From: Deltaproteobacteria bacterium
GTDB lineage: Bacteria > Desulfobacterota > Dissulfuribacteria > Dissulfuribacterales > UBA3076
Length of the DNA stretch: 64,000 nucleotides
Assembly: GCA_018399745.1 (NCBI GenBank)
Contig: JAGYNZ010000003.1
Span: forward strand, 1 to 64,000
Reading direction: 5' to 3'
Below are positions 1 to 64,000 of the stretch, piece after piece. Position 1 is the first letter of the stretch. Each line of letters opens with the position of its first letter. The notes under the pieces were generated by a model. It searched no databases. It saw only the letters and a program-made list of their open reading frames with translations, and had not been told where the DNA came from. A program made the position numbers and the translations under genes.

Positions 1-26
1 GCTCTAACCTGCTGAGCTACACCGCC
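1..26 (-). tRNA. partial tRNA, 5' end only
   Basis: The reverse complement of the first 26 bases reads GGCGGTG (acceptor 5' strand), TA, then a D-arm GCTC-AGCAGGTTA-GAGC. This is the standard 5' third of a bacterial tRNA. The anticodon lies beyond the window edge, so the amino acid cannot be read. GGCGG starts are common in elongator tRNA-Met, but that is only a hint. Confidence 0.85.
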
Positions 27-40
27 ATGTAGCGCGACAC

Positions 41-68
41 CTATTAACCATTTTACGAAATGTGTCAA
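41..68 (-). promoter_or_regulatory. candidate sigma-70 promoter for the partial tRNA
   Basis: On the minus strand TTGACA (68-63) is followed after 16 nt by TAATAG (46-41), about 15 nt before the tRNA 5' end. The -35 is perfect and the -10 weak. Perfect TTGACA boxes also precede tRNA-Pro, tRNA-Arg and tRNA-Leu in this window. Confidence 0.45.
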
Positions 69-302
69 GGAGAAATTCGTCGCCATATGTCTGATATTTA
101 TTTATTGTCAATTATAATCTCTGTAAGAAATTCTACTGTAAATATCTTTAGGTGACGTCACTTTTTTGATTTCCTGATCAATGTGATGTATAATTCAGGT
201 TATTTTCATCCATTGACAATCTATGGTCTTTGCATCTGGAGCATTTTAACGAAATCAGTTACTATTATAAAGTCAACCCTTCGGGCGAGTTTAAAAGGGG
301 CT

Positions 303-325
303 CTGACAAGGATTTCACTTGTCAG
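303..325. promoter_or_regulatory. 8-bp perfect inverted repeat, candidate operator
   Basis: CTGACAAG (303-310) and CTTGTCAG (318-325) are exact inverted arms separated by 7 nt. The right arm overlaps the candidate -35 box at 319-324 of the promoter for the flavin reductase gene, which is where a dimeric repressor or activator would bind. No T-run follows, so it is not a terminator. The regulator is unknown. Confidence 0.45.
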
Positions 326-345
326 CCACCCAATACGTGTATAAT
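319..345 (+). promoter_or_regulatory. candidate promoter of the flavin reductase gene
   Basis: A perfect TATAAT -10 box lies at 340-345 with TTGTCA at 319-324. The spacer is 15 nt, which is short. The -10 lies about 70 nt before the ATG at 415. Confidence 0.45.
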
Positions 346-414
346 AGAAATTCTTATATTTTGTAAATATACACCCATTTACACCTTTAAGACAGGATTA
401 GAAGGAGGACTTTC

Positions 415-885
415 ATGCAGGAACTCATTACAAAGACAGTTCCTACAGGTGTTTCGGTTGTGACAGTCAGATCCGGAGACAAGATAAACGGAATGACAGC
501 AGCATGGGTCACACAGGTCTCTTTTAAACCGGTGATGATTGCGGTATCTATTGCTCCCCAGCGTTATACTCATGGTCTGATCGAGCAATCCCGCTACTTT
601 TGCATTAATGCACTGCCGGCAGAGTCAATGGATCTGGCAAAACATTTCGGTTTTAAGAGCGGGCGTAAAACCGACAAATTCCAGGGGATAAACTATACAA
701 ACGCGATCAAGGGTTCTCCTGTCCTGGAATCGGCTTATGCCTATATTGAATGTGAGCTGGTCCATGCCTATGAGGCTGGAGATCACACCCTTTTCATTGG
801 TACAGTTGTTGATAGTTCCGAATTAAAGAAAAATGTCAAGCCCTTTATCTTTCGATGGAACGATTTTTTCGGTAAAAAACAGTAA
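415..885 (+). CDS. flavin reductase-like FMN-binding protein
   Basis: This 156-residue protein matches the single-domain flavin reductase family (FMN-binding split barrel). It opens with a stretch ending PTGVSVVTV, continues with the NGMTAAWVTQVSFKP segment that contacts FMN in this family, and has an ICINALP-like strand (FCINALP). Members reduce free flavins or act as small flavoproteins in electron transfer; the partner here is unknown. The start is set by a strong ribosome-binding site (GAAGGAGGA) 6 nt before the ATG. The TPR membrane protein follows 23 bp downstream and is probably co-transcribed. A palindrome over the -35 suggests specific regulation. Location beside dsrAB may be relevant but is not proof of a role in sulfur metabolism. 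Confidence 0.85.
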   Translation: MQELITKTVPTGVSVVTVRSGDKINGMTAAWVTQVSFKPVMIAVSIAPQRYTHGLIEQSRYFCINALPAESMDLAKHFGFKSGRKTDKFQGINYTNAIKGSPVLESAYAYIECELVHAYEAGDHTLFIGTVVDSSELKKNVKPFIFRWNDFFGKKQ

Positions 886-908
886 GATTAAGAAAGAGAT
901 AAAAATAC

Positions 909-1634
909 ATGTCTACAGACACACAGACCCCCATTTCTCCTGAACCTCAAAGAAAAAATATCTTGGAAGAGATTCTGTCCGGGCTTCCGCCTCAAATAAG
1001 GGACACATTGCAAAAATTCTTCAGAGAAATATTGGCCGGAATAATAGTGGTTGTTCTGGCAATATCTTTATGGTTCGGCTATTCAGCATATATAAACAGG
1101 CAAGAGAACCAGGCTGCTATTGCCATGGGAATGGCAGTACAGCAACAAGATCCTGTGAAAAAGATATCCGCCCTGGAAAAAATAATGCATCAACACGACC
1201 ACACAGTTGTCGGCAAGCACGCGCTATTACTCCTTGGAGCGATTCAGCGGGACTCTGGACAGATTGAATCGGCAAAAAAAAGTTTCATCCGAGCTAAACA
1301 GGAATTTTCCAGAGACAGCTTTCTGTATTACTCCGCCCTTATGGGTCTTGGCTATCTGCAGGAAGACGAGGCGAAACTGGATGAGGCGAGGCAGATGTAC
1401 AGCTCGATATGTGAGGCTCAACAGGGTTTTGATGCCATTGCCGCACTTGATTTTGCCAGGGTGTCCTCTGCCCTGGGATTCAATCAAGAGGCCCTTGAGG
1501 CCTATAACAATTACCTAGGCATGAAGCCGCAGTCATTACAGCTAGATTTTGTACGCCATCAGATAATGAAACTCTCTAACAAAGACAAAAGGCACGGGAA
1601 TGACTCTGCCCTTAAAAAGGAAAATCACGGATAA
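909..1634 (+). CDS. membrane-anchored tetratricopeptide repeat protein
   Basis: This 241-residue protein has a cytoplasmic N-terminal stretch rich in charged residues and Pro, one hydrophobic segment at about residues 41-60, and a periplasmic helical part with TPR-like pairs (for example KHALLLLGAIQRDSGQIESA and the following YSALMGLGYLQEDEAKLDEA). The layout resembles YfgM-type proteins that pair with periplasmic chaperones, but the sequence alone does not assign that role. It follows the flavin reductase gene by 23 bp. A 538-bp gap then precedes dsrA, so it is not obviously in the dsr operon. Function unknown; it probably acts as a protein-protein scaffold at the inner membrane. Confidence 0.75.
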   Translation: MSTDTQTPISPEPQRKNILEEILSGLPPQIRDTLQKFFREILAGIIVVVLAISLWFGYSAYINRQENQAAIAMGMAVQQQDPVKKISALEKIMHQHDHTVVGKHALLLLGAIQRDSGQIESAKKSFIRAKQEFSRDSFLYYSALMGLGYLQEDEAKLDEARQMYSSICEAQQGFDAIAALDFARVSSALGFNQEALEAYNNYLGMKPQSLQLDFVRHQIMKLSNKDKRHGNDSALKKENHG

Positions 1635-1987
1635 AATCCTTGTTGTGATCATTCTGGGGCATCGGCGAAACTCAGAAGCGATTTTAAACAGAATAGTTAT
1701 ATAAATGACAATATGCTGAATACCGATTCGGTTAATAAGAAAAAAATATCCTCATAATCAGATTTTCCCGCCAGTATTATACGGTCATCCTATAAAATTT
1801 GAACATAGAACTCTTTATACATTATATTGTATACAAATAATAGAATTATACTAAATATTGCATAGAATTTCTATTCTGTTGTATTTTTACAAAATCATCA
1901 ATTTATTAATGGAGAAAATTCCCTGTTCAAGATAAAATTCAAGGAAATAAACAAAGAAATGTTCGGATCTTAACTGATATTTTTGGG

Positions 1988-2014
1988 TTGACAAATGAAC
2001 TAAAAAGATATTAT
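1988..2014 (+). promoter_or_regulatory. candidate promoter of dsrABD
   Basis: TTGACA at 1988-1993 and TATTAT at 2009-2014, spacer 15 nt (short). If used, it gives a leader of about 150 nt that contains the inverted repeat at 2097-2125. Confidence 0.35.
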
Positions 2015-2096
2015 ACAGATTTCCAGTTGCAGATTTTTTTGTACTTTGCCGAATGATGATTCATTTTTTTGTGTTGGTACTGTTTTTAGTGCCGAA

Positions 2097-2125
2097 AAGG
2101 GATATGTTAGGCTATTATATCCCTT
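2097..2125. promoter_or_regulatory. 9-bp inverted repeat in the dsrA leader
   Basis: AAGGGATAT (2097-2105) and ATATCCCTT (2117-2125) are perfect inverted arms with an 11-nt loop. They end 47 nt before the dsrA ATG. There is no T-tract after the hairpin, so a protein-binding site or an mRNA structure is more likely than a terminator. Confidence 0.4.
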
Positions 2126-2172
2126 GACTGAAATTGCTGTTAACAACATTCTATTTAAGGAGGGAGAATTAA

Positions 2173-3462
2173 ATGGCAGATCTCAAAAAACATGATACTC
2201 CTCTGCTCAATGAGCTGAAAAAGGGGCCGTTTCCGAGTTTTGTTGACGATTTGGAGACGAGAGCTAACAGTGGTGTTCAATGCTGCTACGATCTTCTGGG
2301 GCAGCTGGAACTCTCTTATAACCACAAAGAGACACACTGGAAACACGGTGGTATTGTAGGTGTCTTTGGATATGGTGGCGGTGTTATCGGGCGTTACTCG
2401 GATGCCCCTAAGGAGTTCCCTTCCATTGCCCATTTTCATACCCTGCGTGTCAACCAGCCGGCCAGCAAATTTTATAATTCCAGGTTTTTGCGCAAGCTGT
2501 GTGACATGTGGGACCACCGCGGAAGCGGTATATGCAACTTTCATGGCTCAACAGGCGACATGATCCTTATTGGGACTTCAACCGATCAGCTGGAGCCCAC
2601 TTTTTATGACCTCAGCCACCAGTTTGACATGGATCTGGGCGGGTCGGGATCGAACCTCAGGACGCCTTCATGCTGCATGGGCAAGGCCCGGTGCGAATTT
2701 TCATGTCTGGATACTCAGGCCATCACCTATGACCTGACCATGACCTATCAGGACGAACTCCATCGCCCTGCATTTCCATACAAGTTCAAATTCAAGACAT
2801 CAGGCTGTCCGAATGACTGCGTGGCGGCAATCGCACGTGCCTGCACCTCTATTATCGGGACCTGGCGGGACAATATCCGTATAGACCAGAAGGCGGTTCA
2901 GGCCTATATCGGCGGAGAATTAAAGCCTAATGCAGGTGCCTTCTCAGACCGTGACTGGGGCGCTTTTGACATCCAGAAAGAAGTCATCGATCTCTGTCCT
3001 ACCAGATGTATGTGGATGGACGGCAACGAGCTCAAAATAGACGATCGTGAGTGTACCCGCTGCATGCACTGTATTAATGTTATGCCCAGTGCCCTGCGTC
3101 CCGGCGTGGATTGCGGCGCTACGATCCTGAACGGCGCAAAGGCACCGATCCTTGAGGGTGCCCAGATGTCCACCCTGATCATTCCATTTATGAAGATGGA
3201 ATATCCCTACCAAGAATTCAAAGACTATGTCGAACTGATGTGGGACTGGTGGATGGAGGAAGGCAAGAACCGGGAAAGACTTGGCGAGCTTATTCAGCGT
3301 CAGGGCCTTGCACACTATATCATCGATATACTCGGGCGTGAACCTATCCCGCAACACGTGAGAGAACCTCGGTCTAACCCGTATCCTTTCTGGAAAGAGG
3401 AAGAAGTGCCGGGTGGTTGGACCCGCAGTCTCGAGGATTTCCGTAAAAGGCATGCTGCTTAA
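2173..3462 (+). CDS. dsrA: dissimilatory sulfite reductase alpha subunit
   Basis: DsrA of the cytoplasmic alpha2-beta2 siroheme enzyme that reduces sulfite during anaerobic sulfur respiration. At 429 residues it has the usual family length. It shows the cluster-binding motifs CMGKARC (C-x5-C) and CPNDC (C-x3-C) of the sulfite reductase fold and, near residues 290-310, an inserted ferredoxin-like domain with CPTRC and CTRCMHC cysteines. The start is fixed by AAGGAGGG 8 nt before the ATG. dsrB follows after 25 bp and dsrD after that. The presence of dsrD and the strong resemblance to sulfate-reducer sequences indicate the reductive rather than the oxidative (reverse) type. A long leader with an inverted repeat lies upstream. 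Confidence 0.97.
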   Translation: MADLKKHDTPLLNELKKGPFPSFVDDLETRANSGVQCCYDLLGQLELSYNHKETHWKHGGIVGVFGYGGGVIGRYSDAPKEFPSIAHFHTLRVNQPASKFYNSRFLRKLCDMWDHRGSGICNFHGSTGDMILIGTSTDQLEPTFYDLSHQFDMDLGGSGSNLRTPSCCMGKARCEFSCLDTQAITYDLTMTYQDELHRPAFPYKFKFKTSGCPNDCVAAIARACTSIIGTWRDNIRIDQKAVQAYIGGELKPNAGAFSDRDWGAFDIQKEVIDLCPTRCMWMDGNELKIDDRECTRCMHCINVMPSALRPGVDCGATILNGAKAPILEGAQMSTLIIPFMKMEYPYQEFKDYVELMWDWWMEEGKNRERLGELIQRQGLAHYIIDILGREPIPQHVREPRSNPYPFWKEEEVPGGWTRSLEDFRKRHAA

Positions 3463-3487
3463 TTAAGCTTAAAAGGAGGCAACGATA

Positions 3488-4729
3488 ATGATTGATACTT
3501 CAATGTATAAAGATGATCCAGGCTACAACATACAAGAGCTGTTGGATAAACCCTATGACCCGGAGCTTGCCGACAGGGAATATAACCCGGACAAGCCCAT
3601 GGCGGGCCGCCTTACAGACCAGGGCCCACCCCATTTTGAACAGTTCTTTCCCGAAGTAATTAAAAAGAACTATGGAAAGTGGCTCACCCATGAGTTCCTC
3701 CAATCTGGTGTCATCAAATATACCAGCGAGACGGGTGATGTCATGTGGGTGGTACGGTGCGCCACGCCCCGGTTGGTCACCACCAACCTGCTCCGCGAGA
3801 TTGCGGACATTGCGGACAAGTTCTGCGAAGGCTGCTGCCGCTGGACCACCCGGAACAGCCTGGAGTGGCACGTTACAGATGAAGGGACCCTGAAGGAACT
3901 CATTGAATTCCTGAATAATCTCAAACATCCGGGTGGCTCATACAAATTCCCTATCGGAGGCACCGGTGCAGGAATAACTAATATCGTCCATACCCAGGGC
4001 TGGATACACTGTCATACCCCGGCTACTGATGCATCCGGTATGGTAAAGTCAGTCATGGACGACATGTTTGAATACTGGAATAGCCATAAGCTGCCGGCCA
4101 AACTGCGCATTTCCATGGCCTGCTGCCTCAACATGTGCGGTGCGGTCCACTGCTCGGACATAGCCCTTTTGGGGATCCACAGAAAGCCTCCTTTTGTCGA
4201 GGATGATCGTATCACAGGGGTCTGTGAGGTCCCGCTGGCAATAGCTGCCTGCCCTACGGCGGCCATTAAGCCCGCCACGGTTGAACTTGCAGACGGCAAG
4301 AAGGTTAAGTCCGTCCGCGTGAAGAATGAGCGCTGCATGTTCTGCGGCAACTGCTACACCATGTGTCCCGCCATGCCGCTGGCCGACGAAGAGGGAGACG
4401 GCGTGGCCATACTGGCCGGTGGAAAGATCTCCAACCGGATTACCAGGCCTTCATTTTCCAAATTGATTGTTCCATATATTCCGAATGAACTGCCTCGTTT
4501 TGACAGTGTGTGCAAGATAGTCAGACAGATTGTTGAGGCCTACGAGAAAGGTGCAAATAAGTATGAGCGCCTTGGAGATTGGGCAACAAGGGTAGGCTGG
4601 GAACGGTTCTTCGAGCAGTGTAATTTGCCCTTCACGGATAAGTCTATCGACGACTACCGTCTTGCGTATGATACATATCATACAACCACCCAGTTTAAAT
4701 GGAGTTCTCATACCGATAAAATGATGTAG
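3488..4729 (+). CDS. dsrB: dissimilatory sulfite reductase beta subunit
   Basis: DsrB, partner of DsrA and holder of the catalytically active siroheme in the known enzymes. It shows CEGCCRW, the [11 protein letters not shown] segment (C-x3-C) for the siroheme-linked [4Fe-4S] cluster, and a ferredoxin insert with [12 protein letters not shown]. It has 413 residues, about 30 more than the roughly 380 typical of DsrB; the extra length is mostly in the N-terminal arm (residues 1-50, rich in Asp, Pro and Tyr). The start has a clear GGAGG 9 nt upstream. dsrD follows 22 bp downstream. Expressed with dsrA from one transcript. Confidence 0.97.
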
Positions 4730-4751
4730 TGGATTAAATGAGGTAATTATT

Positions 4752-5006
4752 ATGGCAGTGGACAAAGAAGAACTTAAAGAAAAAATCGTGGAATTTGCCA
4801 CCAAGAAGTCAAAATTCAAGTCCAAGATGTATATTAAGGACTTGTATAAGGCAGACCCGGATGCCAAGCCACGTGAGGTAAAAAACGCGGCCAACGAGCT
4901 GGTGAGAGAAGGAAGACTGGAGTTCTTTTCTTCCGGCAGCACGACCATGTATGGTGTACCCGGGTTTGGCAAATCCGAGGCGCAACAGTTCGAAGGTGAA
5001 GAATAA
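4752..5006 (+). CDS. dsrD: sulfite reductase-associated protein DsrD
   Basis: 84 residues, close to the 78 of characterised DsrD. The body (VEFATKKSKFKSKMYIKDL, then a KPREVKNAANELVREGRLEF segment) is the winged-helix fold of the family. DsrD is known as an allosteric activator of DsrAB and is a marker for the reductive pathway. The gene follows dsrB closely and is the last of the transcript: a hairpin with a T-rich tail begins 54 bp after the stop. Confidence 0.95.
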   Translation: MAVDKEELKEKIVEFATKKSKFKSKMYIKDLYKADPDAKPREVKNAANELVREGRLEFFSSGSTTMYGVPGFGKSEAQQFEGEE

Positions 5007-5057
5007 ACGCAAACTTATAATATGTAAAATTGCAAACAGGCTTTAAAGCCAGCAAAC

Positions 5058-5096
5058 AAAGGGCCTTCTATGGAATTCTACAGGAGGCCCTTTTTA
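5058..5096 (+). terminator. rho-independent terminator of dsrABD
   Basis: GGGCCT (5061-5066) pairs with AGGCCC (5085-5090), preceded by AAA and followed by TTTTTATT. It lies between dsrD and the convergent YkgJ-type gene. Confidence 0.75.
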
Positions 5097-5130
5097 TTGC
5101 TGCAAGATGGCTTTTTGTTGTGTAATCGCG

Positions 5131-5775
5131 TTATTTGTGATCCATCAGCAGCGTCCTGACGCCCTCAATAATGGATCTCACCGGTCGTCCAAAGAAAAAC
5201 TCCAGTTCGGTTTCTTTAACCCCCATACTCTCAACCACCTTTTTGCGAAAGGCCTCATCAGTTGAAATCATCCGGTCTATTTCAGGATTGCTTTGCCGGG
5301 TTCCTTCTTGTGAACCCGCCTCACTGAGCAAACTATAAATTCGTCCAGGAGGAAAGCTCCGCTCATAGGCCGATATCAGTCCCTCAACGGCAGAGCCTTT
5401 TGGACAGAGATCAACACGTGACAGGAGGTCTTTCATGAAAAGATCTTCAAGATCCTTGGTATCCCAGCATTTGAGGACCCTGCATTCCAGGGGACGGCTC
5501 TCATAAATGCCACAGGCATGTTGATCTGCATCGTAGAACGTGCAAGTGCTTGACCCATCCCTGTTTTTTACCTTAATCATTTCATACGATAGTTCTACAA
5601 GCCTCTCCTCAAGGGGATTAAATGCCAGCTCTCCTGCCCTAAGAGTAAAGAGGTGTATCGGCCTCAGGGTACCCTTCTGCAGAAAAATCCTGTCCTCGGA
5701 GTGGAGAGCAGGGCCGCCTTTTTCGCAGCATGTGCCGCACCGTATACAGGACCTGATTTTTTTTTTCGATTCCAT
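5131..5775 (-). CDS. YkgJ-family cysteine-cluster protein
   Basis: 214 residues. The N-terminal CIRCGTCC and the later cysteines in the TCTFYDADQHACGIYESRP and LECRVLKC segments form the pattern of the YkgJ/FliB-type cysteine cluster family, thought to bind Zn or an Fe-S cluster. The C-terminal third (after about residue 120) is helical and has no recognised motif. It points away from a second YkgJ-type gene, with only 39 bp between the two starts, so the pair must share a compact divergent promoter. It lies directly behind dsrABD and is convergent with it. A maturation or metal-handling role is possible, but nothing here proves it. Confidence 0.75.
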   Translation of the reverse strand: MESKKKIRSCIRCGTCCEKGGPALHSEDRIFLQKGTLRPIHLFTLRAGELAFNPLEERLVELSYEMIKVKNRDGSSTCTFYDADQHACGIYESRPLECRVLKCWDTKDLEDLFMKDLLSRVDLCPKGSAVEGLISAYERSFPPGRIYSLLSEAGSQEGTRQSNPEIDRMISTDEAFRKKVVESMGVKETELEFFFGRPVRSIIEGVRTLLMDHK

Positions 5776-5814
5776 AGTAAATATACTTCCTGTATTGTAT
5801 TGTTATCAGGTAAT

Positions 5815-6381
5815 ATGCGCATTCAAAAGGATATACCTGTGTTTAAAGACCTTGAAAATCTGTTCGATTTCGCTGACAGGGCAGTAGCGGATGTACAGAA
5901 ACGCTACAGTAAGGAAGTGCGTTGCAAAAAGGGCTGTAATGACTGCTGCTATGCGGTATTTGACATCTCATTAATAGAAGCATTCTATATACGCCATCAT
6001 TTTGATTCACTTGGCAGAAAGCAGAGACGCGCTGCCCTGAATATTGCAAAAAAGGCCTTAAAGACCTGGAATCATTTAGCCACGACCCAGGCAGACCTCT
6101 CATTTGCCCGTATCAGATGCCCTCTGTTAACTGACGACGGAGAATGCGCCTGCTATAATGCCCGGCCAATAAACTGCCGCACCTATGGAATACCCACTTT
6201 GATAGATAATAAAAGTCATGTATGCGGACTCTCCGGTTTTGAACAGGGAAAAATCTATCCTGCCCTTAATCTGGAACCCCTGCAAAAAAGACTCTATGAA
6301 CTATCTGCAGAATTGAATGATAAGGATCTCGGCAGAAGACGTTGGCCAGTGGCCGCCGTACTCCTTGATAATATTGTATAA
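5815..6381 (+). CDS. YkgJ-family cysteine-cluster protein, second copy
   Basis: 188 residues with the same fold as its divergent neighbour but a different cysteine arrangement: CKKGCNDCC near residue 40, then RCPLLTDDGECACYNARP and NCRTYG. An upstream in-frame Met at 5653 exists, but it would place 54 residues inside the divergent gene and those residues do not look like the family; the ATG at 5815 gives a normal N-terminus (MRIQKDIPVFKDLENLFDFA). The stop lies 1 bp from the stop of the convergent TPR gene. Ligand unknown; the cysteine set suggests Zn or Fe-S binding. Confidence 0.75.
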   Translation: MRIQKDIPVFKDLENLFDFADRAVADVQKRYSKEVRCKKGCNDCCYAVFDISLIEAFYIRHHFDSLGRKQRRAALNIAKKALKTWNHLATTQADLSFARIRCPLLTDDGECACYNARPINCRTYGIPTLIDNKSHVCGLSGFEQGKIYPALNLEPLQKRLYELSAELNDKDLGRRRWPVAAVLLDNIV

Positions 6382-6382
6382 A

Positions 6383-6988
6383 TCATTTATTGGAAGCCCC
6401 GGCCGACATGGCCTCCTCAACTATCTTGATGCCCTTTTCAAGTATCTCCGCTCTCTCCCTGTATGCCGCGCCCTGATATATTCCATGTGCAGTCCTATAG
6501 GCATCCAGGGCCTTATCCAGTTCATTCCTCTTCTGATAGATATCACCGATTCCTGTAAGATACAGCCCGGCCTTGCCGATATCCCCGAGCTTTTCCACAA
6601 GCTCAAGTGCTCGAAAATAATATGGAAGTACCCTATCCAGATTCCCTAATTGTCTGTAGAGATCAATGATTTTCTCTGCCAGCAAGACAGTGCTAACTGG
6701 ATCGTTATTCTTCTCGCATATTGCCAGCGCCCTCTGATAGGCAGGTACGGCCCCCTTGAAATTACCCCGCATTGTGCGAAGATCCCCTATCTTCTCGCAG
6801 ATGTTTGCAACCTCCACGTCCTTTCCGTCAGCGGCTTCAAAAATTTCAAGGACCTTCTCAAATTTCTCCAATGCGTCTAGGGACCTCCCCTGGGCACTCA
6901 TGACTTTTGCCTCCTGGTACATGAGTTCAGCACCGGACAACTCTTTATCTTTATCTGCTTTCACATGCGAAGCCGCTTGCTCATCCAT
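6383..6988 (-). CDS. tetratricopeptide repeat protein
   Basis: 201 residues with no signal peptide or membrane segment, so probably cytoplasmic. At least four TPR pairs can be traced (GRSLDALEKFEKVLEIFE, GNFKGAVPAYQRALAICE, GNLDRVLPYYFRALELVE, NELDKALDAYRTAHGIYQ). It is the last gene of a minus-strand run of three: the HEAT-repeat gene ends 15 bp upstream. As a TPR protein it should bind a partner, perhaps one of the neighbours. No specific function can be named. Confidence 0.8.
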   Translation of the reverse strand: MDEQAASHVKADKDKELSGAELMYQEAKVMSAQGRSLDALEKFEKVLEIFEAADGKDVEVANICEKIGDLRTMRGNFKGAVPAYQRALAICEKNNDPVSTVLLAEKIIDLYRQLGNLDRVLPYYFRALELVEKLGDIGKAGLYLTGIGDIYQKRNELDKALDAYRTAHGIYQGAAYRERAEILEKGIKIVEEAMSAGASNK

Positions 6989-7003
6989 TTTATATCACTC
7001 CTG

Positions 7004-8125
7004 TTAAATATCCGGCCGACACTCAATACGCTCGACGGCCTCGCCAGCCAACTCGCTTATGGTGGTAGACCTGATGGATTGACCATCAAAAAATCTGAGT
7101 TCCCCGGTATCGTCTGCCATTTCTTGTATGGCCTTTAACGCCTCCCTGGCCTTCATACGTCCAAATGCCCAGACTGCAAGACCCCGTATTTTTGGCTCCT
7201 GATTCTTCAAAAAGGCAAATAAGGCAAAAAATTCGCTGGCCCTTACGACCTGGGGATGCAGCTCACCAACTCGACCGATCGCCCAAAGTACGGCCGGGCA
7301 AGAGGGCGGATCGTTTATGAATCCCAGTATATGCCGCACGAACGAGCCGTATATCTTTGGTTGGGCACGAATTATTTCGCCTATTGTCTCTATAGATCCC
7401 CAGTTCGTAGCTGCCGAATCACTGCTGGCCAGCAGGAGCCTCCTTGTCAGGTCACCCACGAGACTCGGCCTTTCCGTTGCCAAGGCCCCTGCTACCGCGC
7501 CCAGCGTGGTAATTGCCTTCCACATCAGCATCTCATCTGTTGAATACAGAAGACGTTGAATCTTTCTTAAAACCAGGGGGTCTTCCAGGGCCATTATCCT
7601 GAGCTTTTCGACTTCTACATTCTGTACAAGTTCCTTGACCTGTTGTTTAGAGTAGCGATGTGATCTCCTTTCAAAATATGCCCTATCTCTCTCTTCATCA
7701 GAACTCCGCGTTTCTGAAAGTAATTCCATTTTCTCCTTGACACCATCATGCGTGACTTGGCGAATATCTTTTGACATTCTGATAAAGACCAGCCCCGCCC
7801 TCACCGCTCTGTCGTCCTGTGACCGGCCTGTAGGTTGTACAAGATTGGATTCAATATCATAATTCTCTAAAAAGGCATCCTGATAGTCCTCTCCTGGCGT
7901 AAGACTCCAGGCCAAATCCCAGTCATCATTGCAGGCAAAGCCGAGCGCCTCAACCCAGGCTGCACCGAGATTGTGTCCTGTGGCATCGTGTACATATACC
8001 GCCCCGCACTCGCAGGCCCCGCAGTCAAAATCTCCAAGTCTCCTTGGCTCCACCTTTTTGGGACGATCAATCGGACTGTCACAGAATGGACAGACCGGCT
8101 TGTAAGCACTCCTTCCCCTTGCCAT
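7004..8125 (-). CDS. zinc-ribbon/HEAT-repeat protein, DVU0298-like
   Basis: 373 residues. The N-terminus has a metal-binding pattern CPFC (residues 12-15) followed by CGACEC near residue 35. Residues from about 150 to the end form ARM/HEAT-like helical repeats (PLVLRKIQRLLYS, LWAIGRVGELHPQVV, LAVWAFGRMKAREALKAI). This combination matches, as far as I recall, the family named after DVU0298 of Desulfovibrio vulgaris, largely confined to sulfur-reducing Desulfobacterota; that match is from memory and needs a search. It is the middle gene of a TPR-HEAT-TPR operon with gaps of 9 and 15 bp, placed between dsrABD and dsrMKJOP. Probably a cytoplasmic scaffold; biochemical role unknown. Confidence 0.65.
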   Translation of the reverse strand: MARGRSAYKPVCPFCDSPIDRPKKVEPRRLGDFDCGACECGAVYVHDATGHNLGAAWVEALGFACNDDWDLAWSLTPGEDYQDAFLENYDIESNLVQPTGRSQDDRAVRAGLVFIRMSKDIRQVTHDGVKEKMELLSETRSSDEERDRAYFERRSHRYSKQQVKELVQNVEVEKLRIMALEDPLVLRKIQRLLYSTDEMLMWKAITTLGAVAGALATERPSLVGDLTRRLLLASSDSAATNWGSIETIGEIIRAQPKIYGSFVRHILGFINDPPSCPAVLWAIGRVGELHPQVVRASEFFALFAFLKNQEPKIRGLAVWAFGRMKAREALKAIQEMADDTGELRFFDGQSIRSTTISELAGEAVERIECRPDI

Positions 8126-8134
8126 AAACAGATC

Positions 8135-8791
8135 TTAACCTCCCTCTCTCTTGGAACCGACTTTGGCGGACACCATCTCCTCAAACTGGGAAGCAACCTT
8201 GTATCCCAACTTTCTGGCCTTCTCAAGATGATCAAGCGCCAAATCATAGTCCCCATGATAGTAGTAGGCAACGGCGAGGTTGTTGTGAGCAACACCAAAC
8301 TTTGGGGCCAGACTGATGGCCTTTTCCCCTGCCGCAATTGCACTCTCCAGCTCATCAAGCTCCACGTTGACCGTGACCAGATTCGCCAGGGCAGTGATCA
8401 TTTCCGGCTTGACCTCAAGCGCCCTGTTGAAATATTCCGCTGCCTCTTTCCATCTCTGCATATGAATTAAGGCCGCACCTATATTAGCCATGGCCTCAGT
8501 AGATTCGGGACGAATCTTGAGTGCCTCTTCACTCTGTTTTATACCATCCTCAAGTCTACCCATCTGGAAATACAGTGTACTCAAATTGAGCCTAATCTCA
8601 AAAGACAATGGATCCAGTTCCATGCCGTAATTAAAAGCGATTTCCGCATCCTCCAGTCTTTCCGCATTCCGGTAAACCATGCCGAGCCTGAGGGCCGCCA
8701 TGACGGATTTCATATTATTCTCCATCTCTTTCTCAAGGTCTCTAATCAATTGATTCTGGCGGACGGTTTTATCTCGCGGCGGACGGGTCAT
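8135..8791 (-). CDS. tetratricopeptide repeat protein
   Basis: 218 residues, almost entirely TPRs (about five: AERLEDAEIAFNYGMELDP, GRLEDGIKQSEEALKIRP, QRWKEAAEYFNRALEVKP, DELESAIAAGEKAISLAP, GDYDLALDHLEKARKLG). No export signal. The start follows a good AAGGAGG site 6 nt before the ATG. It is the first gene of the TPR-HEAT-TPR run on the minus strand. It probably binds other proteins of the neighbourhood. Confidence 0.8.
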   Translation of the reverse strand: MTRPPRDKTVRQNQLIRDLEKEMENNMKSVMAALRLGMVYRNAERLEDAEIAFNYGMELDPLSFEIRLNLSTLYFQMGRLEDGIKQSEEALKIRPESTEAMANIGAALIHMQRWKEAAEYFNRALEVKPEMITALANLVTVNVELDELESAIAAGEKAISLAPKFGVAHNNLAVAYYYHGDYDLALDHLEKARKLGYKVASQFEEMVSAKVGSKREGG

Positions 8792-9095
8792 AAACTCCTC
8801 CTTATATTAAAAAACACAAATATTTTTGGTACCATGAACAGAAAAATATAACATACTTTTAATCTCAAGGCACCAGTAAGATACGGTGGTGAACGTCAAA
8901 AACCGAAAGTTCAAATCGAATTGGCTATGCCTCTACTCGAACATCTTGTGAATGTCTGGCCTCTTTGGGCCCTCCATTCGAACCCGCAGCCAATATCTCT
9001 GTTTGTCCATGCCATCTCTTATGTGTTATTATAAACAACAACGGCAACAGGGCCAAAATAACTACTGAAAAAATCCCCGATTTTGAGAGGACATT
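8792..9095. other. divergent intergenic region before the selenoprotein gene
   Basis: About 300 bp between the minus-strand TPR gene and the plus-strand dual-CxxC gene. It should hold divergent promoters, but I see no convincing -35/-10 pair. ATTGGCT (8920-8926) and AGCCAAT (8988-8994) are perfectly complementary 7-mers 75 nt apart end to end, with a TTCGAAC-like stretch between; this gives a tRNA-like outline but the internal arms do not pair. A short open frame from 8965 has no family resemblance. Confidence 0.5.
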
Positions 9096-9317
9096 GTGGA
9101 GAAAAGCTGTCTTACCTCAGTTGATAACGGACTCCGTTGCTTTGCATGTGGCGGTCCGGTCCGATTAGAGGGCAAATGACATAACGCGCGAGTGGTCTGC
9201 AAGGCTTGCGGACGGGAATTTCCAGCCAGTCTCTATAGTGATGATATCGAAGACATGAAGGAAAGAATGATCCATCATTTATACGCAGAGATTCCCTCCT
9301 CTCATAAAGACCCCTGA
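9096..9317 (+). CDS. small dual-CxxC protein with in-frame UGA, probable selenoprotein
   Basis: Read from GTG at 9096 this gives 73 residues: a CFAC motif (C15, C18), an in-frame TGA as codon 28 (9177-9179), a second CxxC (CKAC, C35 and C38), an acidic segment, and a normal TGA stop at 9315. The start is supported by GAGAGG at 9085-9090, 5 nt before GTG; an in-frame stop lies just upstream. A hairpin with GGTCT in its loop starts 7 nt after the internal TGA, as in bacterial SECIS elements. The layout fits what I recall as the family called dual CXXC motif small (seleno)protein, often found in Desulfobacterota. Continued zinc-ribbon coding on both sides of the TGA argues against a random stop. 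A pseudogene or a sequencing error remains possible. It sits between two dsr-related operons and ends at a shared terminator. Confidence 0.65.
9187..9210 (+). promoter_or_regulatory. SECIS-like hairpin just after the in-frame UGA
   Basis: CGCGAG (9187-9192) pairs with CTTGCG (9205-9210): six pairs, one of them G-U. The 12-nt loop carries GGTCT at 9194-9198, the same loop motif as the E. coli fdhF SECIS that binds SelB. The UGA-to-loop distance is 13 nt, a little shorter than the 16 or more usually quoted for bacterial SECIS elements. Confidence 0.5.
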
Positions 9318-9373
9318 ACTCCAAAAAAGTCAACTGCCAACCGCTATAGGCGTTATTTTTGACAGATAAAATA

Positions 9374-9406
9374 AAAAAGCCCTCCATATATGATGGAGGG
9401 CTTTTA
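9374..9406. terminator. bidirectional rho-independent terminator
   Basis: GCCCTCCAT (9379-9387) and ATGGAGGGC (9393-9401) form a perfect 9-bp stem with a 5-nt loop, flanked by A-run and T-run. It serves both the plus-strand dual-CxxC gene and the minus-strand dsrMKJOP operon. Confidence 0.9.
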
Positions 9407-9431
9407 ATGCTTTTTAATAAGGCCTCTTATC

Positions 9432-10595
9432 TTATGTTGTTGAGGCCTCTTCCTCCCTGACCGCAATTGCAACCTTGTGAAGCACCGTAAGTATCAACGC
9501 CCCAATTGCCCAAATGGCCAAAGTGATGGAAATCTCCGGGAAGGTGGCCGAGTATTCTATAATCCTGTGGAATGGATTAGGAATAAAACCGCCAATGACC
9601 AACCCGATACCCTTATCAATCCAAGCGGCAAGAAAGATCGATGCACAGGCAAAGGCCAGGATACCATGATGTCTGCGGGCGGACGGGATCAATAACAGAA
9701 TGACGCCGATAGCCGCAAATGGGGCAGCCGTCCACATCCAGGCCACAAGCTTGCCGTGACCATGCAGACCGGCATACAGGTATTGAAGAGGATGCATATG
9801 CCCCGGGATATTGCTGTAAAAGGCCGTAAATACCTCCATTCCAACCAGGAACAGATTTATTATCATGGCATACAATATGGTTTTGGCAATTGTCTGCAGG
9901 GCATCCCTTCCAGGATCGAACTTGCTGACCCGGCTTATGATAAGGAGCACCAGAACCAGCAATGCCGGACCGGAGGCAAAGGCCGATGCAAGAAATCTGG
10001 GAGCCATTACCGCTGTCAGCCACAAATGCCTTCCAGGAAGACCGGCATACAGAAACGCTGTCACCGTATGAATGCTGACTGCCCATGGAATGGAAAGCCA
10101 TATAAAGGGCTTTAACCACCCCGGGTGCGGCCTATGTTGAGCATCCGCCAGGAGGCAGTTATATCCGACTATTATATTGATAAGGAGATAGCCAGCCAGA
10201 ACAATCATATCATAGAAAAGTATGGAGTTGGGAGTCGGGTGCAATAATACATTAAGCATCCTCTGCGGCTGTCCTATATCCACCACGATAAACAGCATAC
10301 ACATGGTTACCGCCGCAATGGCCAGAAATTCACCAAAGATGACCACCTTTGCGTATTTCTTGTAGTTGTGAAGATACAATGGTATCACTATCATCACAGC
10401 AGACGCGGCCACTCCGACCAGAAATGTGAACTGAGCGATATAGACACCCCAGGAGATGTCCCTGCCCATCCCGGTAATTCCCAATCCTTTATGGAGCTGA
10501 TAAAACCAGCAACCCATGCCGACACCAATGATGCCCAGCAGAAAAACCAACCACATATAGTATCTAGGTTCACCCTTTAAAGCCTTTTCTATCAT
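9432..10595 (-). CDS. dsrP: DsrP, NrfD-type integral membrane subunit
   Basis: 387 residues with about ten hydrophobic segments, the size and pattern of the NrfD/PsrC family. In the DsrMKJOP complex, DsrP is the quinone-interacting membrane subunit that pairs with the periplasmic ferredoxin-like DsrO and cytochrome DsrJ. It is the last gene of the operon: GAGG 5 nt before its ATG, 7 bp after dsrO, and a strong terminator 25 bp beyond its stop. Confidence 0.93.
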   Translation of the reverse strand: MIEKALKGEPRYYMWLVFLLGIIGVGMGCWFYQLHKGLGITGMGRDISWGVYIAQFTFLVGVAASAVMIVIPLYLHNYKKYAKVVIFGEFLAIAAVTMCMLFIVVDIGQPQRMLNVLLHPTPNSILFYDMIVLAGYLLINIIVGYNCLLADAQHRPHPGWLKPFIWLSIPWAVSIHTVTAFLYAGLPGRHLWLTAVMAPRFLASAFASGPALLVLVLLIISRVSKFDPGRDALQTIAKTILYAMIINLFLVGMEVFTAFYSNIPGHMHPLQYLYAGLHGHGKLVAWMWTAAPFAAIGVILLLIPSARRHHGILAFACASIFLAAWIDKGIGLVIGGFIPNPFHRIIEYSATFPEISITLAIWAIGALILTVLHKVAIAVREEEASTT

Positions 10596-10602
10596 GGCAT
10601 CC

Positions 10603-11403
10603 TCACACTAAGTAAAAGACTGACGGCTCTGAGCCGAGCTCTAGCTTACGCCTCATGGAAGGGCGCTTGCGCAAAATCTGGCGCACATTGGAGTCAGGGT
10701 CCGCCAGGTTGCCAAAGGCCAGGGCCTGTGGCGCGGCCTCAACACATGCGGGCATCAGACCCTTTGCAAGCCTCTCCACACAAAAATTACATTTCTCTAC
10801 CACGCCCCTCCCCCGGGTTGGGAATTCCATATTGTATTCTTTCTCATTAAGGGCGTCTCTGGGATCCAACCAGTTGAAACTCCGTGCGCCAAAAGGACAT
10901 GCTGCCATACAGAAACGACAGCCGATACATCGGTGATAGTCCATGGCAACAACTCCGTCAGGCCTTCTGAATGTGGCCTTGGTGGGACAAACCCTTACAC
11001 AGGGGGGCTCATCACAGTGATTGCAAAGGCACAGGAAGGGAAACTCCTTCACGTGATCAGCCATATATTGGTTTTCATTCCCTGCGAAGGTATGCTCGTA
11101 GTCGTCCTGCCACAGCCACTTAACCTGGTCCTTTGAATCCCCGAAATCAGGTACATTGTGTACGGAGTGGCATGCCTTGATACACTTATCAACAACTCCG
11201 GGTTCCGCGCATTTCTCCACATCAATGGTCATTCCCCAGCGTATAGCCGGCTCTGCAGGCTCTTCAAGGGCCGGCGCACCATGGCCATGCTCAGCAGCAT
11301 CAAGCATGCCAGGGCGAAGGATTTCAAAGGCACCCTTTCCCCCCAGACCGAATAGGGTAGACAGACCGGCTATTTTTATGAATTGTCTTCTATTCATGCT
11401 CAT
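10603..11403 (-). CDS. dsrO: DsrO, periplasmic Fe-S subunit with Tat signal
   Basis: 266 residues from the ATG that overlaps the dsrJ stop (ATGA at 11403-11400); a longer frame up to 11454 would run back inside dsrJ. The N-terminus carries a twin-arginine signal (MNRRQFIKIAGL), so the protein is exported folded. Cysteine groups such as CLCNHCDEPPCVRVCP, CIGCRFCMAACP and CNFCVERL are those of an HybA/PsrB-type ferredoxin with several [4Fe-4S] clusters. Together with DsrJ and DsrP it forms the periplasm-facing branch of the DsrMKJOP complex. Confidence 0.93.
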   Translation of the reverse strand: MSMNRRQFIKIAGLSTLFGLGGKGAFEILRPGMLDAAEHGHGAPALEEPAEPAIRWGMTIDVEKCAEPGVVDKCIKACHSVHNVPDFGDSKDQVKWLWQDDYEHTFAGNENQYMADHVKEFPFLCLCNHCDEPPCVRVCPTKATFRRPDGVVAMDYHRCIGCRFCMAACPFGARSFNWLDPRDALNEKEYNMEFPTRGRGVVEKCNFCVERLAKGLMPACVEAAPQALAFGNLADPDSNVRQILRKRPSMRRKLELGSEPSVFYLV

Positions 11404-11816
11404 GACTCGTTCCCTTTTGGCTCTTCTTTCGGTTCTATGTGGCAATCCCAGCAATAAGGCGAAACTCCTGTATAATTATGGCACTGATCACAAAACTCCT
11501 TCTTGTTGGAATGACACTTCATGCACGTATTCTGAAGACTGACAACGTACTTCTCTCCTCTTTTGTTGACATATTCCCTGTTACCTTCCCTCAAGGCCAT
11601 GTCGCGCCAATCGTTTATGAGCTGCATGTGTGTAGTTCGCATGAAATGCTTGTCCTCAACACATTTCCTTTCGGGCTCTGGCATTTTCTTGATCTCAGGC
11701 GTGTCGATCTTTACCTCAGGTACGGGAGCCGCCTTGCCGGCATTCATCCAGAATGCGAAAGTGAACAGGCCCACAAAGATAGCAAGCCCTACCAAGATCT
11801 TCCAAGCGTCATACAT
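11400..11816 (-). CDS. dsrJ: DsrJ, triheme cytochrome c
   Basis: 138 residues with an uncleaved-looking N-terminal membrane anchor (about residues 6-25) and exactly three CxxCH heme c sites: CMKCH (98-102), CDQCH (109-113) and CWDCH (122-126). DsrJ is the periplasmic cytochrome of the DsrMKJOP complex and has unusual heme ligation in known cases. AAGGAGG lies upstream of the ATG. There is a 78-bp gap from dsrK and a 4-bp overlap with dsrO. Confidence 0.94.
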   Translation of the reverse strand: MYDAWKILVGLAIFVGLFTFAFWMNAGKAAPVPEVKIDTPEIKKMPEPERKCVEDKHFMRTTHMQLINDWRDMALREGNREYVNKRGEKYVVSLQNTCMKCHSNKKEFCDQCHNYTGVSPYCWDCHIEPKEEPKGNES

Positions 11817-11894
11817 CCCCTTGTTCCTCCTTACCCGGGATCTCTTCCTTGCATATTAATCGCATATTACCAGTATCGCTTTTCTGAACATTGA

Positions 11895-13517
11895 CTACGG
11901 TTCCGGTTCCCAGGTTGCGATCTCAAAACCACGTATATTATGAGTCCTCGGACCTTCTCCTTCCATAATCAAGGCATTGGCCACCAGTTCAGTAATACCA
12001 GTAACACCGACATCTGGGTTCCAATATTGGGCAGCCGTAGGCAAAGCCGCCCTGTCAATGGCACAGATGCAGGCAAGCATATTTACCCCATATTTATCCC
12101 TGACGTACCTGAGGGCATTCTGCCTCGGGAAACCGCCTCTCAGCCGAAGCTCCATATTTTCCGAGGCGTTCAGGCCGGACCCACTCCCACAGCAATAAGT
12201 CTGTTCCCTGATGGTATTCTCAGGCATCTCGTAAAAGTGGTTGCAGACATTCTTAATAACGTACCGAGGCTCCTCCAGCAATCCCATACCCCTTGCAGGG
12301 TTGCATGAGTCGTGATACGTAACCTTGAGGTGATCGTTACGGCTCGGGTCAAGCTTGAGCTTGTTGTTTTTGATGAGATCCGCGGTAAACTCCATGATGT
12401 GAACCATCTTATGGGCCTTGGCATTCTCAAACTTTGTGCCCGTAATAGGTGAAACCGGCTCTTCAAGAAAGTCTATGGGACCATGCCATGTCGTCATATA
12501 CTGGTTCAGGACCCGCCACATATGGCCGCATTCACCCCCCAGTATCCATTTGACCCCTAAGCGTTTGGCCTCGGCATATATCTTGCCGTTCATGCGCTTT
12601 GCCATCTCATTAGCGGTAAAGTAACCAAAATCCCCGCCCTCGGACGCATAGGTACTCCATGTGTAATCAAGGCCCAGATGTTCAAACAGCATTAAATAGC
12701 CCGCAAGTGTAAATATGCCTGGGTCGGCGAACACGTCACCTGATGGCGTAACAAAGAGGATCTCAGCGCCTTTTCTATTAAAGGTAGGTTCGATTGTGAT
12801 GCCCACATTATCTTCAATATCGTACAGCATAGCGTCGATACACTCTTTATATGCCTGGGGCTGGAGGCCGAGGTGATTTCCGGTATGGATGCACTTTGAG
12901 ACCGACTCCTGTATCCAGGCGATATTCATGCCCAGCTCGTTCATGATCTCCCTGCCCATAATGGTGATCTCCGCAGTATCTATCCCATAAGGGCAAAAGG
13001 TCGAGCAACGGCGGCATTCACTGCACTGAAACATATAATACCAGAGCTGTCTTAACGCCTTTTTTGTGAGCTTTCTCGCGCCCACCAGACGCCCCAGCAT
13101 CTTACCTGTTTTGGTAAATTCGCCCCTGTATATGGACCGCAACAATTCCGCCCGCATAACAGGCATATTCATAGGATCGCCGCTGCCGAGAAAATAATGA
13201 CATTTATCCGCACAGGCACCGCACCTGACACAGATGTCCATATATATCTTGAACGTGCGATATTTATCAAGCATGTCTCGCATTTTAACGAGAAATCGCT
13301 CTTTCCAGTCATCAGGGAGTTCCCAGTCCTCATCTTCAATTACCCAGTACTTTCCCCAGTCGCTTCGATCGTTCATTCCGACATTTTCCAGCACATTTGG
13401 TCTGGCTGGATAGCAATACATGCCGGATTTGATATTGACAGGACGATCCATCCAGTTGCCACGAGGCGGTTTAAAATCAATATTCAGCGACTCATAGTAT
13501 TTAGGATTCTTCGCCAT
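11895..13517 (-). CDS. dsrK: DsrK, HdrD-like cytoplasmic Fe-S subunit
   Basis: 540 residues. Two [4Fe-4S] motifs (CVRCGACADKC near residue 97, CSECRRCSTFCP near 165) are followed by two CCG-type domains (GGECGHMWRV, then YHDSCNPARG and CCGSGSG) typical of heterodisulfide reductase HdrD. DsrK is believed to act on the DsrC disulfide or trisulfide, linking membrane electron flow to sulfite reduction. It is 2 bp downstream of dsrM and has its own GGAG site. The carrier DsrC is not encoded in this window. Confidence 0.94.
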   Translation of the reverse strand: MAKNPKYYESLNIDFKPPRGNWMDRPVNIKSGMYCYPARPNVLENVGMNDRSDWGKYWVIEDEDWELPDDWKERFLVKMRDMLDKYRTFKIYMDICVRCGACADKCHYFLGSGDPMNMPVMRAELLRSIYRGEFTKTGKMLGRLVGARKLTKKALRQLWYYMFQCSECRRCSTFCPYGIDTAEITIMGREIMNELGMNIAWIQESVSKCIHTGNHLGLQPQAYKECIDAMLYDIEDNVGITIEPTFNRKGAEILFVTPSGDVFADPGIFTLAGYLMLFEHLGLDYTWSTYASEGGDFGYFTANEMAKRMNGKIYAEAKRLGVKWILGGECGHMWRVLNQYMTTWHGPIDFLEEPVSPITGTKFENAKAHKMVHIMEFTADLIKNNKLKLDPSRNDHLKVTYHDSCNPARGMGLLEEPRYVIKNVCNHFYEMPENTIREQTYCCGSGSGLNASENMELRLRGGFPRQNALRYVRDKYGVNMLACICAIDRAALPTAAQYWNPDVGVTGITELVANALIMEGEGPRTHNIRGFEIATWEPEP

Positions 13518-13519
13518 TT

Positions 13520-14521
13520 TTATTCCCTCTCCACTGGTATTCCGGCATTTTTCATTTTTTCTCTGAACTCATTTTCATACACTTCATATGGATGGATTTC
13601 GACAGGATATTCCCAAGGGTTCACATGCATCTTGGCACGGTTGGTGTTTGCCAGATTTCTTCCTGGGCTGAGGAATACGCCCCCGGCATGCATCAGTTTA
13701 CTAAAGGGGAAATACGCAAACAGAGTACTTACAAGGGCCACATGCACGAAGAATATCGCGCCGATTCCCTCCGGCATTACCGGATGCAAAGTTACCAGAC
13801 CCATAGTGAGTTCCTTAACGCTCACGATATCCACTCTGATGAAAAACCTCATGAGCACGCCGGAAATGCCTATACCCAGGATCAAAAGCAGTGGGAAGTA
13901 ATCGTTGGCCAGGGATATGTACCGCATTTTCGGTACTATGAGACGCCTTACCAGAAGATAACTCACGGCACCCAAAAGTAAGAGATCCGTAAGGTAAAGT
14001 GTCGGCGCGCCTACCTGAAACATTCCATCCACCAGATCAAGCCCATTTATTAAAAACGGTACAGGCTCGAGAAAGAGCCTCAGATGTCTCACGGCGATGA
14101 CAAGAAAAGAATAATGAAACACCAATGCACCCAGCCAGATCCATTTTGAAGCGCCGTAGACGATGTTGCCGCTTGACATCTCCGCCTTTGTGTGCCTGAA
14201 CAGCGAACGGAAGGCGAATACTTCAAGAATCATACGGCCTATCACACCAAGTGTGCTGCTGGGACATTCGATCTTATCGTGTTTTATCCAGGGCAAGGTC
14301 TTTTGCTGCCCGCACGTCGTCGGTATACGATAAGGAACAGGTGACCGCCCCCAGTCCACGACTCGATAAATAAACCCTACCAGGAATATTACAAACGCCG
14401 CATAGGGCACAAAAATCCCGAAAACAGGCTGCAGGGATGACACTCCCCCTCCGACCAAAGCAACCGCTACAATTGCCAGAACCGCACCAAGAGATACACC
14501 TAACGATACTTTTACACCCAT
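13520..14521 (-). CDS. dsrM: DsrM, NarI-like cytochrome b membrane subunit
   Basis: About 333 residues from the ATG at 14521, chosen because GAGGT lies 7 nt upstream and because a longer frame would begin inside the preceding gene. Several hydrophobic helices with His residues suited to b-type heme resemble NarI/HdrE. DsrM oxidises or reduces the quinone pool and passes electrons to DsrK. The ribosome-binding site overlaps the stop of the upstream RsbRD-type gene, so the two are co-transcribed. Confidence 0.92.
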   Translation of the reverse strand: MGVKVSLGVSLGAVLAIVAVALVGGGVSSLQPVFGIFVPYAAFVIFLVGFIYRVVDWGRSPVPYRIPTTCGQQKTLPWIKHDKIECPSSTLGVIGRMILEVFAFRSLFRHTKAEMSSGNIVYGASKWIWLGALVFHYSFLVIAVRHLRLFLEPVPFLINGLDLVDGMFQVGAPTLYLTDLLLLGAVSYLLVRRLIVPKMRYISLANDYFPLLLILGIGISGVLMRFFIRVDIVSVKELTMGLVTLHPVMPEGIGAIFFVHVALVSTLFAYFPFSKLMHAGGVFLSPGRNLANTNRAKMHVNPWEYPVEIHPYEVYENEFREKMKNAGIPVERE

Positions 14522-14526
14522 TACCG

Positions 14527-15108
14527 TTACCTCACTTCTCCTAGACCGCAACTATTACAGCAGTCTTTAGTCCCCTTTTTACCCTGCATCTGTTCTTGCC
14601 GAAGCATATAGGAAAGACACCTTGCCTCTCCCTCTACGAAATATGGTCTCTTTTTAAATTCATCCAGTTTGATTGCCCAAATCTTCTCCCTGCACTTCAT
14701 ATATACGTCAAAGGCAAGGAGAACACAATAGTCGATCCTCGATTCAAATTCCAGCAATTCTTCAAAAAGTCCGCCGTGATCTATATCTTTCTTCATCTCA
14801 TCCCTGATGACTTTCTTAAGCAGAAAAATAACAGCGACAGCCATTGAAGGAGAAAAATCCTGAACCGCCCTTATTCTGATTATGCTATCTAGAAAGGAAG
14901 ACATATTCTGCGGATTATTTTCGTTAAGGATTTCATCAAATAGAGGCCCCACCGCCTCGGAAATTGAAGCACCCAGGGGATTGGCAAATCTGTTTCTTTG
15001 ATTCCTGAAAAACTCTGCTGTTTCAGAAGGATAGGTTTCCTGGATACTATGAATCCACTTGTCTACAATAAATTCTCTTTTTTTTGTCAGGAGTTTTTCT
15101 AAATTCAT
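14527..15108 (-). CDS. RsbRD N-terminal domain-like protein upstream of dsrM
   Basis: 193 residues from the ATG at 15108 (MNLEKLLTKKREFIVDKW), the usual opening of the RsbRD N-terminal (globin-like helical) domain. A first Met at 15141 is possible but gives an atypical leader. The helical body (FLDSIIRIRAVQDFSPSMAV) fits the domain. The C-terminus has a cysteine pair CCNSCG that the plain domain lacks. As I recall, genes of this type often sit directly before dsrMKJOP in sulfate reducers, so a sensory or assembly role for the complex is plausible; it is inferred from position only. Confidence 0.65.
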   Translation of the reverse strand: MNLEKLLTKKREFIVDKWIHSIQETYPSETAEFFRNQRNRFANPLGASISEAVGPLFDEILNENNPQNMSSFLDSIIRIRAVQDFSPSMAVAVIFLLKKVIRDEMKKDIDHGGLFEELLEFESRIDYCVLLAFDVYMKCREKIWAIKLDEFKKRPYFVEGEARCLSYMLRQEQMQGKKGTKDCCNSCGLGEVR

Positions 15109-15765
15109 ATCTGCACTATTTTTATAAGACTTCAGGCACAAATTATTGATAGAACCACTGATAACATATTAAAATTTAATGATTAATCCTGTAGAAACGA
15201 TCGGCTTTCATTATTTCTTTTCTTTCAAACTATTCAGAATTCCGCATAATTTTCTGAATGACAATTCATAATGAACATCTCTATAGACAAAATGTGATTC
15301 CATGTCAAGACCAACTATGTATGAAACTGGATTTGAATATATTTTTCCTCTTCTCAAATTTTTCGAACGGGAGAAAAAAGATCTGCTTATTATTCAGTTG
15401 GCATTTTGCCTGCAACTAATTTAAATTAATGTCTCGTATATGAAATAAATAATTAAATTAGAGCAGGCAACAAGGAAGCGTTGATATTGAAAGAGGACTT
15501 TCCATTCATAAGCTTCCTGCTTAAGAAAGGCCTTTTTGCCAATAGGCCGATGTTCTGTTTTCCCATAATCCATTTATGCCATATATCCATATTTTAATTA
15601 TTCCAAAATTCCAGTTGGAGCAAAGGCCTGGGTTCAATATATTAAAACTGCGGTTATGCCGGCGATTCTTGACTACTACCTATACAAACTGTTAGGTCTC
15701 TATTCTGAAAAAAAGTCCAAAGAAGCCGCCTTTTTAACTGCGACGCAAACGCTGTCGGTAACTAA
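15109..15765. other. divergent intergenic region between the dsrMKJOP operon and the radical SAM gene
   Basis: About 650 AT-rich bp. It contains the minus-strand promoter at 15280-15308 and a 12-bp AT palindrome (TAATTTAAATTA) near 15417-15428. I find no credible ORF on either strand and no clear plus-strand promoter for the radical SAM gene. Confidence 0.55.
15280..15308 (-). promoter_or_regulatory. promoter of the RsbRD-dsrMKJOP operon
   Basis: On the minus strand TTGACA (15308-15303), spacer 17 nt, TATAGA (15285-15280). It lies about 170 nt before the first start codon and is the best sigma-70 match in the intergenic region. Confidence 0.6.
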
Positions 15766-17499
15766 ATGAAAATATTACTCATATATCCATACTGCCTTGA
15801 AGACAGACTCCAGGACTACGATGTAAGGGTAGTGCCTATAGGGCTTTATTATATAGGCGCTTTGCTAAAAGCAAGTCAACATCATGTCGAAATATTGAAT
15901 TGGTACAACATTAATAAAACGCCTGAAAGAATCAAGGAAATTCTGAAAGAAAAAAGACCTGATATCATTGGATTTTCCATCTTGCATGCGAATCGTTGGG
16001 GTGGCATAGAGGTTGCTCGAATCGCCAAGCAGCTTGATCCAGAGGTCAAGATCGTGTTTGGGGGGGTTGGGGCTACCTTTCTGTGGAAACTCTTACTGTC
16101 CCATTTCGCGGAAATAGACTTTATAGTCATGAGAGAGGGAGAGTATACCTTTTTAAATCTGATAAAATGCATAGAAAAGGGTGATTATGAACATATTGAA
16201 GACATCAGGGGAATTTGTTTCAGAAAGGCCGGTAAGATAATAAAGACTGAAGACGCCGCGTTTATTCAAAATATTGATGAGCTGCCTAATCCGGCGAAAT
16301 ATTTTGAATATCGGCATGTAATATCGTCTCGAGGTTGTCCGTGGAATTGTACGTTTTGCGGATCGCCCCGCTTTTGGAAACGGAGAGTCCGATTTCACTC
16401 TCCGGAATACTTTGTGGAGCAACTGGAACTGCTATACAAAAAAGGAATTAATTTTTTTTATGTGTCAGATGATACCTTTACGCTCAAAGAGGATAGGGTG
16501 ATTGAGATATGCAAAAAAATCCTGGAAAGAAAACTTGATATCACCTGGTTTGCCATCTCGCGAGTAAACTGTGTAAGTGAAGATATATTGTATTGGATGA
16601 GAAAGGCCGGCTGCATTCAAATCAGTTACGGCGTGGAAAGTGGTTCTGAAAAGATCAGGAATTACCTAAATAAAAACATTAAGACCCATGATATTAAAAA
16701 GGCCTTTGATCTCACTACTAAATATGGGATACTTGCGCGTGCCTATTTCATCTATGGCTCCCCTGGAGAAAGCTGGGCAACCATTCAGAAGACCATAGAT
16801 CTGATGCACGAAATCAGACCAATGAGTACTATTTTTTATATCCTTGACCTGTTTCCAGGCACTGCGCTTTACTCGGATTTTAAGAAAAAATTCAAGGTCT
16901 CGGACAGGATCTGGCTGCAACAAATAGAAGATATCATGTATTTTGAAACTGATCCCCATCTGTCCAAGGATACGATATTGGCCTTCGGCGAGAAACTGAA
17001 AAGTGAATACTATGCAAGTCTTCACCTTTATGTGAATTCCATTGAACTTTTAGACAAAAAAGACCTCTATAAACTGCATTCAGATTTTTGCTCAAGACTG
17101 GGTATGACTTTCAGCCACGGGGACTACGCCAGGTTGGACGCCGTCAAGGAAAAACAAAAAACCGCTGAAAATCTGTACAAGATGGCTTTGGATTATCAAC
17201 CTGACCATCGGGCCTATCTGGGATTGGGCATCATCAAACAAAAAGAAAGTGCCTTTGATGAATCTATCAGGATTCTATCAGAAGGCATTAAATTTTTCCC
17301 GGACAGTGAGCCGTTGAATACTTGCCTGGGAATCAGTTATATGAACTTGGGACAATATGGCAAAGCGCTTTTATGCCTTCTTAAATTTCCGGATTCGAGA
17401 CAAGCCGTTTCCTATATTGCGAAATGTTATAAGGAATTGGGTGATTCTGAAAAAGAATCCGCCTTCCTTGAAAAACTCCGCAATATTGAATTAATGTAA
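15766..17499 (+). CDS. B12-binding radical SAM protein with C-terminal TPRs
   Basis: 577 residues. Residues 1-150 are a cobalamin-binding Rossmann domain (KILLIYPYC start, IVFGGVGATF strand). The radical SAM domain follows with the cluster motif CPWNCTFC (C191, C195, C198). After about residue 450 come TPR-like repeats (ENLYKMALDYQPDHRAYLGL). Such enzymes usually methylate or rearrange unactivated carbon, but the substrate cannot be predicted. It is followed 4 bp later by dsrN, so the two are co-expressed. A role in tetrapyrrole or lipid modification would be a guess. Confidence 0.85.
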   Translation: MKILLIYPYCLEDRLQDYDVRVVPIGLYYIGALLKASQHHVEILNWYNINKTPERIKEILKEKRPDIIGFSILHANRWGGIEVARIAKQLDPEVKIVFGGVGATFLWKLLLSHFAEIDFIVMREGEYTFLNLIKCIEKGDYEHIEDIRGICFRKAGKIIKTEDAAFIQNIDELPNPAKYFEYRHVISSRGCPWNCTFCGSPRFWKRRVRFHSPEYFVEQLELLYKKGINFFYVSDDTFTLKEDRVIEICKKILERKLDITWFAISRVNCVSEDILYWMRKAGCIQISYGVESGSEKIRNYLNKNIKTHDIKKAFDLTTKYGILARAYFIYGSPGESWATIQKTIDLMHEIRPMSTIFYILDLFPGTALYSDFKKKFKVSDRIWLQQIEDIMYFETDPHLSKDTILAFGEKLKSEYYASLHLYVNSIELLDKKDLYKLHSDFCSRLGMTFSHGDYARLDAVKEKQKTAENLYKMALDYQPDHRAYLGLGIIKQKESAFDESIRILSEGIKFFPDSEPLNTCLGISYMNLGQYGKALLCLLKFPDSRQAVSYIAKCYKELGDSEKESAFLEKLRNIELM

Positions 17500-17503
17500 T
17501 CAC

Positions 17504-18931
17504 GTGTTTCAGCAAAAATTCCCCAGATTAGTCATCGCAGGACTTAAAGGCGGAGCCGGCAAGACTGTTGCCGCTCTGGGACTGGTTCGGGCATGGCAAA
17601 AAGAAGGACTTAAAGTGGTACCTTTTAAAAAGGGACCTGATTATATCGATGCCGGCTGGCTCTCACAGGCAGCCAAAAGCCCCTGCTATAACCTGGATCC
17701 TTTTCTTATGTCCGGGGAAATCATCCGCAAATCCTTTGTCTTCAGGGCGAAAAAAGCTGATATCAGTGTCATAGAAGGTAATCGTGGTCTCTTTGACGGA
17801 GTAGATGAATCCGGTTCAAGTAGCACGGCAGAACTTGCCAAGTTGATAGATGCCCCGGTCATTTTAGTTTTGGACTGCAGCAAAACGACAAGGACGGCCG
17901 CAGTCCCTGTTTTGGGCTGTCAGAGGCTTGATCCGGAACTCCGTATTGAAGGGGTGATACTCAACCATATAGGTGGACTGCGTCACGAAACAATCGTCAG
18001 GCGATCCGTGGAAAAGTACACGGGTATCCCGGTACTCGGTGCCCTGCCAAGGATGAAGGATGATCCTATACCTATGCGCCATCTTGGCGTAACCCCCTGG
18101 GAGGAACATCCAGAGGCCGCCAAGGCCCTGGACAAACTGGGCCTTATAGTGCAGAAATCATTAGATACTCATGCCTTAGCAAAAATAGCTAATCAAAGTA
18201 AAAAATGGAAGCTCTCCCATATCGATGGCCTAGAATTATTTCCTGGTGCTGAAAAGTTCCCCTCGTCATATAGACCTCTTATAGGAGTGCTGAGGGATGG
18301 GGCGTTCCAATTTTATTACCCTGAAAACCTTGAAGCCCTGGAGAAGGCCGGGGCAAAACTCATATTTTTAGATTCCCTTGAAAGCGCCGGATTGCCGAAA
18401 CTCGATGCGCTATATATAGGAGGGGGATTCCCTGAAACACAAGCCGCCCGACTCTCGGCCAATGATGATATGAAAAAAGATCTTTATCATGCTATATATC
18501 GCGGCCTTCCTGTCTATGCAGAGTGCGGCGGGCTGATGTATCTGGGTAGGCAACTGGTATGGCAGGGGAAAATCTATCCCATGGCGGGGGCCATCGGTTG
18601 GGATTTTGTGGTTGGTGAAAAGCCCGTGGGCCATGGTTACAGCGCCCTGGAAGTTATCTCTCAAAATCCCTTTTATAGTATAGGCACAATAATACGGGGC
18701 CATGAATTCCATTATTCCAGACCGGTCCTTGTGGACAAAGGAAATTCAGGAAAACTAAGCTGCAGTGTCGTAAGGGGATATGGCTTTGACGGAAAACACG
18801 AAGGAATAGTATTTAAAAATGTATTTGGAACCTACACCCATATACATGCCTTGGAGCATCCTGAATGGGCAACCCGTCTGGTCAAAATTGCTATCGAATA
18901 TCGGGCATCTTTCACGACAGGTCAAAAATAG
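17504..18931 (+). CDS. dsrN: CbiA/CobB-type amidase, candidate siroheme amidase DsrN
   Basis: 475 residues from a GTG start 4 bp after the radical SAM gene. The N-terminal half is a P-loop ATP-dependent ligase domain (KGGAGKT); the C-terminal half is a class I glutamine amidotransferase domain with IGGGFPE and the nucleophile in AECGGLMYL (C341). The family converts ring carboxylates to amides: cobyrinate a,c-diamide synthase in B12 synthesis, or siroheme amidation for DsrAB in dsr-linked DsrN. Location beside dsrMKJOP and a dsr-type ferredoxin, with no other cob/cbi gene nearby, favours DsrN. Sequence alone does not separate the two. Confidence 0.75.
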   Translation: MFQQKFPRLVIAGLKGGAGKTVAALGLVRAWQKEGLKVVPFKKGPDYIDAGWLSQAAKSPCYNLDPFLMSGEIIRKSFVFRAKKADISVIEGNRGLFDGVDESGSSSTAELAKLIDAPVILVLDCSKTTRTAAVPVLGCQRLDPELRIEGVILNHIGGLRHETIVRRSVEKYTGIPVLGALPRMKDDPIPMRHLGVTPWEEHPEAAKALDKLGLIVQKSLDTHALAKIANQSKKWKLSHIDGLELFPGAEKFPSSYRPLIGVLRDGAFQFYYPENLEALEKAGAKLIFLDSLESAGLPKLDALYIGGGFPETQAARLSANDDMKKDLYHAIYRGLPVYAECGGLMYLGRQLVWQGKIYPMAGAIGWDFVVGEKPVGHGYSALEVISQNPFYSIGTIIRGHEFHYSRPVLVDKGNSGKLSCSVVRGYGFDGKHEGIVFKNVFGTYTHIHALEHPEWATRLVKIAIEYRASFTTGQK

Positions 18932-18946
18932 TTTATACTCTGGTGA

Positions 18947-19079
18947 TTTTGTATTTTTGCAGTAAAATCCGAAATTAGATAACTCGTTTATATCTCAGTA
19001 TTTTCACCGATTTCTAATTTTTAGTTTCAATTTCGGCATTCAATTCAACAATACATGCTTTTTTTGAAAAAAGTGCGAA
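18947..19079 (+). repeat. dispersed intergenic repeat, copy A
   Basis: One of three related segments, about 130 bp. Shared blocks with copy B (52387-52525) include TTGTATTTTTGCAGTAAAAT, GAAATTAG, and TCGGCATTCAATTCAACAAT followed by a T-run, GAAAAA and GTG. Copies are imperfect, lie only between genes and have no coding potential. Confidence 0.5.
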
Positions 19080-19119
19080 CATGTAAATGAAGGAAGCTAA
19101 ATATTTCCTAAAAACAGGG

Positions 19120-19149
19120 TTGACAAAAAGAATGCCCATCGTCTATATG
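19120..19149 (+). promoter_or_regulatory. promoter of the ferredoxin gene
   Basis: TTGACA at 19120-19125, spacer 18 nt, TATATG at 19144-19149, about 65 nt before the ATG. It shows the ferredoxin can be transcribed separately from dsrN. Confidence 0.55.
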
Positions 19150-19213
19150 AACGATTAAGTAATTAAACGCCAAGATATATGGGCTTATTGATTATAATAA
19201 AAAGGAGGAAGTT

Positions 19214-19405
19214 ATGTTTGAGGTCACCGTTGATTATGATAAGTGCCAAGGCGACGAAGAGTGCGTAGGCAACTGTCCATCTGAAGTATTTGACTGGGAC
19301 GCAGAAAACGAAAGGCCGGTAGTCGCTCGAATGGATGACTGTTTGGGGTGCGAGACGTGTGTAGAGGTCTGCCCGGCAGGCGCCATTACAGTTGAAGAAG
19401 TCTAG
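19214..19405 (+). CDS. dicluster-type ferredoxin with Asp in cluster I
   Basis: 63 residues. The second motif, CLGCETCVEVCP, is a complete [4Fe-4S] ligand set. In the first, CQGDEECVGNCP, the second ligand position is Asp instead of Cys. This C-x2-D-x2-C-x3-C pattern is known in Pyrococcus-type ferredoxins, where the cluster is Asp-ligated or interconverts between [3Fe-4S] and [4Fe-4S]. The gene has a strong AAAGGAGGAAG site, its own promoter and a terminator. As neighbour of dsrN and dsrMKJOP it may deliver electrons to DsrAB, but this is inference. Confidence 0.9.
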   Translation: MFEVTVDYDKCQGDEECVGNCPSEVFDWDAENERPVVARMDDCLGCETCVEVCPAGAITVEEV

Positions 19406-19434
19406 CACAATCTGAACATCAAATCTTATGAGAC

Positions 19435-19465
19435 AAAAAGGATAGCTTTCAGCTATCCTTTTTTG
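19435..19465. terminator. bidirectional terminator between ferredoxin gene and ribF
   Basis: AAAGGATAGCT (19437-19447) and AGCTATCCTTT (19451-19461) form an 11-bp stem with a 3-nt loop and a T-run on both strands. It separates two convergent genes. Confidence 0.9.
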
Positions 19466-19492
19466 TAAAAATCACCGGTCTGACACAGACCT

Positions 19493-20434
19493 CTACAGGT
19501 CTTTACTTTCGGTAAGGACAAGACGCGCCGTTTCTATATCCTTTGTGATCTGTCCAGCCAGTTCCTCCGGTCCGGAAAATTTTTTTTCATCCCTCAATCT
19601 CTGTATAAAATCCAATTTAATCGGATGACCATAAATATTCTTTTCAAAGTCGAATATATGGACCTCAGCTCCCAGATCCTGCCCGCCGAATGTGGGATTA
19701 TATCCAATATTCATTACTCCTCCATAGGACCGGTCTTGATGAATAACCCGAACTACATAGACCCCGGGTTTAGGGCATAGGTCCTCCTTGTCAATACGCA
19801 GGTTTGCTGTAGGAAAGCCTACGACCGGACCACCCCTACATATTCCTTTCTTTACAATTCCACGAATCTGATAATACCTTCCAAGGAGGAGCCGGACCTT
19901 TTTCATCTCGCCCAAAGTCACGTATTCCCTGACATTACTACTGCTGACTACCATACCTTCTACTAAAACAGGAGAGATAACATGTACTTTAAATCCAAGC
20001 TTATATCCCATGGCCTGGAGAAAAGATATATTCCCCTGCCGGCCCTTGCCAAAGGCATAATCATAACCTACTACAACATCCTCCACCCCTATAGTCTGAT
20101 GGAGTATTGTATATACAAAATCATGGGCTGACGTGCCTGCAAGCTCTTCGGTAAAAAATAAGCGAATCAGGTGTTCAATTCCGGCCTGGGCTATCAGCTC
20201 AACCTTATGATCCATTGTTGAAATAAGTTTCGGTGGACTTTGAGGCCTTAAGACCTTCATGGGATGAGGTTCAAAGGTAAGGGCTACCGTGTTCCCTTTT
20301 CTTGGTCCTGCAAGCTCTACCACCCGGCGGAAAAGGGCCTGATGTCCCAGATGTACTCCGTCGAAGTTACCTATCGTCAGTGCAGGTCGATGAAATGGTT
20401 TTTTGATCTCGTGCAGGCCCTTGTAAACCTTCAT
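19493..20434 (-). CDS. ribF: bifunctional riboflavin kinase/FMN adenylyltransferase
   Basis: 313 residues, normal for RibF. The N-terminal adenylyltransferase domain begins with GNFDGVHLGHQALF and the C-terminal kinase domain has the GFPTANLRID motif. It makes FMN and FAD from riboflavin. It stands alone, convergent with the ferredoxin gene. Confidence 0.95.
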   Translation of the reverse strand: MKVYKGLHEIKKPFHRPALTIGNFDGVHLGHQALFRRVVELAGPRKGNTVALTFEPHPMKVLRPQSPPKLISTMDHKVELIAQAGIEHLIRLFFTEELAGTSAHDFVYTILHQTIGVEDVVVGYDYAFGKGRQGNISFLQAMGYKLGFKVHVISPVLVEGMVVSSSNVREYVTLGEMKKVRLLLGRYYQIRGIVKKGICRGGPVVGFPTANLRIDKEDLCPKPGVYVVRVIHQDRSYGGVMNIGYNPTFGGQDLGAEVHIFDFEKNIYGHPIKLDFIQRLRDEKKFSGPEELAGQITKDIETARLVLTESKDL

Positions 20435-20660
20435 TTCAAATCTTCTTCAATTCGTGGTTGCGTCTCTGCCCTACTCTATCGTTTCATTGAAAAGTTATCA
20501 TTACGAAAGTTGACAGAGCAATCTCTAAACGGGTAGTTCGTGACCCTTTAAGATTCTCGCTTCATCGCATCGCTGTCATGGAATGGCAGTATAATTTCCT
20601 TGGAACGCCATACATTAGGTATTAATTTACTATTTGGTCAGCAAACAGTACAATGACCCC

Positions 20661-20689
20661 TTGACAAGTGCAAGCACTGTCTATTTAAT
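20661..20689 (+). promoter_or_regulatory. promoter of tRNA-Leu
   Basis: TTGACA (20661-20666), spacer 17 nt, TTTAAT (20684-20689), 12 nt before the tRNA 5' end. Confidence 0.7.
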
Positions 20690-20701
20690 GATTCCCTCTC
20701 A

Positions 20702-20789
20702 GCCGAAGTGGCGGAATTGGTAGACGCGCTAGATTCAGGATCTAGTGGACATTATATCCGTGGGAGTTCGAATCTCCCCTTCGGCACCA
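20702..20789 (+). tRNA. tRNA-Leu (anticodon CAG)
   Basis: Acceptor GCCGAAG pairs with CTTCGGC, followed by A and an encoded CCA. The anticodon stem CTAGA/TCTAG encloses the loop TTCAGGA (anticodon CAG). A long variable arm (about 20735-20765) is typical of class II tRNA-Leu, and the T-arm has GTTCGAATC. Confidence 0.96.
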
Positions 20790-20876
20790 TCTGATTGTTG
20801 TCTAAATGGGAAGACGACTTAGACACAATTTTGAATTCTAAGTTTTAGATCTCGGATTGCTGATTTTTGATCGGAA

Positions 20877-21170
20877 TTACTTCCCGGTCATTATATTAAT
20901 CTTTTGACGCAGCACCCCTGAAGGCCGGAAAGTCACAACTCTTCGAGGAACAAGGATCAGATCCTCTCCAGTGTGTGGGTTTCTGCCACGTCTGGATCTC
21001 TTATCCTTGACAGAAAATTTACCAAAACCGCTAATAAGAACGTTTTCTCCTGCCTCAAGACGATCTTTAATGATCTTGAGCAAGCACTCTACAGCTTGAG
21101 CAGACTCTATTTTGTTCAGTTTTTTGCTTCTATATATACGATTTACAAGATCTGCCTTAGTTAAGGTCAT
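20877..21170 (-). CDS. ihfA: integration host factor alpha/HU-family DNA-binding protein
   Basis: 97 residues. It opens with MTLTKADLVNRIY and has the arm motif GRNPHTGEDLILVPRRVVTF of the HU/IHF family; the length and the RNPHTGE type favour IHF alpha over HU. It bends DNA at recombination, replication and promoter sites. It is the third of three minus-strand genes here (purH, aroD, ihfA), but gaps of about 140-180 bp make co-transcription uncertain. Confidence 0.85.
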   Translation of the reverse strand: MTLTKADLVNRIYRSKKLNKIESAQAVECLLKIIKDRLEAGENVLISGFGKFSVKDKRSRRGRNPHTGEDLILVPRRVVTFRPSGVLRQKINIMTGK

Positions 21171-21312
21171 ATTAAGACATCCTCCTCTACAAACGCACCG
21201 AGAAATTTCAGGGGGGCTGTTACAAATCTCAAAATTCTACTACGTTAAAGAAAAAAATCCATTAAGTCAAGAGGATAAGGAGCCACCAAAAAAAGACGGC
21301 TCTAAAATTCTT

Positions 21313-22002
21313 TTATCGCTTATCATTCAAGCAATCAACCATAGCCCTCAAGTCATCAAGAGGTATTTGCCCTGGAGCTGTTTCATGACCCCTGGATGAT
21401 GACGCATATGTCAAATATGCCCCCATGGCCAAGCAAGCCAGCCTGCTCATCTTGCCAAAAGGCCCCATACAAAAGGCTATTAAGGGAAATCCCTCATCCA
21501 GCGCCTTGAAATACAGCGAAAAAACTTTCAAGACATCCCGGGGACCCTCAGCCGTGGTGACTATTTTCCCAATGTCCGCCCCCGCCTGTCTTTCCGAATC
21601 AAATAATTCAATCTGTTTCTCCTTCTCAGGAGTACAAAAAAAATCATGATATGAAATGATGAGCTTTGCCCCAGCTTCATGAACCTTTTTTACTATAGCA
21701 TCCCTTAAGGCCGGATCTGTTCTAAGTTCAATGTCTATATAATCCGCCCCTGCGAATATGGCCTTTTCCAAAAGGCCGATCCGATCTTCTTCTGAACCTT
21801 TAAAAAGACCTCCTTCTGCCGAGGATCTATTGGTAAAAATAAAGGGACAGGGGCGGTCTTTAATTAAACTTACAAAATCCAGAGAGTCTGCTTCCATAAG
21901 GGCATCCAAGCGCACTTCTACCATATCGGCTTTTGCTGCCACCTGTTGCAGGCGCTTCAGCAAGGCATCACAGGTAGGTTCAGCAAGGGAGACACAGATC
22001 AT
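21313..22002 (-). CDS. aroD: type I 3-dehydroquinate dehydratase
   Basis: 229 residues from the ATG at 22002 (MICVSLAEPT); a TTG further up is less likely. The Schiff-base Lys is in DIGKIVTTA and the catalytic His in ISYHDF; CMGPFGKMSRL is the usual C-terminal signature. It catalyses the third step of the shikimate pathway. Many bacteria of this group use this class I enzyme. Confidence 0.93.
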   Translation of the reverse strand: MICVSLAEPTCDALLKRLQQVAAKADMVEVRLDALMEADSLDFVSLIKDRPCPFIFTNRSSAEGGLFKGSEEDRIGLLEKAIFAGADYIDIELRTDPALRDAIVKKVHEAGAKLIISYHDFFCTPEKEKQIELFDSERQAGADIGKIVTTAEGPRDVLKVFSLYFKALDEGFPLIAFCMGPFGKMSRLACLAMGAYLTYASSSRGHETAPGQIPLDDLRAMVDCLNDKR

Positions 22003-22177
22003 GGTAGACAGGTCACCAATCAACCAGATGATAAAGTTGCAAATCTAATCTGAGGCATTCCTTACATTCTCCAGTCGCTGCGGACTATAATAAATATGTC
22101 ATTCCTGGAAAATTTTGCGCCTTGAATCTCGGACCTTTTGAAAGAAACCGTGTTTCACAATTTTTAGATGCTGATCA

Positions 22178-22795
22178 CTAAATAAAATATGGATCCTTTA
22201 GGGGGTCTATCCCCTCCAGATAGCCGGAAATGGCCTTATCATATCGACTGGTTGTCATAAAGACCTTTCTAGCCAACTCAAAACGAGTGGTCAAGGTTGT
22301 GACTCCATCATTATCCTTCATCTCTCTGAGTACTTTTGCATAATCAGATGGATCCACAACGACAGTCACATAACGAAAATTCTTTGCAGAAGAACGAAGC
22401 AGAGTTGGTCCCCCTATATCAATATTTTCAATAGCATCAGCCAAGCTCACACCTTCTTTGGCAACGGTTTTTTCAAAGGCATAAAGATTTACCACTACCA
22501 TGTCAATGGGCATAATGGAGTGTTCTTCCATCTGTTGTCTGTGGTTGACATTATCCCGAAGGGCCAGAATTCCACCATGGACCATGGGGTGTAAGGTCTT
22601 TACCCTGCCATCCATCATCTCAGGAAAGCCAGTGAGCTCCGAAACATCTTTGACGGAAATGTTGGCCCCTCTTATTTCTCGAGCCGTACCGCCGGTAGAT
22701 ACGATCTCTACACCCATATCCTCAAGTTCTTTGGCAAACTCTGCTACACCTGACTTGTCAGTAACGCTAATAAGTGCCCTTTTTATTTTTATCAT
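22178..22795 (-). CDS. purH: stand-alone IMP cyclohydrolase (N-terminal half of PurH)
   Basis: 205 residues from the ATG at 22795. It contains [26 protein letters not shown] and [12 protein letters not shown], all from the IMP cyclohydrolase domain of PurH, and ends at [11 protein letters not shown], where that domain normally ends. The AICAR transformylase domain (about 320 residues) is absent, so that step must be encoded elsewhere or by another enzyme. The open frame continues upstream through the tRNA-Pro gene, but that part is not coding. It may be read from the tRNA promoter. Confidence 0.88.
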
Positions 22796-22856
22796 ATCTA
22801 TTGACCGCCTTTTTTGTTTGAATTCAAAAAAAGATATTAAGAAAATTGAAATAAAT

Positions 22857-22933
22857 TGGTCGGGACGAGAGGATTTGAACCTCCGGCCCCAGCGTCCCGA
22901 ACGCTGTGCTCTACCAGACTGAGCCACGTCCCG
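22857..22933 (-). tRNA. tRNA-Pro (anticodon CGG)
   Basis: On the minus strand the acceptor CGGGACG pairs with CGTCCCG, then A and encoded CCA (22859-22857). The anticodon stem CAGCG/CGCTG encloses TTCGGGA (anticodon CGG). D-arm and T-arm (GGTTCAAATCC) are normal. Confidence 0.96.
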
Positions 22934-22947
22934 ACCTGAATCTATTC

Positions 22948-22976
22948 CATATATTCGCCAAGCCAGACCTTGTCAA
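22948..22976 (-). promoter_or_regulatory. promoter of tRNA-Pro
   Basis: Minus strand TTGACA (22976-22971), spacer 17 nt, TATATG (22953-22948), 14 nt before the tRNA. It could also drive purH, 62 nt after the tRNA. Confidence 0.7.
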
Positions 22977-23034
22977 CCAGAGCATCTGTTAATATCAGGG
23001 TAATAAGCATACTGAATCCCGTATCCACCCATTT

Positions 23035-23172
23035 ATTTTTTTTTGAAAAAGGGTGTATTATCAGATTATCGAACTCGGTGCCGATATAGAAACTGGACAT
23101 TCGAAGACAGATAACTCATTTACATTTTTATATTTTTCCCAATTCAAAATTTCATTGCAAAGGACAAAGTCA
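23035..23172 (-). repeat. dispersed intergenic repeat, copy C (inverted)
   Basis: Read on the minus strand it resembles copies A and B in the same order: TTTGCAATGAAATTTTGAATTG, a central region with GAGTTATC, then a CCAGTTTCTATATCGGCA-like block and a final TTTTTC. It is the most diverged copy. It fills much of the 426-bp gap (22934-23359) between tRNA-Pro and the Mth938-like gene; nothing else is seen there apart from the tRNA promoter. Confidence 0.4.
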
Positions 23173-23359
23173 ACAAGGGCTAAATTACTTTTGGTTTCTC
23201 TTGAAAATACAAAATATTACGGCTTATACTGCATAGACTGGGAGACAATCTATGCTTTTCCAAAGAATGGCGCGGCTTTTATGGCCACTCACAATCTTTC
23301 GCACACGGCAGCACCCAGTCAATGCCCCTAAAACAAGTACCAAGGAGGAGACAAGGCCA

Positions 23360-23713
23360 TTGAAGATTGAATCATATCGCTTTGGTGAAATCGTAATTGA
23401 TGGAATATGCTATACAAAGGACCTGAAAATTATTAAAGGAAAAATATTTGACAACTGGTGGAGGTCTCAAGGACATATTCTTCAACTTTCTGATATTCTA
23501 GATGTTATAGCTGCAAAACCCAGTACCCTGATAGTTGGAACAGGCGCTTACGGCAGAATGGTTTTAAAGCCTGGGCTATCAGAGGAGCTCAGATCCAAGG
23601 GTATCCGTATAATCGCCCTTGCCACAGAACCAGCTATACAGAGATTCAATGAATTGACATCGCTGCCTGGTGGACACAACGAGGTTGCCATTGCACTTCA
23701 CCTTACGTGCTAA
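23360..23713 (+). CDS. Mth938-like (AAMDC/DUF498) domain protein
   Basis: 117 residues from a TTG start at 23360, chosen because AAGGAGGAG precedes it and because this gives the normal family length; a longer frame from ATG 23252 adds a basic leader unlike the family. The body shows FGEIVIDGICYTKDLKI, TLIVGTGAYGRM and GHNEVAIALHLTC, the pattern of the Mth938/AAMDC fold. Biochemical function is unknown across the family. It stands alone. Confidence 0.8.
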   Translation: MKIESYRFGEIVIDGICYTKDLKIIKGKIFDNWWRSQGHILQLSDILDVIAAKPSTLIVGTGAYGRMVLKPGLSEELRSKGIRIIALATEPAIQRFNELTSLPGGHNEVAIALHLTC

Positions 23714-24024
23714 AAAGGGTTGTCTTGGCAGTTTGAGGCTGACTTAACAGAGCTGAGAGGTTCATAGATGAAGTGCGGCAGTATTCTGTCTGTGCTTATT
23801 GTTCAAACTTTTAGATTTCCATAGGTTTGTTCAGGTCCGCTAAAAATTTGAACCGTTGATTCGTGTATTCTCAGATCATAATCTCCTTGCAAAATTTCCT
23901 GGATTTGGCTAATAATTCGTGTTCTTAAAATAGAATTACAAACCGGCTCTCTCTTTAGCTGCTCTTCTGGTTAATCCTGAGAGTTGTCTCCTCAACAAAT
24001 AAATTAAGACAGGAGATGTTTAAT
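23714..24024. other. intergenic region upstream of secDF
   Basis: About 310 AT-rich bp with the secDF ribosome-binding site (AGGAG at 24011-24015) at the end. I see no gene, no clear promoter and no terminator. Confidence 0.5.
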
Positions 24025-26601
24025 ATGCCCACAGGTCTGCGTTTGAAATTTATCTTGATGGCAGGACTTATTGCCTTGTCTATAGTCTTTGTACTGCCGT
24101 CTTTCTATAAGGATACGCCCGACTGGTTCAAAAAATATATCTACAGTGAGGGCCTGAAACTTGGGCTGGACCTCCAGGGGGGAATGCATCTCATCCTCAA
24201 GGTAGATGTGGAGCAGGCAATTAAAAATTCGGCAGATCTTGCAGCTACGGACCTTAAAGAGTCCTTGGGTCGCAGACAGATAACATTGATCCGTCGTCAG
24301 AGTCCGAACCCTGATGAAATATTGTTCTTTCTTCCTAACAAGGATGCAGTAGAAAGGGTAAAGGCCGTTCTGGAAGATGAATTCCCCAGCCTCGAACTGG
24401 TAAAGATAATAGAAAAAGGGAAATTCCCCAGCCTGATATTAAAACTATCTCCGAACGAGGAAAAATTCATAAGAGAACACTCAGTTGATCAGTCCCTGGA
24501 GATCATTCGTAACCGGATAGACCAGTTTGGTGTCGCAGAACCTGTAATTGTCCGTCAGGGTGAACAAGAGATAGTAGTCCAGCTTCCAGGAATTCAGGAC
24601 CCCGAACGGGCAATCAAGCTCATAGGACAAACTGCGCAACTGGAGTTCAAGCTGGTAGACGACGAAAGCGGAATAGACCTCGTAAGGCTTATCCGTCAAG
24701 CCAAAGATAGCGGCCGCCTTCCAGCTGGCTATAATATTAAAGACCTTAACTCGGCCTTAAGGGGACAAATACCCCAGGATGATTCCATTTACTTCCTTAA
24801 AGACGTTGATGATCGCACCGGTAAACCTCTGAAGACGCCGATCCTTCTCAAGGATAAAACTCTTATGACCGGGGATACTGTAAAGACTGCCCACGTCCGG
24901 ATCGGAGGCAATTACAACGAACCCTATGTCGCCCTTGAATTTACCGATCGGGGGGCAAGACTATTTGAACAGATCACCGGCGACAATGTAGGCAAGCGTC
25001 TTGCCATTGTCCTGGACGGAGTGGCCCGTTCTGCACCGGTAATACGGGAACGTATAGGAGGTGGACATGCCCAGATCACCGGCTCCTTTACTACCGAAGA
25101 GGCATCCGACCTTGCCATTGTGTTAAGAGCAGGGGCACTGCCTGCGCCGATCAGCATTGTTCAAAACGTCACAGTAGGTCCGTCTCTTGGCCATGATTCG
25201 ATACAGCGCGGCCTGTATTCGGGGCTGCTCGGGGCAGCCATTGTGGTCGTCTTCATGATTATATATTACACGTTTTCAGGTTTAGTAGCGAACATAGCTA
25301 TGGTACTGAACCTGCTCTTTCTTATGGCTGTACTGGCTCTTTTTCAGGCCACATTGACCCTTCCCGGTATAGCCGGCATTATACTCATCATCGGCATGGG
25401 GGTTGACTCTAATGTGCTAATCTTTGAACGCATGAGGGAAGAAAGGGCCCTTGGAAGACCTCTTAAGGCGTTTATTGACGGGGGTTATGACAAGGCATTC
25501 TGGACTATTGTAGACGCCCATGTTACCACTCTTATAACCGCCATAGCACTATTCCTCTTTGGAACCGGTCCAATCAAGGGTTTTGCCGTCACCCTGTCCG
25601 CCGGTATTGTCATCAACCTCTTTACTGCCATCTTTGGAACCAGAATGGTATATGACGCACTGCTGTCCAAACATGCCCTGACTAACCTGAAATTTTTCCA
25701 GTTAATCAAAACAACCCGTCTGGACTTTATGGGACGCAGAAATTTCGCCTTCGCACTATCAGCGATCATGGTAACTATAGGTATTGCAGGATTCATACAG
25801 ATCGTAAGAGGAGGGGCCAATCTCGGCGTCGACTTTTCCGGTGGAACCATGGTTCAGTACCGTGCGGACAGGCCTTTCACCCTGGACAAGGTAAGAAAGG
25901 CCATGGCAGAAACGGGTATCGATGGTTACTCCCTCCAAAAAGTACCGGGAGAAAAGGTCTTAATCGTACGCATCAAAAAATCAGTAGCTACTGTTGGAGA
26001 CATAGAGACCAGTATAACCAATAGTTTGAAAGAAGGCCTTAGTGAGACGAATTTTGTAATGGAAAGCAAGGCAGAAATTGGTTCAACCGTAAGCAAGGAG
26101 CTAAGACGCAAGGCGCTGATAGCAATATTCATATCATTGGCGGGCATCATCTGTTACCTGGCCTTCAGATTCAATTTGAGCTTTGGAGTGGCGGCTACCG
26201 CTGCCACCTTCCATGACGTGATGCTGGTACTTGGCGTCTTATTTATCCTGAACAAAGAAATAACTCTTCTGACGATAACCGCTCTTCTGACGCTTGCTGG
26301 TTATTCCATCACTGACACCGTGGTCGTCTTTGATAGAATCAGAGAAAATATTAAACGTTACAAAAAATTGTCTTTTGCCAAAATTATAAATCGAAGTATC
26401 AACGAGATGCTGAGCAGAACAATTATTACATCTATGACTACAGCGACAGTGGTCTTATGTATCTTTATATTTGGCGGCGTCGTAATACATGATTTTGCAT
26501 TTACTCTATTATTGGGAGTACTGGTTGGGACCTATTCCTCAGTATTCATAGCCAGCCCTGTGGTATATTTGTGGCACAAGGGCAAAACACCTAAACAATA
26601 G
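24025..26601 (+). CDS. secDF: SecD-SecF fusion, protein translocase accessory subunit
   Basis: 858 residues from the ATG at 24025 (an ATG at 24016 abuts the ribosome-binding site and is unlikely). The SecD half (1 to about 540) has the first helix, the [10 protein letters not shown] motif, a large periplasmic part and five more helices including [22 protein letters not shown]. The SecF half has GVDFSGGT and [20 protein letters not shown]. SecDF uses the proton or sodium gradient to pull proteins through SecYEG. Most relatives encode secD and secF separately, so the fusion is a distinctive trait. No yajC is seen upstream. murA follows 10 bp later. Confidence 0.93.
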
Positions 26602-26611
26602 CGCATTTTTC

Positions 26612-27877
26612 ATGGATCAACTGGTAATTGAAGGCAGGCGCCCGCTCAAAGGCACCGTCAGGATTAGCGGGGCCAAAAATGCTGCGCTGCCCATTCTTGC
26701 TGCAACACTCCTCACTGACGGCACCTTCAGGCTACGAAATATCCCCAGACTTGTTGATATAAAGACCTTCACGGATCTCATGACTGACCTGGGCGTTATT
26801 GTAGATTACAGCGCATATAATGACTCTGATATCGTAAATATAGACTCCTCTGGACTGTCTGACCACGAAGCCCCTTATGACTTGGTACGCAAGATGCGCG
26901 CTTCAATTCTGGTGCTGGGACCCCTTCTATCACGTACCGGGAAGGCCCGTGTCTCTCTTCCCGGGGGCTGTGCAATTGGTGCCCGTCCTATAAATCTTCA
27001 CTTAAAGGGCCTTGAGCTCATGGGGGCCAAACTCCAACTAAAAAAAGGGTATATAGAGGCAAAGGCAGGTAGACTGAACGGGGCGCATATCTACTTCGAT
27101 ACACCCTCTGTGACAGGTACGGAAAATCTGATGATGGCCGCTGTTCTTTCTCAAGGGACAACTGTACTGAGGAATGCTTCAAGGGAACCAGAGATACTTG
27201 CACTGGGACAAATGCTGAACCAAATGGAGGCGAAAATCAAAGGCCTTGGTTCAGATACCATCAGGATAGAAGGTGTCAGAAAGCTAAGGCCTGTTGACTG
27301 TTCAATAATACCTGATCGCATAGAGGCCGGCACATACATGATGGCTGTAGGGGCAGCCGGCGGAGAATTGATAATTGAAAACCTTTCAGTAAATCATCTG
27401 GAGGCGGTCATATCCAAACTCAGGAGCACCGGGCTTCAGATTGAAGGAGATAATGCCCGTATTTCCGTCAGAAAAAAAGGCACCCTGCACAGCGTAGATA
27501 TTAAGACTCTTCCATATCCCGGTTTCCCGACTGATCTGCAGGCCCAGATCATGGTGCTGATGACTATGGCCGATGGGCTCAGTGTAATCACTGAAACCAT
27601 ATTTGAAAACCGTTTCATGCACGTTGCCGAATTAAGACGGCTTGGAGCTGACATAAAGGTTGAAGGCAGAAGCGCTATAATAAAAGGTATAAAAGGATTA
27701 AATAGTGCTCCTGTAATGGCTACTGATCTGAGGGCCAGCGCCTGTTTGGTGCTGGCCGGTCTTGCGGCCAAAGGGACTACGGTAATATCCAGAGTTTACC
27801 ACCTGGATCGCGGATACGAACACTTGGAGCAGAAGCTTGCTGCAGTAGGGGCAAACATCAAAAGGGAAAAGACCTGA
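26612..27877 (+). CDS. murA: UDP-N-acetylglucosamine 1-carboxyvinyltransferase
   Basis: 421 residues, standard for MurA. It opens with [20 protein letters not shown] and has the PEP-binding Cys in [10 protein letters not shown] (C120). It catalyses the first committed step of peptidoglycan synthesis. It begins 10 bp after secDF and is probably co-transcribed. The Cys at the active site predicts fosfomycin sensitivity at the target level. Confidence 0.96.
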
Positions 27878-28001
27878 GTGCCCAAACTTTAATGAAGCAA
27901 TATTTTCTTCCATCCCTACGCATGAATTTCTGTTCGTCTGTGTTGGTCTATGTAACTCTGCGGCCAACAAAAAAGCTTTTTATATTAAGCCGGGCAATCT
28001 G

Positions 28002-29009
28002 GTGAAAAAAGAAAAAGATATCCTGATTGACCGATACGGTAGGCATTTGACCTATCTCAGGGTCTCAGTAACAGACAGATGTAATTTGCGATGTCAGTAT
28101 TGTATGCCCCGTATCAACTTCTCCTGGTTGCCGCATGATAAAATCCTCACCTATGAGGAAATTCTTAAAGTTTGCCGCGCCTTTGCGGCTATTGGTATAA
28201 CAAAAGTGCGCCTTACGGGTGGGGAACCATTGGTCCGGCGGGACTTAATAAACCTTGCAGAAAGGCTGACCGAGATTGACGGACTTGAAAAAATCTGTAT
28301 CACCACAAATGGTGTCCTGCTGGAAAAATATGCCGACGCCCTGTTCAAGACAGGTATCAGGCATATTAACATCAGCCTCGATTCCATGAATCCGGAGCGA
28401 TTTGCCTATATTACCGGATTCAATCTATTCGAACGAGTGTGGCGGGGCATAAAAAAGGCCCTGGAAAAGGGGTTTTCCCCGATAAAGATCAACTCGGTGA
28501 TCATGAAAGGCATAAATGACCATGAAATAACCGCCTTGGCAGGATTGAGTTTGCAATATCCTATACAGATCCGTTTTATAGAATTCATGCCTTTCGGCCA
28601 TGATATTCTTTGGAGTCCCGCTAGATTTATCAGTTGTGATAAAATCAGGGATCAGATAGAGCAGGCATTTGGAAAACTCCGCCCATTGCCAAACAAATCA
28701 AAAAGTGCCGGACCGGCGAGCATATATTCGCTAGATAAGGGCCCTGGTAGCGTAGGATTTATCGGTGCTTTAAGTCACCGTTTCTGCAAACGTTGTAACC
28801 GCCTGCGTCTCACCGCCGAGGGACGTCTTCGTTTATGTCTGTTCTCTGATGAGGAGGTGAATGTCAAAAAGGCCCTGCGGCAAGGACAGAACGAAGAGGA
28901 TCTGGGTCTTTTTTTTCATCGGGCTATATTAAAAAAACCAAAAGAGTTAAAGTTTTCTAACAAAGAAAAGCTACCTTGTACCCGTAGTATGTCCAGCATA
29001 GGGGGGTGA
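28002..29009 (+). CDS. moaA: GTP 3',8-cyclase MoaA (molybdenum cofactor)
   Basis: 335 residues from a GTG start. The radical SAM cluster motif CNLRCQYC (C27, C31, C34), the GGEPL motif, the second cluster set CKRCNRLRLTAEGRLRLC and the C-terminal Gly-Gly needed for activity are all present. It starts molybdopterin synthesis, needed for Mo/W enzymes such as formate dehydrogenases. The other moa genes are not in the window. Confidence 0.95.
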   Translation: MKKEKDILIDRYGRHLTYLRVSVTDRCNLRCQYCMPRINFSWLPHDKILTYEEILKVCRAFAAIGITKVRLTGGEPLVRRDLINLAERLTEIDGLEKICITTNGVLLEKYADALFKTGIRHINISLDSMNPERFAYITGFNLFERVWRGIKKALEKGFSPIKINSVIMKGINDHEITALAGLSLQYPIQIRFIEFMPFGHDILWSPARFISCDKIRDQIEQAFGKLRPLPNKSKSAGPASIYSLDKGPGSVGFIGALSHRFCKRCNRLRLTAEGRLRLCLFSDEEVNVKKALRQGQNEEDLGLFFHRAILKKPKELKFSNKEKLPCTRSMSSIGG

Positions 29010-29039
29010 GATTGGTTAATACGTGGAGGGGTTCTAATA

Positions 29040-29984
29040 ATGAGTAGTAATCTGGCGTTTGTTTTCCCCGGGCAGGGTTCTCAATATGTTGGAATGGGAA
29101 AGTCCTTATTGGAAGAGGTGTCCGATGCGGCCCAGATCTTTTCTGTGGCAGAAGATTTGACAGGGCTTCCCCTGAAAAAGCTCTGCATTCAAGGAACCAT
29201 GGAAGAACTCACCGAGGTTGAGAATCTTCAGCTTTGTCTGACTGCGGTAGATATCATTTGCTGTATGAATGCCGGAAATAAGGGATTAAAAGCGGCAGCG
29301 CTAGCAGGACACAGTCTGGGAGAATATCCGGCACTGTGGGCTGCAGGGGTAATTAGCCTTGAAGATACGTTCAAGCTGGTCCATGCCAGGGGCGGCCTTA
29401 TGAGGGAGGCTGGGGATAAAAACCCTGGGGCCATGGCTGCGGTAATCGGTCTCAGCAGGAAAGTGCTGGATGAATTGATCGAGCCCCTGACGAAAAAAGG
29501 CGTCCTGGTTTTGGCTAACCACAATTCTCCAGACCAGATCGTAGTCACTGGGGAAACAGGCCTGGTCGGGGATTTGTGTGAGGCTGCTAAGGCTCGAGGA
29601 GCAAGGGCGATTCCCTTGAAGGTTTCCGGTGCCTATCACAGCCCACTTATGTATGAGGCATCAAGACGCTTTTCTGAAATCTTAGATAACGTCTCTTTTT
29701 ACAGGCCTAAAATCCCAATTTACAGCAACGTCACGGCAAAACCGGAATCAGACCCGAAACAAATCAAGGAACTCATGAAAAAACAGATCTGCTCACCTGT
29801 CAGGTGGTATGAGATTGTAATAAATATGCACCAGGACGGAATATCTAACTTTATTGAACTTGGTCCCAGGAAGGTACTCGGTAACCTGATAAGAAAAAGC
29901 CTGCCTGAAGGATCTGTTTCGGTATTTCAGGGGGAAAACCCCGAAAATCTTGATGCGTGCCTCAGGAAAATCAAAAGCAGATAA
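29040..29984 (+). CDS. fabD: malonyl-CoA:ACP transacylase
   Basis: 314 residues, usual for FabD. It has FPGQGSQYVGMG, the serine nucleophile in GHSLGEY (S92), the Arg-containing region near residue 117 and the His in GAYHSPLM. It loads malonyl units for fatty acid synthesis. The other fab genes are not adjacent, so it is separated from the usual fabD-fabG-acpP-fabF cluster. Confidence 0.94.
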   Translation: MSSNLAFVFPGQGSQYVGMGKSLLEEVSDAAQIFSVAEDLTGLPLKKLCIQGTMEELTEVENLQLCLTAVDIICCMNAGNKGLKAAALAGHSLGEYPALWAAGVISLEDTFKLVHARGGLMREAGDKNPGAMAAVIGLSRKVLDELIEPLTKKGVLVLANHNSPDQIVVTGETGLVGDLCEAAKARGARAIPLKVSGAYHSPLMYEASRRFSEILDNVSFYRPKIPIYSNVTAKPESDPKQIKELMKKQICSPVRWYEIVINMHQDGISNFIELGPRKVLGNLIRKSLPEGSVSVFQGENPENLDACLRKIKSR

Positions 29985-30036
29985 ACCGATGCAAACAGAC
30001 AGGTGACTCTCATATGTATCTGATCCTACAAAATAA

Positions 30037-30951
30037 TTACTTTTCCCTTGCCTTTTTTATCAGTTCCAGGAAAGGATTAGTAGAAGGTGCATCAGGCGGA
30101 GTCAAAAAGTTCGGCTTACTAGGGGCACCTTCTGTTTCCCCTGTCTCTGCCTGAGGTTCAGAACCAGCTGAGGCACCAGTTTCTCCTGTCTCTGCCTGAG
30201 ATTCATGGCCCGCTGAGGTCTTGGCAGGATCAATTGTCTCAGGGCGCGATGGAGTCCTCTCTCTGGGTCTTCTTTGAGGATGAGAATCCGGCTTACTGGT
30301 GGAAGTGGTGAAAGGACTTTCTGCTGTCGTTGATTCAGGCACCTGGCTTACCTGCGGCTTTGGATGTGGTGTCTGTAAAGCAACTGGGGCCGTAGCCCTT
30401 CTCTCTTCTTTCACCTCATCAAATATACCGACTTCGACATATTCACCGTCTGATTCAAGTTTGACAACTTGGGCCGTTATATCCTCTACACGCCAGCCAT
30501 CAACCAGATCACCAACAGTGACGGTACGTAAATTTTTTTGAGATCCGGTTACTACCTTTCTGCGCGAGCCGGAGGCGGACTCGGAGGTTGAAACCATAAG
30601 AAAGGCCTGACGTATATCACCGGAAATAATAGTACCATATACCTGATACCGGTCTTTTAGAACTTCCTCGCCTGCTGAAAATGATGGTTGGCTCTTACCC
30701 CTCTCTGGATCAAAGGGGTCATTACTGATAATAACTCCATAGGGGCCAAGCTCAACCTGAGATTCCGCAGCGTGGGCGGTAATAGCTTCAAGACATTGCA
30801 ATAATCCAGAGATTAAAACGCACAGGGCAATAAGAATCGACAAGACTCCCCAGCACTTCACGGGATAAGCGGGCCTGAATACTGAGGCCTTTTGAACAAA
30901 AAAAGTCCTCTTTGTACCAGAATCCCTGTTATGTGTGCTGTCTGCCTTCAT
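30037..30951 (-). CDS. gspC: GspC/PilP-like type II secretion protein
   Basis: 304 residues, last gene of the type II secretion operon. It has a cytoplasmic basic start, one membrane segment (about residues 34-54), a homology region (KDRYQVYGTIISGD, then a VGDLVDGWRVEDIT segment) like the HR domain of GspC, and a long low-complexity Pro/Ser/Glu tail with two tandem 15-residue units. GspC links the inner-membrane platform to the secretin. A PDZ domain is absent. It starts at the gspD stop, and gspC is more often first in such operons. Identity as GspC is by position and layout. Confidence 0.65.
   Translation of the reverse strand: MKADSTHNRDSGTKRTFFVQKASVFRPAYPVKCWGVLSILIALCVLISGLLQCLEAITAHAAESQVELGPYGVIISNDPFDPERGKSQPSFSAGEEVLKDRYQVYGTIISGDIRQAFLMVSTSESASGSRRKVVTGSQKNLRTVTVGDLVDGWRVEDITAQVVKLESDGEYVEVGIFDEVKEERRATAPVALQTPHPKPQVSQVPESTTAESPFTTSTSKPDSHPQRRPRERTPSRPETIDPAKTSAGHESQAETGETGASAGSEPQAETGETEGAPSKPNFLTPPDAPSTNPFLELIKKAREK
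30134..30223 (-). repeat. tandem 45-bp repeat inside the gspC-like gene
   Basis: Two 45-bp units (30134-30178, 30179-30223) encode 15-residue repeats of the type SAG-E-QAETGET. They lie in the disordered C-terminal tail and probably vary in number between strains. Confidence 0.75.
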
Positions 30952-33023
30952 CAGTCCCCCGTTTTCGTTGAATTCCCCTCATCATCAAACACACCTCTCT
31001 GTTCTAATATTTTCTCTATGGATTCCACTTTCCTGGAAAACTCCAGGGTAAGGGTATCAGCCTGTTCTCTTGTGTGGATTACATGGGGCGTAATTGCAAA
31101 TAAAAGCTCCGTCTTATTGGTCGCGTAGCCTTTGCTCCCAAATAAATATCCCAAAATCGGCAAGTTCTTAAGGAAAGGGATGCCTGTGTGAATGTGTTCT
31201 TGCTGCGTCTGCATCAAACCGCCGATTATTATTGTCTGATTATCCTGTACGACGAGATTTGTCGTGGCCCTGCGGGTCTGAAAAACCGGGGAGCTGATAC
31301 CTTCTACATTTGTTTGGGCCAGGAGATTACTCACTTCCTGTGAAATCTCCAAAGTCACGAGTCCGCTTTCGTTGATCAATGGCGTTACCTTTAATATTAT
31401 ACCGACACTGCGATACTGAATTGTCTGGGTTACGGAGGTCGACTCCGTACTCGTCTGCGAGGCGGATATGGTCGGTTCGTCCCGAGTCACTTCGATTGTA
31501 GACTCGTGATTATCTACAGCAAGTATGTTGGGAGCAGAAACAATATTGGCCTCTGTTTCCGAGGCCAAAAGATTTATGAGTGCCCTCAAGCCTCCGCTGG
31601 AAAAAAGGGCCGCGGAAAAGCCGGCAAGATCGCTGCCAAGCAGGGCATTTTCAGCAAGGCCAAAGTCAGTTTTGTTCAGACCGATGTCTCCCGTCATATC
31701 GCCTCCTCCGGTCTTGATTCCACGAGACTTTAAGAACCACTGCACCCCGTATTCAAGATCATTTTTAAGAGAAACATCAATAATCAACACGTCGATCAGG
31801 ACCTGTCGCGGAACAATGTCGATTTCCCTCAGTACCCCTGCAAGGATATCATAATCTCTCTGGGTGGCCTTGATAAGTATGGCGTTATTGATTTCGTCTG
31901 CAATGATCTCAACATCTTCGGACAACTCCCCGGTGTGAGTTACAGCTTGCTGTGTTGCGGGCTTTTTTTCCCTTTCTACAATAACCTCTTTCTTGCTCTT
32001 GCTCTCTGATGGCTGCCCGCCGTAAAGCTGCTTAAGCAGGTCAGCTATATCAACAGCCTTGCCGTTTTGGACAAAATATACATAGACCTGGGTTCCCTTC
32101 GCTGACACCTCCTGATCCAGCTGGGCAACCCAGTGACCTACGACATCAAGAACTTCTTCCCACTTGGTCACTACGAGCAGGGAATTTATGGTCTTTAAGG
32201 ACATAATCTGGAGGCCATCCGGATCAATGCCCGGCTTCATGTAAAGACCCTTTGTTTTAAATATCTTGTCAAGGTCTTTCGACAGGTCGTCCACATCTGA
32301 ATACTCCAGAGGATAAAAACGCCAATGTATATCCTTAAAAAGATCAGTGTCCATTAAGGCCAATATCTTGGATAACTTGGCCACATTTTCCGCGGTGTCC
32401 ACCAAAAGAACGGTATTGGAGCTCGGCTCGGCCACAATGACCGCACCTGGAGAGATAAAATTTCTGAGATTTGCAATTGCATAAGCCGCCGAGAGATACT
32501 GGAGCTGAAAGACGCTGATTACGTCTCCGGGATTAGGGACCTGTTCTCCAACACTTACTACTTCTGTCCCGGTTCTGGCACCGCTTGCCTTTTGTACCAC
32601 TTTATAGAGATCATGAGCGCCGCGGGTTATGGCCAGGCCGTGTATCTGTAATATGGAATTAAAGAGATCAAGGAATTCACCCTTTGTATATCTGCCCTTG
32701 ATATTGAGTGAAATTGTCCCCTTAATGGCTGGATCTACAACATAGTTAAGCTCCAGGATACGCCCCAGGACCTGATCCAGCACAGGATATATATCCATAT
32801 TATCCAAAGTAATGTCCATTTGACGACGTTCATCCGCTTTCGCTCCGGAAAAAGGAGACTTTACTGCAACCGCAATAGAATCAGGTGATGCGTCTTCACC
32901 TTCGTCTGACAGGGTCTCCTGCATATTTAGGGGATCCTGTGCAAAAACCAAACCTCTAATAGATCCCAAAAAACATATGACAACCAAGCTCCAGACTATC
33001 CATTCCCCATGCTTCACTCTCAT
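30951..33023 (-). CDS. gspD: type II secretion secretin GspD
   Basis: 690 residues with a signal peptide (about residues 1-28). N-domains with secretin-type repeats are followed by the C-terminal secretin domain (EVTRDEPTISAS, VSAPNILAVDNHE, VVQDNQTIIIGGLM). It forms the outer-membrane channel. It overlaps the gspC-like gene by 1 bp. No pilotin is seen in the window. Confidence 0.94.
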   Translation of the reverse strand: MRVKHGEWIVWSLVVICFLGSIRGLVFAQDPLNMQETLSDEGEDASPDSIAVAVKSPFSGAKADERRQMDITLDNMDIYPVLDQVLGRILELNYVVDPAIKGTISLNIKGRYTKGEFLDLFNSILQIHGLAITRGAHDLYKVVQKASGARTGTEVVSVGEQVPNPGDVISVFQLQYLSAAYAIANLRNFISPGAVIVAEPSSNTVLLVDTAENVAKLSKILALMDTDLFKDIHWRFYPLEYSDVDDLSKDLDKIFKTKGLYMKPGIDPDGLQIMSLKTINSLLVVTKWEEVLDVVGHWVAQLDQEVSAKGTQVYVYFVQNGKAVDIADLLKQLYGGQPSESKSKKEVIVEREKKPATQQAVTHTGELSEDVEIIADEINNAILIKATQRDYDILAGVLREIDIVPRQVLIDVLIIDVSLKNDLEYGVQWFLKSRGIKTGGGDMTGDIGLNKTDFGLAENALLGSDLAGFSAALFSSGGLRALINLLASETEANIVSAPNILAVDNHESTIEVTRDEPTISASQTSTESTSVTQTIQYRSVGIILKVTPLINESGLVTLEISQEVSNLLAQTNVEGISSPVFQTRRATTNLVVQDNQTIIIGGLMQTQQEHIHTGIPFLKNLPILGYLFGSKGYATNKTELLFAITPHVIHTREQADTLTLEFSRKVESIEKILEQRGVFDDEGNSTKTGD

Positions 33024-33038
33024 CTTGGCGTTTACCCC

Positions 33039-33602
33039 TTAAGCAGCTTTCATAAAAAGAGCTTCCACCTCAAGGTTGACTCTTAGATGTGGATTCCGCC
33101 CCTGTATCTTGACCGCGCGAATACTCTGGATTCGAAATGCCCTGCGATCATCGTCTAACAATTTCAAAAATTTGACCAGCTTTCCAATGTCCGTCTTGGC
33201 ACTAAAATTAGTCACAGCCAGCTGATAACCTCTCCACTTGTTTGGTCTGCCTGTTTTATAAGTAATTATCTCGAGTTCAGCTTCAGAGGCCATTTTGAGC
33301 AAAACATCCTGCAAGTTGGATGCTACAAGTTGAGGGGTATCTCCGGGCATAAGCAGCTTTACAGCGGTCGAAAGCCCCTTCTCCGATTGTACGACGCGCT
33401 GATCTATACCACGATGGCGCTTGATATCACGCTTCAAATGGCCAACTTTTGTCTCCTGGGTCTCGAGCCTGCTATCTAAATTCTCGATTTTATCAGACAG
33501 CGGAGCCCATACAAAGCTGTACCAGAGTATAATTCCTATTACCAATAAACCATAACGTAATAAGGGACTGTGTCTACCGAATAGCTGATGACTAATTCCC
33601 AC
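33039..33602 (-). CDS. gspM: type II secretion protein GspM
   Basis: 187 residues from a GTG at 33602, chosen because GGGAG lies 8 nt upstream; a GTG at 33623 is less well placed. One membrane segment (about residues 12-32), a coiled-coil (IENLDSRLETQETKVGHLKRD segment) and a periplasmic ferredoxin-like region follow, as in GspM or PilO-type platform subunits. It overlaps the end of gspL by 11 bp. Confidence 0.8.
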   Translation of the reverse strand: MGISHQLFGRHSPLLRYGLLVIGIILWYSFVWAPLSDKIENLDSRLETQETKVGHLKRDIKRHRGIDQRVVQSEKGLSTAVKLLMPGDTPQLVASNLQDVLLKMASEAELEIITYKTGRPNKWRGYQLAVTNFSAKTDIGKLVKFLKLLDDDRRAFRIQSIRAVKIQGRNPHLRVNLEVEALFMKAA

Positions 33603-34965
33603 TAATTTTCTCCCTTGTTCCACTGATCAGCTTCATCTCCACTGTAAAACGCTCCCTTCCCTGTCTGTCCTTTGTAACAGGAGATATGAGTTTGACCTCC
33701 GAAAAAAAAGGACTCTGACGCCATTTGCCCATGGTTTCTACTGCTGAACCACCCTCGGCTGAGATCTTTAGCTTACCATTTTTAATATTGAAATTCTTTA
33801 TCCAGGTCTGTGGAGGCGTAAGCTCGGCTATAGCCTTTAAGACCTTCAGCTCAGAAGGCTTCTCAGACCTGAAATCTCTCAGATCCTTGAGACGATTATC
33901 AATTTGTTCCAACTGTTTCTGTATATCCAACATGGGTGACAGGCTTTCTTGTAACTCCTCGACCTCCTGTTCTATCTTGTCAACAGAGTATGCACGCTTT
34001 TGGCACCTTAAACCCTGTATACCTGTAGCCAGTATCATTGCCGCAACAGCACCTCCAGCCACAAATTGATACGGTTTTATACGCAAACGGAAAGGTTTAC
34101 GGCGAACACCTTCCTGGAAGGAAATTAAAGGATAAGAACTCAGTCCCAGTGAAGCAGCACATAAGCCCCAGGTTACTCTGCCCTCCTGTCCACAAATATC
34201 AGCAAGGTCCTTTAGATTATCACATGGATCTTTAGAAGAAGGGTCTGGAATTGTCATATCTAAACCGCCCACTGCATAAACAGGGGACATTGCGATACTG
34301 GAGAAGGGAGAAGGGAGATTTTGAGCAAGCCTTTGCAGACCCGTTGAGACATCCTCCTCACCTGAAATTGATACAGGATGTGACCCCTCCCATCCATAAA
34401 TACCATGGAGAGAGGCGATCCAGCCTTCTCCCTGCCGGCCAAGGCTGACACAGGGCAGAGAGGCTTCTGCACTGCTGCGCAGCAGGATGTCCAGCCCCAG
34501 AGTCGCGGGTGATATAGGACCAAGCGATTTGCCATGGCCTGTCTCACGAACGACCCTGAGTATTGGATCTAAAAAACTTCTTGGTATATAGGCCAAAAGT
34601 ACTACGGTCTCACCTCCACGTCTGAATGCCCATTGATCATGGTATATCTCATCCGGTTTCAGGTGTATGTGAAGCCCTGTGCCCATATGGACCGCACTTA
34701 CCGCCTCCTCCGGTTCCAACTGAGGAAAGCTTAACTCCCTCAAAAAAAGATTCTTGCGAGAGATGGCCAGACATATTCTGCGCCTTCGCGATGGACGAAT
34801 AGCCTGTAATAAGCCTTTTACCTGTTCTACCAAAAAACGCCCTGAATCATCAAACTTATAGGGAAGTTCAACACAAGACCATTTACCAAGATGTTTCTTA
34901 ATACAAGAGACATCAATCCTGGACTCGTCCAGATAAATACCTACTATTTCTCTGTCTCTAACCAC
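33592..34965 (-). CDS. gspL: type II secretion protein GspL
   Basis: 457 residues from GTG at 34965, overlapping gspK by 22 bp. The cytoplasmic part is an actin/PilM-like fold (residues 1-280), followed by one membrane helix (about 304-324), a coiled coil and a periplasmic domain. It recruits the ATPase GspE to the membrane. The overlap indicates translational coupling. Confidence 0.85.
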   Translation of the reverse strand: MVRDREIVGIYLDESRIDVSCIKKHLGKWSCVELPYKFDDSGRFLVEQVKGLLQAIRPSRRRRICLAISRKNLFLRELSFPQLEPEEAVSAVHMGTGLHIHLKPDEIYHDQWAFRRGGETVVLLAYIPRSFLDPILRVVRETGHGKSLGPISPATLGLDILLRSSAEASLPCVSLGRQGEGWIASLHGIYGWEGSHPVSISGEEDVSTGLQRLAQNLPSPFSSIAMSPVYAVGGLDMTIPDPSSKDPCDNLKDLADICGQEGRVTWGLCAASLGLSSYPLISFQEGVRRKPFRLRIKPYQFVAGGAVAAMILATGIQGLRCQKRAYSVDKIEQEVEELQESLSPMLDIQKQLEQIDNRLKDLRDFRSEKPSELKVLKAIAELTPPQTWIKNFNIKNGKLKISAEGGSAVETMGKWRQSPFFSEVKLISPVTKDRQGRERFTVEMKLISGTREKISGN

Positions 34966-35915
34966 CTTGGGCCTTTGCTTCCCAGAGTAACTGCCTCAGT
35001 CCAATGCTTGATTTCGGACACTTCCGCCCCAGACTTAGGATTCCAGTAAACCTGATAGATGCGACTGCCAAACCAAACCCTGAGACACACTACCTCACGG
35101 GTTGATGTATTGTCGTCAATGAGTTCAGTACCAAGAATTTCCTCAAGAGGTAAAGGTGCACATCCTTTGCTCACATCGCCTGATTTGTTATAAACTGTAA
35201 ATAAATTCCAGAGACCGCCCTGCCATGAGACCTCACTATCTTCTTCGTCTTGGACTAACCAGCTAATAGGCCCGTAAAATGCTTTATGACCAACACCATT
35301 AACTAAAAGCAGTTCCTCCAATAAACGAAATGGACCATTAGCTGGATAATATGGCGGAGACATGTCCTGGTAGACATCATCCTCTGCACCATTAAGCCTC
35401 ACCAGCTTATCGGAATCTTTCCAATCCAGAATACCATCCACTATGGTATCTGCGGCATCAAGCTCCTCATCCCCCAAAATTGTCCTCACTACATTCCTGA
35501 TCTGATCCTCCGAACTGTTATTAAGGTCGAGCTTTCCATTCTCGTCTTCCAGGGTAAAGCTGACCTCCCTGCCTCCGAAGTTCACTTTATACAAACTCCC
35601 GTCTGCACAGAGGCTATCCTCCTCTTCTTCTCTGTCGGTTCCAGGGGGAGAAAGCTTGCTCTCTGCAAGAAGCAGTATAGACCTCGCAGCCTCTCGGCCC
35701 TGCAGTGCATCCCAGGCACATTGACCCAGATTCCTGCGAATTCTGGCCTCGACCGCATAGAAACCGCCGACCAGTGTAAGCAGTGCCAACACCCAGAGAA
35801 CCATAACAAGGACCGTACCTCTTTGTTCATTCACTTTAAAACCGACATCTGATATAAATTTGGGGATTGAAAAATTATAATCAAAACCTTGGCAATCCAA
35901 AATTCTTTTCGTCAT
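34944..35915 (-). CDS. gspK: type II secretion minor pseudopilin GspK
   Basis: 323 residues if begun at 35915. The pseudopilin helix is RGTVLVMVLWVLALLTLVGG. A GTG at 35834 (VNEQRG) would give a short pre-peptide typical of pseudopilins; neither start has a good ribosome-binding site. The GspK Asp/Glu-rich insert (NGAEDDVYQDMSPPYY region) is present. GspK caps the pseudopilus tip with GspI and GspJ. Confidence 0.88.
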   Translation of the reverse strand: MTKRILDCQGFDYNFSIPKFISDVGFKVNEQRGTVLVMVLWVLALLTLVGGFYAVEARIRRNLGQCAWDALQGREAARSILLLAESKLSPPGTDREEEEDSLCADGSLYKVNFGGREVSFTLEDENGKLDLNNSSEDQIRNVVRTILGDEELDAADTIVDGILDWKDSDKLVRLNGAEDDVYQDMSPPYYPANGPFRLLEELLLVNGVGHKAFYGPISWLVQDEEDSEVSWQGGLWNLFTVYNKSGDVSKGCAPLPLEEILGTELIDDNTSTREVVCLRVWFGSRIYQVYWNPKSGAEVSEIKHWTEAVTLGSKGPRWLETEK

Positions 35916-36010
35916 TACAGAAAAAGTCGGAATAACGCTTTAGCTTTTAATTCTTTATAACTTCAAACCGTCAAAGGGACCTTGGATTACAGTCAACAAA
36001 TGAGCTCAAA

Positions 36011-36706
36011 TCATAAATCAACAAGCAGAAAAGGATTTGTATAGAAAATCCGCCATGTGATTGCCGGCTCTTCGTCATTATCGGAAAAAGCCAGACCCAT
36101 GGCTACTGCCTCAGGAACATTGCCCCTTTGGTTCCAGTCATCTTTCCAATCTTCAGGAGCGGATTCATCATGCGATGTACTCTGAGATTTGCCTTGATAT
36201 GTAAAGACCAGAGAATCTATCCCTTTTACGATTGAAATGCCCCAGCCCTGTTCCATAAGGTCCGGCTTATCCTCCAGATCTACGCTGTCAGGAAGGTTCT
36301 CTTTCAGATCTTCACTCCTGGTGATTGCCTTCTGGGCATAAATGAATTTTTTCTCTCTCTCATCAAAACGATAAACCACCTTGAAAAGACCACCTGCATG
36401 AGAGCCCAATGGCACGTGGGTAGTCACAAAAGAAAGCTCGTTTCCTTCCCCATGAAACTCACAAAAATCCTTAAGGTCGGATCCGGCCTCTCTCACCACA
36501 GCCCTGAGTTGTCTCCCGAAAAGTCCCTCAATAGAGGATATGACTATTAAACGTTCGTTGATTTCTTTTCCCCTGCCGTAGGCCCTCAGTCCCGTATGAA
36601 CAGATAAGGAAAGAATAAGAACCAAAACAGCGATAAGAGAGACGGAAATCAAGAGTTCAAGAAGTGTGAAGCCTGATGAGGATTTGTTGACTGTATTTTC
36701 CGTCAT
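36011..36706 (-). CDS. gspJ: type II secretion minor pseudopilin GspJ
   Basis: 231 residues with the prepilin motif SGFTLLELLISVSLIAVL (cleaved by the prepilin peptidase) and a C-terminal beta domain. Start overlaps the gspI stop by 4 bp. A 95-bp gap separates it from gspK. Confidence 0.88.
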   Translation of the reverse strand: MTENTVNKSSSGFTLLELLISVSLIAVLVLILSLSVHTGLRAYGRGKEINERLIVISSIEGLFGRQLRAVVREAGSDLKDFCEFHGEGNELSFVTTHVPLGSHAGGLFKVVYRFDEREKKFIYAQKAITRSEDLKENLPDSVDLEDKPDLMEQGWGISIVKGIDSLVFTYQGKSQSTSHDESAPEDWKDDWNQRGNVPEAVAMGLAFSDNDEEPAITWRIFYTNPFLLVDL

Positions 36707-37110
36707 ATCTCCTCTGCCGATATCCAGCTGGTCAATACAAAGGAATGAGCGTTATGTGGAGGTAGTATTGTAAGGACCAGCTCCTTAAGCTCGGGGATTG
36801 CAATCTCTTTTTCTTCCTGATCTTCGGCTGTTATATTCAAGACTAGATCCCTGATCTCTACCCTGTAGCTCCACCCTGGATTACCCTCTACATCCCCCTC
36901 AATTGAAGACAGGGATTCAAACTCATGAGATAATTCATAAAGTACAGACTCCGCTGTATACGCTGCCTCTCTGGCCATATCGCCTCTAAAGGCTTGCCGG
37001 TGTCCCTGCGCAAAGCCAGATACCAATACCCCGAGCGCAATACCCATTATTACTGTCGCAACCAAGACCTCTATGAGGGTAAAACCTGATGAAGATCTTT
37101 TTACTATCAC
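36703..37110 (-). CDS. gspI: type II secretion minor pseudopilin GspI
   Basis: 135 residues from the GTG at 37110, which overlaps the gspH stop as GTGA; an ATG at 37185 would lie inside gspH and give an atypical leader. The pilin motif is SGFTLIEVLVATVIMGIALG. It forms the pseudopilus tip with GspJ and GspK. Confidence 0.87.
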   Translation of the reverse strand: MIVKRSSSGFTLIEVLVATVIMGIALGVLVSGFAQGHRQAFRGDMAREAAYTAESVLYELSHEFESLSSIEGDVEGNPGWSYRVEIRDLVLNITAEDQEEKEIAIPELKELVLTILPPHNAHSFVLTSWISAEEI

Positions 37111-37580
37111 GATAAAATGCGCTCCATCCGGATCAGTCCAAGGAAATTGTCTATCACTACCCGGTCTATACGACCTCCTTCCCATTTGAGGTCGATTTCT
37201 CCACCGCTTGAACTCCCATCAGGATAAAAGGTCACTGCATGAATACCTGGTTCCACTTCCCCTATTCCCTCGCCTTCCACCTTTATAGACTTCGGGATTT
37301 GCTGCCATTTAAGGCCCTCAACACAAAAGGTCCTGCTATCTCCATCAATAAAAAACCTGACTGCATCACCCCTGCCCAGGCTTGCCGACCTGGCCCGGAC
37401 CAGGGTCTGTGTAAAAGACTGAACAAAAACATTCTCTTCAGACCGCAGTATCCCGCCGACGACAGACACGAAAACCATAGAACTGAATATACCTATCATG
37501 ACCAGCACTACAAGGAGCTCTACAAGAGTAAACCCCGCTGATCTTCTATCTTCAATCTTATATCTTTTATAAAGCCACAT
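37107..37580 (-). CDS. gspH: type II secretion pseudopilin GspH
   Basis: 157 residues from ATG 37580, inside the last codons of gspF (14-bp overlap). The pilin motif is AGFTLVELLVVLVMIGIFSS. GspH connects tip and shaft of the pseudopilus. Confidence 0.87.
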   Translation of the reverse strand: MWLYKRYKIEDRRSAGFTLVELLVVLVMIGIFSSMVFVSVVGGILRSEENVFVQSFTQTLVRARSASLGRGDAVRFFIDGDSRTFCVEGLKWQQIPKSIKVEGEGIGEVEPGIHAVTFYPDGSSSGGEIDLKWEGGRIDRVVIDNFLGLIRMERILS

Positions 37581-38772
37581 CGTTAATACCGAATATAGCA
37601 AGGAGCATAGACAGGATAATCCCGCCAATAATAATACCCATCAGTACTATGGTAATAGGTTCCACAAGGGATAAATAGACCTTGGTGTCATGCTGGACCT
37701 TTTCTTCAAGATCATCTGCAATCTTTAAAAGCATAGGCCCCATAGCCCCTGTTTCCTCTCCAATAGCCACCAGGTGCACCATAAGTGAGGGGAAAACCTT
37801 TGTTTGTTTCATAAGTTGACTGAGGCTCTTTCCCTGACGGACTCCCTTATACAGATCCTCCACAGCACTCCGAATAACGCTGTTAGACACTACTTCTCCA
37901 GAAAGGGAAATACCCTTCAGTATGGGGACACCGCTCTCAAGCAAGGTGCCCAATGTCCGGGCCAGCCGACCGAGTTCTATCCGCAGTAACATAGCTCCGG
38001 CCAAGGGCAGACGAAGTACCACCTTATCCCACCAGACACTCCCTTCAGGTGACTTGATATAGGAATAAAAACCCGCACTAAGCAAAAGAATAATCAAAGT
38101 CAACAACCACCACCACGACTGTAGAAACATGCTGGCCGCAACGATTAACTTGGTGGCCATGGGCATAGGCTGATTAAGATCCTCAAAGATCTGGCCGAAC
38201 TTCGGCACAACAAAAGTTACTAATATAAAGACTGATAAAATGCCGACAAGGGCCAAGATACCTGGATAAATTGATGAAGTAATAATAAACTTTCGAATAT
38301 TTCTTGAACGCTCAATGAAACCGTCCAGCCTTTTAAGAACCATGGGTAGGACACCTCCCAGCTCGCCTACCCGTATCATATTAACATAGAGGCGGTTGAA
38401 TATGTCCGGATAAGAGGACAATGCCTCCGACAGCTTTTTGCCCCCGTGAATATCCTGTCTTATAGTATTAATCAGTGTACGTATATTCTCTTGCTCTGCA
38501 GCATCTTCCACGATAGCCAACGTCCGCTCAAGAGGCACACCGGCCTCCAGAAGATCAGACAACTCCCTGGTAAAATAAAGGAGATCATCCTGGCTAAACT
38601 TTACCGCTTTCCTGGTCCAAAAAGCATAGAACTGTTTTAACCTCTTAACCTTAATGGGTTGAAGACCTTGGTCAATTAATCTGGAAATCAAGAGATCTCG
38701 GCTTGCAGCCTCGTCTGTGCCTTCAATCTTTTGACCCTTAACATCCAGGGCCTCGTAAGTAAAAGTAGGCAT
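37567..38772 (-). CDS. gspF: type II secretion inner-membrane protein GspF
   Basis: 401 residues with two homologous cytoplasmic helical domains and three membrane segments; KKLSEALSSYP and the second-copy VRQGKSLSQLMKQ are the family signatures. GspF is the platform on which GspE acts. It starts 26 bp after gspE. Confidence 0.95.
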   Translation of the reverse strand: MPTFTYEALDVKGQKIEGTDEAASRDLLISRLIDQGLQPIKVKRLKQFYAFWTRKAVKFSQDDLLYFTRELSDLLEAGVPLERTLAIVEDAAEQENIRTLINTIRQDIHGGKKLSEALSSYPDIFNRLYVNMIRVGELGGVLPMVLKRLDGFIERSRNIRKFIITSSIYPGILALVGILSVFILVTFVVPKFGQIFEDLNQPMPMATKLIVAASMFLQSWWWLLTLIILLLSAGFYSYIKSPEGSVWWDKVVLRLPLAGAMLLRIELGRLARTLGTLLESGVPILKGISLSGEVVSNSVIRSAVEDLYKGVRQGKSLSQLMKQTKVFPSLMVHLVAIGEETGAMGPMLLKIADDLEEKVQHDTKVYLSLVEPITIVLMGIIIGGIILSMLLAIFGINDVAL

Positions 38773-38798
38773 TATTAAATAATCACCAACTCACTAAA

Positions 38799-40460
38799 TC
38801 AATTAGTGACTCTCATAACCTCTTCAAAGGTTGTCTGACCTGCAATGACTTTTTGCAGGCCATCCTGACGGAGAGTCCTCATGCCCGCTGATTGGGCCTG
38901 GGAAAGTATCAGGCTACTGTCAGCGCCCTTGACTATCAGCCGCCTTATCTCGTCATTTATCTGAATCAGTTCGTATATACCTGTACGACCGGAAAATCCC
39001 GTATTGGCACAACTTGCACAACCCTTACCCCGCCAGACCTCGGATGGAGCCTGAGTGCTGTCCACTCCAAGGACCTGGACTACCTCCTCGAAAAAACCAG
39101 GCGGCAGATCATAGGCAGCCCTGCAGTGCGGACAGATCTTCCTGACCAGCCTCTGAGCCATCACTGCGAGTAAACAGGAAGACAAAAGATAAGACTCAAC
39201 GCCCATCTCTTGCAACCTGGTAATGGCACTAGCTGCATTATTTGTGTGAAGAGTAGAAAAAACAAGATGCCCGGTAAGGGCTGACTGTATTGCAATTTCG
39301 GCAGTTTCCGCATCTCGGATCTCTCCGACAAGTATCACATCAGGATCCTGTCTAAGGATGTTACGAAGGGCAGAGGCAAAGTCTAACCCTATTTTAGGAC
39401 GGATCTGGATCTGATTTATCCCGTCTAACTGATACTCAACCGGGTCTTCTACTGTTATAATTTTCTTGTCAGGGGCGTTGATACGGTTCATCACCCCGTA
39501 AAGAGTCGTGGTCTTACCGCTACCGGTCGGACCGGTGACCAGTATCAACCCATAGGGCCTTAAAATTATCTTTTCAAAATCCCCCAATATATCGGATGAA
39601 ATCCCCAGGATTTCCAGATCCAGACGGACCTCCTCCCGATTGAGAAGCCTGAGTACCACACTCTCTCCGAACAGGGTCGGCAAGGAAGAGACCCTGATAT
39701 CTATATCTCGTTGCCCCTCTCGGACCTTTATACGACCGTCCTGAGGTAAACGCATCTCTGCGATGTTCATCTTGCCCATAAGCTTCAAACGGGAAGTAAT
39801 TGCGGGCTGGAGCCTCTTTGAGACCGTCTCAATGTCGTGAAGGACTCCATCTATACGGAACCTTACCTTAAAAGCGTCCCTGAATGGTTCAAAATGTATG
39901 TCTGATGCCTTTATCTCAAGGGCCTGACTGATAATATGATTTACAAGACGTATCACAGGGGCCTCGGAGGCAAGGTCCCGCAGTTGTTCAGGATCGTCCC
40001 ATAGCTCATCGACAGTGAGAGATTCGTCCTCAGAATCCTCGTTTGCCAAGTCTATATCGGCTTCGTACCATCTGTAAACAGCAGCAAGAATATCCTCTTC
40101 ACTGGCAAGAAAGGGGCGTACCTGTCTCTGATAGATATTTTCAAGGAGTTCTCTCAGATAAAGATCCCGGGGCGTGGTCATGGCCACCCTGGCTTCTGAG
40201 TCATCTATCGATAATGTAACAACTCGCCACTGCCTCATCAGCTGGGGGGACAAACCATTTATCATGGGCGGCTTATCAGGGAAATCAGCCGCATCTATCT
40301 GGGGAAATTCAGGCTCTGGGACCTGCTCTGAATTTGATTCAGGCACAGAAAACTGCACCTCACCCGGGTCTTGAAATTTGTTCCTGCCTTTCCAGTTGAC
40401 CAGAGATCCCAGGAAGGACCCAACGTTTTTAACATCCACCAAATTACCCAATTCTCTCAC
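38799..40460 (-). CDS. gspE: type II secretion ATPase GspE
   Basis: 553 residues from a GTG that overlaps the gspG stop as GTGA (a TTG 6 bp upstream is the alternative). It has an N1-type domain, the Walker A GPTGSGKTTTLYG, Asp box and Walker B regions (DPDVILVGEIRDAETAE) and the tetracysteine zinc loop (CPHC and CASC). It powers pseudopilus assembly at the inner membrane. Confidence 0.95.
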   Translation of the reverse strand: MRELGNLVDVKNVGSFLGSLVNWKGRNKFQDPGEVQFSVPESNSEQVPEPEFPQIDAADFPDKPPMINGLSPQLMRQWRVVTLSIDDSEARVAMTTPRDLYLRELLENIYQRQVRPFLASEEDILAAVYRWYEADIDLANEDSEDESLTVDELWDDPEQLRDLASEAPVIRLVNHIISQALEIKASDIHFEPFRDAFKVRFRIDGVLHDIETVSKRLQPAITSRLKLMGKMNIAEMRLPQDGRIKVREGQRDIDIRVSSLPTLFGESVVLRLLNREEVRLDLEILGISSDILGDFEKIILRPYGLILVTGPTGSGKTTTLYGVMNRINAPDKKIITVEDPVEYQLDGINQIQIRPKIGLDFASALRNILRQDPDVILVGEIRDAETAEIAIQSALTGHLVFSTLHTNNAASAITRLQEMGVESYLLSSCLLAVMAQRLVRKICPHCRAAYDLPPGFFEEVVQVLGVDSTQAPSEVWRGKGCASCANTGFSGRTGIYELIQINDEIRRLIVKGADSSLILSQAQSAGMRTLRQDGLQKVIAGQTTFEEVMRVTN

Positions 40461-40906
40461 TCCCAACTTACTATGTCTGCGTCTTCATCCTCGCCGCCCG
40501 GCTCTCCGTCACGGCCGTAACTGACAAGATCATAGTCGTAGTGTTCTCCGGGAGCTGTATAGACATATTCGTGTCCCCATGGATCCTTTGGAATGGCTTT
40601 GGGCATGTATGGCCCAGCCCAGTTTTCAAGATCCTCCGGCTTCTCCCGTAAGGCGGAAAGACCCTGTTCAGTAGTGGGATAACGACCATTATCCAGGCGA
40701 AACTCGTCGAGAGCAGCACCAATGAGTTCGATCTGGGCCTTTGCGGTCTTTTGTTTGCTCATTGCCAGTTTTCCAAAAAACTTGGGTGCTACCAGAGAAG
40801 CTAAAAGCCCTATGATTATTACAACTACAAGGAGTTCAATCAGGGTGAAACCCAAATCACCTTCAAGCCTCTTTGCAAAACTGTGGTCGAAAATTTTTTT
40901 CCTCAA
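40457..40906 (-). CDS. gspG: type II secretion major pseudopilin GspG
   Basis: About 149 residues. The first frame codon is TTG at 40924, but GGAGG lies 7-8 nt before a TTG at 40906, which is preferred. The pilin motif is LGFTLIELLVVVIIIGLLAS; the ALDEFRLDNGRYPTTEQGL loop and the acidic C-terminus (calcium site) are standard for GspG. First gene of the eleven-gene operon, with a promoter about 200 bp upstream. Confidence 0.93.
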   Translation of the reverse strand: MRKKIFDHSFAKRLEGDLGFTLIELLVVVIIIGLLASLVAPKFFGKLAMSKQKTAKAQIELIGAALDEFRLDNGRYPTTEQGLSALREKPEDLENWAGPYMPKAIPKDPWGHEYVYTAPGEHYDYDLVSYGRDGEPGGEDEDADIVSWE

Positions 40907-41118
40907 CAATAATACCTCCGACAATATCCTGTTTTGAAAAATTGATTCATTTAAGGTTAATAATCAAAAAAATAATTTTAGTTCCTCGATTATACATACG
41001 AATCTAAATCCGTTTGAACGAGCTATAAGATCTGCGGCGCGGATTTCGGTGATCACCCATACTAATTCCGCCGCCATCCGTGTAATCAGTGTGCAAACTA
41101 GAAACTTCTATATTTTTT

Positions 41119-41147
41119 AAATTACGGCCCGCTGCAACTACTGTCAA
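41119..41147 (-). promoter_or_regulatory. candidate promoter of the type II secretion operon
   Basis: Minus strand TTGACA (41147-41142), spacer 17 nt, TAATTT (41124-41119), in the gap between rlpA and gspG. It implies a leader of about 200 nt. Confidence 0.45.
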
Positions 41148-41169
41148 GCAATATACATACCTCTCCGCC

Positions 41170-42030
41170 TCATCTCGAAACCAGAAAGGCATCTGGGAAA
41201 CCCAGGCTTTCAAGCCGGGTTTCAAAATTCTTGGCCGCATTATACTCAGTTGCTGCAAATATCTGTACCCTATAAAATATCTGATCTCCTCTTGGTTGGC
41301 GAAAAACGACCACGTCCTTATAATATCTGGTCATTTTCCGCCTAAGGGCATAGGCATTGTCAGGCTCCAAAAATGCCCCTATCTGCACATAAAATTCTCC
41401 GATTCTGAAATCAGGGTGCGACTTAAATCCAACGAGGACACCAGAGCTTACATGAACCTCTCCGAGGGCCTCTATCCTAACCTTTGCCGTCCCCGGTCCG
41501 ATCATATCCAGCTTTTTGCCAGCGCCATAGCTGAGATCTATAATCCTATTCTTGACAAAAGGCCCTCGATCAATGATCCTGACTGCGACTTCCCTGCCAT
41601 TTTCAAGGTTGACTACCTTGACATATGTGTTCATGGGTAACGTACGATGGGCCGCAGTTATAGCATGCATATTATATAATTCACCACTGGCGGTTGGCCT
41701 TCCGTGGAATTCACCTCCATACCAGGATGCATACCCTTCTTCTACAAAGCCTTCGGCACAGGGCAAGGGGTAGTAAATATGTCCATTAATTTCATAGGGA
41801 TGCTGAGTTGCAAGCAATTCCCGGACAGGTGTTGTCGGTGATAATGGGGGCGGTATGTGCCGATGTCCACAACCAGTTAAATTAAAAAAGAGTGAAAAAA
41901 CAAGAAAAAATACAATAAAGCCGATTTTGTTAAGAAACTTCAAAAACCTCTGATGCCGACATGTGTGCGCAAATTCTAAATTATTTCTGTCTCTCAAGGC
42001 AGCTGACATTGACTGCCACAAATATTTCAT
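41170..42030 (-). CDS. rlpA: RlpA-like septal lytic transglycosylase with SPOR domain
   Basis: 286 residues from the ATG at 42030 (GAGG 6 nt upstream). A lipoprotein signal ends in LTGC. The double-psi beta barrel has GYASWYGGEFHGRPTASGE and DRGPFVKNRIIDLS, including the catalytic Asp. The C-terminal SPOR domain (FYVQIGAFLEPDNAYALRRK) binds denuded peptidoglycan at the septum. RlpA cleaves such glycan strands during division. It stands alone upstream of the type II secretion operon. Confidence 0.9.
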   Translation of the reverse strand: MKYLWQSMSAALRDRNNLEFAHTCRHQRFLKFLNKIGFIVFFLVFSLFFNLTGCGHRHIPPPLSPTTPVRELLATQHPYEINGHIYYPLPCAEGFVEEGYASWYGGEFHGRPTASGELYNMHAITAAHRTLPMNTYVKVVNLENGREVAVRIIDRGPFVKNRIIDLSYGAGKKLDMIGPGTAKVRIEALGEVHVSSGVLVGFKSHPDFRIGEFYVQIGAFLEPDNAYALRRKMTRYYKDVVVFRQPRGDQIFYRVQIFAATEYNAAKNFETRLESLGFPDAFLVSR

Positions 42031-42319
42031 GGCAAACCTCAAAAAAAGTACGAATAAAAACTGCCTAGTCTTCTATTCCGTCTATAATAATATAATAACA
42101 GGAGGATAATAAAAAAACATGGGCATTAACAGGTTAATGGCTCAGGGATTCAGAGTTATTTTATTGTGATCCAGTAAAAAATCGGATGTCGAATTATTAA
42201 TGCTTATAATCAACTGATATTAATGTAGACTGCCTTTATTTTTGTGTATATTGCGACCATATCACAAATGGAGCCGCTTAAAAGACTCAAGATTTTGTCG
42301 ATGGCAAGGCGTAGAAAAA

Positions 42320-42350
42320 AAGAAAGGTGGCAGCCTCAAAAGCCGCCACC
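42320..42350 (-). terminator. terminator of the FmdB-like gene
   Basis: GGTGGC...GCCACC with inner pairs (42326-42350); on the minus strand it is followed by a T-rich tract. Confidence 0.75.
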
Positions 42351-42365
42351 CCATATGTACATTGA

Positions 42366-42662
42366 TCAGGGAGTAGTATTAGGTGAACCGCCGACCGATG
42401 AGCCGGAAGGAGAATCGCTATCCTTTTTGCTTTTTTTATCAGGACTTGGCTCAGACTTTTTGTTATCTGCAATTCCAGTCTTTTTACCGGCATAATCAGT
42501 TACATACCAGCCGCTACCCTTCAGATGAAATGAGGAATGGGAGATCAGCTTGTGCAATTTGCCGCCACAGGACTCACACATATCAAGTGGTGCATCAGAA
42601 AATTTCTGCCAGCTCTCTATAATTTTTCCACATGATTCGCATTCATATTCATAAATAGGCAT
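42366..42662 (-). CDS. FmdB-family zinc-ribbon regulatory protein
   Basis: 98 residues. The N-terminal MPIYEYECESCG and the second CESCGG pair make the FmdB/CxxC_CxxC zinc ribbon, followed by a disordered Lys/Ser/Pro tail of about 40 residues. FmdB proteins are thought to be small regulators, but their target is unknown. Single gene with its own terminator. Confidence 0.87.
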   Translation of the reverse strand: MPIYEYECESCGKIIESWQKFSDAPLDMCESCGGKLHKLISHSSFHLKGSGWYVTDYAGKKTGIADNKKSEPSPDKKSKKDSDSPSGSSVGGSPNTTP

Positions 42663-42751
42663 AAATTAACCTCCAATAATACTCATATGTTCTGTTTACT
42701 CAATATTATCTCCAGATGAAATCAATCTAACTACTTTATTTTAATATATAT

Positions 42752-43270
42752 TCAGTTTTTATTCACCTGTGAGTGCGGGTAAAATCGATCCAGGACCGCA
42801 TCCATACCTCTTACTCCTACAGGTGTCAATATATCCTGTGTCGTCAGATGGACTTTCTGTTCTTCCTCATTATGGTCATCAATTTCAGGGTGACAAAAAA
42901 AACAACTGAACCTCATTATGTGAACAAATTCGTGGGTAATCACATATATGAGAAAAGGAAACAGTATCTGTTTTTTCCCACCCGATGTCTGATCCAATAT
43001 ATTGTGATCATGGAGGCAAATCCTGTAAAACTTCTGAATGTCCCGACCACTTTGTTTCTGCGTTAATTTTTTCCCATAACTGACAAGGTGAGCAAATGCC
43101 TCCCCCGGATATTCCCACCAGCTGACTTCCTTGAGGGTCTTGATCTCATAGGGATTCCTTAACCAGTAATTGCTGGAAATAGCAAAATAATTGGTTACCA
43201 CATCCTCTGAGATACATACTGCTTCGTCCAGGATCTTGACATGATCAGGCTCGAAATATCTTCTCTGCAT
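42752..43270 (-). CDS. putative zincin-type metalloprotein, unknown family
   Basis: 172 residues without signal peptide. YVITHEFVHIMRF contains HExxH with a Val before the second His, the core of zincin metallopeptidases. A third ligand may be in the later CHPEIDDHNEEEQKVH stretch. I do not recognise the family. The motif suggests metal binding, and the fold could be non-peptidase. Neighbours give no clue. Confidence 0.55.
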   Translation of the reverse strand: MQRRYFEPDHVKILDEAVCISEDVVTNYFAISSNYWLRNPYEIKTLKEVSWWEYPGEAFAHLVSYGKKLTQKQSGRDIQKFYRICLHDHNILDQTSGGKKQILFPFLIYVITHEFVHIMRFSCFFCHPEIDDHNEEEQKVHLTTQDILTPVGVRGMDAVLDRFYPHSQVNKN

Positions 43271-43447
43271 TATCTATACAGACCTACTGAAAAGATTAAC
43301 ACATCAATATCGTGATTCTGGGGAAAAATAATGCCGCAGTTCTTGCACGTCAAGAACCAAACCATACATCTATACGGATAAACTAACACCATTCATTACA
43401 CGTACGAATTTCATTCAACCACTAAGCCGAGATGAGTTGATATAAGG

Positions 43448-44230
43448 CTAAAGTTCCGGCACGCTGGGATTTGCCAGAAGTAAATTCAGAACATGAAGTT
43501 CGTGCCCTATGATGATGGACAGACGGAGCTGCTCTGCAGAAGTGGCCTCTTTGCGACCTGGGAAGAAAAGAAACCCGTAAGCCAGTTGTCCGGGATCGAT
43601 AGGCCGGTTACTCAAGGTCCTTTGAGCCAAATCAGCACTTATCCTTTCCGAAGAGGTGGTGTATGCCGTCGCCCCACCTGACAACGCCCCGACTGTACCT
43701 CCAAGGACTGCCCCTTTGCCCACGCTTTCACCTATATCATGTCCTGAAATTATACCTACGGCAAAACCTGCCAAGGCACCGGCAGCCCCGAGTAAAACTG
43801 CGGGCTTCATGGTTCCTTTACCTGTTTCGCCTATCTCGACATGTCCTTTCACCCGTTGGTAGGCTTCCTCCGCTGAAAGAATAGGCCATGCCTGCCCGAT
43901 TTGATCAATAAGAAATGTCTGTTCGGAGTCTATGCTTACCCTGTGCATGCCCTGATTATCAATGACTAATTGGACTGGCAAAAGTCCTGACCCTCTTATG
44001 TCAAAACCAAACCGTTCCGCTGCGGTTTTTTTATCAAGAAATGCCACGGCCAGCATCTCAACACCATTCAACTCCACGTATTCAGGTTGAGTCCCAGGAA
44101 TGATGACGGGAGCAACACGATGTCCGTAACTAGTACAACCGGAAAGTAGAAGCAGGCTGAGCAAAACACTAAATAGTAGTTTATACACCTTTCGGAATTG
44201 AATTAAGATATACAGGCTCTTCGAGTTCAT
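43448..44230 (-). CDS. lipoprotein with Gly-zipper membrane segment
   Basis: 260 residues. A lipoprotein signal ends in LLSGC. A soluble beta-rich region follows and then a Gly/Ala-rich stretch (AAGALAGFAVGIISG, VGALSGGATAY) like the Gly-zipper motifs of outer-membrane lipoproteins. Function unknown; envelope location is likely. Confidence 0.7.
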   Translation of the reverse strand: MNSKSLYILIQFRKVYKLLFSVLLSLLLLSGCTSYGHRVAPVIIPGTQPEYVELNGVEMLAVAFLDKKTAAERFGFDIRGSGLLPVQLVIDNQGMHRVSIDSEQTFLIDQIGQAWPILSAEEAYQRVKGHVEIGETGKGTMKPAVLLGAAGALAGFAVGIISGHDIGESVGKGAVLGGTVGALSGGATAYTTSSERISADLAQRTLSNRPIDPGQLAYGFLFFPGRKEATSAEQLRLSIIIGHELHVLNLLLANPSVPEL

Positions 44231-44347
44231 TTTGTATTCTCAAGGTAGTTTTATTAATTTTTTGCTTTTTTCAGTTTTCCCCGGGATCTGGAGATATTTT
44301 TGTCGGCTGGTGAAAACCGGCTTTGCTTTTCTTATCCTTATCCAGTA

Positions 44348-44424
<77 letters not shown>

Positions 44425-44436
44425 AATCCAATTATT

Positions 44437-44465
44437 ACTTTAATTTGGCCAACATTGATTGTCAA
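44437..44465 (-). promoter_or_regulatory. promoter of tRNA-Arg
   Basis: Minus strand TTGACA (44465-44460), spacer 17 nt, TAAAGT (44442-44437), 12 nt before the tRNA. Confidence 0.65.
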
Positions 44466-44694
44466 ACTGATTGCATTGTAATCACATCACCCTCATGGGT
44501 TTTTCGAACTAAACCCATAAATTTTGCAAAAGCCTTCTTGTGAGTAAATTACTCTCATTGGAAAATTTGGTTCTTTGTTATTACACTGCCAGTAAAATAT
44601 ATTTGAAAAAATAATGCCGATATGCCCTTGACAAGACAGAAGTCAAATAGCAAAAGACATGTGACAAAAAAAGTATGTAATAAGGAGTTAATAA

Positions 44695-45837
44695 ATGGAC
44701 AAATATTACCTTATGGCTCCAGGTCCTGTAACTGTGGCACCTGATATTCTGGCAAAAATGTCAGAACCTATCATCCACCACAGGTCACCTCAATTCTCAG
44801 CCATACTCACCAAGGTCCGGGAGGATCTCAAATATCTATATCAAACAAAAAATGACTGTCTGATCCTGGCTTCTTCCGGTACTGGAGGCATGGAGGCATC
44901 TGTTGTCAACCTCCTTTCTCCCGGGGACAAGGCCCTGGTAATAAGGGGAGGAAAATTTGGAGAACGTTGGGATGAACTATGCAGTACTTATGGAGTAAAG
45001 TCAGTAAACATAGATGTCACCTGGGGAAAAGCCGTTGATCCAAAGGAAGTCAGGAAGGCCCTGGACGCCAATCCAGATGCCAAGGCCGTTTTTGTCCAGG
45101 CCCACGAAACCTCAACCGGCGTAAAACACCCAGTGGAAGAACTGGGTGCGCTGGTCGGGGAAAGGCCTACCACAGTCCTGGTAGTGGATGCCATAAGTGC
45201 CCTTGGGGTTTATGAGCTTAAGACTGATGATTGGGGTCTGGATGTGGTGATAACAGGATCTCAAAAATCTTTGTCGTTACCACCGGGCCTGGCGTTTGTG
45301 AGCATCAGTGACAAGGCTTGGGGGCTTGTTGAAAAGTCACGGCTGCCAAAATACTATTTCAATTTTTTAAAAGAAAAAAAGGCCATGGGAAAAGAGACCA
45401 CCGCCTTTACACCAGCGGTCTCTCTCATAATTGGTCTTGCAGAGGTGCTTCGCAGTTTAAGGGCCGCAGGACTTCCGGCCATTTTTGCCCACCACAGGCG
45501 ACTTTCTGAAGGAACTAAGACAGGAGTGACTGCCATGGGGCTCGAATTATTCTCCATGGCCCCGTCCGAGGCCATAACAGTTATTAAGTCCCCGGAGGGA
45601 ATAGATGGCCAAAATATAGTAAAAATCCTTAGAGAGGATTATGGAATAACCATCGCAGGTGGCCAGGCCCAGGCCAAAGGCAAGATCTTCCGCATTTCCC
45701 ATATGGGGCATCTGGATGAATGGGATATGATTATAGCATTGACTGCAGTGGAAAGAGCGCTTAATCAACTGGGCTATCCTTTGGAATTCGGCAAGGGCGT
45801 GGCAGCTGCGGAGGCCTACTTTGCTCAAAACAGTTGA
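44695..45837 (+). CDS. class V aminotransferase, probably the serine-pathway transaminase
   Basis: 380 residues of the alanine-glyoxylate/serine-pyruvate aminotransferase family. The PLP Lys is in TGSQKSLSLPP (K191), with the HETSTGVKHP and VVDAISALG motifs. serA lies 80 bp downstream on the same strand. This pairing suggests that the enzyme works as phosphoserine (or 3-phosphohydroxypyruvate) transaminase in place of a classical SerC; that is inferred from context. Alanine-glyoxylate or serine-glyoxylate transamination is the alternative. A TTGACA at 44628 has no clear -10. Confidence 0.9.
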   Translation: MDKYYLMAPGPVTVAPDILAKMSEPIIHHRSPQFSAILTKVREDLKYLYQTKNDCLILASSGTGGMEASVVNLLSPGDKALVIRGGKFGERWDELCSTYGVKSVNIDVTWGKAVDPKEVRKALDANPDAKAVFVQAHETSTGVKHPVEELGALVGERPTTVLVVDAISALGVYELKTDDWGLDVVITGSQKSLSLPPGLAFVSISDKAWGLVEKSRLPKYYFNFLKEKKAMGKETTAFTPAVSLIIGLAEVLRSLRAAGLPAIFAHHRRLSEGTKTGVTAMGLELFSMAPSEAITVIKSPEGIDGQNIVKILREDYGITIAGGQAQAKGKIFRISHMGHLDEWDMIIALTAVERALNQLGYPLEFGKGVAAAEAYFAQNS

Positions 45838-45917
45838 TGATTTTGACTTTCCGCCTCTAAGACAGTAATTAAAGATAAGGTGCAGATTTTATTTTTTGAA
45901 AGGAAAAGGAATAATAC

Positions 45918-47498
45918 ATGAAGGTCCTAGTAGCTGATCCTATTTCAAGGGAGGGAATTGAAATTTTTAAAGCAGCCGGTCTAGAGGTAGAGGAGCGACC
46001 GGGGCTCTCGCCTGAGGAATTCCTGGAGATAATTAAGGATGTCGATGGGCTGGTGATTCGCAGCAATACCAAGGTGACCCAGAAAGTAATAGACGCCGCC
46101 CAAAAGCTTAAGGTTGTGGGAAGGGCAGGCACGGGCCTTGATAATGTAGACATTGTAGCCTGCAACAAGCAAGGTGTTGTTGTTATGAATACTCCGGGAG
46201 GAAATACCAACTCCGCTGCGGAACACAGTATAGCCATGATAATGGCGCTTTCACGTCACATTCCCCAGGCAACCGCCTCAATGAAGTCAGGCAAGTGGGA
46301 GAAAAAGCGCTTTTCAGGTCAAGAGGTGGCGGGGAAGACCCTTGGAATTATAGGTATTGGCAGGATCGGTAGTATCGTTTCCCAGCTGGCTCAGGGTCTT
46401 AAAATGGAGGTTGTGGCATTTGACCCCCATATACGTCCGGAAATGGCCGAAAAACTGGGTGTAGAGTTGACCGACCTTGATAGTGTTCTTGCAAAGGCTG
46501 ACTACATATCCATACATACACCCCTGACCGCAGAGACAAAGAGGTCTGTCAACGCAGAGCTTTTCAATAAGATGAAGGATGGGGTCATGGTGCTCAACTG
46601 TGCCCGAGGGGGAATAATCAACGAACAGGATTTATTCAATGCCATGAAGTCAGGGAAGGTGGCCGCTGCTGCCCTGGATGTGTTTGAAACAGAACCTGCA
46701 GACAAGGAAAACCCTCTATTCTCCTTAGATAACTTTATCTGTACTCCCCATCTGGGAGCCTCAACCAGAGAGGCGCAGAAAAACGTTGCGGTGGCTGTTG
46801 CCAAACAAATCTCAGACTATCTGACGAAAAATGAAGTAAGAAATGCCGTAAATATGCCGTCAGTGAGTGAAGAGACACTGGCTCAGATCACCCCCGTCCT
46901 CAATCTTGCGGAAAAATTGGGTGCCTTCCATGCCCAGCTTACTACCGCCCCAGTGGATGAGATAACCATTTCTTATCAGGGGGATATAGCAGACCTTGAT
47001 ACTAAACCGGTTACCGTATCAGTAATCAAAGGCCTTCTTTTCCCGATACTTAGGGAAGAGGTAAATTTTGTGAACGCCCCTATACTCGCGGAAGAGAGAG
47101 GTATAAAAGTTACGGAATCCAAGAGCAAGACATCCGAGGACTTTACAAGTCTCCTCACCGTCGCAGTTAGAACAGCCAAAGGAACAAATACCTTAGCAGG
47201 AACTATATTCGGCAAAAAAGAACCCCGTCTCGTAAAAATCAATAATTTCTGTCTGGAGGCTGTACCGCGTGGACATATGTTGCTTATTTTTAACGAAGAC
47301 CGTCCAGGGGTAATCGGCCGAATCGGAATCACCCTGGGTGAGGCGAACATTAATATAGACCAAATGCAGGTAGGACAGGATCCGGACCACCACAGGAATG
47401 TTATACTTTTGACCACTGATGATTCTGTAGGGTATGATGTCCTCGCCCGTCTCCTTCAGCAGGATGGTGTTGTAAAGGCTCAAGCCATAGAACTCTGA
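45918..47498 (+). CDS. serA: D-3-phosphoglycerate dehydrogenase
   Basis: 526 residues, the long SerA type. The NAD-binding motif GIIGIGRIGSIV, the NCARGGIINE segment and the catalytic His in TPHLGAST are present. Residues after about 310 form the allosteric-substrate-binding domain, and the end (RPGVIGRIGITLGEANINI) is an ACT domain for serine feedback. It starts serine synthesis from 3-phosphoglycerate. It is paired with the upstream aminotransferase. Confidence 0.96.
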   Translation: MKVLVADPISREGIEIFKAAGLEVEERPGLSPEEFLEIIKDVDGLVIRSNTKVTQKVIDAAQKLKVVGRAGTGLDNVDIVACNKQGVVVMNTPGGNTNSAAEHSIAMIMALSRHIPQATASMKSGKWEKKRFSGQEVAGKTLGIIGIGRIGSIVSQLAQGLKMEVVAFDPHIRPEMAEKLGVELTDLDSVLAKADYISIHTPLTAETKRSVNAELFNKMKDGVMVLNCARGGIINEQDLFNAMKSGKVAAAALDVFETEPADKENPLFSLDNFICTPHLGASTREAQKNVAVAVAKQISDYLTKNEVRNAVNMPSVSEETLAQITPVLNLAEKLGAFHAQLTTAPVDEITISYQGDIADLDTKPVTVSVIKGLLFPILREEVNFVNAPILAEERGIKVTESKSKTSEDFTSLLTVAVRTAKGTNTLAGTIFGKKEPRLVKINNFCLEAVPRGHMLLIFNEDRPGVIGRIGITLGEANINIDQMQVGQDPDHHRNVILLTTDDSVGYDVLARLLQQDGVVKAQAIEL

Positions 47499-47646
47499 AA
47501 AAGTGGGGTTTCAGCTCTTTAAATAAACATAAAAAACTTTGAAATGTTATAGGAGAAAGTTAAACGCCTTTTAAGCGTCTGAAGATAAAAACGCAATAGG
47601 AGAAGAAAGGTAATTGCCTTAAGACGCTTTCTAGTCTGACGATTCC

Positions 47647-48216
47647 ATGCCAGCCAGCCAGCACAGTCTAAAATCTATTCTTGAGGCCATGTTGTTGGTA
47701 GGGGATAGGCCTATTGGTCTGAAAAAATTCACTCAACTTCTGCCTGAATATGACAGAGGAGCTATAATCACAACGCTGAAAATCCTCCAGCGGGAATACA
47801 ACGACGAAAAAAGAGGCTTTGAGCTCAAGGAAGTAGCTGGTGGATTCCGTCTTCAGACTCGCAAGGATTTACGAAGCTGGTTGCTCAGGCTCAAGAGGTC
47901 AAGTCCGGCCAGACTCAGCAGGGCAGCCCTTGAAACGCTTGCCGTTGTTGCTTACAGACAGCCTGCGACAAGGGCGGATATTGAAACTATCAGAGGGGTG
48001 GACGCCAGTGGTACCCTGAATTTCTTACTTAACAGAAAGATCATAAGAATCGTCGGCAGAAAGGCCCTGCCCGGTCGTCCGTTACTTTATGGCACTACCC
48101 GGCAATTCCTGGAAATATTTGAATTAAAGGATTTATCGGACCTGCCGTCTCTGGCGGAAATGGCTGAATTGGAACGTCAAACGAACGGCGTTCCTCAAAT
48201 CCCATTGTTCAGGTAG
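47647..48216 (+). CDS. scpB: condensin subunit ScpB
   Basis: 189 residues with two winged-helix domains; LSRAALETLAVVAYRQPATRADIE and RPLLYGTTRQFLEIFELK are the ScpB signatures. It works with SMC and ScpA in chromosome organisation. scpA is not next to it, although the two are often paired. The ribosome-binding site is weak. Confidence 0.92.
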   Translation: MPASQHSLKSILEAMLLVGDRPIGLKKFTQLLPEYDRGAIITTLKILQREYNDEKRGFELKEVAGGFRLQTRKDLRSWLLRLKRSSPARLSRAALETLAVVAYRQPATRADIETIRGVDASGTLNFLLNRKIIRIVGRKALPGRPLLYGTTRQFLEIFELKDLSDLPSLAEMAELERQTNGVPQIPLFR

Positions 48217-48353
48217 CTTAGGGATTAATGCCTTAAAGAGAATTTAATTATTTCAATTCGTAAAGCGAATAAACTAAAATAGTGACTTAAGTAAACTAAA
48301 GTTTTAACTTTCTTTCATTACACTTCAAACTCGATTTCACAAAAGGGGCAAGC

Positions 48354-48545
48354 ATGTGCCAATCCACAATCTATCTGAAAAAGGGCGATACGGAAGAAGA
48401 GATATTACGTGATGCCATACTTGTAGAACGCTGTTCTGAGGGCGTTAAAATACAGGGATTATTTGATGAGCCTAAAATCATTCCTGCCCGCATTACCAGT
48501 GTTGATCTATTAAAGAATAGGATCATATTGGAGCTTCCAAAATAA
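48354..48545 (+). CDS. CooT-family nickel-binding protein
   Basis: 63 residues. It begins MCQSTIYL, with the conserved Cys2 that binds Ni in CooT dimers, and contains an Sm-like beta barrel (GVKIQGLFDEPKIIPARITS). Characterised CooT serves CO dehydrogenase maturation; here no coo genes are adjacent, so a more general nickel role is possible. AAGGGGC lies upstream of the ATG. The next gene encodes a His-rich protein. Confidence 0.82.
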   Translation: MCQSTIYLKKGDTEEEILRDAILVERCSEGVKIQGLFDEPKIIPARITSVDLLKNRIILELPK

Positions 48546-48642
48546 TATCATTTAAATTTTAGTAGTCATTTAACAATGATTTATAAATATATATGCAAAA
48601 TATGATTTCCATTTAGACAATATTGAAGGAGTCTGAATTAAG

Positions 48643-48918
48643 ATGACCGATCTGGAAAAATTGCGCATCCTTCTGCCCCATTGGGTCGCACATAACCATG
48701 AACACATGGCAGAAATCGATAGATGGGCCAGTCTTCGTGAAATTTCGAATAATGTACAGATAAAGGAGGCACTTCAAAAGGCGATAGCAGCTACTGAAAA
48801 GGTCAATGAAGAGTTACAGCACGCCATGGACATGGCCGGGGGTCCCATTGAAAACCCTGAAACCCATGGTCATCAGCAGAGACATGGGCACATACATAAA
48901 AAACACGGCACAGACTAA
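48643..48918 (+). CDS. small His-rich protein next to CooT
   Basis: 91 residues, mostly helical, with a His-rich C-terminal tail (HGHQQRHGHIHKKHG) and an internal HWVAHNHEHMAEID. Such clusters suggest metal (Ni, Zn or Co) binding. It lies between the CooT-like gene and thrC and overlaps the thrC ATG (TAATG), with a strong GAAGGAG site. Function not established; storage or handover of nickel with CooT is an inference. Confidence 0.65.
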   Translation: MTDLEKLRILLPHWVAHNHEHMAEIDRWASLREISNNVQIKEALQKAIAATEKVNEELQHAMDMAGGPIENPETHGHQQRHGHIHKKHGTD

Positions 48919-50315
48919 TGAAATACATAAGCACCCGTGGAGGTATTAATCCCATATCCTTTACAGAGGCCGTAATGATGGGGCTTGCCGCAGACGGAGG
49001 ATTGTTATTGCCAGATTCCATTCCATCTGTAGATTCCGCCACTCTTGATGTGTGGAAAGACCTGAGTTATCCAGACCTTGCCCTAAAAATTATGGGCCTC
49101 TTCATTGACGATCTTTCAAATGAAAAACTCGAGTCCATAATTAACAACTCATATAAAAATTTTGACGTGCCTGACGTAACTCCAATTGTCAAAGTTGGAA
49201 AAAGATTTATTTTGGAACTCTTCCATGGTCCCACCCTGGCCTTTAAGGACATTGCACTGCAGGTGCTGGGAAATCTCTTTTCTCTTTTACTTAAAGAATC
49301 AGGCGAAAAAATGAACATCCTGGGCGCTACTTCCGGAGACACAGGTAGCGCAGCCATCTATGGGGTCAAAGGAAAGGATAATATTAATATCTTTATACTT
49401 CATCCCAAGGGACGCGTGAGTAAAGTACAGGCCCTTCAAATGACCACGGTACCAGAAAAGAATGTCTTTAATCTTGCGTTAAAAGGCAATTTTGATGACT
49501 GTCAAGCCATAGTTAAGGCCATATTTAATCAACTCGATTTCAAGGCTCAATATCGTCTGGGTTCAATCAATTCCATCAATTGGGCTCGAGTTCTTGCCCA
49601 GATTGTATATTATGTCTATGCTACCCTGAAGGTGAAAAGGCAGACCGGAGATAAAGCAGTAAATTTCTCTGTACCAACCGGGAATTTCGGAGATATCTTC
49701 GCAGGCTACATAGCAAAACAGATTATTCGACCGAATATAGAGAAACTGGTCCTTGCCACCAATGAAAACAATATACTGACTCGTTTTGTCCTGCAGGGCC
49801 GCTATGCCAAAAGTAAAGTGATTCCAACCATAAGTCCGTCCATGGATATCCAGGTCGCCAGTAATTTTGAGCGCTATCTTTATTATCTGTATAATCAGGA
49901 ATCGGAACGGGTAAAAAGGTCATTTATGTTTTTAGACAAAAAAGACGTAATTATTATCAACCAGGAAGAACAGGCCAAGGCAAGAAGGGATTTTGTCTCT
50001 GCATCTATAGACCAGGCCACAACGATCAAAACCATCAGGGACACTTATGAAGAAACAGGTTATATTATAGACCCTCATACGGCAGTAGGCGTGGCCGCGG
50101 CCGAGAGACTGAAAGCCGATCTGCAAAACGGCCCTACTGTCTGTCTGGCCACTGCTCATCCGGCAAAATTTCCTGATGCTTTAAACAACGCCATAGGAAA
50201 GGAACCGGAAAGACCAAAATCATTAGAAGGGATTGAAGATCGACCAAGTAGATATGAAGTGTTGCCTGCAGAGGTAGATGCGGTAAAAAATTATATTGTT
50301 AAACATGCGCTCTAA
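48918..50315 (+). CDS. thrC: threonine synthase
   Basis: 465 residues, the long ThrC type. The PLP Lys is in HGPTLAFKDIALQ (K110), and GATSGDTGSAAIYG binds the phosphate of the cofactor. It makes threonine from O-phosphohomoserine. It is coupled by a 1-bp overlap to the His-rich gene, an association probably of transcription only. Confidence 0.95.
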   Translation: MKYISTRGGINPISFTEAVMMGLAADGGLLLPDSIPSVDSATLDVWKDLSYPDLALKIMGLFIDDLSNEKLESIINNSYKNFDVPDVTPIVKVGKRFILELFHGPTLAFKDIALQVLGNLFSLLLKESGEKMNILGATSGDTGSAAIYGVKGKDNINIFILHPKGRVSKVQALQMTTVPEKNVFNLALKGNFDDCQAIVKAIFNQLDFKAQYRLGSINSINWARVLAQIVYYVYATLKVKRQTGDKAVNFSVPTGNFGDIFAGYIAKQIIRPNIEKLVLATNENNILTRFVLQGRYAKSKVIPTISPSMDIQVASNFERYLYYLYNQESERVKRSFMFLDKKDVIIINQEEQAKARRDFVSASIDQATTIKTIRDTYEETGYIIDPHTAVGVAAAERLKADLQNGPTVCLATAHPAKFPDALNNAIGKEPERPKSLEGIEDRPSRYEVLPAEVDAVKNYIVKHAL

Positions 50316-50484
50316 TGATCTGATACGATTTAAATTTGAGTTAATTGCAAAGAAGTCTGTCATGTATTCAAGGCACTTGAGTATAATCAAAATCTTTAGC
50401 TGCGCTCACAGTCAAGTAATATAAAAAATGAGGGCACTACATATATCCTCAGCCTCATTTAAATCTTTATTAGGAGAAAAAATT

Positions 50485-51201
50485 ATGAAAAAAATTATCA
50501 TCCCACTGATTTTCGTCTTCACCTTTATTGTTCTTTCTCAGGCTATCGCCAAAGAAAAACCCCGTATTGGTGTATTGAGATTTACCAATACCACTAATGC
50601 AGGCTGGTGGGGCAGGACAGCCGGATACGATCTTCAAGACATGCTCATTGCTGAACTCGCCAGCATGAATGAATTCAGGGTGCTCGAAAGAAAAGAGCTC
50701 GATGCAGTGTTAGGGGAACAGGACCTTGGGGCTTCTGGCAGGATCAGTAAAAGCACTACTACCAAGATAGGAAATATCACCGGTGCAAAATATCTGGTTG
50801 CGGCTACTGTCTCGGCCTTTGAGGAATCAACAGGTGGAGAAGGGGCAGGCCTTTCATTCAAAGGGATAAGAGTAGGTGGTAAAAGAGGTAAGGCATATAT
50901 CGCGGTTGACTTGAAGGTGATAGATGTTGAAACCGGAGAAATTGCCGATGCCAGAACCGTGGAGGGTAGCTCCAAATCATCCGGCCTGAGATTTGGACTG
51001 AGCAGAGGAGGCTTTTCTGGAGATCTTGACAGGTTTAAAAAGACCCCGGCAGGAAAGGCCATCAGGGCTTGTGTGGTGGAAATGGCCGAATATTTGGAAT
51101 GTTCCCTCGTAAAAGGTAAAAACGACAGTTGCATGGCAGAATATGACGCCAAAGAAAGCAAAAGAAGGGCAACAACAAAAGGGGCTATTGACTTAGAGTG
51201 A
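50485..51201 (+). CDS. CsgG/HfaB-like periplasmic or outer-membrane protein
   Basis: 238 residues from the ATG at 50485 (AGGAG upstream; an earlier in-frame ATG at 50428 is unlikely). A signal peptide ends near LSQAIA, without a lipobox Cys. RIGVLRFTN, FRVLERKELDAVLGEQDLG and the ATVSAFEEST segment match the CsgG/HfaB fold, which forms export pores or envelope assemblies. No curli or holdfast genes are nearby. A strong hairpin follows. Confidence 0.78.
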   Translation: MKKIIIPLIFVFTFIVLSQAIAKEKPRIGVLRFTNTTNAGWWGRTAGYDLQDMLIAELASMNEFRVLERKELDAVLGEQDLGASGRISKSTTTKIGNITGAKYLVAATVSAFEESTGGEGAGLSFKGIRVGGKRGKAYIAVDLKVIDVETGEIADARTVEGSSKSSGLRFGLSRGGFSGDLDRFKKTPAGKAIRACVVEMAEYLECSLVKGKNDSCMAEYDAKESKRRATTKGAIDLE

Positions 51202-51249
51202 ACAGAAATTAGCCATAAGATACATTCTTGTTACGAAAGATCATAACTC

Positions 51250-51281
51250 AAAGGGGATAGGGCTTTTGCCCTATCCCCTTT
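51250..51281. terminator. bidirectional terminator between CsgG-like gene and dnaJ-like gene
   Basis: A 14-bp stem (51250-51263 with 51268-51281, GGGGATAGGGC/GCCCTATCCCC core) with loop TTTT between two convergent genes. The T-tail is short. Confidence 0.8.
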
Positions 51282-51323
51282 GAATATATGCATGAATTCC
51301 AATATTTTATCTCTTTATAAATA

Positions 51324-52265
51324 CTAAAGACCTTGCTTCTTAAGTCCTGATATCAGTTTTTTCTGTTCAGAGGTGAGTTTGGTCGGAACTTCAATCATTA
51401 TTCGAACATATTCGTCTCCTCTACCACCAGAAGCAGTTGGGACACCCTTTCCCCTCAGACGTAATTTCTGTCCACACCGCGTACCCGCTGGTATTTTGAG
51501 CCTCACTGTTCCCCCTTCTACAGTCGGAACCTCCACCTCCGTTCCAAGGCAGGCATCAGTAAATTTCACCACTTTGTCCACTTCCACATCTGAACCGTTT
51601 AAACAAAAATTCCGGTCCAGATTGAGACCGATCAGCAGATAGAGGTCACCTCTGCCTCCAGGTCCCTGTCCCCCTTTACCCGCTACGCGGATCTTTTTTC
51701 CAATGCCAATGCCTTTTGGTATGCGAACAGAAATTCGTTCGGGGCTCCCTCCGGTCTGGATAGATATTAACTTCTGTGAACCTTCAAGGATCTCACGTGG
51801 AGAAAGGAGCAGCTCTAAAACAACATCCTGCCCTACTGGTTGTGAATACTGAAAATTTTGTCTACTTGAACGTTTACCAAAGCCTCCACCCCTTGTTCCA
51901 AAGGCCTGCCCAAGAATTTCGTCAAAAGAGACCTCTCTGCCGCCTCGTCCGCCAAAAAAGAAACCACCTCCCCCGAGATCCTGAAAAATATCAGTGAAAT
52001 CAAAATTCCGAAAGATGTCCTCCTGTGTAAATCTGCGATGAAATTCTGTGGAACCAAAGGTATCATACTGGCGTCGTTTTTCAGGATCACCCAACACTGC
52101 GTAGGCCTCATTAACCTCTTTAAAGCGTTCTTCAGCAGTTTTATTCCCTTCATTCTTGTCAGGGTGATACTTGAGCGCCATTTTTCGAAACGCCTTCTTT
52201 ATCTCCTCGGGAGAGGCATTCTTTGAAACACCAAGCAGACTGTAATAATCCTTCTTCTTCTCCAT
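51324..52265 (-). CDS. CbpA-type DnaJ co-chaperone
   Basis: 313 residues. The J-domain has KYHPDK (HPD motif for Hsp70), followed by a Gly/Phe-rich linker (residues 90-135) and the two C-terminal substrate-binding domains. The CxxCxGxG zinc finger of canonical DnaJ is missing, so this is the CbpA/type II class. It stimulates DnaK ATPase. Single gene. Confidence 0.93.
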
Positions 52266-52386
52266 ATTTTTCTTTCTATCTCACTATATATTTTTGGTAT
52301 ATTTTAAAGCTCTATGCCAAAGTACCATGCAAAAATATTTGGGCATCCTTCTCGACTGAACAAAAGTAGTTTACACTATATCTATC

Positions 52387-52525
52387 TTGTATTTTGGCAG
52401 TGAAATTTTAAACCTGAAATTAGGGAAAAAATAACAAGATTATAGATGCCTTACCTCATTTCAAATTTCCAGTTTCCACATCGGCATTTAACTTAACAAT
52501 ACACACTTTTTGGGGAAAAAGGTGT
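52387..52525 (+). repeat. dispersed intergenic repeat, copy B
   Basis: Related to copy A (18947-19079): CTTGTATTTTGGCAGTGAAAT, CTGAAATTAGG, then ATCGGCATTTAACTTAACAAT, CACTTTTTGGGGAAAAAGGTG. It ends just before the LD-carboxypeptidase gene and may carry its promoter or start signals. Confidence 0.5.
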
Positions 52526-52535
52526 AAAATGGTAA

Positions 52536-53504
52536 TTGAAAGATGCATTAAAATTAACTATAACTAAAGCAAAGTCAAGAAAAGTGCCCTACACATCAAG
52601 CTATATCAGACCCCTTCGTGTGGCCCTTTTTGCCACCTCCAGTCCGCTAGAGTCAGAAAAGCTGGATGCAGGTCTCAAAATAATCGAAGAAGAAGCCCCT
52701 TGGATCGAGATTATGTATGATAGGTTTGCCGATCAGACCGAGAATATGCCTTCCCTGCCATATCTTGCAGGCAAAGATCATAACCAGGCCGGCAGATTTA
52801 CAGACCTTCTTTTAGATCCATCCATAGACATTGTGTGGTGTTTAAGAGGTGGTTATGGATCCTTGCGTTGGCTTGGCATGTTGACCTGGGAACAAATTAG
52901 GCCTGAAGCCCCTGTACTGATAGGCTTTAGTGATGCCAGCTTCCTTCACTCAGCGCTTTTCCAACAAGGTCGTCTATCAATACACGGCCCCCTTGTCTCA
53001 ACTCTGCCGATCACATCGGAATCAGCACGAAAAGCCTTGTGGGCATGTCTTGATCAAGGGAAATTTCCCAGTCTTTTGGGTACTCCACTTAGCCATGGCA
53101 AGGCAGAAGGCCAACTTATTGGAGGAAATCTAACGTGTATTATACACCTTATCGGTACAACTTATGAGCCAAAATGGGATGGAGCAATCCTCTTGATTGA
53201 GGATCACAATGAGGCTCCTTATCGCCTTGACCGGATGCTGACGCAGCTTATGCTTACAGGAAAGTTGTCCAGGTTGGCTGGGATCGCTGTAGGCCAGATC
53301 GCTGGAAACGAAAAGCCGGAAAAACTAATAAGGATAATGTTACAGGATAGGCTCAGTTCCATCGGGATCCCCGTAATAACTGATCTCCCCGCAGGTCATA
53401 TACCTGATAATTATCCACTGTTAATTGGTGGATACTATGAATTGGACGGAGACAAAGGCCTCCTGAAACCAGTGACAGGACTCCCCGAACGTCAGAAGCA
53501 CTAA
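52536..53504 (+). CDS. ldcA: LD-carboxypeptidase (peptidase S66)
   Basis: About 322 residues from TTG at 52536; a GTG at residue 17 is another possible start, since the family domain begins only at RPLRVALFATSS. The catalytic Ser is in IGFSDASFLH (S132), Glu and His lie further on (LLIEDHNEAPYRLDRM, PAGHIPDNYP). It trims the terminal D-Ala from L,D-tetrapeptides in murein recycling. The 3' end overlaps the convergent biotinyl-domain gene by 4 bp. Confidence 0.88.
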   Translation: MKDALKLTITKAKSRKVPYTSSYIRPLRVALFATSSPLESEKLDAGLKIIEEEAPWIEIMYDRFADQTENMPSLPYLAGKDHNQAGRFTDLLLDPSIDIVWCLRGGYGSLRWLGMLTWEQIRPEAPVLIGFSDASFLHSALFQQGRLSIHGPLVSTLPITSESARKALWACLDQGKFPSLLGTPLSHGKAEGQLIGGNLTCIIHLIGTTYEPKWDGAILLIEDHNEAPYRLDRMLTQLMLTGKLSRLAGIAVGQIAGNEKPEKLIRIMLQDRLSSIGIPVITDLPAGHIPDNYPLLIGGYYELDGDKGLLKPVTGLPERQKH

Positions 53505-53746
53505 ACTTCCATCTCAAACAATATTTCCCCTTCCAGAACTCTGCAGCCAAGCCCTGTTATCACAGCAGTTACGACACCTGTGCAAGGAGCTGAGACCTGG
53601 CAAAAAAGTTTCATCTTCTCCAGTGTCAGAAGCTCCTCACCTTTCTTCACTTGCATGCCGGGCATGAGAGAGGGGCTCATTTCCACCACAGTACCAGCCA
53701 TGTGGGCCATGACACTGATCAGGCTTGAATTTCCGAAACTGTTCAT
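53501..53746 (-). CDS. small biotinyl/lipoyl-domain protein
   Basis: 81 residues from the ATG at 53746; a longer frame up to 53866 adds an unlikely hydrophobic leader. It is a bare carrier domain: AGTVVEMSPSLMPGMQVKKG and the attachment motif LEKMKL (K46), close to the consensus EAMKM of biotin carboxyl carrier domains. Such free-standing carriers serve decarboxylases or carboxylases, but no partner gene is adjacent. Confidence 0.85.
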   Translation of the reverse strand: MNSFGNSSLISVMAHMAGTVVEMSPSLMPGMQVKKGEELLTLEKMKLFCQVSAPCTGVVTAVITGLGCRVLEGEILFEMEV

Positions 53747-53918
53747 CTCTCTTATGCCTTTATAAAATCTTGTCTTTACAGGACAAGCACTTGAATCTAA
53801 AAATATTGACGGTAAAAATAGTAATAAGCTATAAATATATAATAAAAATAATCGAGGATGAAACAACCAAGTTTTTCAAAAAGGGGATAAATAGTTTCTA
53901 AGAGGAGAATATACGAAC

Positions 53919-56900
53919 ATGCCATCCAAGGCTTTAGAGGTCAATATTGCCTACAGCCGCGTTGATGTCACTGTTGACAAAATATATAAAGTCTTGCAGG
54001 AGGTCATGGGGGAATACTATGGCGTCAGAGAAAGACTACAGACATTCCTGGAAGAAATTTGCCACCCTTACAAGAACTGGTTATTTATTGTAAGGGAAGC
54101 AAGGGGCTATGCGCTTAATTATTTCCATGTACTTAAAGTTCACCCTAAAGGACCTGAAGCGGCCAGACTGTATATAGACATATTTTTTCAGGCCATTAAT
54201 TCCTCCAAAGACGAAGATCTTAGGACCAACGCATCTGACAATATCCTCTCTTTCGTTGAAAAAATCATCAAAAATGCAGGCACTCATCTTTATAGATTCT
54301 TGCCTGTCCTGGATCATGCGTTTGTCAGAATCAGATATTCTCCGAACGAAACGTTTGTTTTATTTGTTAGGAGTTTTTATCAGCTTAGTAGGCTTGGAAA
54401 GGATTATTCCCAAGCAGTCTCTTCAGGATCAGACTTTACCGCGTTAAATCGCCTTTTGATCAATTATTTTCGATATACATATAATTACTGGTTAGGAGAA
54501 ATTGATCCAGGCGTCTGGTTTGCAGAAGAATCCGGAAAGGCAGAATTTGATGAGATTTTCCAACCCGTTTCCCACAGACAGTTAAAGGCCTGCCAGGAAA
54601 GACTGAAAAGTATTATCAGCTCTTCGGACGAAGGCTCAAAGACCCTTCTCGATCAAATTGTTGAACTTCCGGGATACGGTCAAATAATCACCAGTTACAG
54701 CAAGATTCCTCAAAAACTTCTCAGCGCCGGAGATGACAACGCACAGGGAAACTACTGGAAATTGCTTTTTCTCCTTCGCGTTATGGATACCTCGGGTCTT
54801 TCCCCTTTTCACGAAGAGGCATTGAGAGACATTAATCGAACCATTGCCTGGCTCATTCATCATGAAGGTCCTCAGGCCATTCAGCAATCTCTGGAAAAGA
54901 CTTTTGCAATTTTAAGGAGGAGTATAGAAAAATTCCCCGGGACGGCATTGAACTGTGTTCTGAACATGGGGAAAGGGGTCTATAAGACCGAAGATAGCGA
55001 ACTTGTAGAATTTTTTATTGATTCAGTGGTCTCACTTGGTTTCCAGACACCGGAGATAAAAGGAATCGATGAAGATTGGCAGATCAGAGCAAATCCCGCC
55101 CATATTCAAAATATACGCACTTGGATTCAACTTATCGAGATAAATCCCAAATGGTCAAAAAAACTGCTGTCCTCTCTGATCATCTATCTTTCATTAAGCG
55201 GCGTTTTAATCAAAGACACTGATCTCTTTCCCCGTGACATAACTCAGTTGCTAAATACCGACATTGGACCGGTTTACAACTTGGTTAAACAGTTGGCCCG
55301 TCTTTTCCCTACATATTTCAATGATATCGGAGCAGAAGGAAGGCTGAGAGACATCTCTACCGAAATTGATGAAATATGTCTGCGTAATGACCCCCTTATA
55401 CACTTTTTGAGAAAGCAGAGTCATGTTGAAAGCAGCAACCGATTGATAGGCCTCATGGAAACCGTTCTTAACTTCTGGAAGACCAAAGACAAGGAAAATA
55501 TAAGGCCTTTTGTGCCTTCGGATATCTATGACCAGGTTGAAACAGAGGGAAATAATATCGATGGCGTTCACGAGATAGTTACCCATCTTTTCCGGACCGA
55601 GGGACTGAAAAGTGTCAGTGATCTTTTAAATATCGGCGATGATCGTATCAAGATATTAATGGGTGAAATTTCAGGTATAACCAATCTTGATTTTAAGAAA
55701 TTTGAACTGGGTATTACCTTCTATAAGCTCCTTTATCAAAAATACCATCTGGAATTTACTGAAATAAAAAGTTACCTGACGCAACTCCGATCCAGCGGAT
55801 TGCCTGATATTGAAAAATTGGAAAAGACTCTCGGAGAGAAAGATTCCGGCATGAAATTGGAATTGCTGCTGGGCTACCTTGAGAAGCTGAGATTAATTAT
55901 CCTGTCTTCCGAAGACTATGAAGTCAGAGAAAATATTTATAGAAAGAGACATTTCACTGTTGATATCCCTTCCATGTATGGCAGCTACCATGAGCTGAAA
56001 TTTGATGCACTGGGGCTTACTTTCCGATTGGAGTCCCTGGTTAATGTACTTTTTGAAAAATTGGTTGAAACAATTGATCTTAAGCTGATCACAAGGGCCA
56101 CCTTTTCCCAGATTTTTTATTACTTACGTCTCTTTGATTCGGCCCTCAAATTGGATGGAATTTCATCTTTGGAGATAAGAAGCCAATTGGATCTGCTGGC
56201 CCATTCCCTCAGGATCAGGGGGTTTTCCTTAACTCAGTATCTAGACATCTTCCGTGGTTTTTCCCAAGGCGTAAGAAATATCATAAACGACTACTTCAAC
56301 AATATTCATCAGGGAAATCTCTTCAAAATCCTGGATCAAATTCCGACTGAGAAGCTGTTGTCCAAATATCTCCCACCTGAAGGACCTGACGATCGAAAAA
56401 AAATGCCCCACCGTATCACAGAAATCTTCTTGCGTGACAGGATCGCTACTTCCTTGGGTTTACAACAGCTTGATATCTTTTTGGGCCGTATCTTAAATAC
56501 CCTTTATCATCAGTCCGACGAACTTCCAAAAGAGGATTTAAGCGTATTACTGAATTATAATCCCCAAAAGGTAATAACGCCGATCTATCCTACAAAGAAA
56601 GGTGTATCAGACGTTATCCATCTCGGAAACAAAGGATTCAATCTGGTCAAGTTAAACAGTTTTGGCCTCCCGGTTCCCCCGGGTTTCATTATTACCACCG
56701 AAGTCTTCAGATGCCGTGATATTGTTGACCGCTACATACCTGCAAAGAAAAACTTCGAGGAACAGGTGGCTCTCGAGTTAGCTACTCTCGAAAAATTGAC
56801 CGGAAAGACCTTTGGAGACCATTACAATCCTTTGATTCTAGCAGTGAGGAGCGGTTCTACTATTGCACAGCCCGGGATGATGGACACGTTTGTTGATGTG

Positions 56901-58097
56901 GGAATCAACGAAAATATCGTTCATGGAATGGTCAAGCAGACAGGCAATGCCTGGTTCAGCTGGGATACCTACCGACGATTTCTCCAGTCCTACGGTATGG
57001 CTTTCGGCCTAAAAAGAGATGAATTCGATGATATAATGATTGATTTTAAGCGGAGTTTCGGCATACGCAAGAAAAGAGATTTTTCCGGACAGCAAATGAA
57101 GAATACCACCTTGGCCTATAAGTCTTTGATCCTTGACAGCGGAATAAAAATCAAGGAGTCGCCCTTTGAACAACTCCTTGTTGCTATCAGGAAAGTTTTC
57201 GATTCCTGGCATACTCTGAAGGCTGAAACCTATCGTAAAATTATGGGCATCTCGGACGACTGGGGCACTGCAGTGACAGTTCAAACCATGGTATTCGGTA
57301 ATTTATCCTGGAAGTCCGGTGCAGGGGTTTTTTTTACTCACAACCCCAGATGGCCAGGGAATACCCTTATATTATGGGGAGATTTCACCCTTGGGAATCA
57401 AGGCGAGGACGTTGTTTCAGGCCTGGTTACCACCCTTCCCATTTCAAAAAAACAGGCAGATATCGAGAACAGACAAAGTGATGCTACGCTTGAATCCCTT
57501 TTTCCGAAAGTGTACTCTAAAATGAGGGAATGGGCCAAAGAGCTGGTCTATAATAGGAAATGGGGGCCTCAGGAGATCGAATTCACGTTTGAGAGTCCTG
57601 ATACAAAAGACCTCTATTCTCTCCAAACCCGCAATATGGTCATAAGAGAAAGAGAGAAAGTCTACTCCTTCGATATCGAAAAGAGGGCGTCTGCCAAATT
57701 CCTGGGACACGGGATAGGCGTTAGTGGTGGTGCTATGACAGGAAGGGCTGTATTCAGCTTGGAAGAGATCCAACACTGGCGAAAGGCGGAACAAGGGACA
57801 TCCCTGATTCTTATCAGAAACGACACCGTTCCGGATGATATCAAAGAGGTCTATGAGGCTGACGGTTTGCTTACTGCCCGCGGAGGTTCTACCTCACACG
57901 CTGCGATTGTGGCCCACAGACTGGGGAAGACCTGCGTCGTGGGATATGCGCACCTTGTTTGCCTGGAGAGAGAAAGGACCTGCTCATTAGATGGAGAAAA
58001 GTTGAAAACAGGAGACTGGATAAGCATTGATGGCCAGGAGGGATCTATATATTTAGGTCAAATAAAAATCAAAGAAATGGAAAGGAACTTAAAATGA
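53919..58097 (+). CDS. giant PPDK-like phosphotransferase without PEP barrel
   Basis: 1,392 residues. The first roughly 890 are helical and match no family I know. Residues about 890-1,290 are the pyruvate phosphate dikinase nucleotide-binding domain: GNKGFNLVKLNSFGLPVPPG, RSGST.AQPGMMDTFVDVG, GDFTLGNQGEDVVSG. The swivelling domain with the phospho-acceptor His follows (TARGGSTSHAAIVAH, H1327). The protein then ends; the C-terminal PEP/pyruvate TIM barrel (about 360 residues in PPDK) is absent. It may phosphorylate another substrate bound by the N-terminal region, as the barrel-free glucan dikinases do, or use a barrel in trans. The GAPDH gene overlaps its stop by 4 bp. Confidence 0.85.
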   Translation: MPSKALEVNIAYSRVDVTVDKIYKVLQEVMGEYYGVRERLQTFLEEICHPYKNWLFIVREARGYALNYFHVLKVHPKGPEAARLYIDIFFQAINSSKDEDLRTNASDNILSFVEKIIKNAGTHLYRFLPVLDHAFVRIRYSPNETFVLFVRSFYQLSRLGKDYSQAVSSGSDFTALNRLLINYFRYTYNYWLGEIDPGVWFAEESGKAEFDEIFQPVSHRQLKACQERLKSIISSSDEGSKTLLDQIVELPGYGQIITSYSKIPQKLLSAGDDNAQGNYWKLLFLLRVMDTSGLSPFHEEALRDINRTIAWLIHHEGPQAIQQSLEKTFAILRRSIEKFPGTALNCVLNMGKGVYKTEDSELVEFFIDSVVSLGFQTPEIKGIDEDWQIRANPAHIQNIRTWIQLIEINPKWSKKLLSSLIIYLSLSGVLIKDTDLFPRDITQLLNTDIGPVYNLVKQLARLFPTYFNDIGAEGRLRDISTEIDEICLRNDPLIHFLRKQSHVESSNRLIGLMETVLNFWKTKDKENIRPFVPSDIYDQVETEGNNIDGVHEIVTHLFRTEGLKSVSDLLNIGDDRIKILMGEISGITNLDFKKFELGITFYKLLYQKYHLEFTEIKSYLTQLRSSGLPDIEKLEKTLGEKDSGMKLELLLGYLEKLRLIILSSEDYEVRENIYRKRHFTVDIPSMYGSYHELKFDALGLTFRLESLVNVLFEKLVETIDLKLITRATFSQIFYYLRLFDSALKLDGISSLEIRSQLDLLAHSLRIRGFSLTQYLDIFRGFSQGVRNIINDYFNNIHQGNLFKILDQIPTEKLLSKYLPPEGPDDRKKMPHRITEIFLRDRIATSLGLQQLDIFLGRILNTLYHQSDELPKEDLSVLLNYNPQKVITPIYPTKKGVSDVIHLGNKGFNLVKLNSFGLPVPPGFIITTEVFRCRDIVDRYIPAKKNFEEQVALELATLEKLTGKTFGDHYNPLILAVRSGSTIAQPGMMDTFVDVGINENIVHGMVKQTGNAWFSWDTYRRFLQSYGMAFGLKRDEFDDIMIDFKRSFGIRKKRDFSGQQMKNTTLAYKSLILDSGIKIKESPFEQLLVAIRKVFDSWHTLKAETYRKIMGISDDWGTAVTVQTMVFGNLSWKSGAGVFFTHNPRWPGNTLILWGDFTLGNQGEDVVSGLVTTLPISKKQADIENRQSDATLESLFPKVYSKMREWAKELVYNRKWGPQEIEFTFESPDTKDLYSLQTRNMVIREREKVYSFDIEKRASAKFLGHGIGVSGGAMTGRAVFSLEEIQHWRKAEQGTSLILIRNDTVPDDIKEVYEADGLLTARGGSTSHAAIVAHRLGKTCVVGYAHLVCLERERTCSLDGEKLKTGDWISIDGQEGSIYLGQIKIKEMERNLK

Positions 58098-59365
58098 AAA
58101 ACATCTCGAAGAATGAGGATAGTAACAACTCCAAACTGGGCATAAATGGCCTCGGAAGAATTGGGAAACTGACGCTGTGGCACCATGTCGCGCGGAAGTA
58201 TTTTAATGAAATAGTTATCAACTTGGGACGAGATGTTGGTACCTCGCTAAAGGATATCGCACATTACCTGGAAAGAGATTCCACTTACGGATCCCTTGCT
58301 GGTTACCTGTATGGGTATAAAGGCAAAACAGTAATTCGTGACGTAGATGAAAATAATGGATCCATGACTATAGACGGCATCAAGATCAAGGTCCTGCGAC
58401 ATTCCAGAAATCCGAAAGATATTGGCTGGAGTGAACATGATATAAACCTTGTGGTAGATACCACGGGTCAATTTACTGATCCCACTCTCTCGCCGGATAG
58501 CCCAAAGGGTTCTGTTAGAGGCCATCTTGAGAGTGGAGCGAAAAAGGTTGTTGTCTCAGCCCCTTTTAAAATAAAAGACAAGACCAGGCCTATGCCTGAT
58601 GACGCTGTTACGACCGTTATGGGCATTAATGAAAATGAATATGATCCTCGAATGCACGGGATTATTTCCAATGCTTCATGCACAACTACCTGCCTGGCGC
58701 ACATGATAAAACCCCTCCTGGACTCTTTTGGCTCAAAAAAAATTCTGACCGCTTCAATGGCTACTGTTCACGCAGTAACAGGTTCACAACAAGTACTGGA
58801 CCGACTTCCAAAATCAGGGGCAATAGATCTGCGAAAGAATCGGAGCGTTTTAAATAACATCATATTGACAACGACAGGAGCGGCTAACACCTTGGCGCTT
58901 GTGTTACCCGAGATGAAACAGATTGGGTTTATTGCTCAATCCGTGAGAATTCCGACCACGACAGGGTCATTGATTATTTTGGTGGTAAACCTGCAGGAAG
59001 AACCGTCGGGTGAATCGATTCGCAAGGAGACAATAAACAAAATTTACAAGGACGCTGCAGCTTGCGATTCCCGTGGATATCTTCACTATACAGAAGAGCA
59101 GAATGTCTCCTGTGATATTATCGGACTACCCAGGGCCGGGGCTATTATTGAGGCCAATGAAACCCACACCCGTACTGCAGAAGTAAATATAGATCTTCAA
59201 AAGGTATGTCCGATCTCAGGACAAGAGAGTCTGCAGAAAAACGGGCAGAATATGTTGAAAATACCAATCACCCAGGTGGTCATCTACGGATGGTATGATA
59301 ATGAACTGGGGAGCTATGTGAATATGCTCGGAGATCGTGTTGTATCGGTGGCGGAATTTATGTAG
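58094..59365 (+). CDS. divergent glyceraldehyde-3-phosphate dehydrogenase
   Basis: 423 residues, about 85 longer than ordinary GAPDH. The catalytic Cys is C196 in SNASCTTTCLA (canonical SCTTNC, so one Asn is replaced by Thr). The His in ATVHAVTGSQ and the end WYDNELGSY are kept. In the NAD region, canonical IND is replaced by INLGRD, which could change the coenzyme preference. Insertions lie between residues 35 and 130. ATG overlaps the TGA of the dikinase-like gene (ATGA), so the two products are made together. Possible roles: carbon fixation/gluconeogenesis or a redox sensor; undetermined. Confidence 0.85.
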   Translation: MKNISKNEDSNNSKLGINGLGRIGKLTLWHHVARKYFNEIVINLGRDVGTSLKDIAHYLERDSTYGSLAGYLYGYKGKTVIRDVDENNGSMTIDGIKIKVLRHSRNPKDIGWSEHDINLVVDTTGQFTDPTLSPDSPKGSVRGHLESGAKKVVVSAPFKIKDKTRPMPDDAVTTVMGINENEYDPRMHGIISNASCTTTCLAHMIKPLLDSFGSKKILTASMATVHAVTGSQQVLDRLPKSGAIDLRKNRSVLNNIILTTTGAANTLALVLPEMKQIGFIAQSVRIPTTTGSLIILVVNLQEEPSGESIRKETINKIYKDAAACDSRGYLHYTEEQNVSCDIIGLPRAGAIIEANETHTRTAEVNIDLQKVCPISGQESLQKNGQNMLKIPITQVVIYGWYDNELGSYVNMLGDRVVSVAEFM

Positions 59366-59592
59366 TTCTCTATTTAGAAACAGCACCTGCCATTTTAAAG
59401 ATACTAAAGGCACTCCAGCATGGGCCTTAATGTGCAGACGTGGTTATTGATATTTATTGGTCCTGTTGAGTTTGGGAAAGTGGTGACTCAATATTTAGAC
59501 CGCCTTATTAACTGATTTGTCGCAGTTTATCTATAAGTTATCAGCAAGACCAGCTCTGCAATTAACTCACATGGTAATATATTTCCTTGATC

Positions 59593-61506
59593 ATGAATCC
59601 ACCCTATGTCATTGGAAGATCCTATCCCCTGGAGGCCTCTCAAATACTGAAAGGACTTCAAGGCAGAGATTGCTTTATATTCCTTGAGACTTCCAGGGTT
59701 TCCCAAGAGAATAATACCTCATATCTCTTTTTAGACCCAATAAAGATTCTTACTGCGTACGGTCTCGATGATCTGGAGTCTCTTTACAAATCCATGGAAA
59801 CGGCCCTTAACAGGGGATACTATCTTGCCGGATGGTGGACCTATGAGTGGGGATATGCACTTGAGCCCAAATTATGGCATCTTTTGGATACGCCGAAGCG
59901 CAAAGCGCCTCTGGTATGGCTGGGTGTATTTGAGAACCCGAAGATATGGATTCATCGGTCTGATGCACCTCTTTGTCCTTTAAAACAAATTCCAGATATA
60001 CAGAAAAATTTAGGCCCTCTGGAGCCGGAGGTAACAAAGGGCCAATATGTCAAGACCATTAATAGTATAAAGGATTATATAGCACGTGGTCACACCTACC
60101 AGGTCAACTATACCTTAAGGGAAAGGTTTAACTATACTGGTCTTCCATCGGATCTTTATCTATCACTAAGAGCCAGGCAACCTGTCTCTTATGGAGCAGT
60201 GATACGAACAGGGAGGAAATGGGTGCTCTCCCTTTCTCCAGAACTTTTCTTTCGCCTGGAAGGGAAAAAGATCTGGTCTAAACCCATGAAAGGTACATCT
60301 AAAAGGGGAAGGACAACCGAAGAAGATTTTGATCTGGCAAATTTTCTGGCCAATGACCCAAAAAACCGGGCAGAGAATATCATGATTGTCGATCTGCTTC
60401 GAAATGATATTGGGAGGCTTTCTCTCTCCGGAACGGTCAGGGTACCGGAAATATTTACTGTCGAGCGCTATGAGACCCTCTTCCAGATGATATCAAGGAT
60501 AGAGGGAGAAATCCGTCCGGACACCCCCTGGCATAAAATCTTTAATGCCCTTTTCCCATGTGGATCTGTGACCGGCGCGCCCAAAATTCGGACAATGGAG
60601 ATTATTTCTGAACTCGAGTCTTCTCCAAGAGGTATATATACCGGCGCCATAGGATTTATCTCCCCTCAAAGAAAAGCGGTCCTAAATGTGGCCATAAGGA
60701 CAGTTGTCCTTGAGGGAGAATGCGGAGAGCTCGGGATAGGAAGCGGAATAACAATAGATTCAGATCCTGAAAAGGAATATGATGAGTGTAAACTCAAGGC
60801 CGAATTTCTGACACATTCTTCGTCCTTATACCATAAAAAAGGTGGACTGAGGAAAGATTTCTCCCTTGTAGAGACTATGAGGTGGAATCCTGAAGGGGTA
60901 AAACAATCGGCAATAGAGGGTTATTTCCTGCTGGAAAGGCATCTTCAAAGGCTCTCGCACTCCGCCCACTATTTCGCCTTTTACCTGGACCTGGAGAAGG
61001 TTAGGAGAAAATTAGCTGAACTTGCAAGGGCACTGTATTCAAAAAAGAGAGCCTACCGGATCCGCGTTTTGCTGGGAAGAGATGGTTCTCTGAATATTTC
61101 AGCCTCTGAGCTATACATACAAAAAAAGCGGATTTGTTTTGACCTGTCGACAAAGACAATTGACTCTCGAGACCCCTTTCTCTATCACAAAACCACATAC
61201 AGGCCCCTTTATACGGAAGAATATCAGAGGGCCAAGACCAGCGGGCTTTTTGATTGTGTGTTTGCAAACGAGCGGGGTGAGCTTACTGAAGGTACAATCA
61301 GTAATTTATTCTTAGACATTGATGGCAAACTCGTCACGCCACCTGTATTCAGTGGTCTCTTAAACGGTACCTTGCGTCAGGATATTATAGAACAGGACGA
61401 TGCCGAAGAGCGAGTGCTCTATCCGGATGATCTGAAAAAGGCCAGGACAATATATCTGGCAAACTCGGTACGCGGGCTCTTAAGGGCAAGCTACAGAAGG
61501 AGTTAA
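59593..61506 (+). CDS. pabB: aminodeoxychorismate synthase/lyase fusion (PabB-PabC)
   Basis: 637 residues from ATG 59593. Residues 1-430 are the chorismate-binding synthase domain (KPMKGTSKRG, then an LFPCGSVTGAPKIRTMEII segment and GIGSGITIDSDPEKEYDECKLK). Residues 440-637 are a PLP-dependent lyase domain of the PabC type (FLYHKTTYRPLY with the PLP Lys, GELTEGTISNLFL). The fusion would turn chorismate into 4-aminobenzoate for folate synthesis, needing PabA glutaminase from elsewhere. Such fusions are known in several phyla. Confidence 0.92.
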   Translation: MNPPYVIGRSYPLEASQILKGLQGRDCFIFLETSRVSQENNTSYLFLDPIKILTAYGLDDLESLYKSMETALNRGYYLAGWWTYEWGYALEPKLWHLLDTPKRKAPLVWLGVFENPKIWIHRSDAPLCPLKQIPDIQKNLGPLEPEVTKGQYVKTINSIKDYIARGHTYQVNYTLRERFNYTGLPSDLYLSLRARQPVSYGAVIRTGRKWVLSLSPELFFRLEGKKIWSKPMKGTSKRGRTTEEDFDLANFLANDPKNRAENIMIVDLLRNDIGRLSLSGTVRVPEIFTVERYETLFQMISRIEGEIRPDTPWHKIFNALFPCGSVTGAPKIRTMEIISELESSPRGIYTGAIGFISPQRKAVLNVAIRTVVLEGECGELGIGSGITIDSDPEKEYDECKLKAEFLTHSSSLYHKKGGLRKDFSLVETMRWNPEGVKQSAIEGYFLLERHLQRLSHSAHYFAFYLDLEKVRRKLAELARALYSKKRAYRIRVLLGRDGSLNISASELYIQKKRICFDLSTKTIDSRDPFLYHKTTYRPLYTEEYQRAKTSGLFDCVFANERGELTEGTISNLFLDIDGKLVTPPVFSGLLNGTLRQDIIEQDDAEERVLYPDDLKKARTIYLANSVRGLLRASYRRS

Positions 61507-61550
61507 GAGGTTTAGAATCATGAATGCTGAGGACCCCAAACCTCGAACTT

Positions 61551-62252
61551 TTAAAGGGACATGCTCTCGCCAGGCTTCAGTTCTACTAACTCAGTATCAA
61601 CTTGCTGGGATTTAAGTTCTATATTGAAATCCTCTACAGTGCCGGTGAGGGCAGGGAATGAACCATAGTGCATCGGAATAACTTTTCCCGCCCTTAGGAA
61701 TTTACATGCACATGCGGCCTCTCTGGGTCCCATGGTATAATGGTTTCCTATAGGGATCATGATAATCTCGGGTCTATACATCCCCCCGATAAGGGCCATA
61801 TCCCCAAACAAACCAGTGTCTCCTGCATGGTAAAGGATGAGCCCGTCTTCAAGACGAATCACAAAGCCTGCCGCCTCTCCCCCATAGAGAATTTTATCTC
61901 CTTCCTGTATCGAAGAGGTGTGAAGCGCTGGTACCATGGTGATTGCCACTTCCTTTGTTATATACGTTCCTCCAATATTCATACCTGTAACGTTTGGAAG
62001 GCCTTTAACAAGGAGATATTGCTGTATTTCATGGATCGCCACCACTTCAGTGGCAGATGATCTGGCCATATCCAGACAGTTACCTATGTGATCTTCGTGG
62101 GCATGAGTAATAAGAATAAGATCGGCGTCCAGTGAATCAGGCTTGCCCGCAGCTTGAGGATTGTCAAGCCATGGATCAATCCATATCTTCAGATTTTGTT
62201 CTGTAACTATTCTAAAGGCCGAATGACCAAAAAAGCTGAGTTTATGAGACAT
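61551..62252 (-). CDS. UPF0173-type metal-dependent hydrolase
   Basis: 233 residues of the metallo-beta-lactamase fold; ITHAHEDHIGN carries the HxHxDH metal site, with ALHTSS and YHAGDTGLFGDM further on. Related proteins are annotated as UPF0173, substrate unknown. It follows the HD gene by about 210 bp, in which a long hairpin is found. Confidence 0.9.
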   Translation of the reverse strand: MSHKLSFFGHSAFRIVTEQNLKIWIDPWLDNPQAAGKPDSLDADLILITHAHEDHIGNCLDMARSSATEVVAIHEIQQYLLVKGLPNVTGMNIGGTYITKEVAITMVPALHTSSIQEGDKILYGGEAAGFVIRLEDGLILYHAGDTGLFGDMALIGGMYRPEIIMIPIGNHYTMGPREAACACKFLRAGKVIPMHYGSFPALTGTVEDFNIELKSQQVDTELVELKPGESMSL

Positions 62253-62369
62253 GATTACCCCTTTCTATTAAATAAAAAATTAACAAAAACCTCATGCTTA
62301 TTCTGATTAATTTGCGAAAAGTGCAAAAATATGATTCCGGTAGAAAAGCCAGGGATGCACTGCGCGGGA

Positions 62370-62426
62370 TTTTCTGATCACTGGGATCCATAAACCTACA
62401 ATAAGCAGGCCCCAGTGGTCAGGAAA
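62370..62426. repeat. 16-bp imperfect inverted repeat between HD and UPF0173 genes
   Basis: TTTTCTGATCACTGGG (62370-62385) pairs with CCCAGTGGTCAGGAAA (62411-62426), two positions as G-U, with a 25-nt loop. No T-run follows on either strand, so a simple terminator is unlikely. Confidence 0.55.
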
Positions 62427-62463
62427 TTGAAGCAATAGAGCAGATGGCATATTTTCAGCCGAA

Positions 62464-63057
62464 TCATTTATAAATATCTTCTGGTTTTACTCTTGCTGAT
62501 GGTTCAAGGACATTCAGGTCATTCAGACCTGTAAATCCGATATCCAGCTTTTTGAAAATATTGAATTCAATTTCAGTAACCTCGTCGTGAAGCCTCCTTA
62601 TCGTCTCCCTGCGCTCCGGAGTGGTTCCATAACGTATTAGCAGGTCTTCAAACCTCTCTGATAATGTAACTATAGAGCTGTGTTTCACACGCTTATCTGC
62701 ATAGTTTACAATTAAGGCCTCGCTTATACGGGTATCGTGTCTAATGTCCTGGTCCAGACGCACGTGTTGCCGGACTATATCTGCCACCTCATGATATCCT
62801 AGGGTCCGAAACAGTCTGAAGGCCGACAAGGCATGATTCTCTCCTGCATGAATAGAATCCATCTTGGTTATATCATGTAGGAGTCCCCCTGCCTCCACCA
62901 AGCCGATATCAAGATCTTCACCTGACATTTTGAGATAAGACGAAATAAACACACCTACCTGGGCCACTCTGAGACTGTGAGCCACTATATGTTCCGGCAC
63001 TCGATACTCTTGCAATAAAGCAAGGCACTTTTTCCTGTCGAGGCGTTCCAGTGTAAT
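62464..63057 (-). CDS. HD-domain phosphohydrolase, non-canonical start
   Basis: About 197 residues. HIVAHSLRV and LLHDITK supply the H..HD metal ligands. The first standard start (TTG at 63015) would remove the N-terminal helix ERLDRKKCLALLQEYRVPEH that relatives usually have. An in-frame stop (63063-63061) leaves only ATT at 63057 or CTG at 63051 upstream; ATT lies 6 nt after AGGGGG (63069-63064), so it is the best start, although rare. The product may cleave nucleotides; substrate unknown. Confidence 0.75.
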   Translation of the reverse strand: MTLERLDRKKCLALLQEYRVPEHIVAHSLRVAQVGVFISSYLKMSGEDLDIGLVEAGGLLHDITKMDSIHAGENHALSAFRLFRTLGYHEVADIVRQHVRLDQDIRHDTRISEALIVNYADKRVKHSSIVTLSERFEDLLIRYGTTPERRETIRRLHDEVTEIEFNIFKKLDIGFTGLNDLNVLEPSARVKPEDIYK

Positions 63058-63819
63058 TACTTACCCCCTGTCAATTAGTGTGTCCTGTTATATTCCATTT
63101 TGCTACTATGCCAAAACAATAACAATATTACAAGAACAGCTTCGTTTATAAACACTCAAAACGACACTGAAAATCTGTATTTTGCCTCCAGGCGGATATT
63201 ATGAATCTTTATTCATAAAAAAGTATAAGATAGAAAATTCTAAAAATTGGATGAAAATTGAAGAATTTGTAAGTTTACGTCGTTATGAGCAGACTGTTGA
63301 AAAACCATTTTCATTATTAGAAACTACTAGAATTATAGCAATTTTCTCTAGATATAAAAACCTTGTTTTCTCCATAAGTTATGCAAATCGTCAAAAAAAG
63401 TAACAAAAAATCCGAAAGATAGCCCTTTGTTGATAACTAATGTCCTGACTTCATAATAATCTCGGCTTCTCCACTTTGACAGCAGGATACAGCTTCATTA
63501 TGAATTACTTCACAATTACGATATTGGTCAAAAACTTATGTTAATTATTCAAACTATAGGACTTTACATTTTTTGACAGGGTCAACAAGGTAAACGATAA
63601 TTCTGTTTATAATGCCGTAAAAGTCGCACTGTATGCGACGTACTTAAATACCTTAATACAAAAGATCTTTAAAATAAATTTATCAAAAATTATAGCATGT
63701 TATATCTACTTTTCTGCTAATTGAGTGAAAACGGATCTCCACCTTGTTAAGAATTGACCGTAGTTAGAATAATAAACTTCCTGATAACGAAAGATCATAA
63801 TTGCGTTAGGTCATCAGAA
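63058..63819. other. dnaA upstream region, possible replication origin
   Basis: 760 AT-rich bp before dnaA. It holds a strong promoter (63573-63601), a reverse-strand TTATCAACA (63436-63428, one mismatch to TTATNCACA) and a forward TTATGCAAA near 63380 (one mismatch). These are too few and too imperfect to prove an origin. A 73-codon open frame at 63182-63403 resembles nothing and is probably chance. Confidence 0.35.
63573..63601 (+). promoter_or_regulatory. promoter of dnaA
   Basis: TTGACA (63573-63578), spacer 17 nt, GATAAT (63596-63601): one mismatch to consensus. It leaves a leader of about 210 nt. Confidence 0.7.
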
Positions 63820-64000
63820 ATGGAAAAAGTCTGGCAGGATCTAAAAGAAACTCTTCGTCTTAGAATACCTGAAGGCAGCTACCGGGTTTGGATTGCTCCT
63901 CTTACTTATGCAGGGGCAGATGGTGACACCATTATTGTCCACTGCCCCAACCAGTTCTGTGTTTCCTGGGTTCAAGAGCACTATCTGCCCATTTTAAAAG
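63820..64000 (+). CDS. dnaA: chromosomal replication initiator DnaA, N-terminal part
   Basis: The first 60 residues are visible before the window ends. MEKVWQDLKETLRLRIPEGS.YRVWIAPL and FCVSWVQEHYLPIL are the DnaA domain I signature, which binds DnaB and other partners. The ATG at 63820 has TTAGG 9 nt upstream. The AAA+ and DNA-binding domains are outside the window. Confidence 0.9.
   Translation, partial: MEKVWQDLKETLRLRIPEGSYRVWIAPLTYAGADGDTIIVHCPNQFCVSWVQEHYLPILK

Follow-up and report, generated by a model that had tools for sequence, protein, structure and literature searches.

A clade of NF041197 (OS_HP3) small selenoproteins linked to the dsr genes in Dissulfuribacteria

In the 64,000-nucleotide stretch of a Dissulfuribacteria contig that we analysed (the window), the frame at 9096-9317 very probably encodes a 73-residue selenoprotein of a clade of the NF041197 family (clade B), which is linked to the genes of dissimilatory sulfite reduction (dsr). 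An earlier note on this DNA had proposed a hidden selenoprotein gene at this place. Its selenoprotein reading is borne out by sel genes in the source genome, a conserved TGA, cysteine-bearing homologues and a SECIS hairpin that matches the published bacterial model. While the gene is a real selenoprotein gene, its family is not new; it is already catalogued as NF041197 or OS_HP3, and hence the kind of selenoprotein was known. The frame, re-read from the sequence, agrees with the earlier description in its GTG start, 73 codons, paired CxxC motifs and intervening TGA, as does the purine-rich putative ribosome-binding site of its own (Table 1). Further support for the GTG start comes from the family orthologues, which share ATG or GTG at the equivalent codon. 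With UGA read as selenocysteine (Sec, U), the product is VEKSCLTSVDNGLRCFACGGPVRLEGKUHNARVVCKACGREFPASLYSDDIEDMKERMIHHLYAEIPSSHKDP. Ordinary gene callers are indeed liable to miss or truncate the gene; it need not be lost to all routine annotation, however, because the window copy exceeds the NCBI cut-off when UGA is taken as Sec or Cys, and a Sec-aware pipeline could therefore detect it.

Table 1. Coordinates of the selenoprotein gene, its signals and its neighbours in the window
Feature	Position	Strand	Basis or remark
TPR protein TPR1	6383..6988	-	Pfam TPR
HEAT-repeat protein, N-terminal Cys-rich zinc-ribbon-like segment	7004..8125	-	domain search
TPR protein TPR2, at the head of the divergent TPR-HEAT-TPR operon	8135..8791	-	Pfam TPR
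Shine-Dalgarno-like GAGAGGA, 4 nt upstream of GTG	9085..9091	+	sequence
Predicted selenoprotein gene, 73 codons (coding frame 9096-9314) and TGA stop	9096..9317	+	clade B of NF041197 (CxxC_Se_CxxC, OS_HP3)
First CxxC, codons 15-18	9138..9149	+	invariant in 40 aligned sequences
Predicted Sec codon UGA, codon 28, motif GKUHNARVVC	9177..9179	+	TGA in 39/40 class B-type genes; the remaining one has TGC (Cys)
Predicted SECIS hairpin, 8-bp stem 9195-9202/9206-9213, loop GGC 9203-9205	9195..9213	+	covariation, synonymous recoding, bSECIS constraints
Second CxxC, codons 35-38, within the SECIS stem	9198..9209	+	invariant in 40 sequences
Termination codon UGA	9315..9317	+	sequence
Intrinsic terminator (13-bp stem), bidirectional, separating the selenoprotein gene from dsrP	9375..9405	.	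terminator-like sites 3 vs 0.6 expected
dsrP, which ends dsrMKJOP and converges on the selenoprotein gene	9432..10595	-	

Recoding of the in-frame UGA

The source genome (2.65 Mb, 97.5% complete) contains all four genes for which the earlier note had called for a search, each over its cut-off: selA (607 bits), selB (355), selD (384) and selC in the form of tRNA-Sec (74.5). Its selD (L040, G000:C2:62587-63513) has one in-frame TGA of its own, and SelD is therefore likely to be a selenoprotein too. Across the class, selA is over the cut-off in 41 of 46 genomes and the family is matched in 42 of the 46, with nearly all of the matches reading through exactly one TGA. The single Cys-bearing gene in the aligned TGA column is L080; other Cys forms occur beyond the class in clade B (L118, L129) and, for clade A, in several families of the phylum (e.g. 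L084-L105; also L258, L259). The homologues continue past the TGA instead of ending there, and with about 39 class orthologues having TGA in the same alignment column, the zinc-ribbon coding that had been pointed out on both of its sides is far beyond chance. Pooled within the genus, pN/pS is 0.44 before the TGA and 0.34 after it, and the latter value indicates that the downstream part is a constrained protein.

Comparison of the orthologues shows the UGA at codon 28 to be a predicted selenocysteine codon, which SelB and tRNA-Sec would decode under the direction of the 9195-9213 hairpin. In an alignment made gaplessly from the UGA (stem in columns 19-26 and 30-37, loop in columns 27-29), 92% of the stem cells are paired, four pairs are changed on both sides and 39 cells are compensatory. 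The covariation score of the stem is 0.346, against 0.119 for shuffled alignments (equalled in 0 of 500 shuffles) and at most 0.093 when the stem is slid. The innermost pair is seen as C-G, A-U, G-C and U-A, and the protein does not explain this because the two bases that pair are a second codon position and the third position of the codon that follows. Upon synonymous recoding the hairpin region proved stabler than expected (mean z -1.33, p 6e-10, n=39), as it did outside the class (z -1.27), the flanks within the class had no significant stability, and one downstream stretch outside the class gave z -0.57 (p 0.012); these p-values overstate independence because the sequences are related.

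Published constraints on bacterial SECIS elements specify an apical loop of 3-9 nt, an upper stem of 4-16 bp, a G in the first two loop positions, a distance of 16-37 nt from the UGA and an MFE of at most -7.5 kcal/mol (PMC13188914), and the 9195-9213 hairpin lies within each of them, with a loop of 3 nt, a stem of 8 bp, 23 nt between UGA and loop and a local MFE of -10.3. RNAalifold recovered the inner five pairs only, and the 8-bp version was scored directly. As a single-sequence fold the region is no better than shuffles (z 0.19), and the evidence for the SECIS is comparative. The earlier note had placed the SECIS in a different hairpin, with GGTCT in its loop (9187-9192/9205-9210). That hairpin can form, but across the orthologues it is paired in 53% of cells, barely above controls, and we reject it as the SECIS in favor of the conserved one with the GGC loop. 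Two families of other classes (f39 and f72; L113-L117, L119, L124, L127) have a SECIS hairpin in a different register, and their proteins have RCLTCG in place of VCxxCG.

The unremarkable single-sequence fold is also what one would see if the TGA were a nonsense mutation or a sequencing error, or if CxxC frames flanked a stop by chance. Yet the same TGA is found in independently assembled species, in different families and in other classes, with purifying selection and a SECIS downstream of it and with Cys homologues, and we regard such an origin as next to impossible. Conservation across assemblies rejects the pseudogene, nonsense and error readings; in particular, the independent assemblies of sister species also have the TGA, which speaks against the error at 9177-9179 that had been considered. 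If this organism read UGA as Trp or Gly, the frame would be open as well (codes 4 or 25), but the gene itself terminates with UGA, and thus the codon is not reassigned genome-wide. As the Sec machinery is complete and the homologous residue at codon 28 is Cys, never Trp or Gly, in the sequences seen, this reading too is rejected as almost certainly wrong. Termination is possible at any Sec codon, and it is conceivable that the UGA acts mainly as a regulated stop, yielding a 27-residue peptide with one knuckle, and that the complete protein is made solely under ample selenium. The conservation of both knuckles and of the region after the UGA, together with the selection on the SECIS, makes a primary role of this sort very unlikely as against selenocysteine insertion.

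Family, clades and predicted fold

Read with C for U, the product scores 45.5 bits (cut-off 40) against the NCBIfam model NF041197, 'dual CXXC motif small (seleno)protein'; in a six-frame search that read through the stop it scored 36, and the model is matched by all 40 aligned sequences. A 2026 review lists the family as hypothetical protein OS_HP3, a predicted selenoprotein with the Sec motif RxU and no function given, and treats a differing Sec motif as a distinct subfamily (PMC13188914). Our tree of 127 sequences is split into clades A and B with support of 100/100, the inner forks being unsure because the alignment has few columns. Clade A is characterized by RxU and a C-terminal DR[IL], and clade B by G[R/K]U, which within the class takes the form GxU. 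The source genome carries clade B only, and the window motif, E-G-K-U with G at -2 and K at -1, departs from the RxU of the OS_HP3 subfamily. Thus the window protein is like NF041197/OS_HP3 in length, in its two CxxC motifs with Sec between them at the equal alignment position and in scoring over the curated cut-off. It is unlike it in that the motif of the review is that of clade A, and in belonging to a separate clade without an RCDR[IL]-like C-terminal ending. Clade B is a motif subfamily absent from the list in the review. No constant neighbours of the clade A genes were found. Divergent variants with an in-frame TGA, in which the first knuckle is changed (family f58: L120, L123, L126, L142) or the motif is UQG (family f17: L139, L141, L146, L147), are possibly further subfamilies.

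AlphaFold predicts strands at residues 21-25, 32-35 and 41-43 and a helix at 44-65, with a mean pLDDT of 79 and core blocks of 85-92. The model suggests a small zinc ribbon, in which two CxxC knuckles are followed by a C-terminal helix; in keeping with this, the four knuckle cysteines are invariant and a β-hairpin ribbon is predicted. A profile search of the PDB gave no homologue, and a fold search gave no structural match at E 0.001. LysW, ZifS and the CPxCG proteins share with the window protein two Cys-pair knuckles, a short β-hairpin and weak profile and fold similarity, but the match to them is not significant and they have no Sec. Moreover, LysW acts through a C-terminal Glu carrier site, and none is seen in the window protein.

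Genomic linkage to the dsr genes

In most genomes of the class the gene is a unit of its own between the divergent TPR-HEAT-TPR operon and the convergent dsrMKJOP genes, which is the position that the earlier note had given for the window copy. TPR2 is its most constant neighbour: of 40 class B-type loci, 31 have it adjacent and divergent, and 30 have a dsr gene, usually the convergent dsrP, no more than about 5 kb away; these are hand counts, and several of the loci end near the gene at contig ends. Two genomes have dsrAB in place of dsrMKJOP after the gene, and some have a radical SAM gene in between. Outside the class, one locus (L135) keeps the block of dsrAB, TPR-HEAT-TPR and selenoprotein gene; clade B genes there are mostly away from dsr genes, no other constant neighbour was found for them, and a comparison of loci with DsrP as the query found none at the DsrP loci of Nitrospirota and other groups beyond the class. 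The terminator of the window gene is its own and is bidirectional with dsrP. Promoter-like sites in 9003-9056 are no more frequent than chance would give, and an Rfam scan of 8800-9500 gave sub-threshold matches only, around the terminator. Elsewhere in the region, the gene at the head of dsrMKJOP (14527-15141) encodes an RsbRD_N-domain protein whose C-terminus is rich in Cys; a number of class genomes also have it upstream of dsrM. Between dsrABD and the TPR-HEAT-TPR operon, two oppositely oriented genes for PF03692-like CxxCxxCC metal-chelating proteins (5131-6381) are recurrent.

Among 395 genomes of the phylum, dsrA is over the cut-off in 188 and selA in 355. Clade B, counted by hand at E 1e-7 or better, is present in 52, namely 51 of the 188 dsrA-positive genomes versus 1 of the 207 others (Fisher p 2e-17, in a test that ignores relatedness). 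Clade B in this phylum is nearly confined to dsrA genomes, and the pattern is not a mere reflection of Sec use, because selA is so widespread. The sole dsrA-negative genome with clade B is G016, where the gene lies at a contig end. In the other direction, 137 of the 188 dsrA-positive genomes lack clade B, and in G037 and G038, of the same genus, and in G003 DsrP and TPR2 are in place with the selenoprotein gene absent; G037 and G038 have selA. The selenoprotein is therefore not essential to sulfite reduction, and its loss in some species indicates an accessory role. Nor is it an obligate component of the dissimilatory pathway, being adjacent to dsr mainly in the class and missing from many dsrA genomes. 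The gap of about 1.5 kb between dsrP and TPR2 in G037 and G038 contains an unrelated uncharacterised frame of about 400 codons (L243:4448-5716, L244:6878-8209). With the components of DsrABCD and DsrMKJOP clade B shares the genomic neighbourhood and the near restriction to dsrA genomes, but it is not a known Dsr component, has no similarity to one and is dispensable in some species.

Possible functions

A redox role in sulfite reduction had been suggested in the earlier note. Synteny and co-occurrence strengthen the link to sulfite reduction, while the redox part is one that we infer. We tentatively propose, as the likeliest role though at less than even likelihood, that the protein is a cytoplasmic selenol that takes part in the Dsr sulfur pathway. 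It would be soluble, with the four cysteines binding a structural metal, and the single Sec, in the basic G[R/K]U..A[K/R]V turn between the knuckles, would be an exposed reactive selenolate, whose flanking basic residues might suit it to anionic sulfur compounds. Such a selenolate could act on sulfur intermediates or disulfides of the pathway, for example as a reductant or carrier of persulfide or trisulfide sulfur in the vicinity of DsrC/DsrAB; the partners of the protein would be Dsr or TPR-HEAT-TPR proteins. A fuller version, in which clade B would be a selenium-dependent accessory of both sulfite reduction and sulfur disproportionation, a zinc-ribbon selenol handling persulfide or trisulfide sulfur between DsrC/DsrAB and DsrMKJOP, is speculative and on balance unlikely.

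The constancy of TPR2 as a neighbour, even where dsrAB or a radical SAM gene replaces dsrMKJOP and also in L135, raises the alternative that the selenoprotein works with TPR-HEAT-TPR as an assembly or maturation factor (one that delivers metal, siroheme or Fe-S, or that provides redox quality control) and does not act on sulfur intermediates. TPR and HEAT proteins are typical scaffolds, the selenoprotein gene has a divergent promoter region in common with that operon, and the same block encodes the two CxxCxxCC (PF03692) proteins. However, TPR-HEAT-TPR stays where the selenoprotein has been lost (G037, G038, G003), and most other families have clade B without TPR-HEAT-TPR, so that we consider this reading somewhat unlikely. 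The weak fold matches, among them the small zinc-finger protein ZifS and zinc ribbons from RNA polymerase subunits, would be compatible with a redox- or selenium-responsive regulator of the dsr region, its ribbon placed on nucleic acid or polymerase. As none of these matches is significant, many clade B genes are far from dsr, and Sec is nearly always used for chemistry, a regulator appears improbable.

The link of clade B to dissimilatory sulfite reduction appears to be new; the titles, abstracts and passages searched yielded no paper connecting NF041197/OS_HP3 with dsr. OS_HP3, a predicted selenoprotein without an assigned role, now comprises two clades, of which clade B has a covarying SECIS and an association with dsrA genomes that, within Dissulfuribacteria, extends to the dsr locus itself. 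This class includes cultured sulfur disproportionators, and hosts such as Dissulfurimicrobium hydrothermale, whose strain Sh68T belongs to its order Dissulfuribacterales (PMC8780430), make a role testable. Should the link prove functional, the machinery of sulfite reduction or disproportionation would include selenium.
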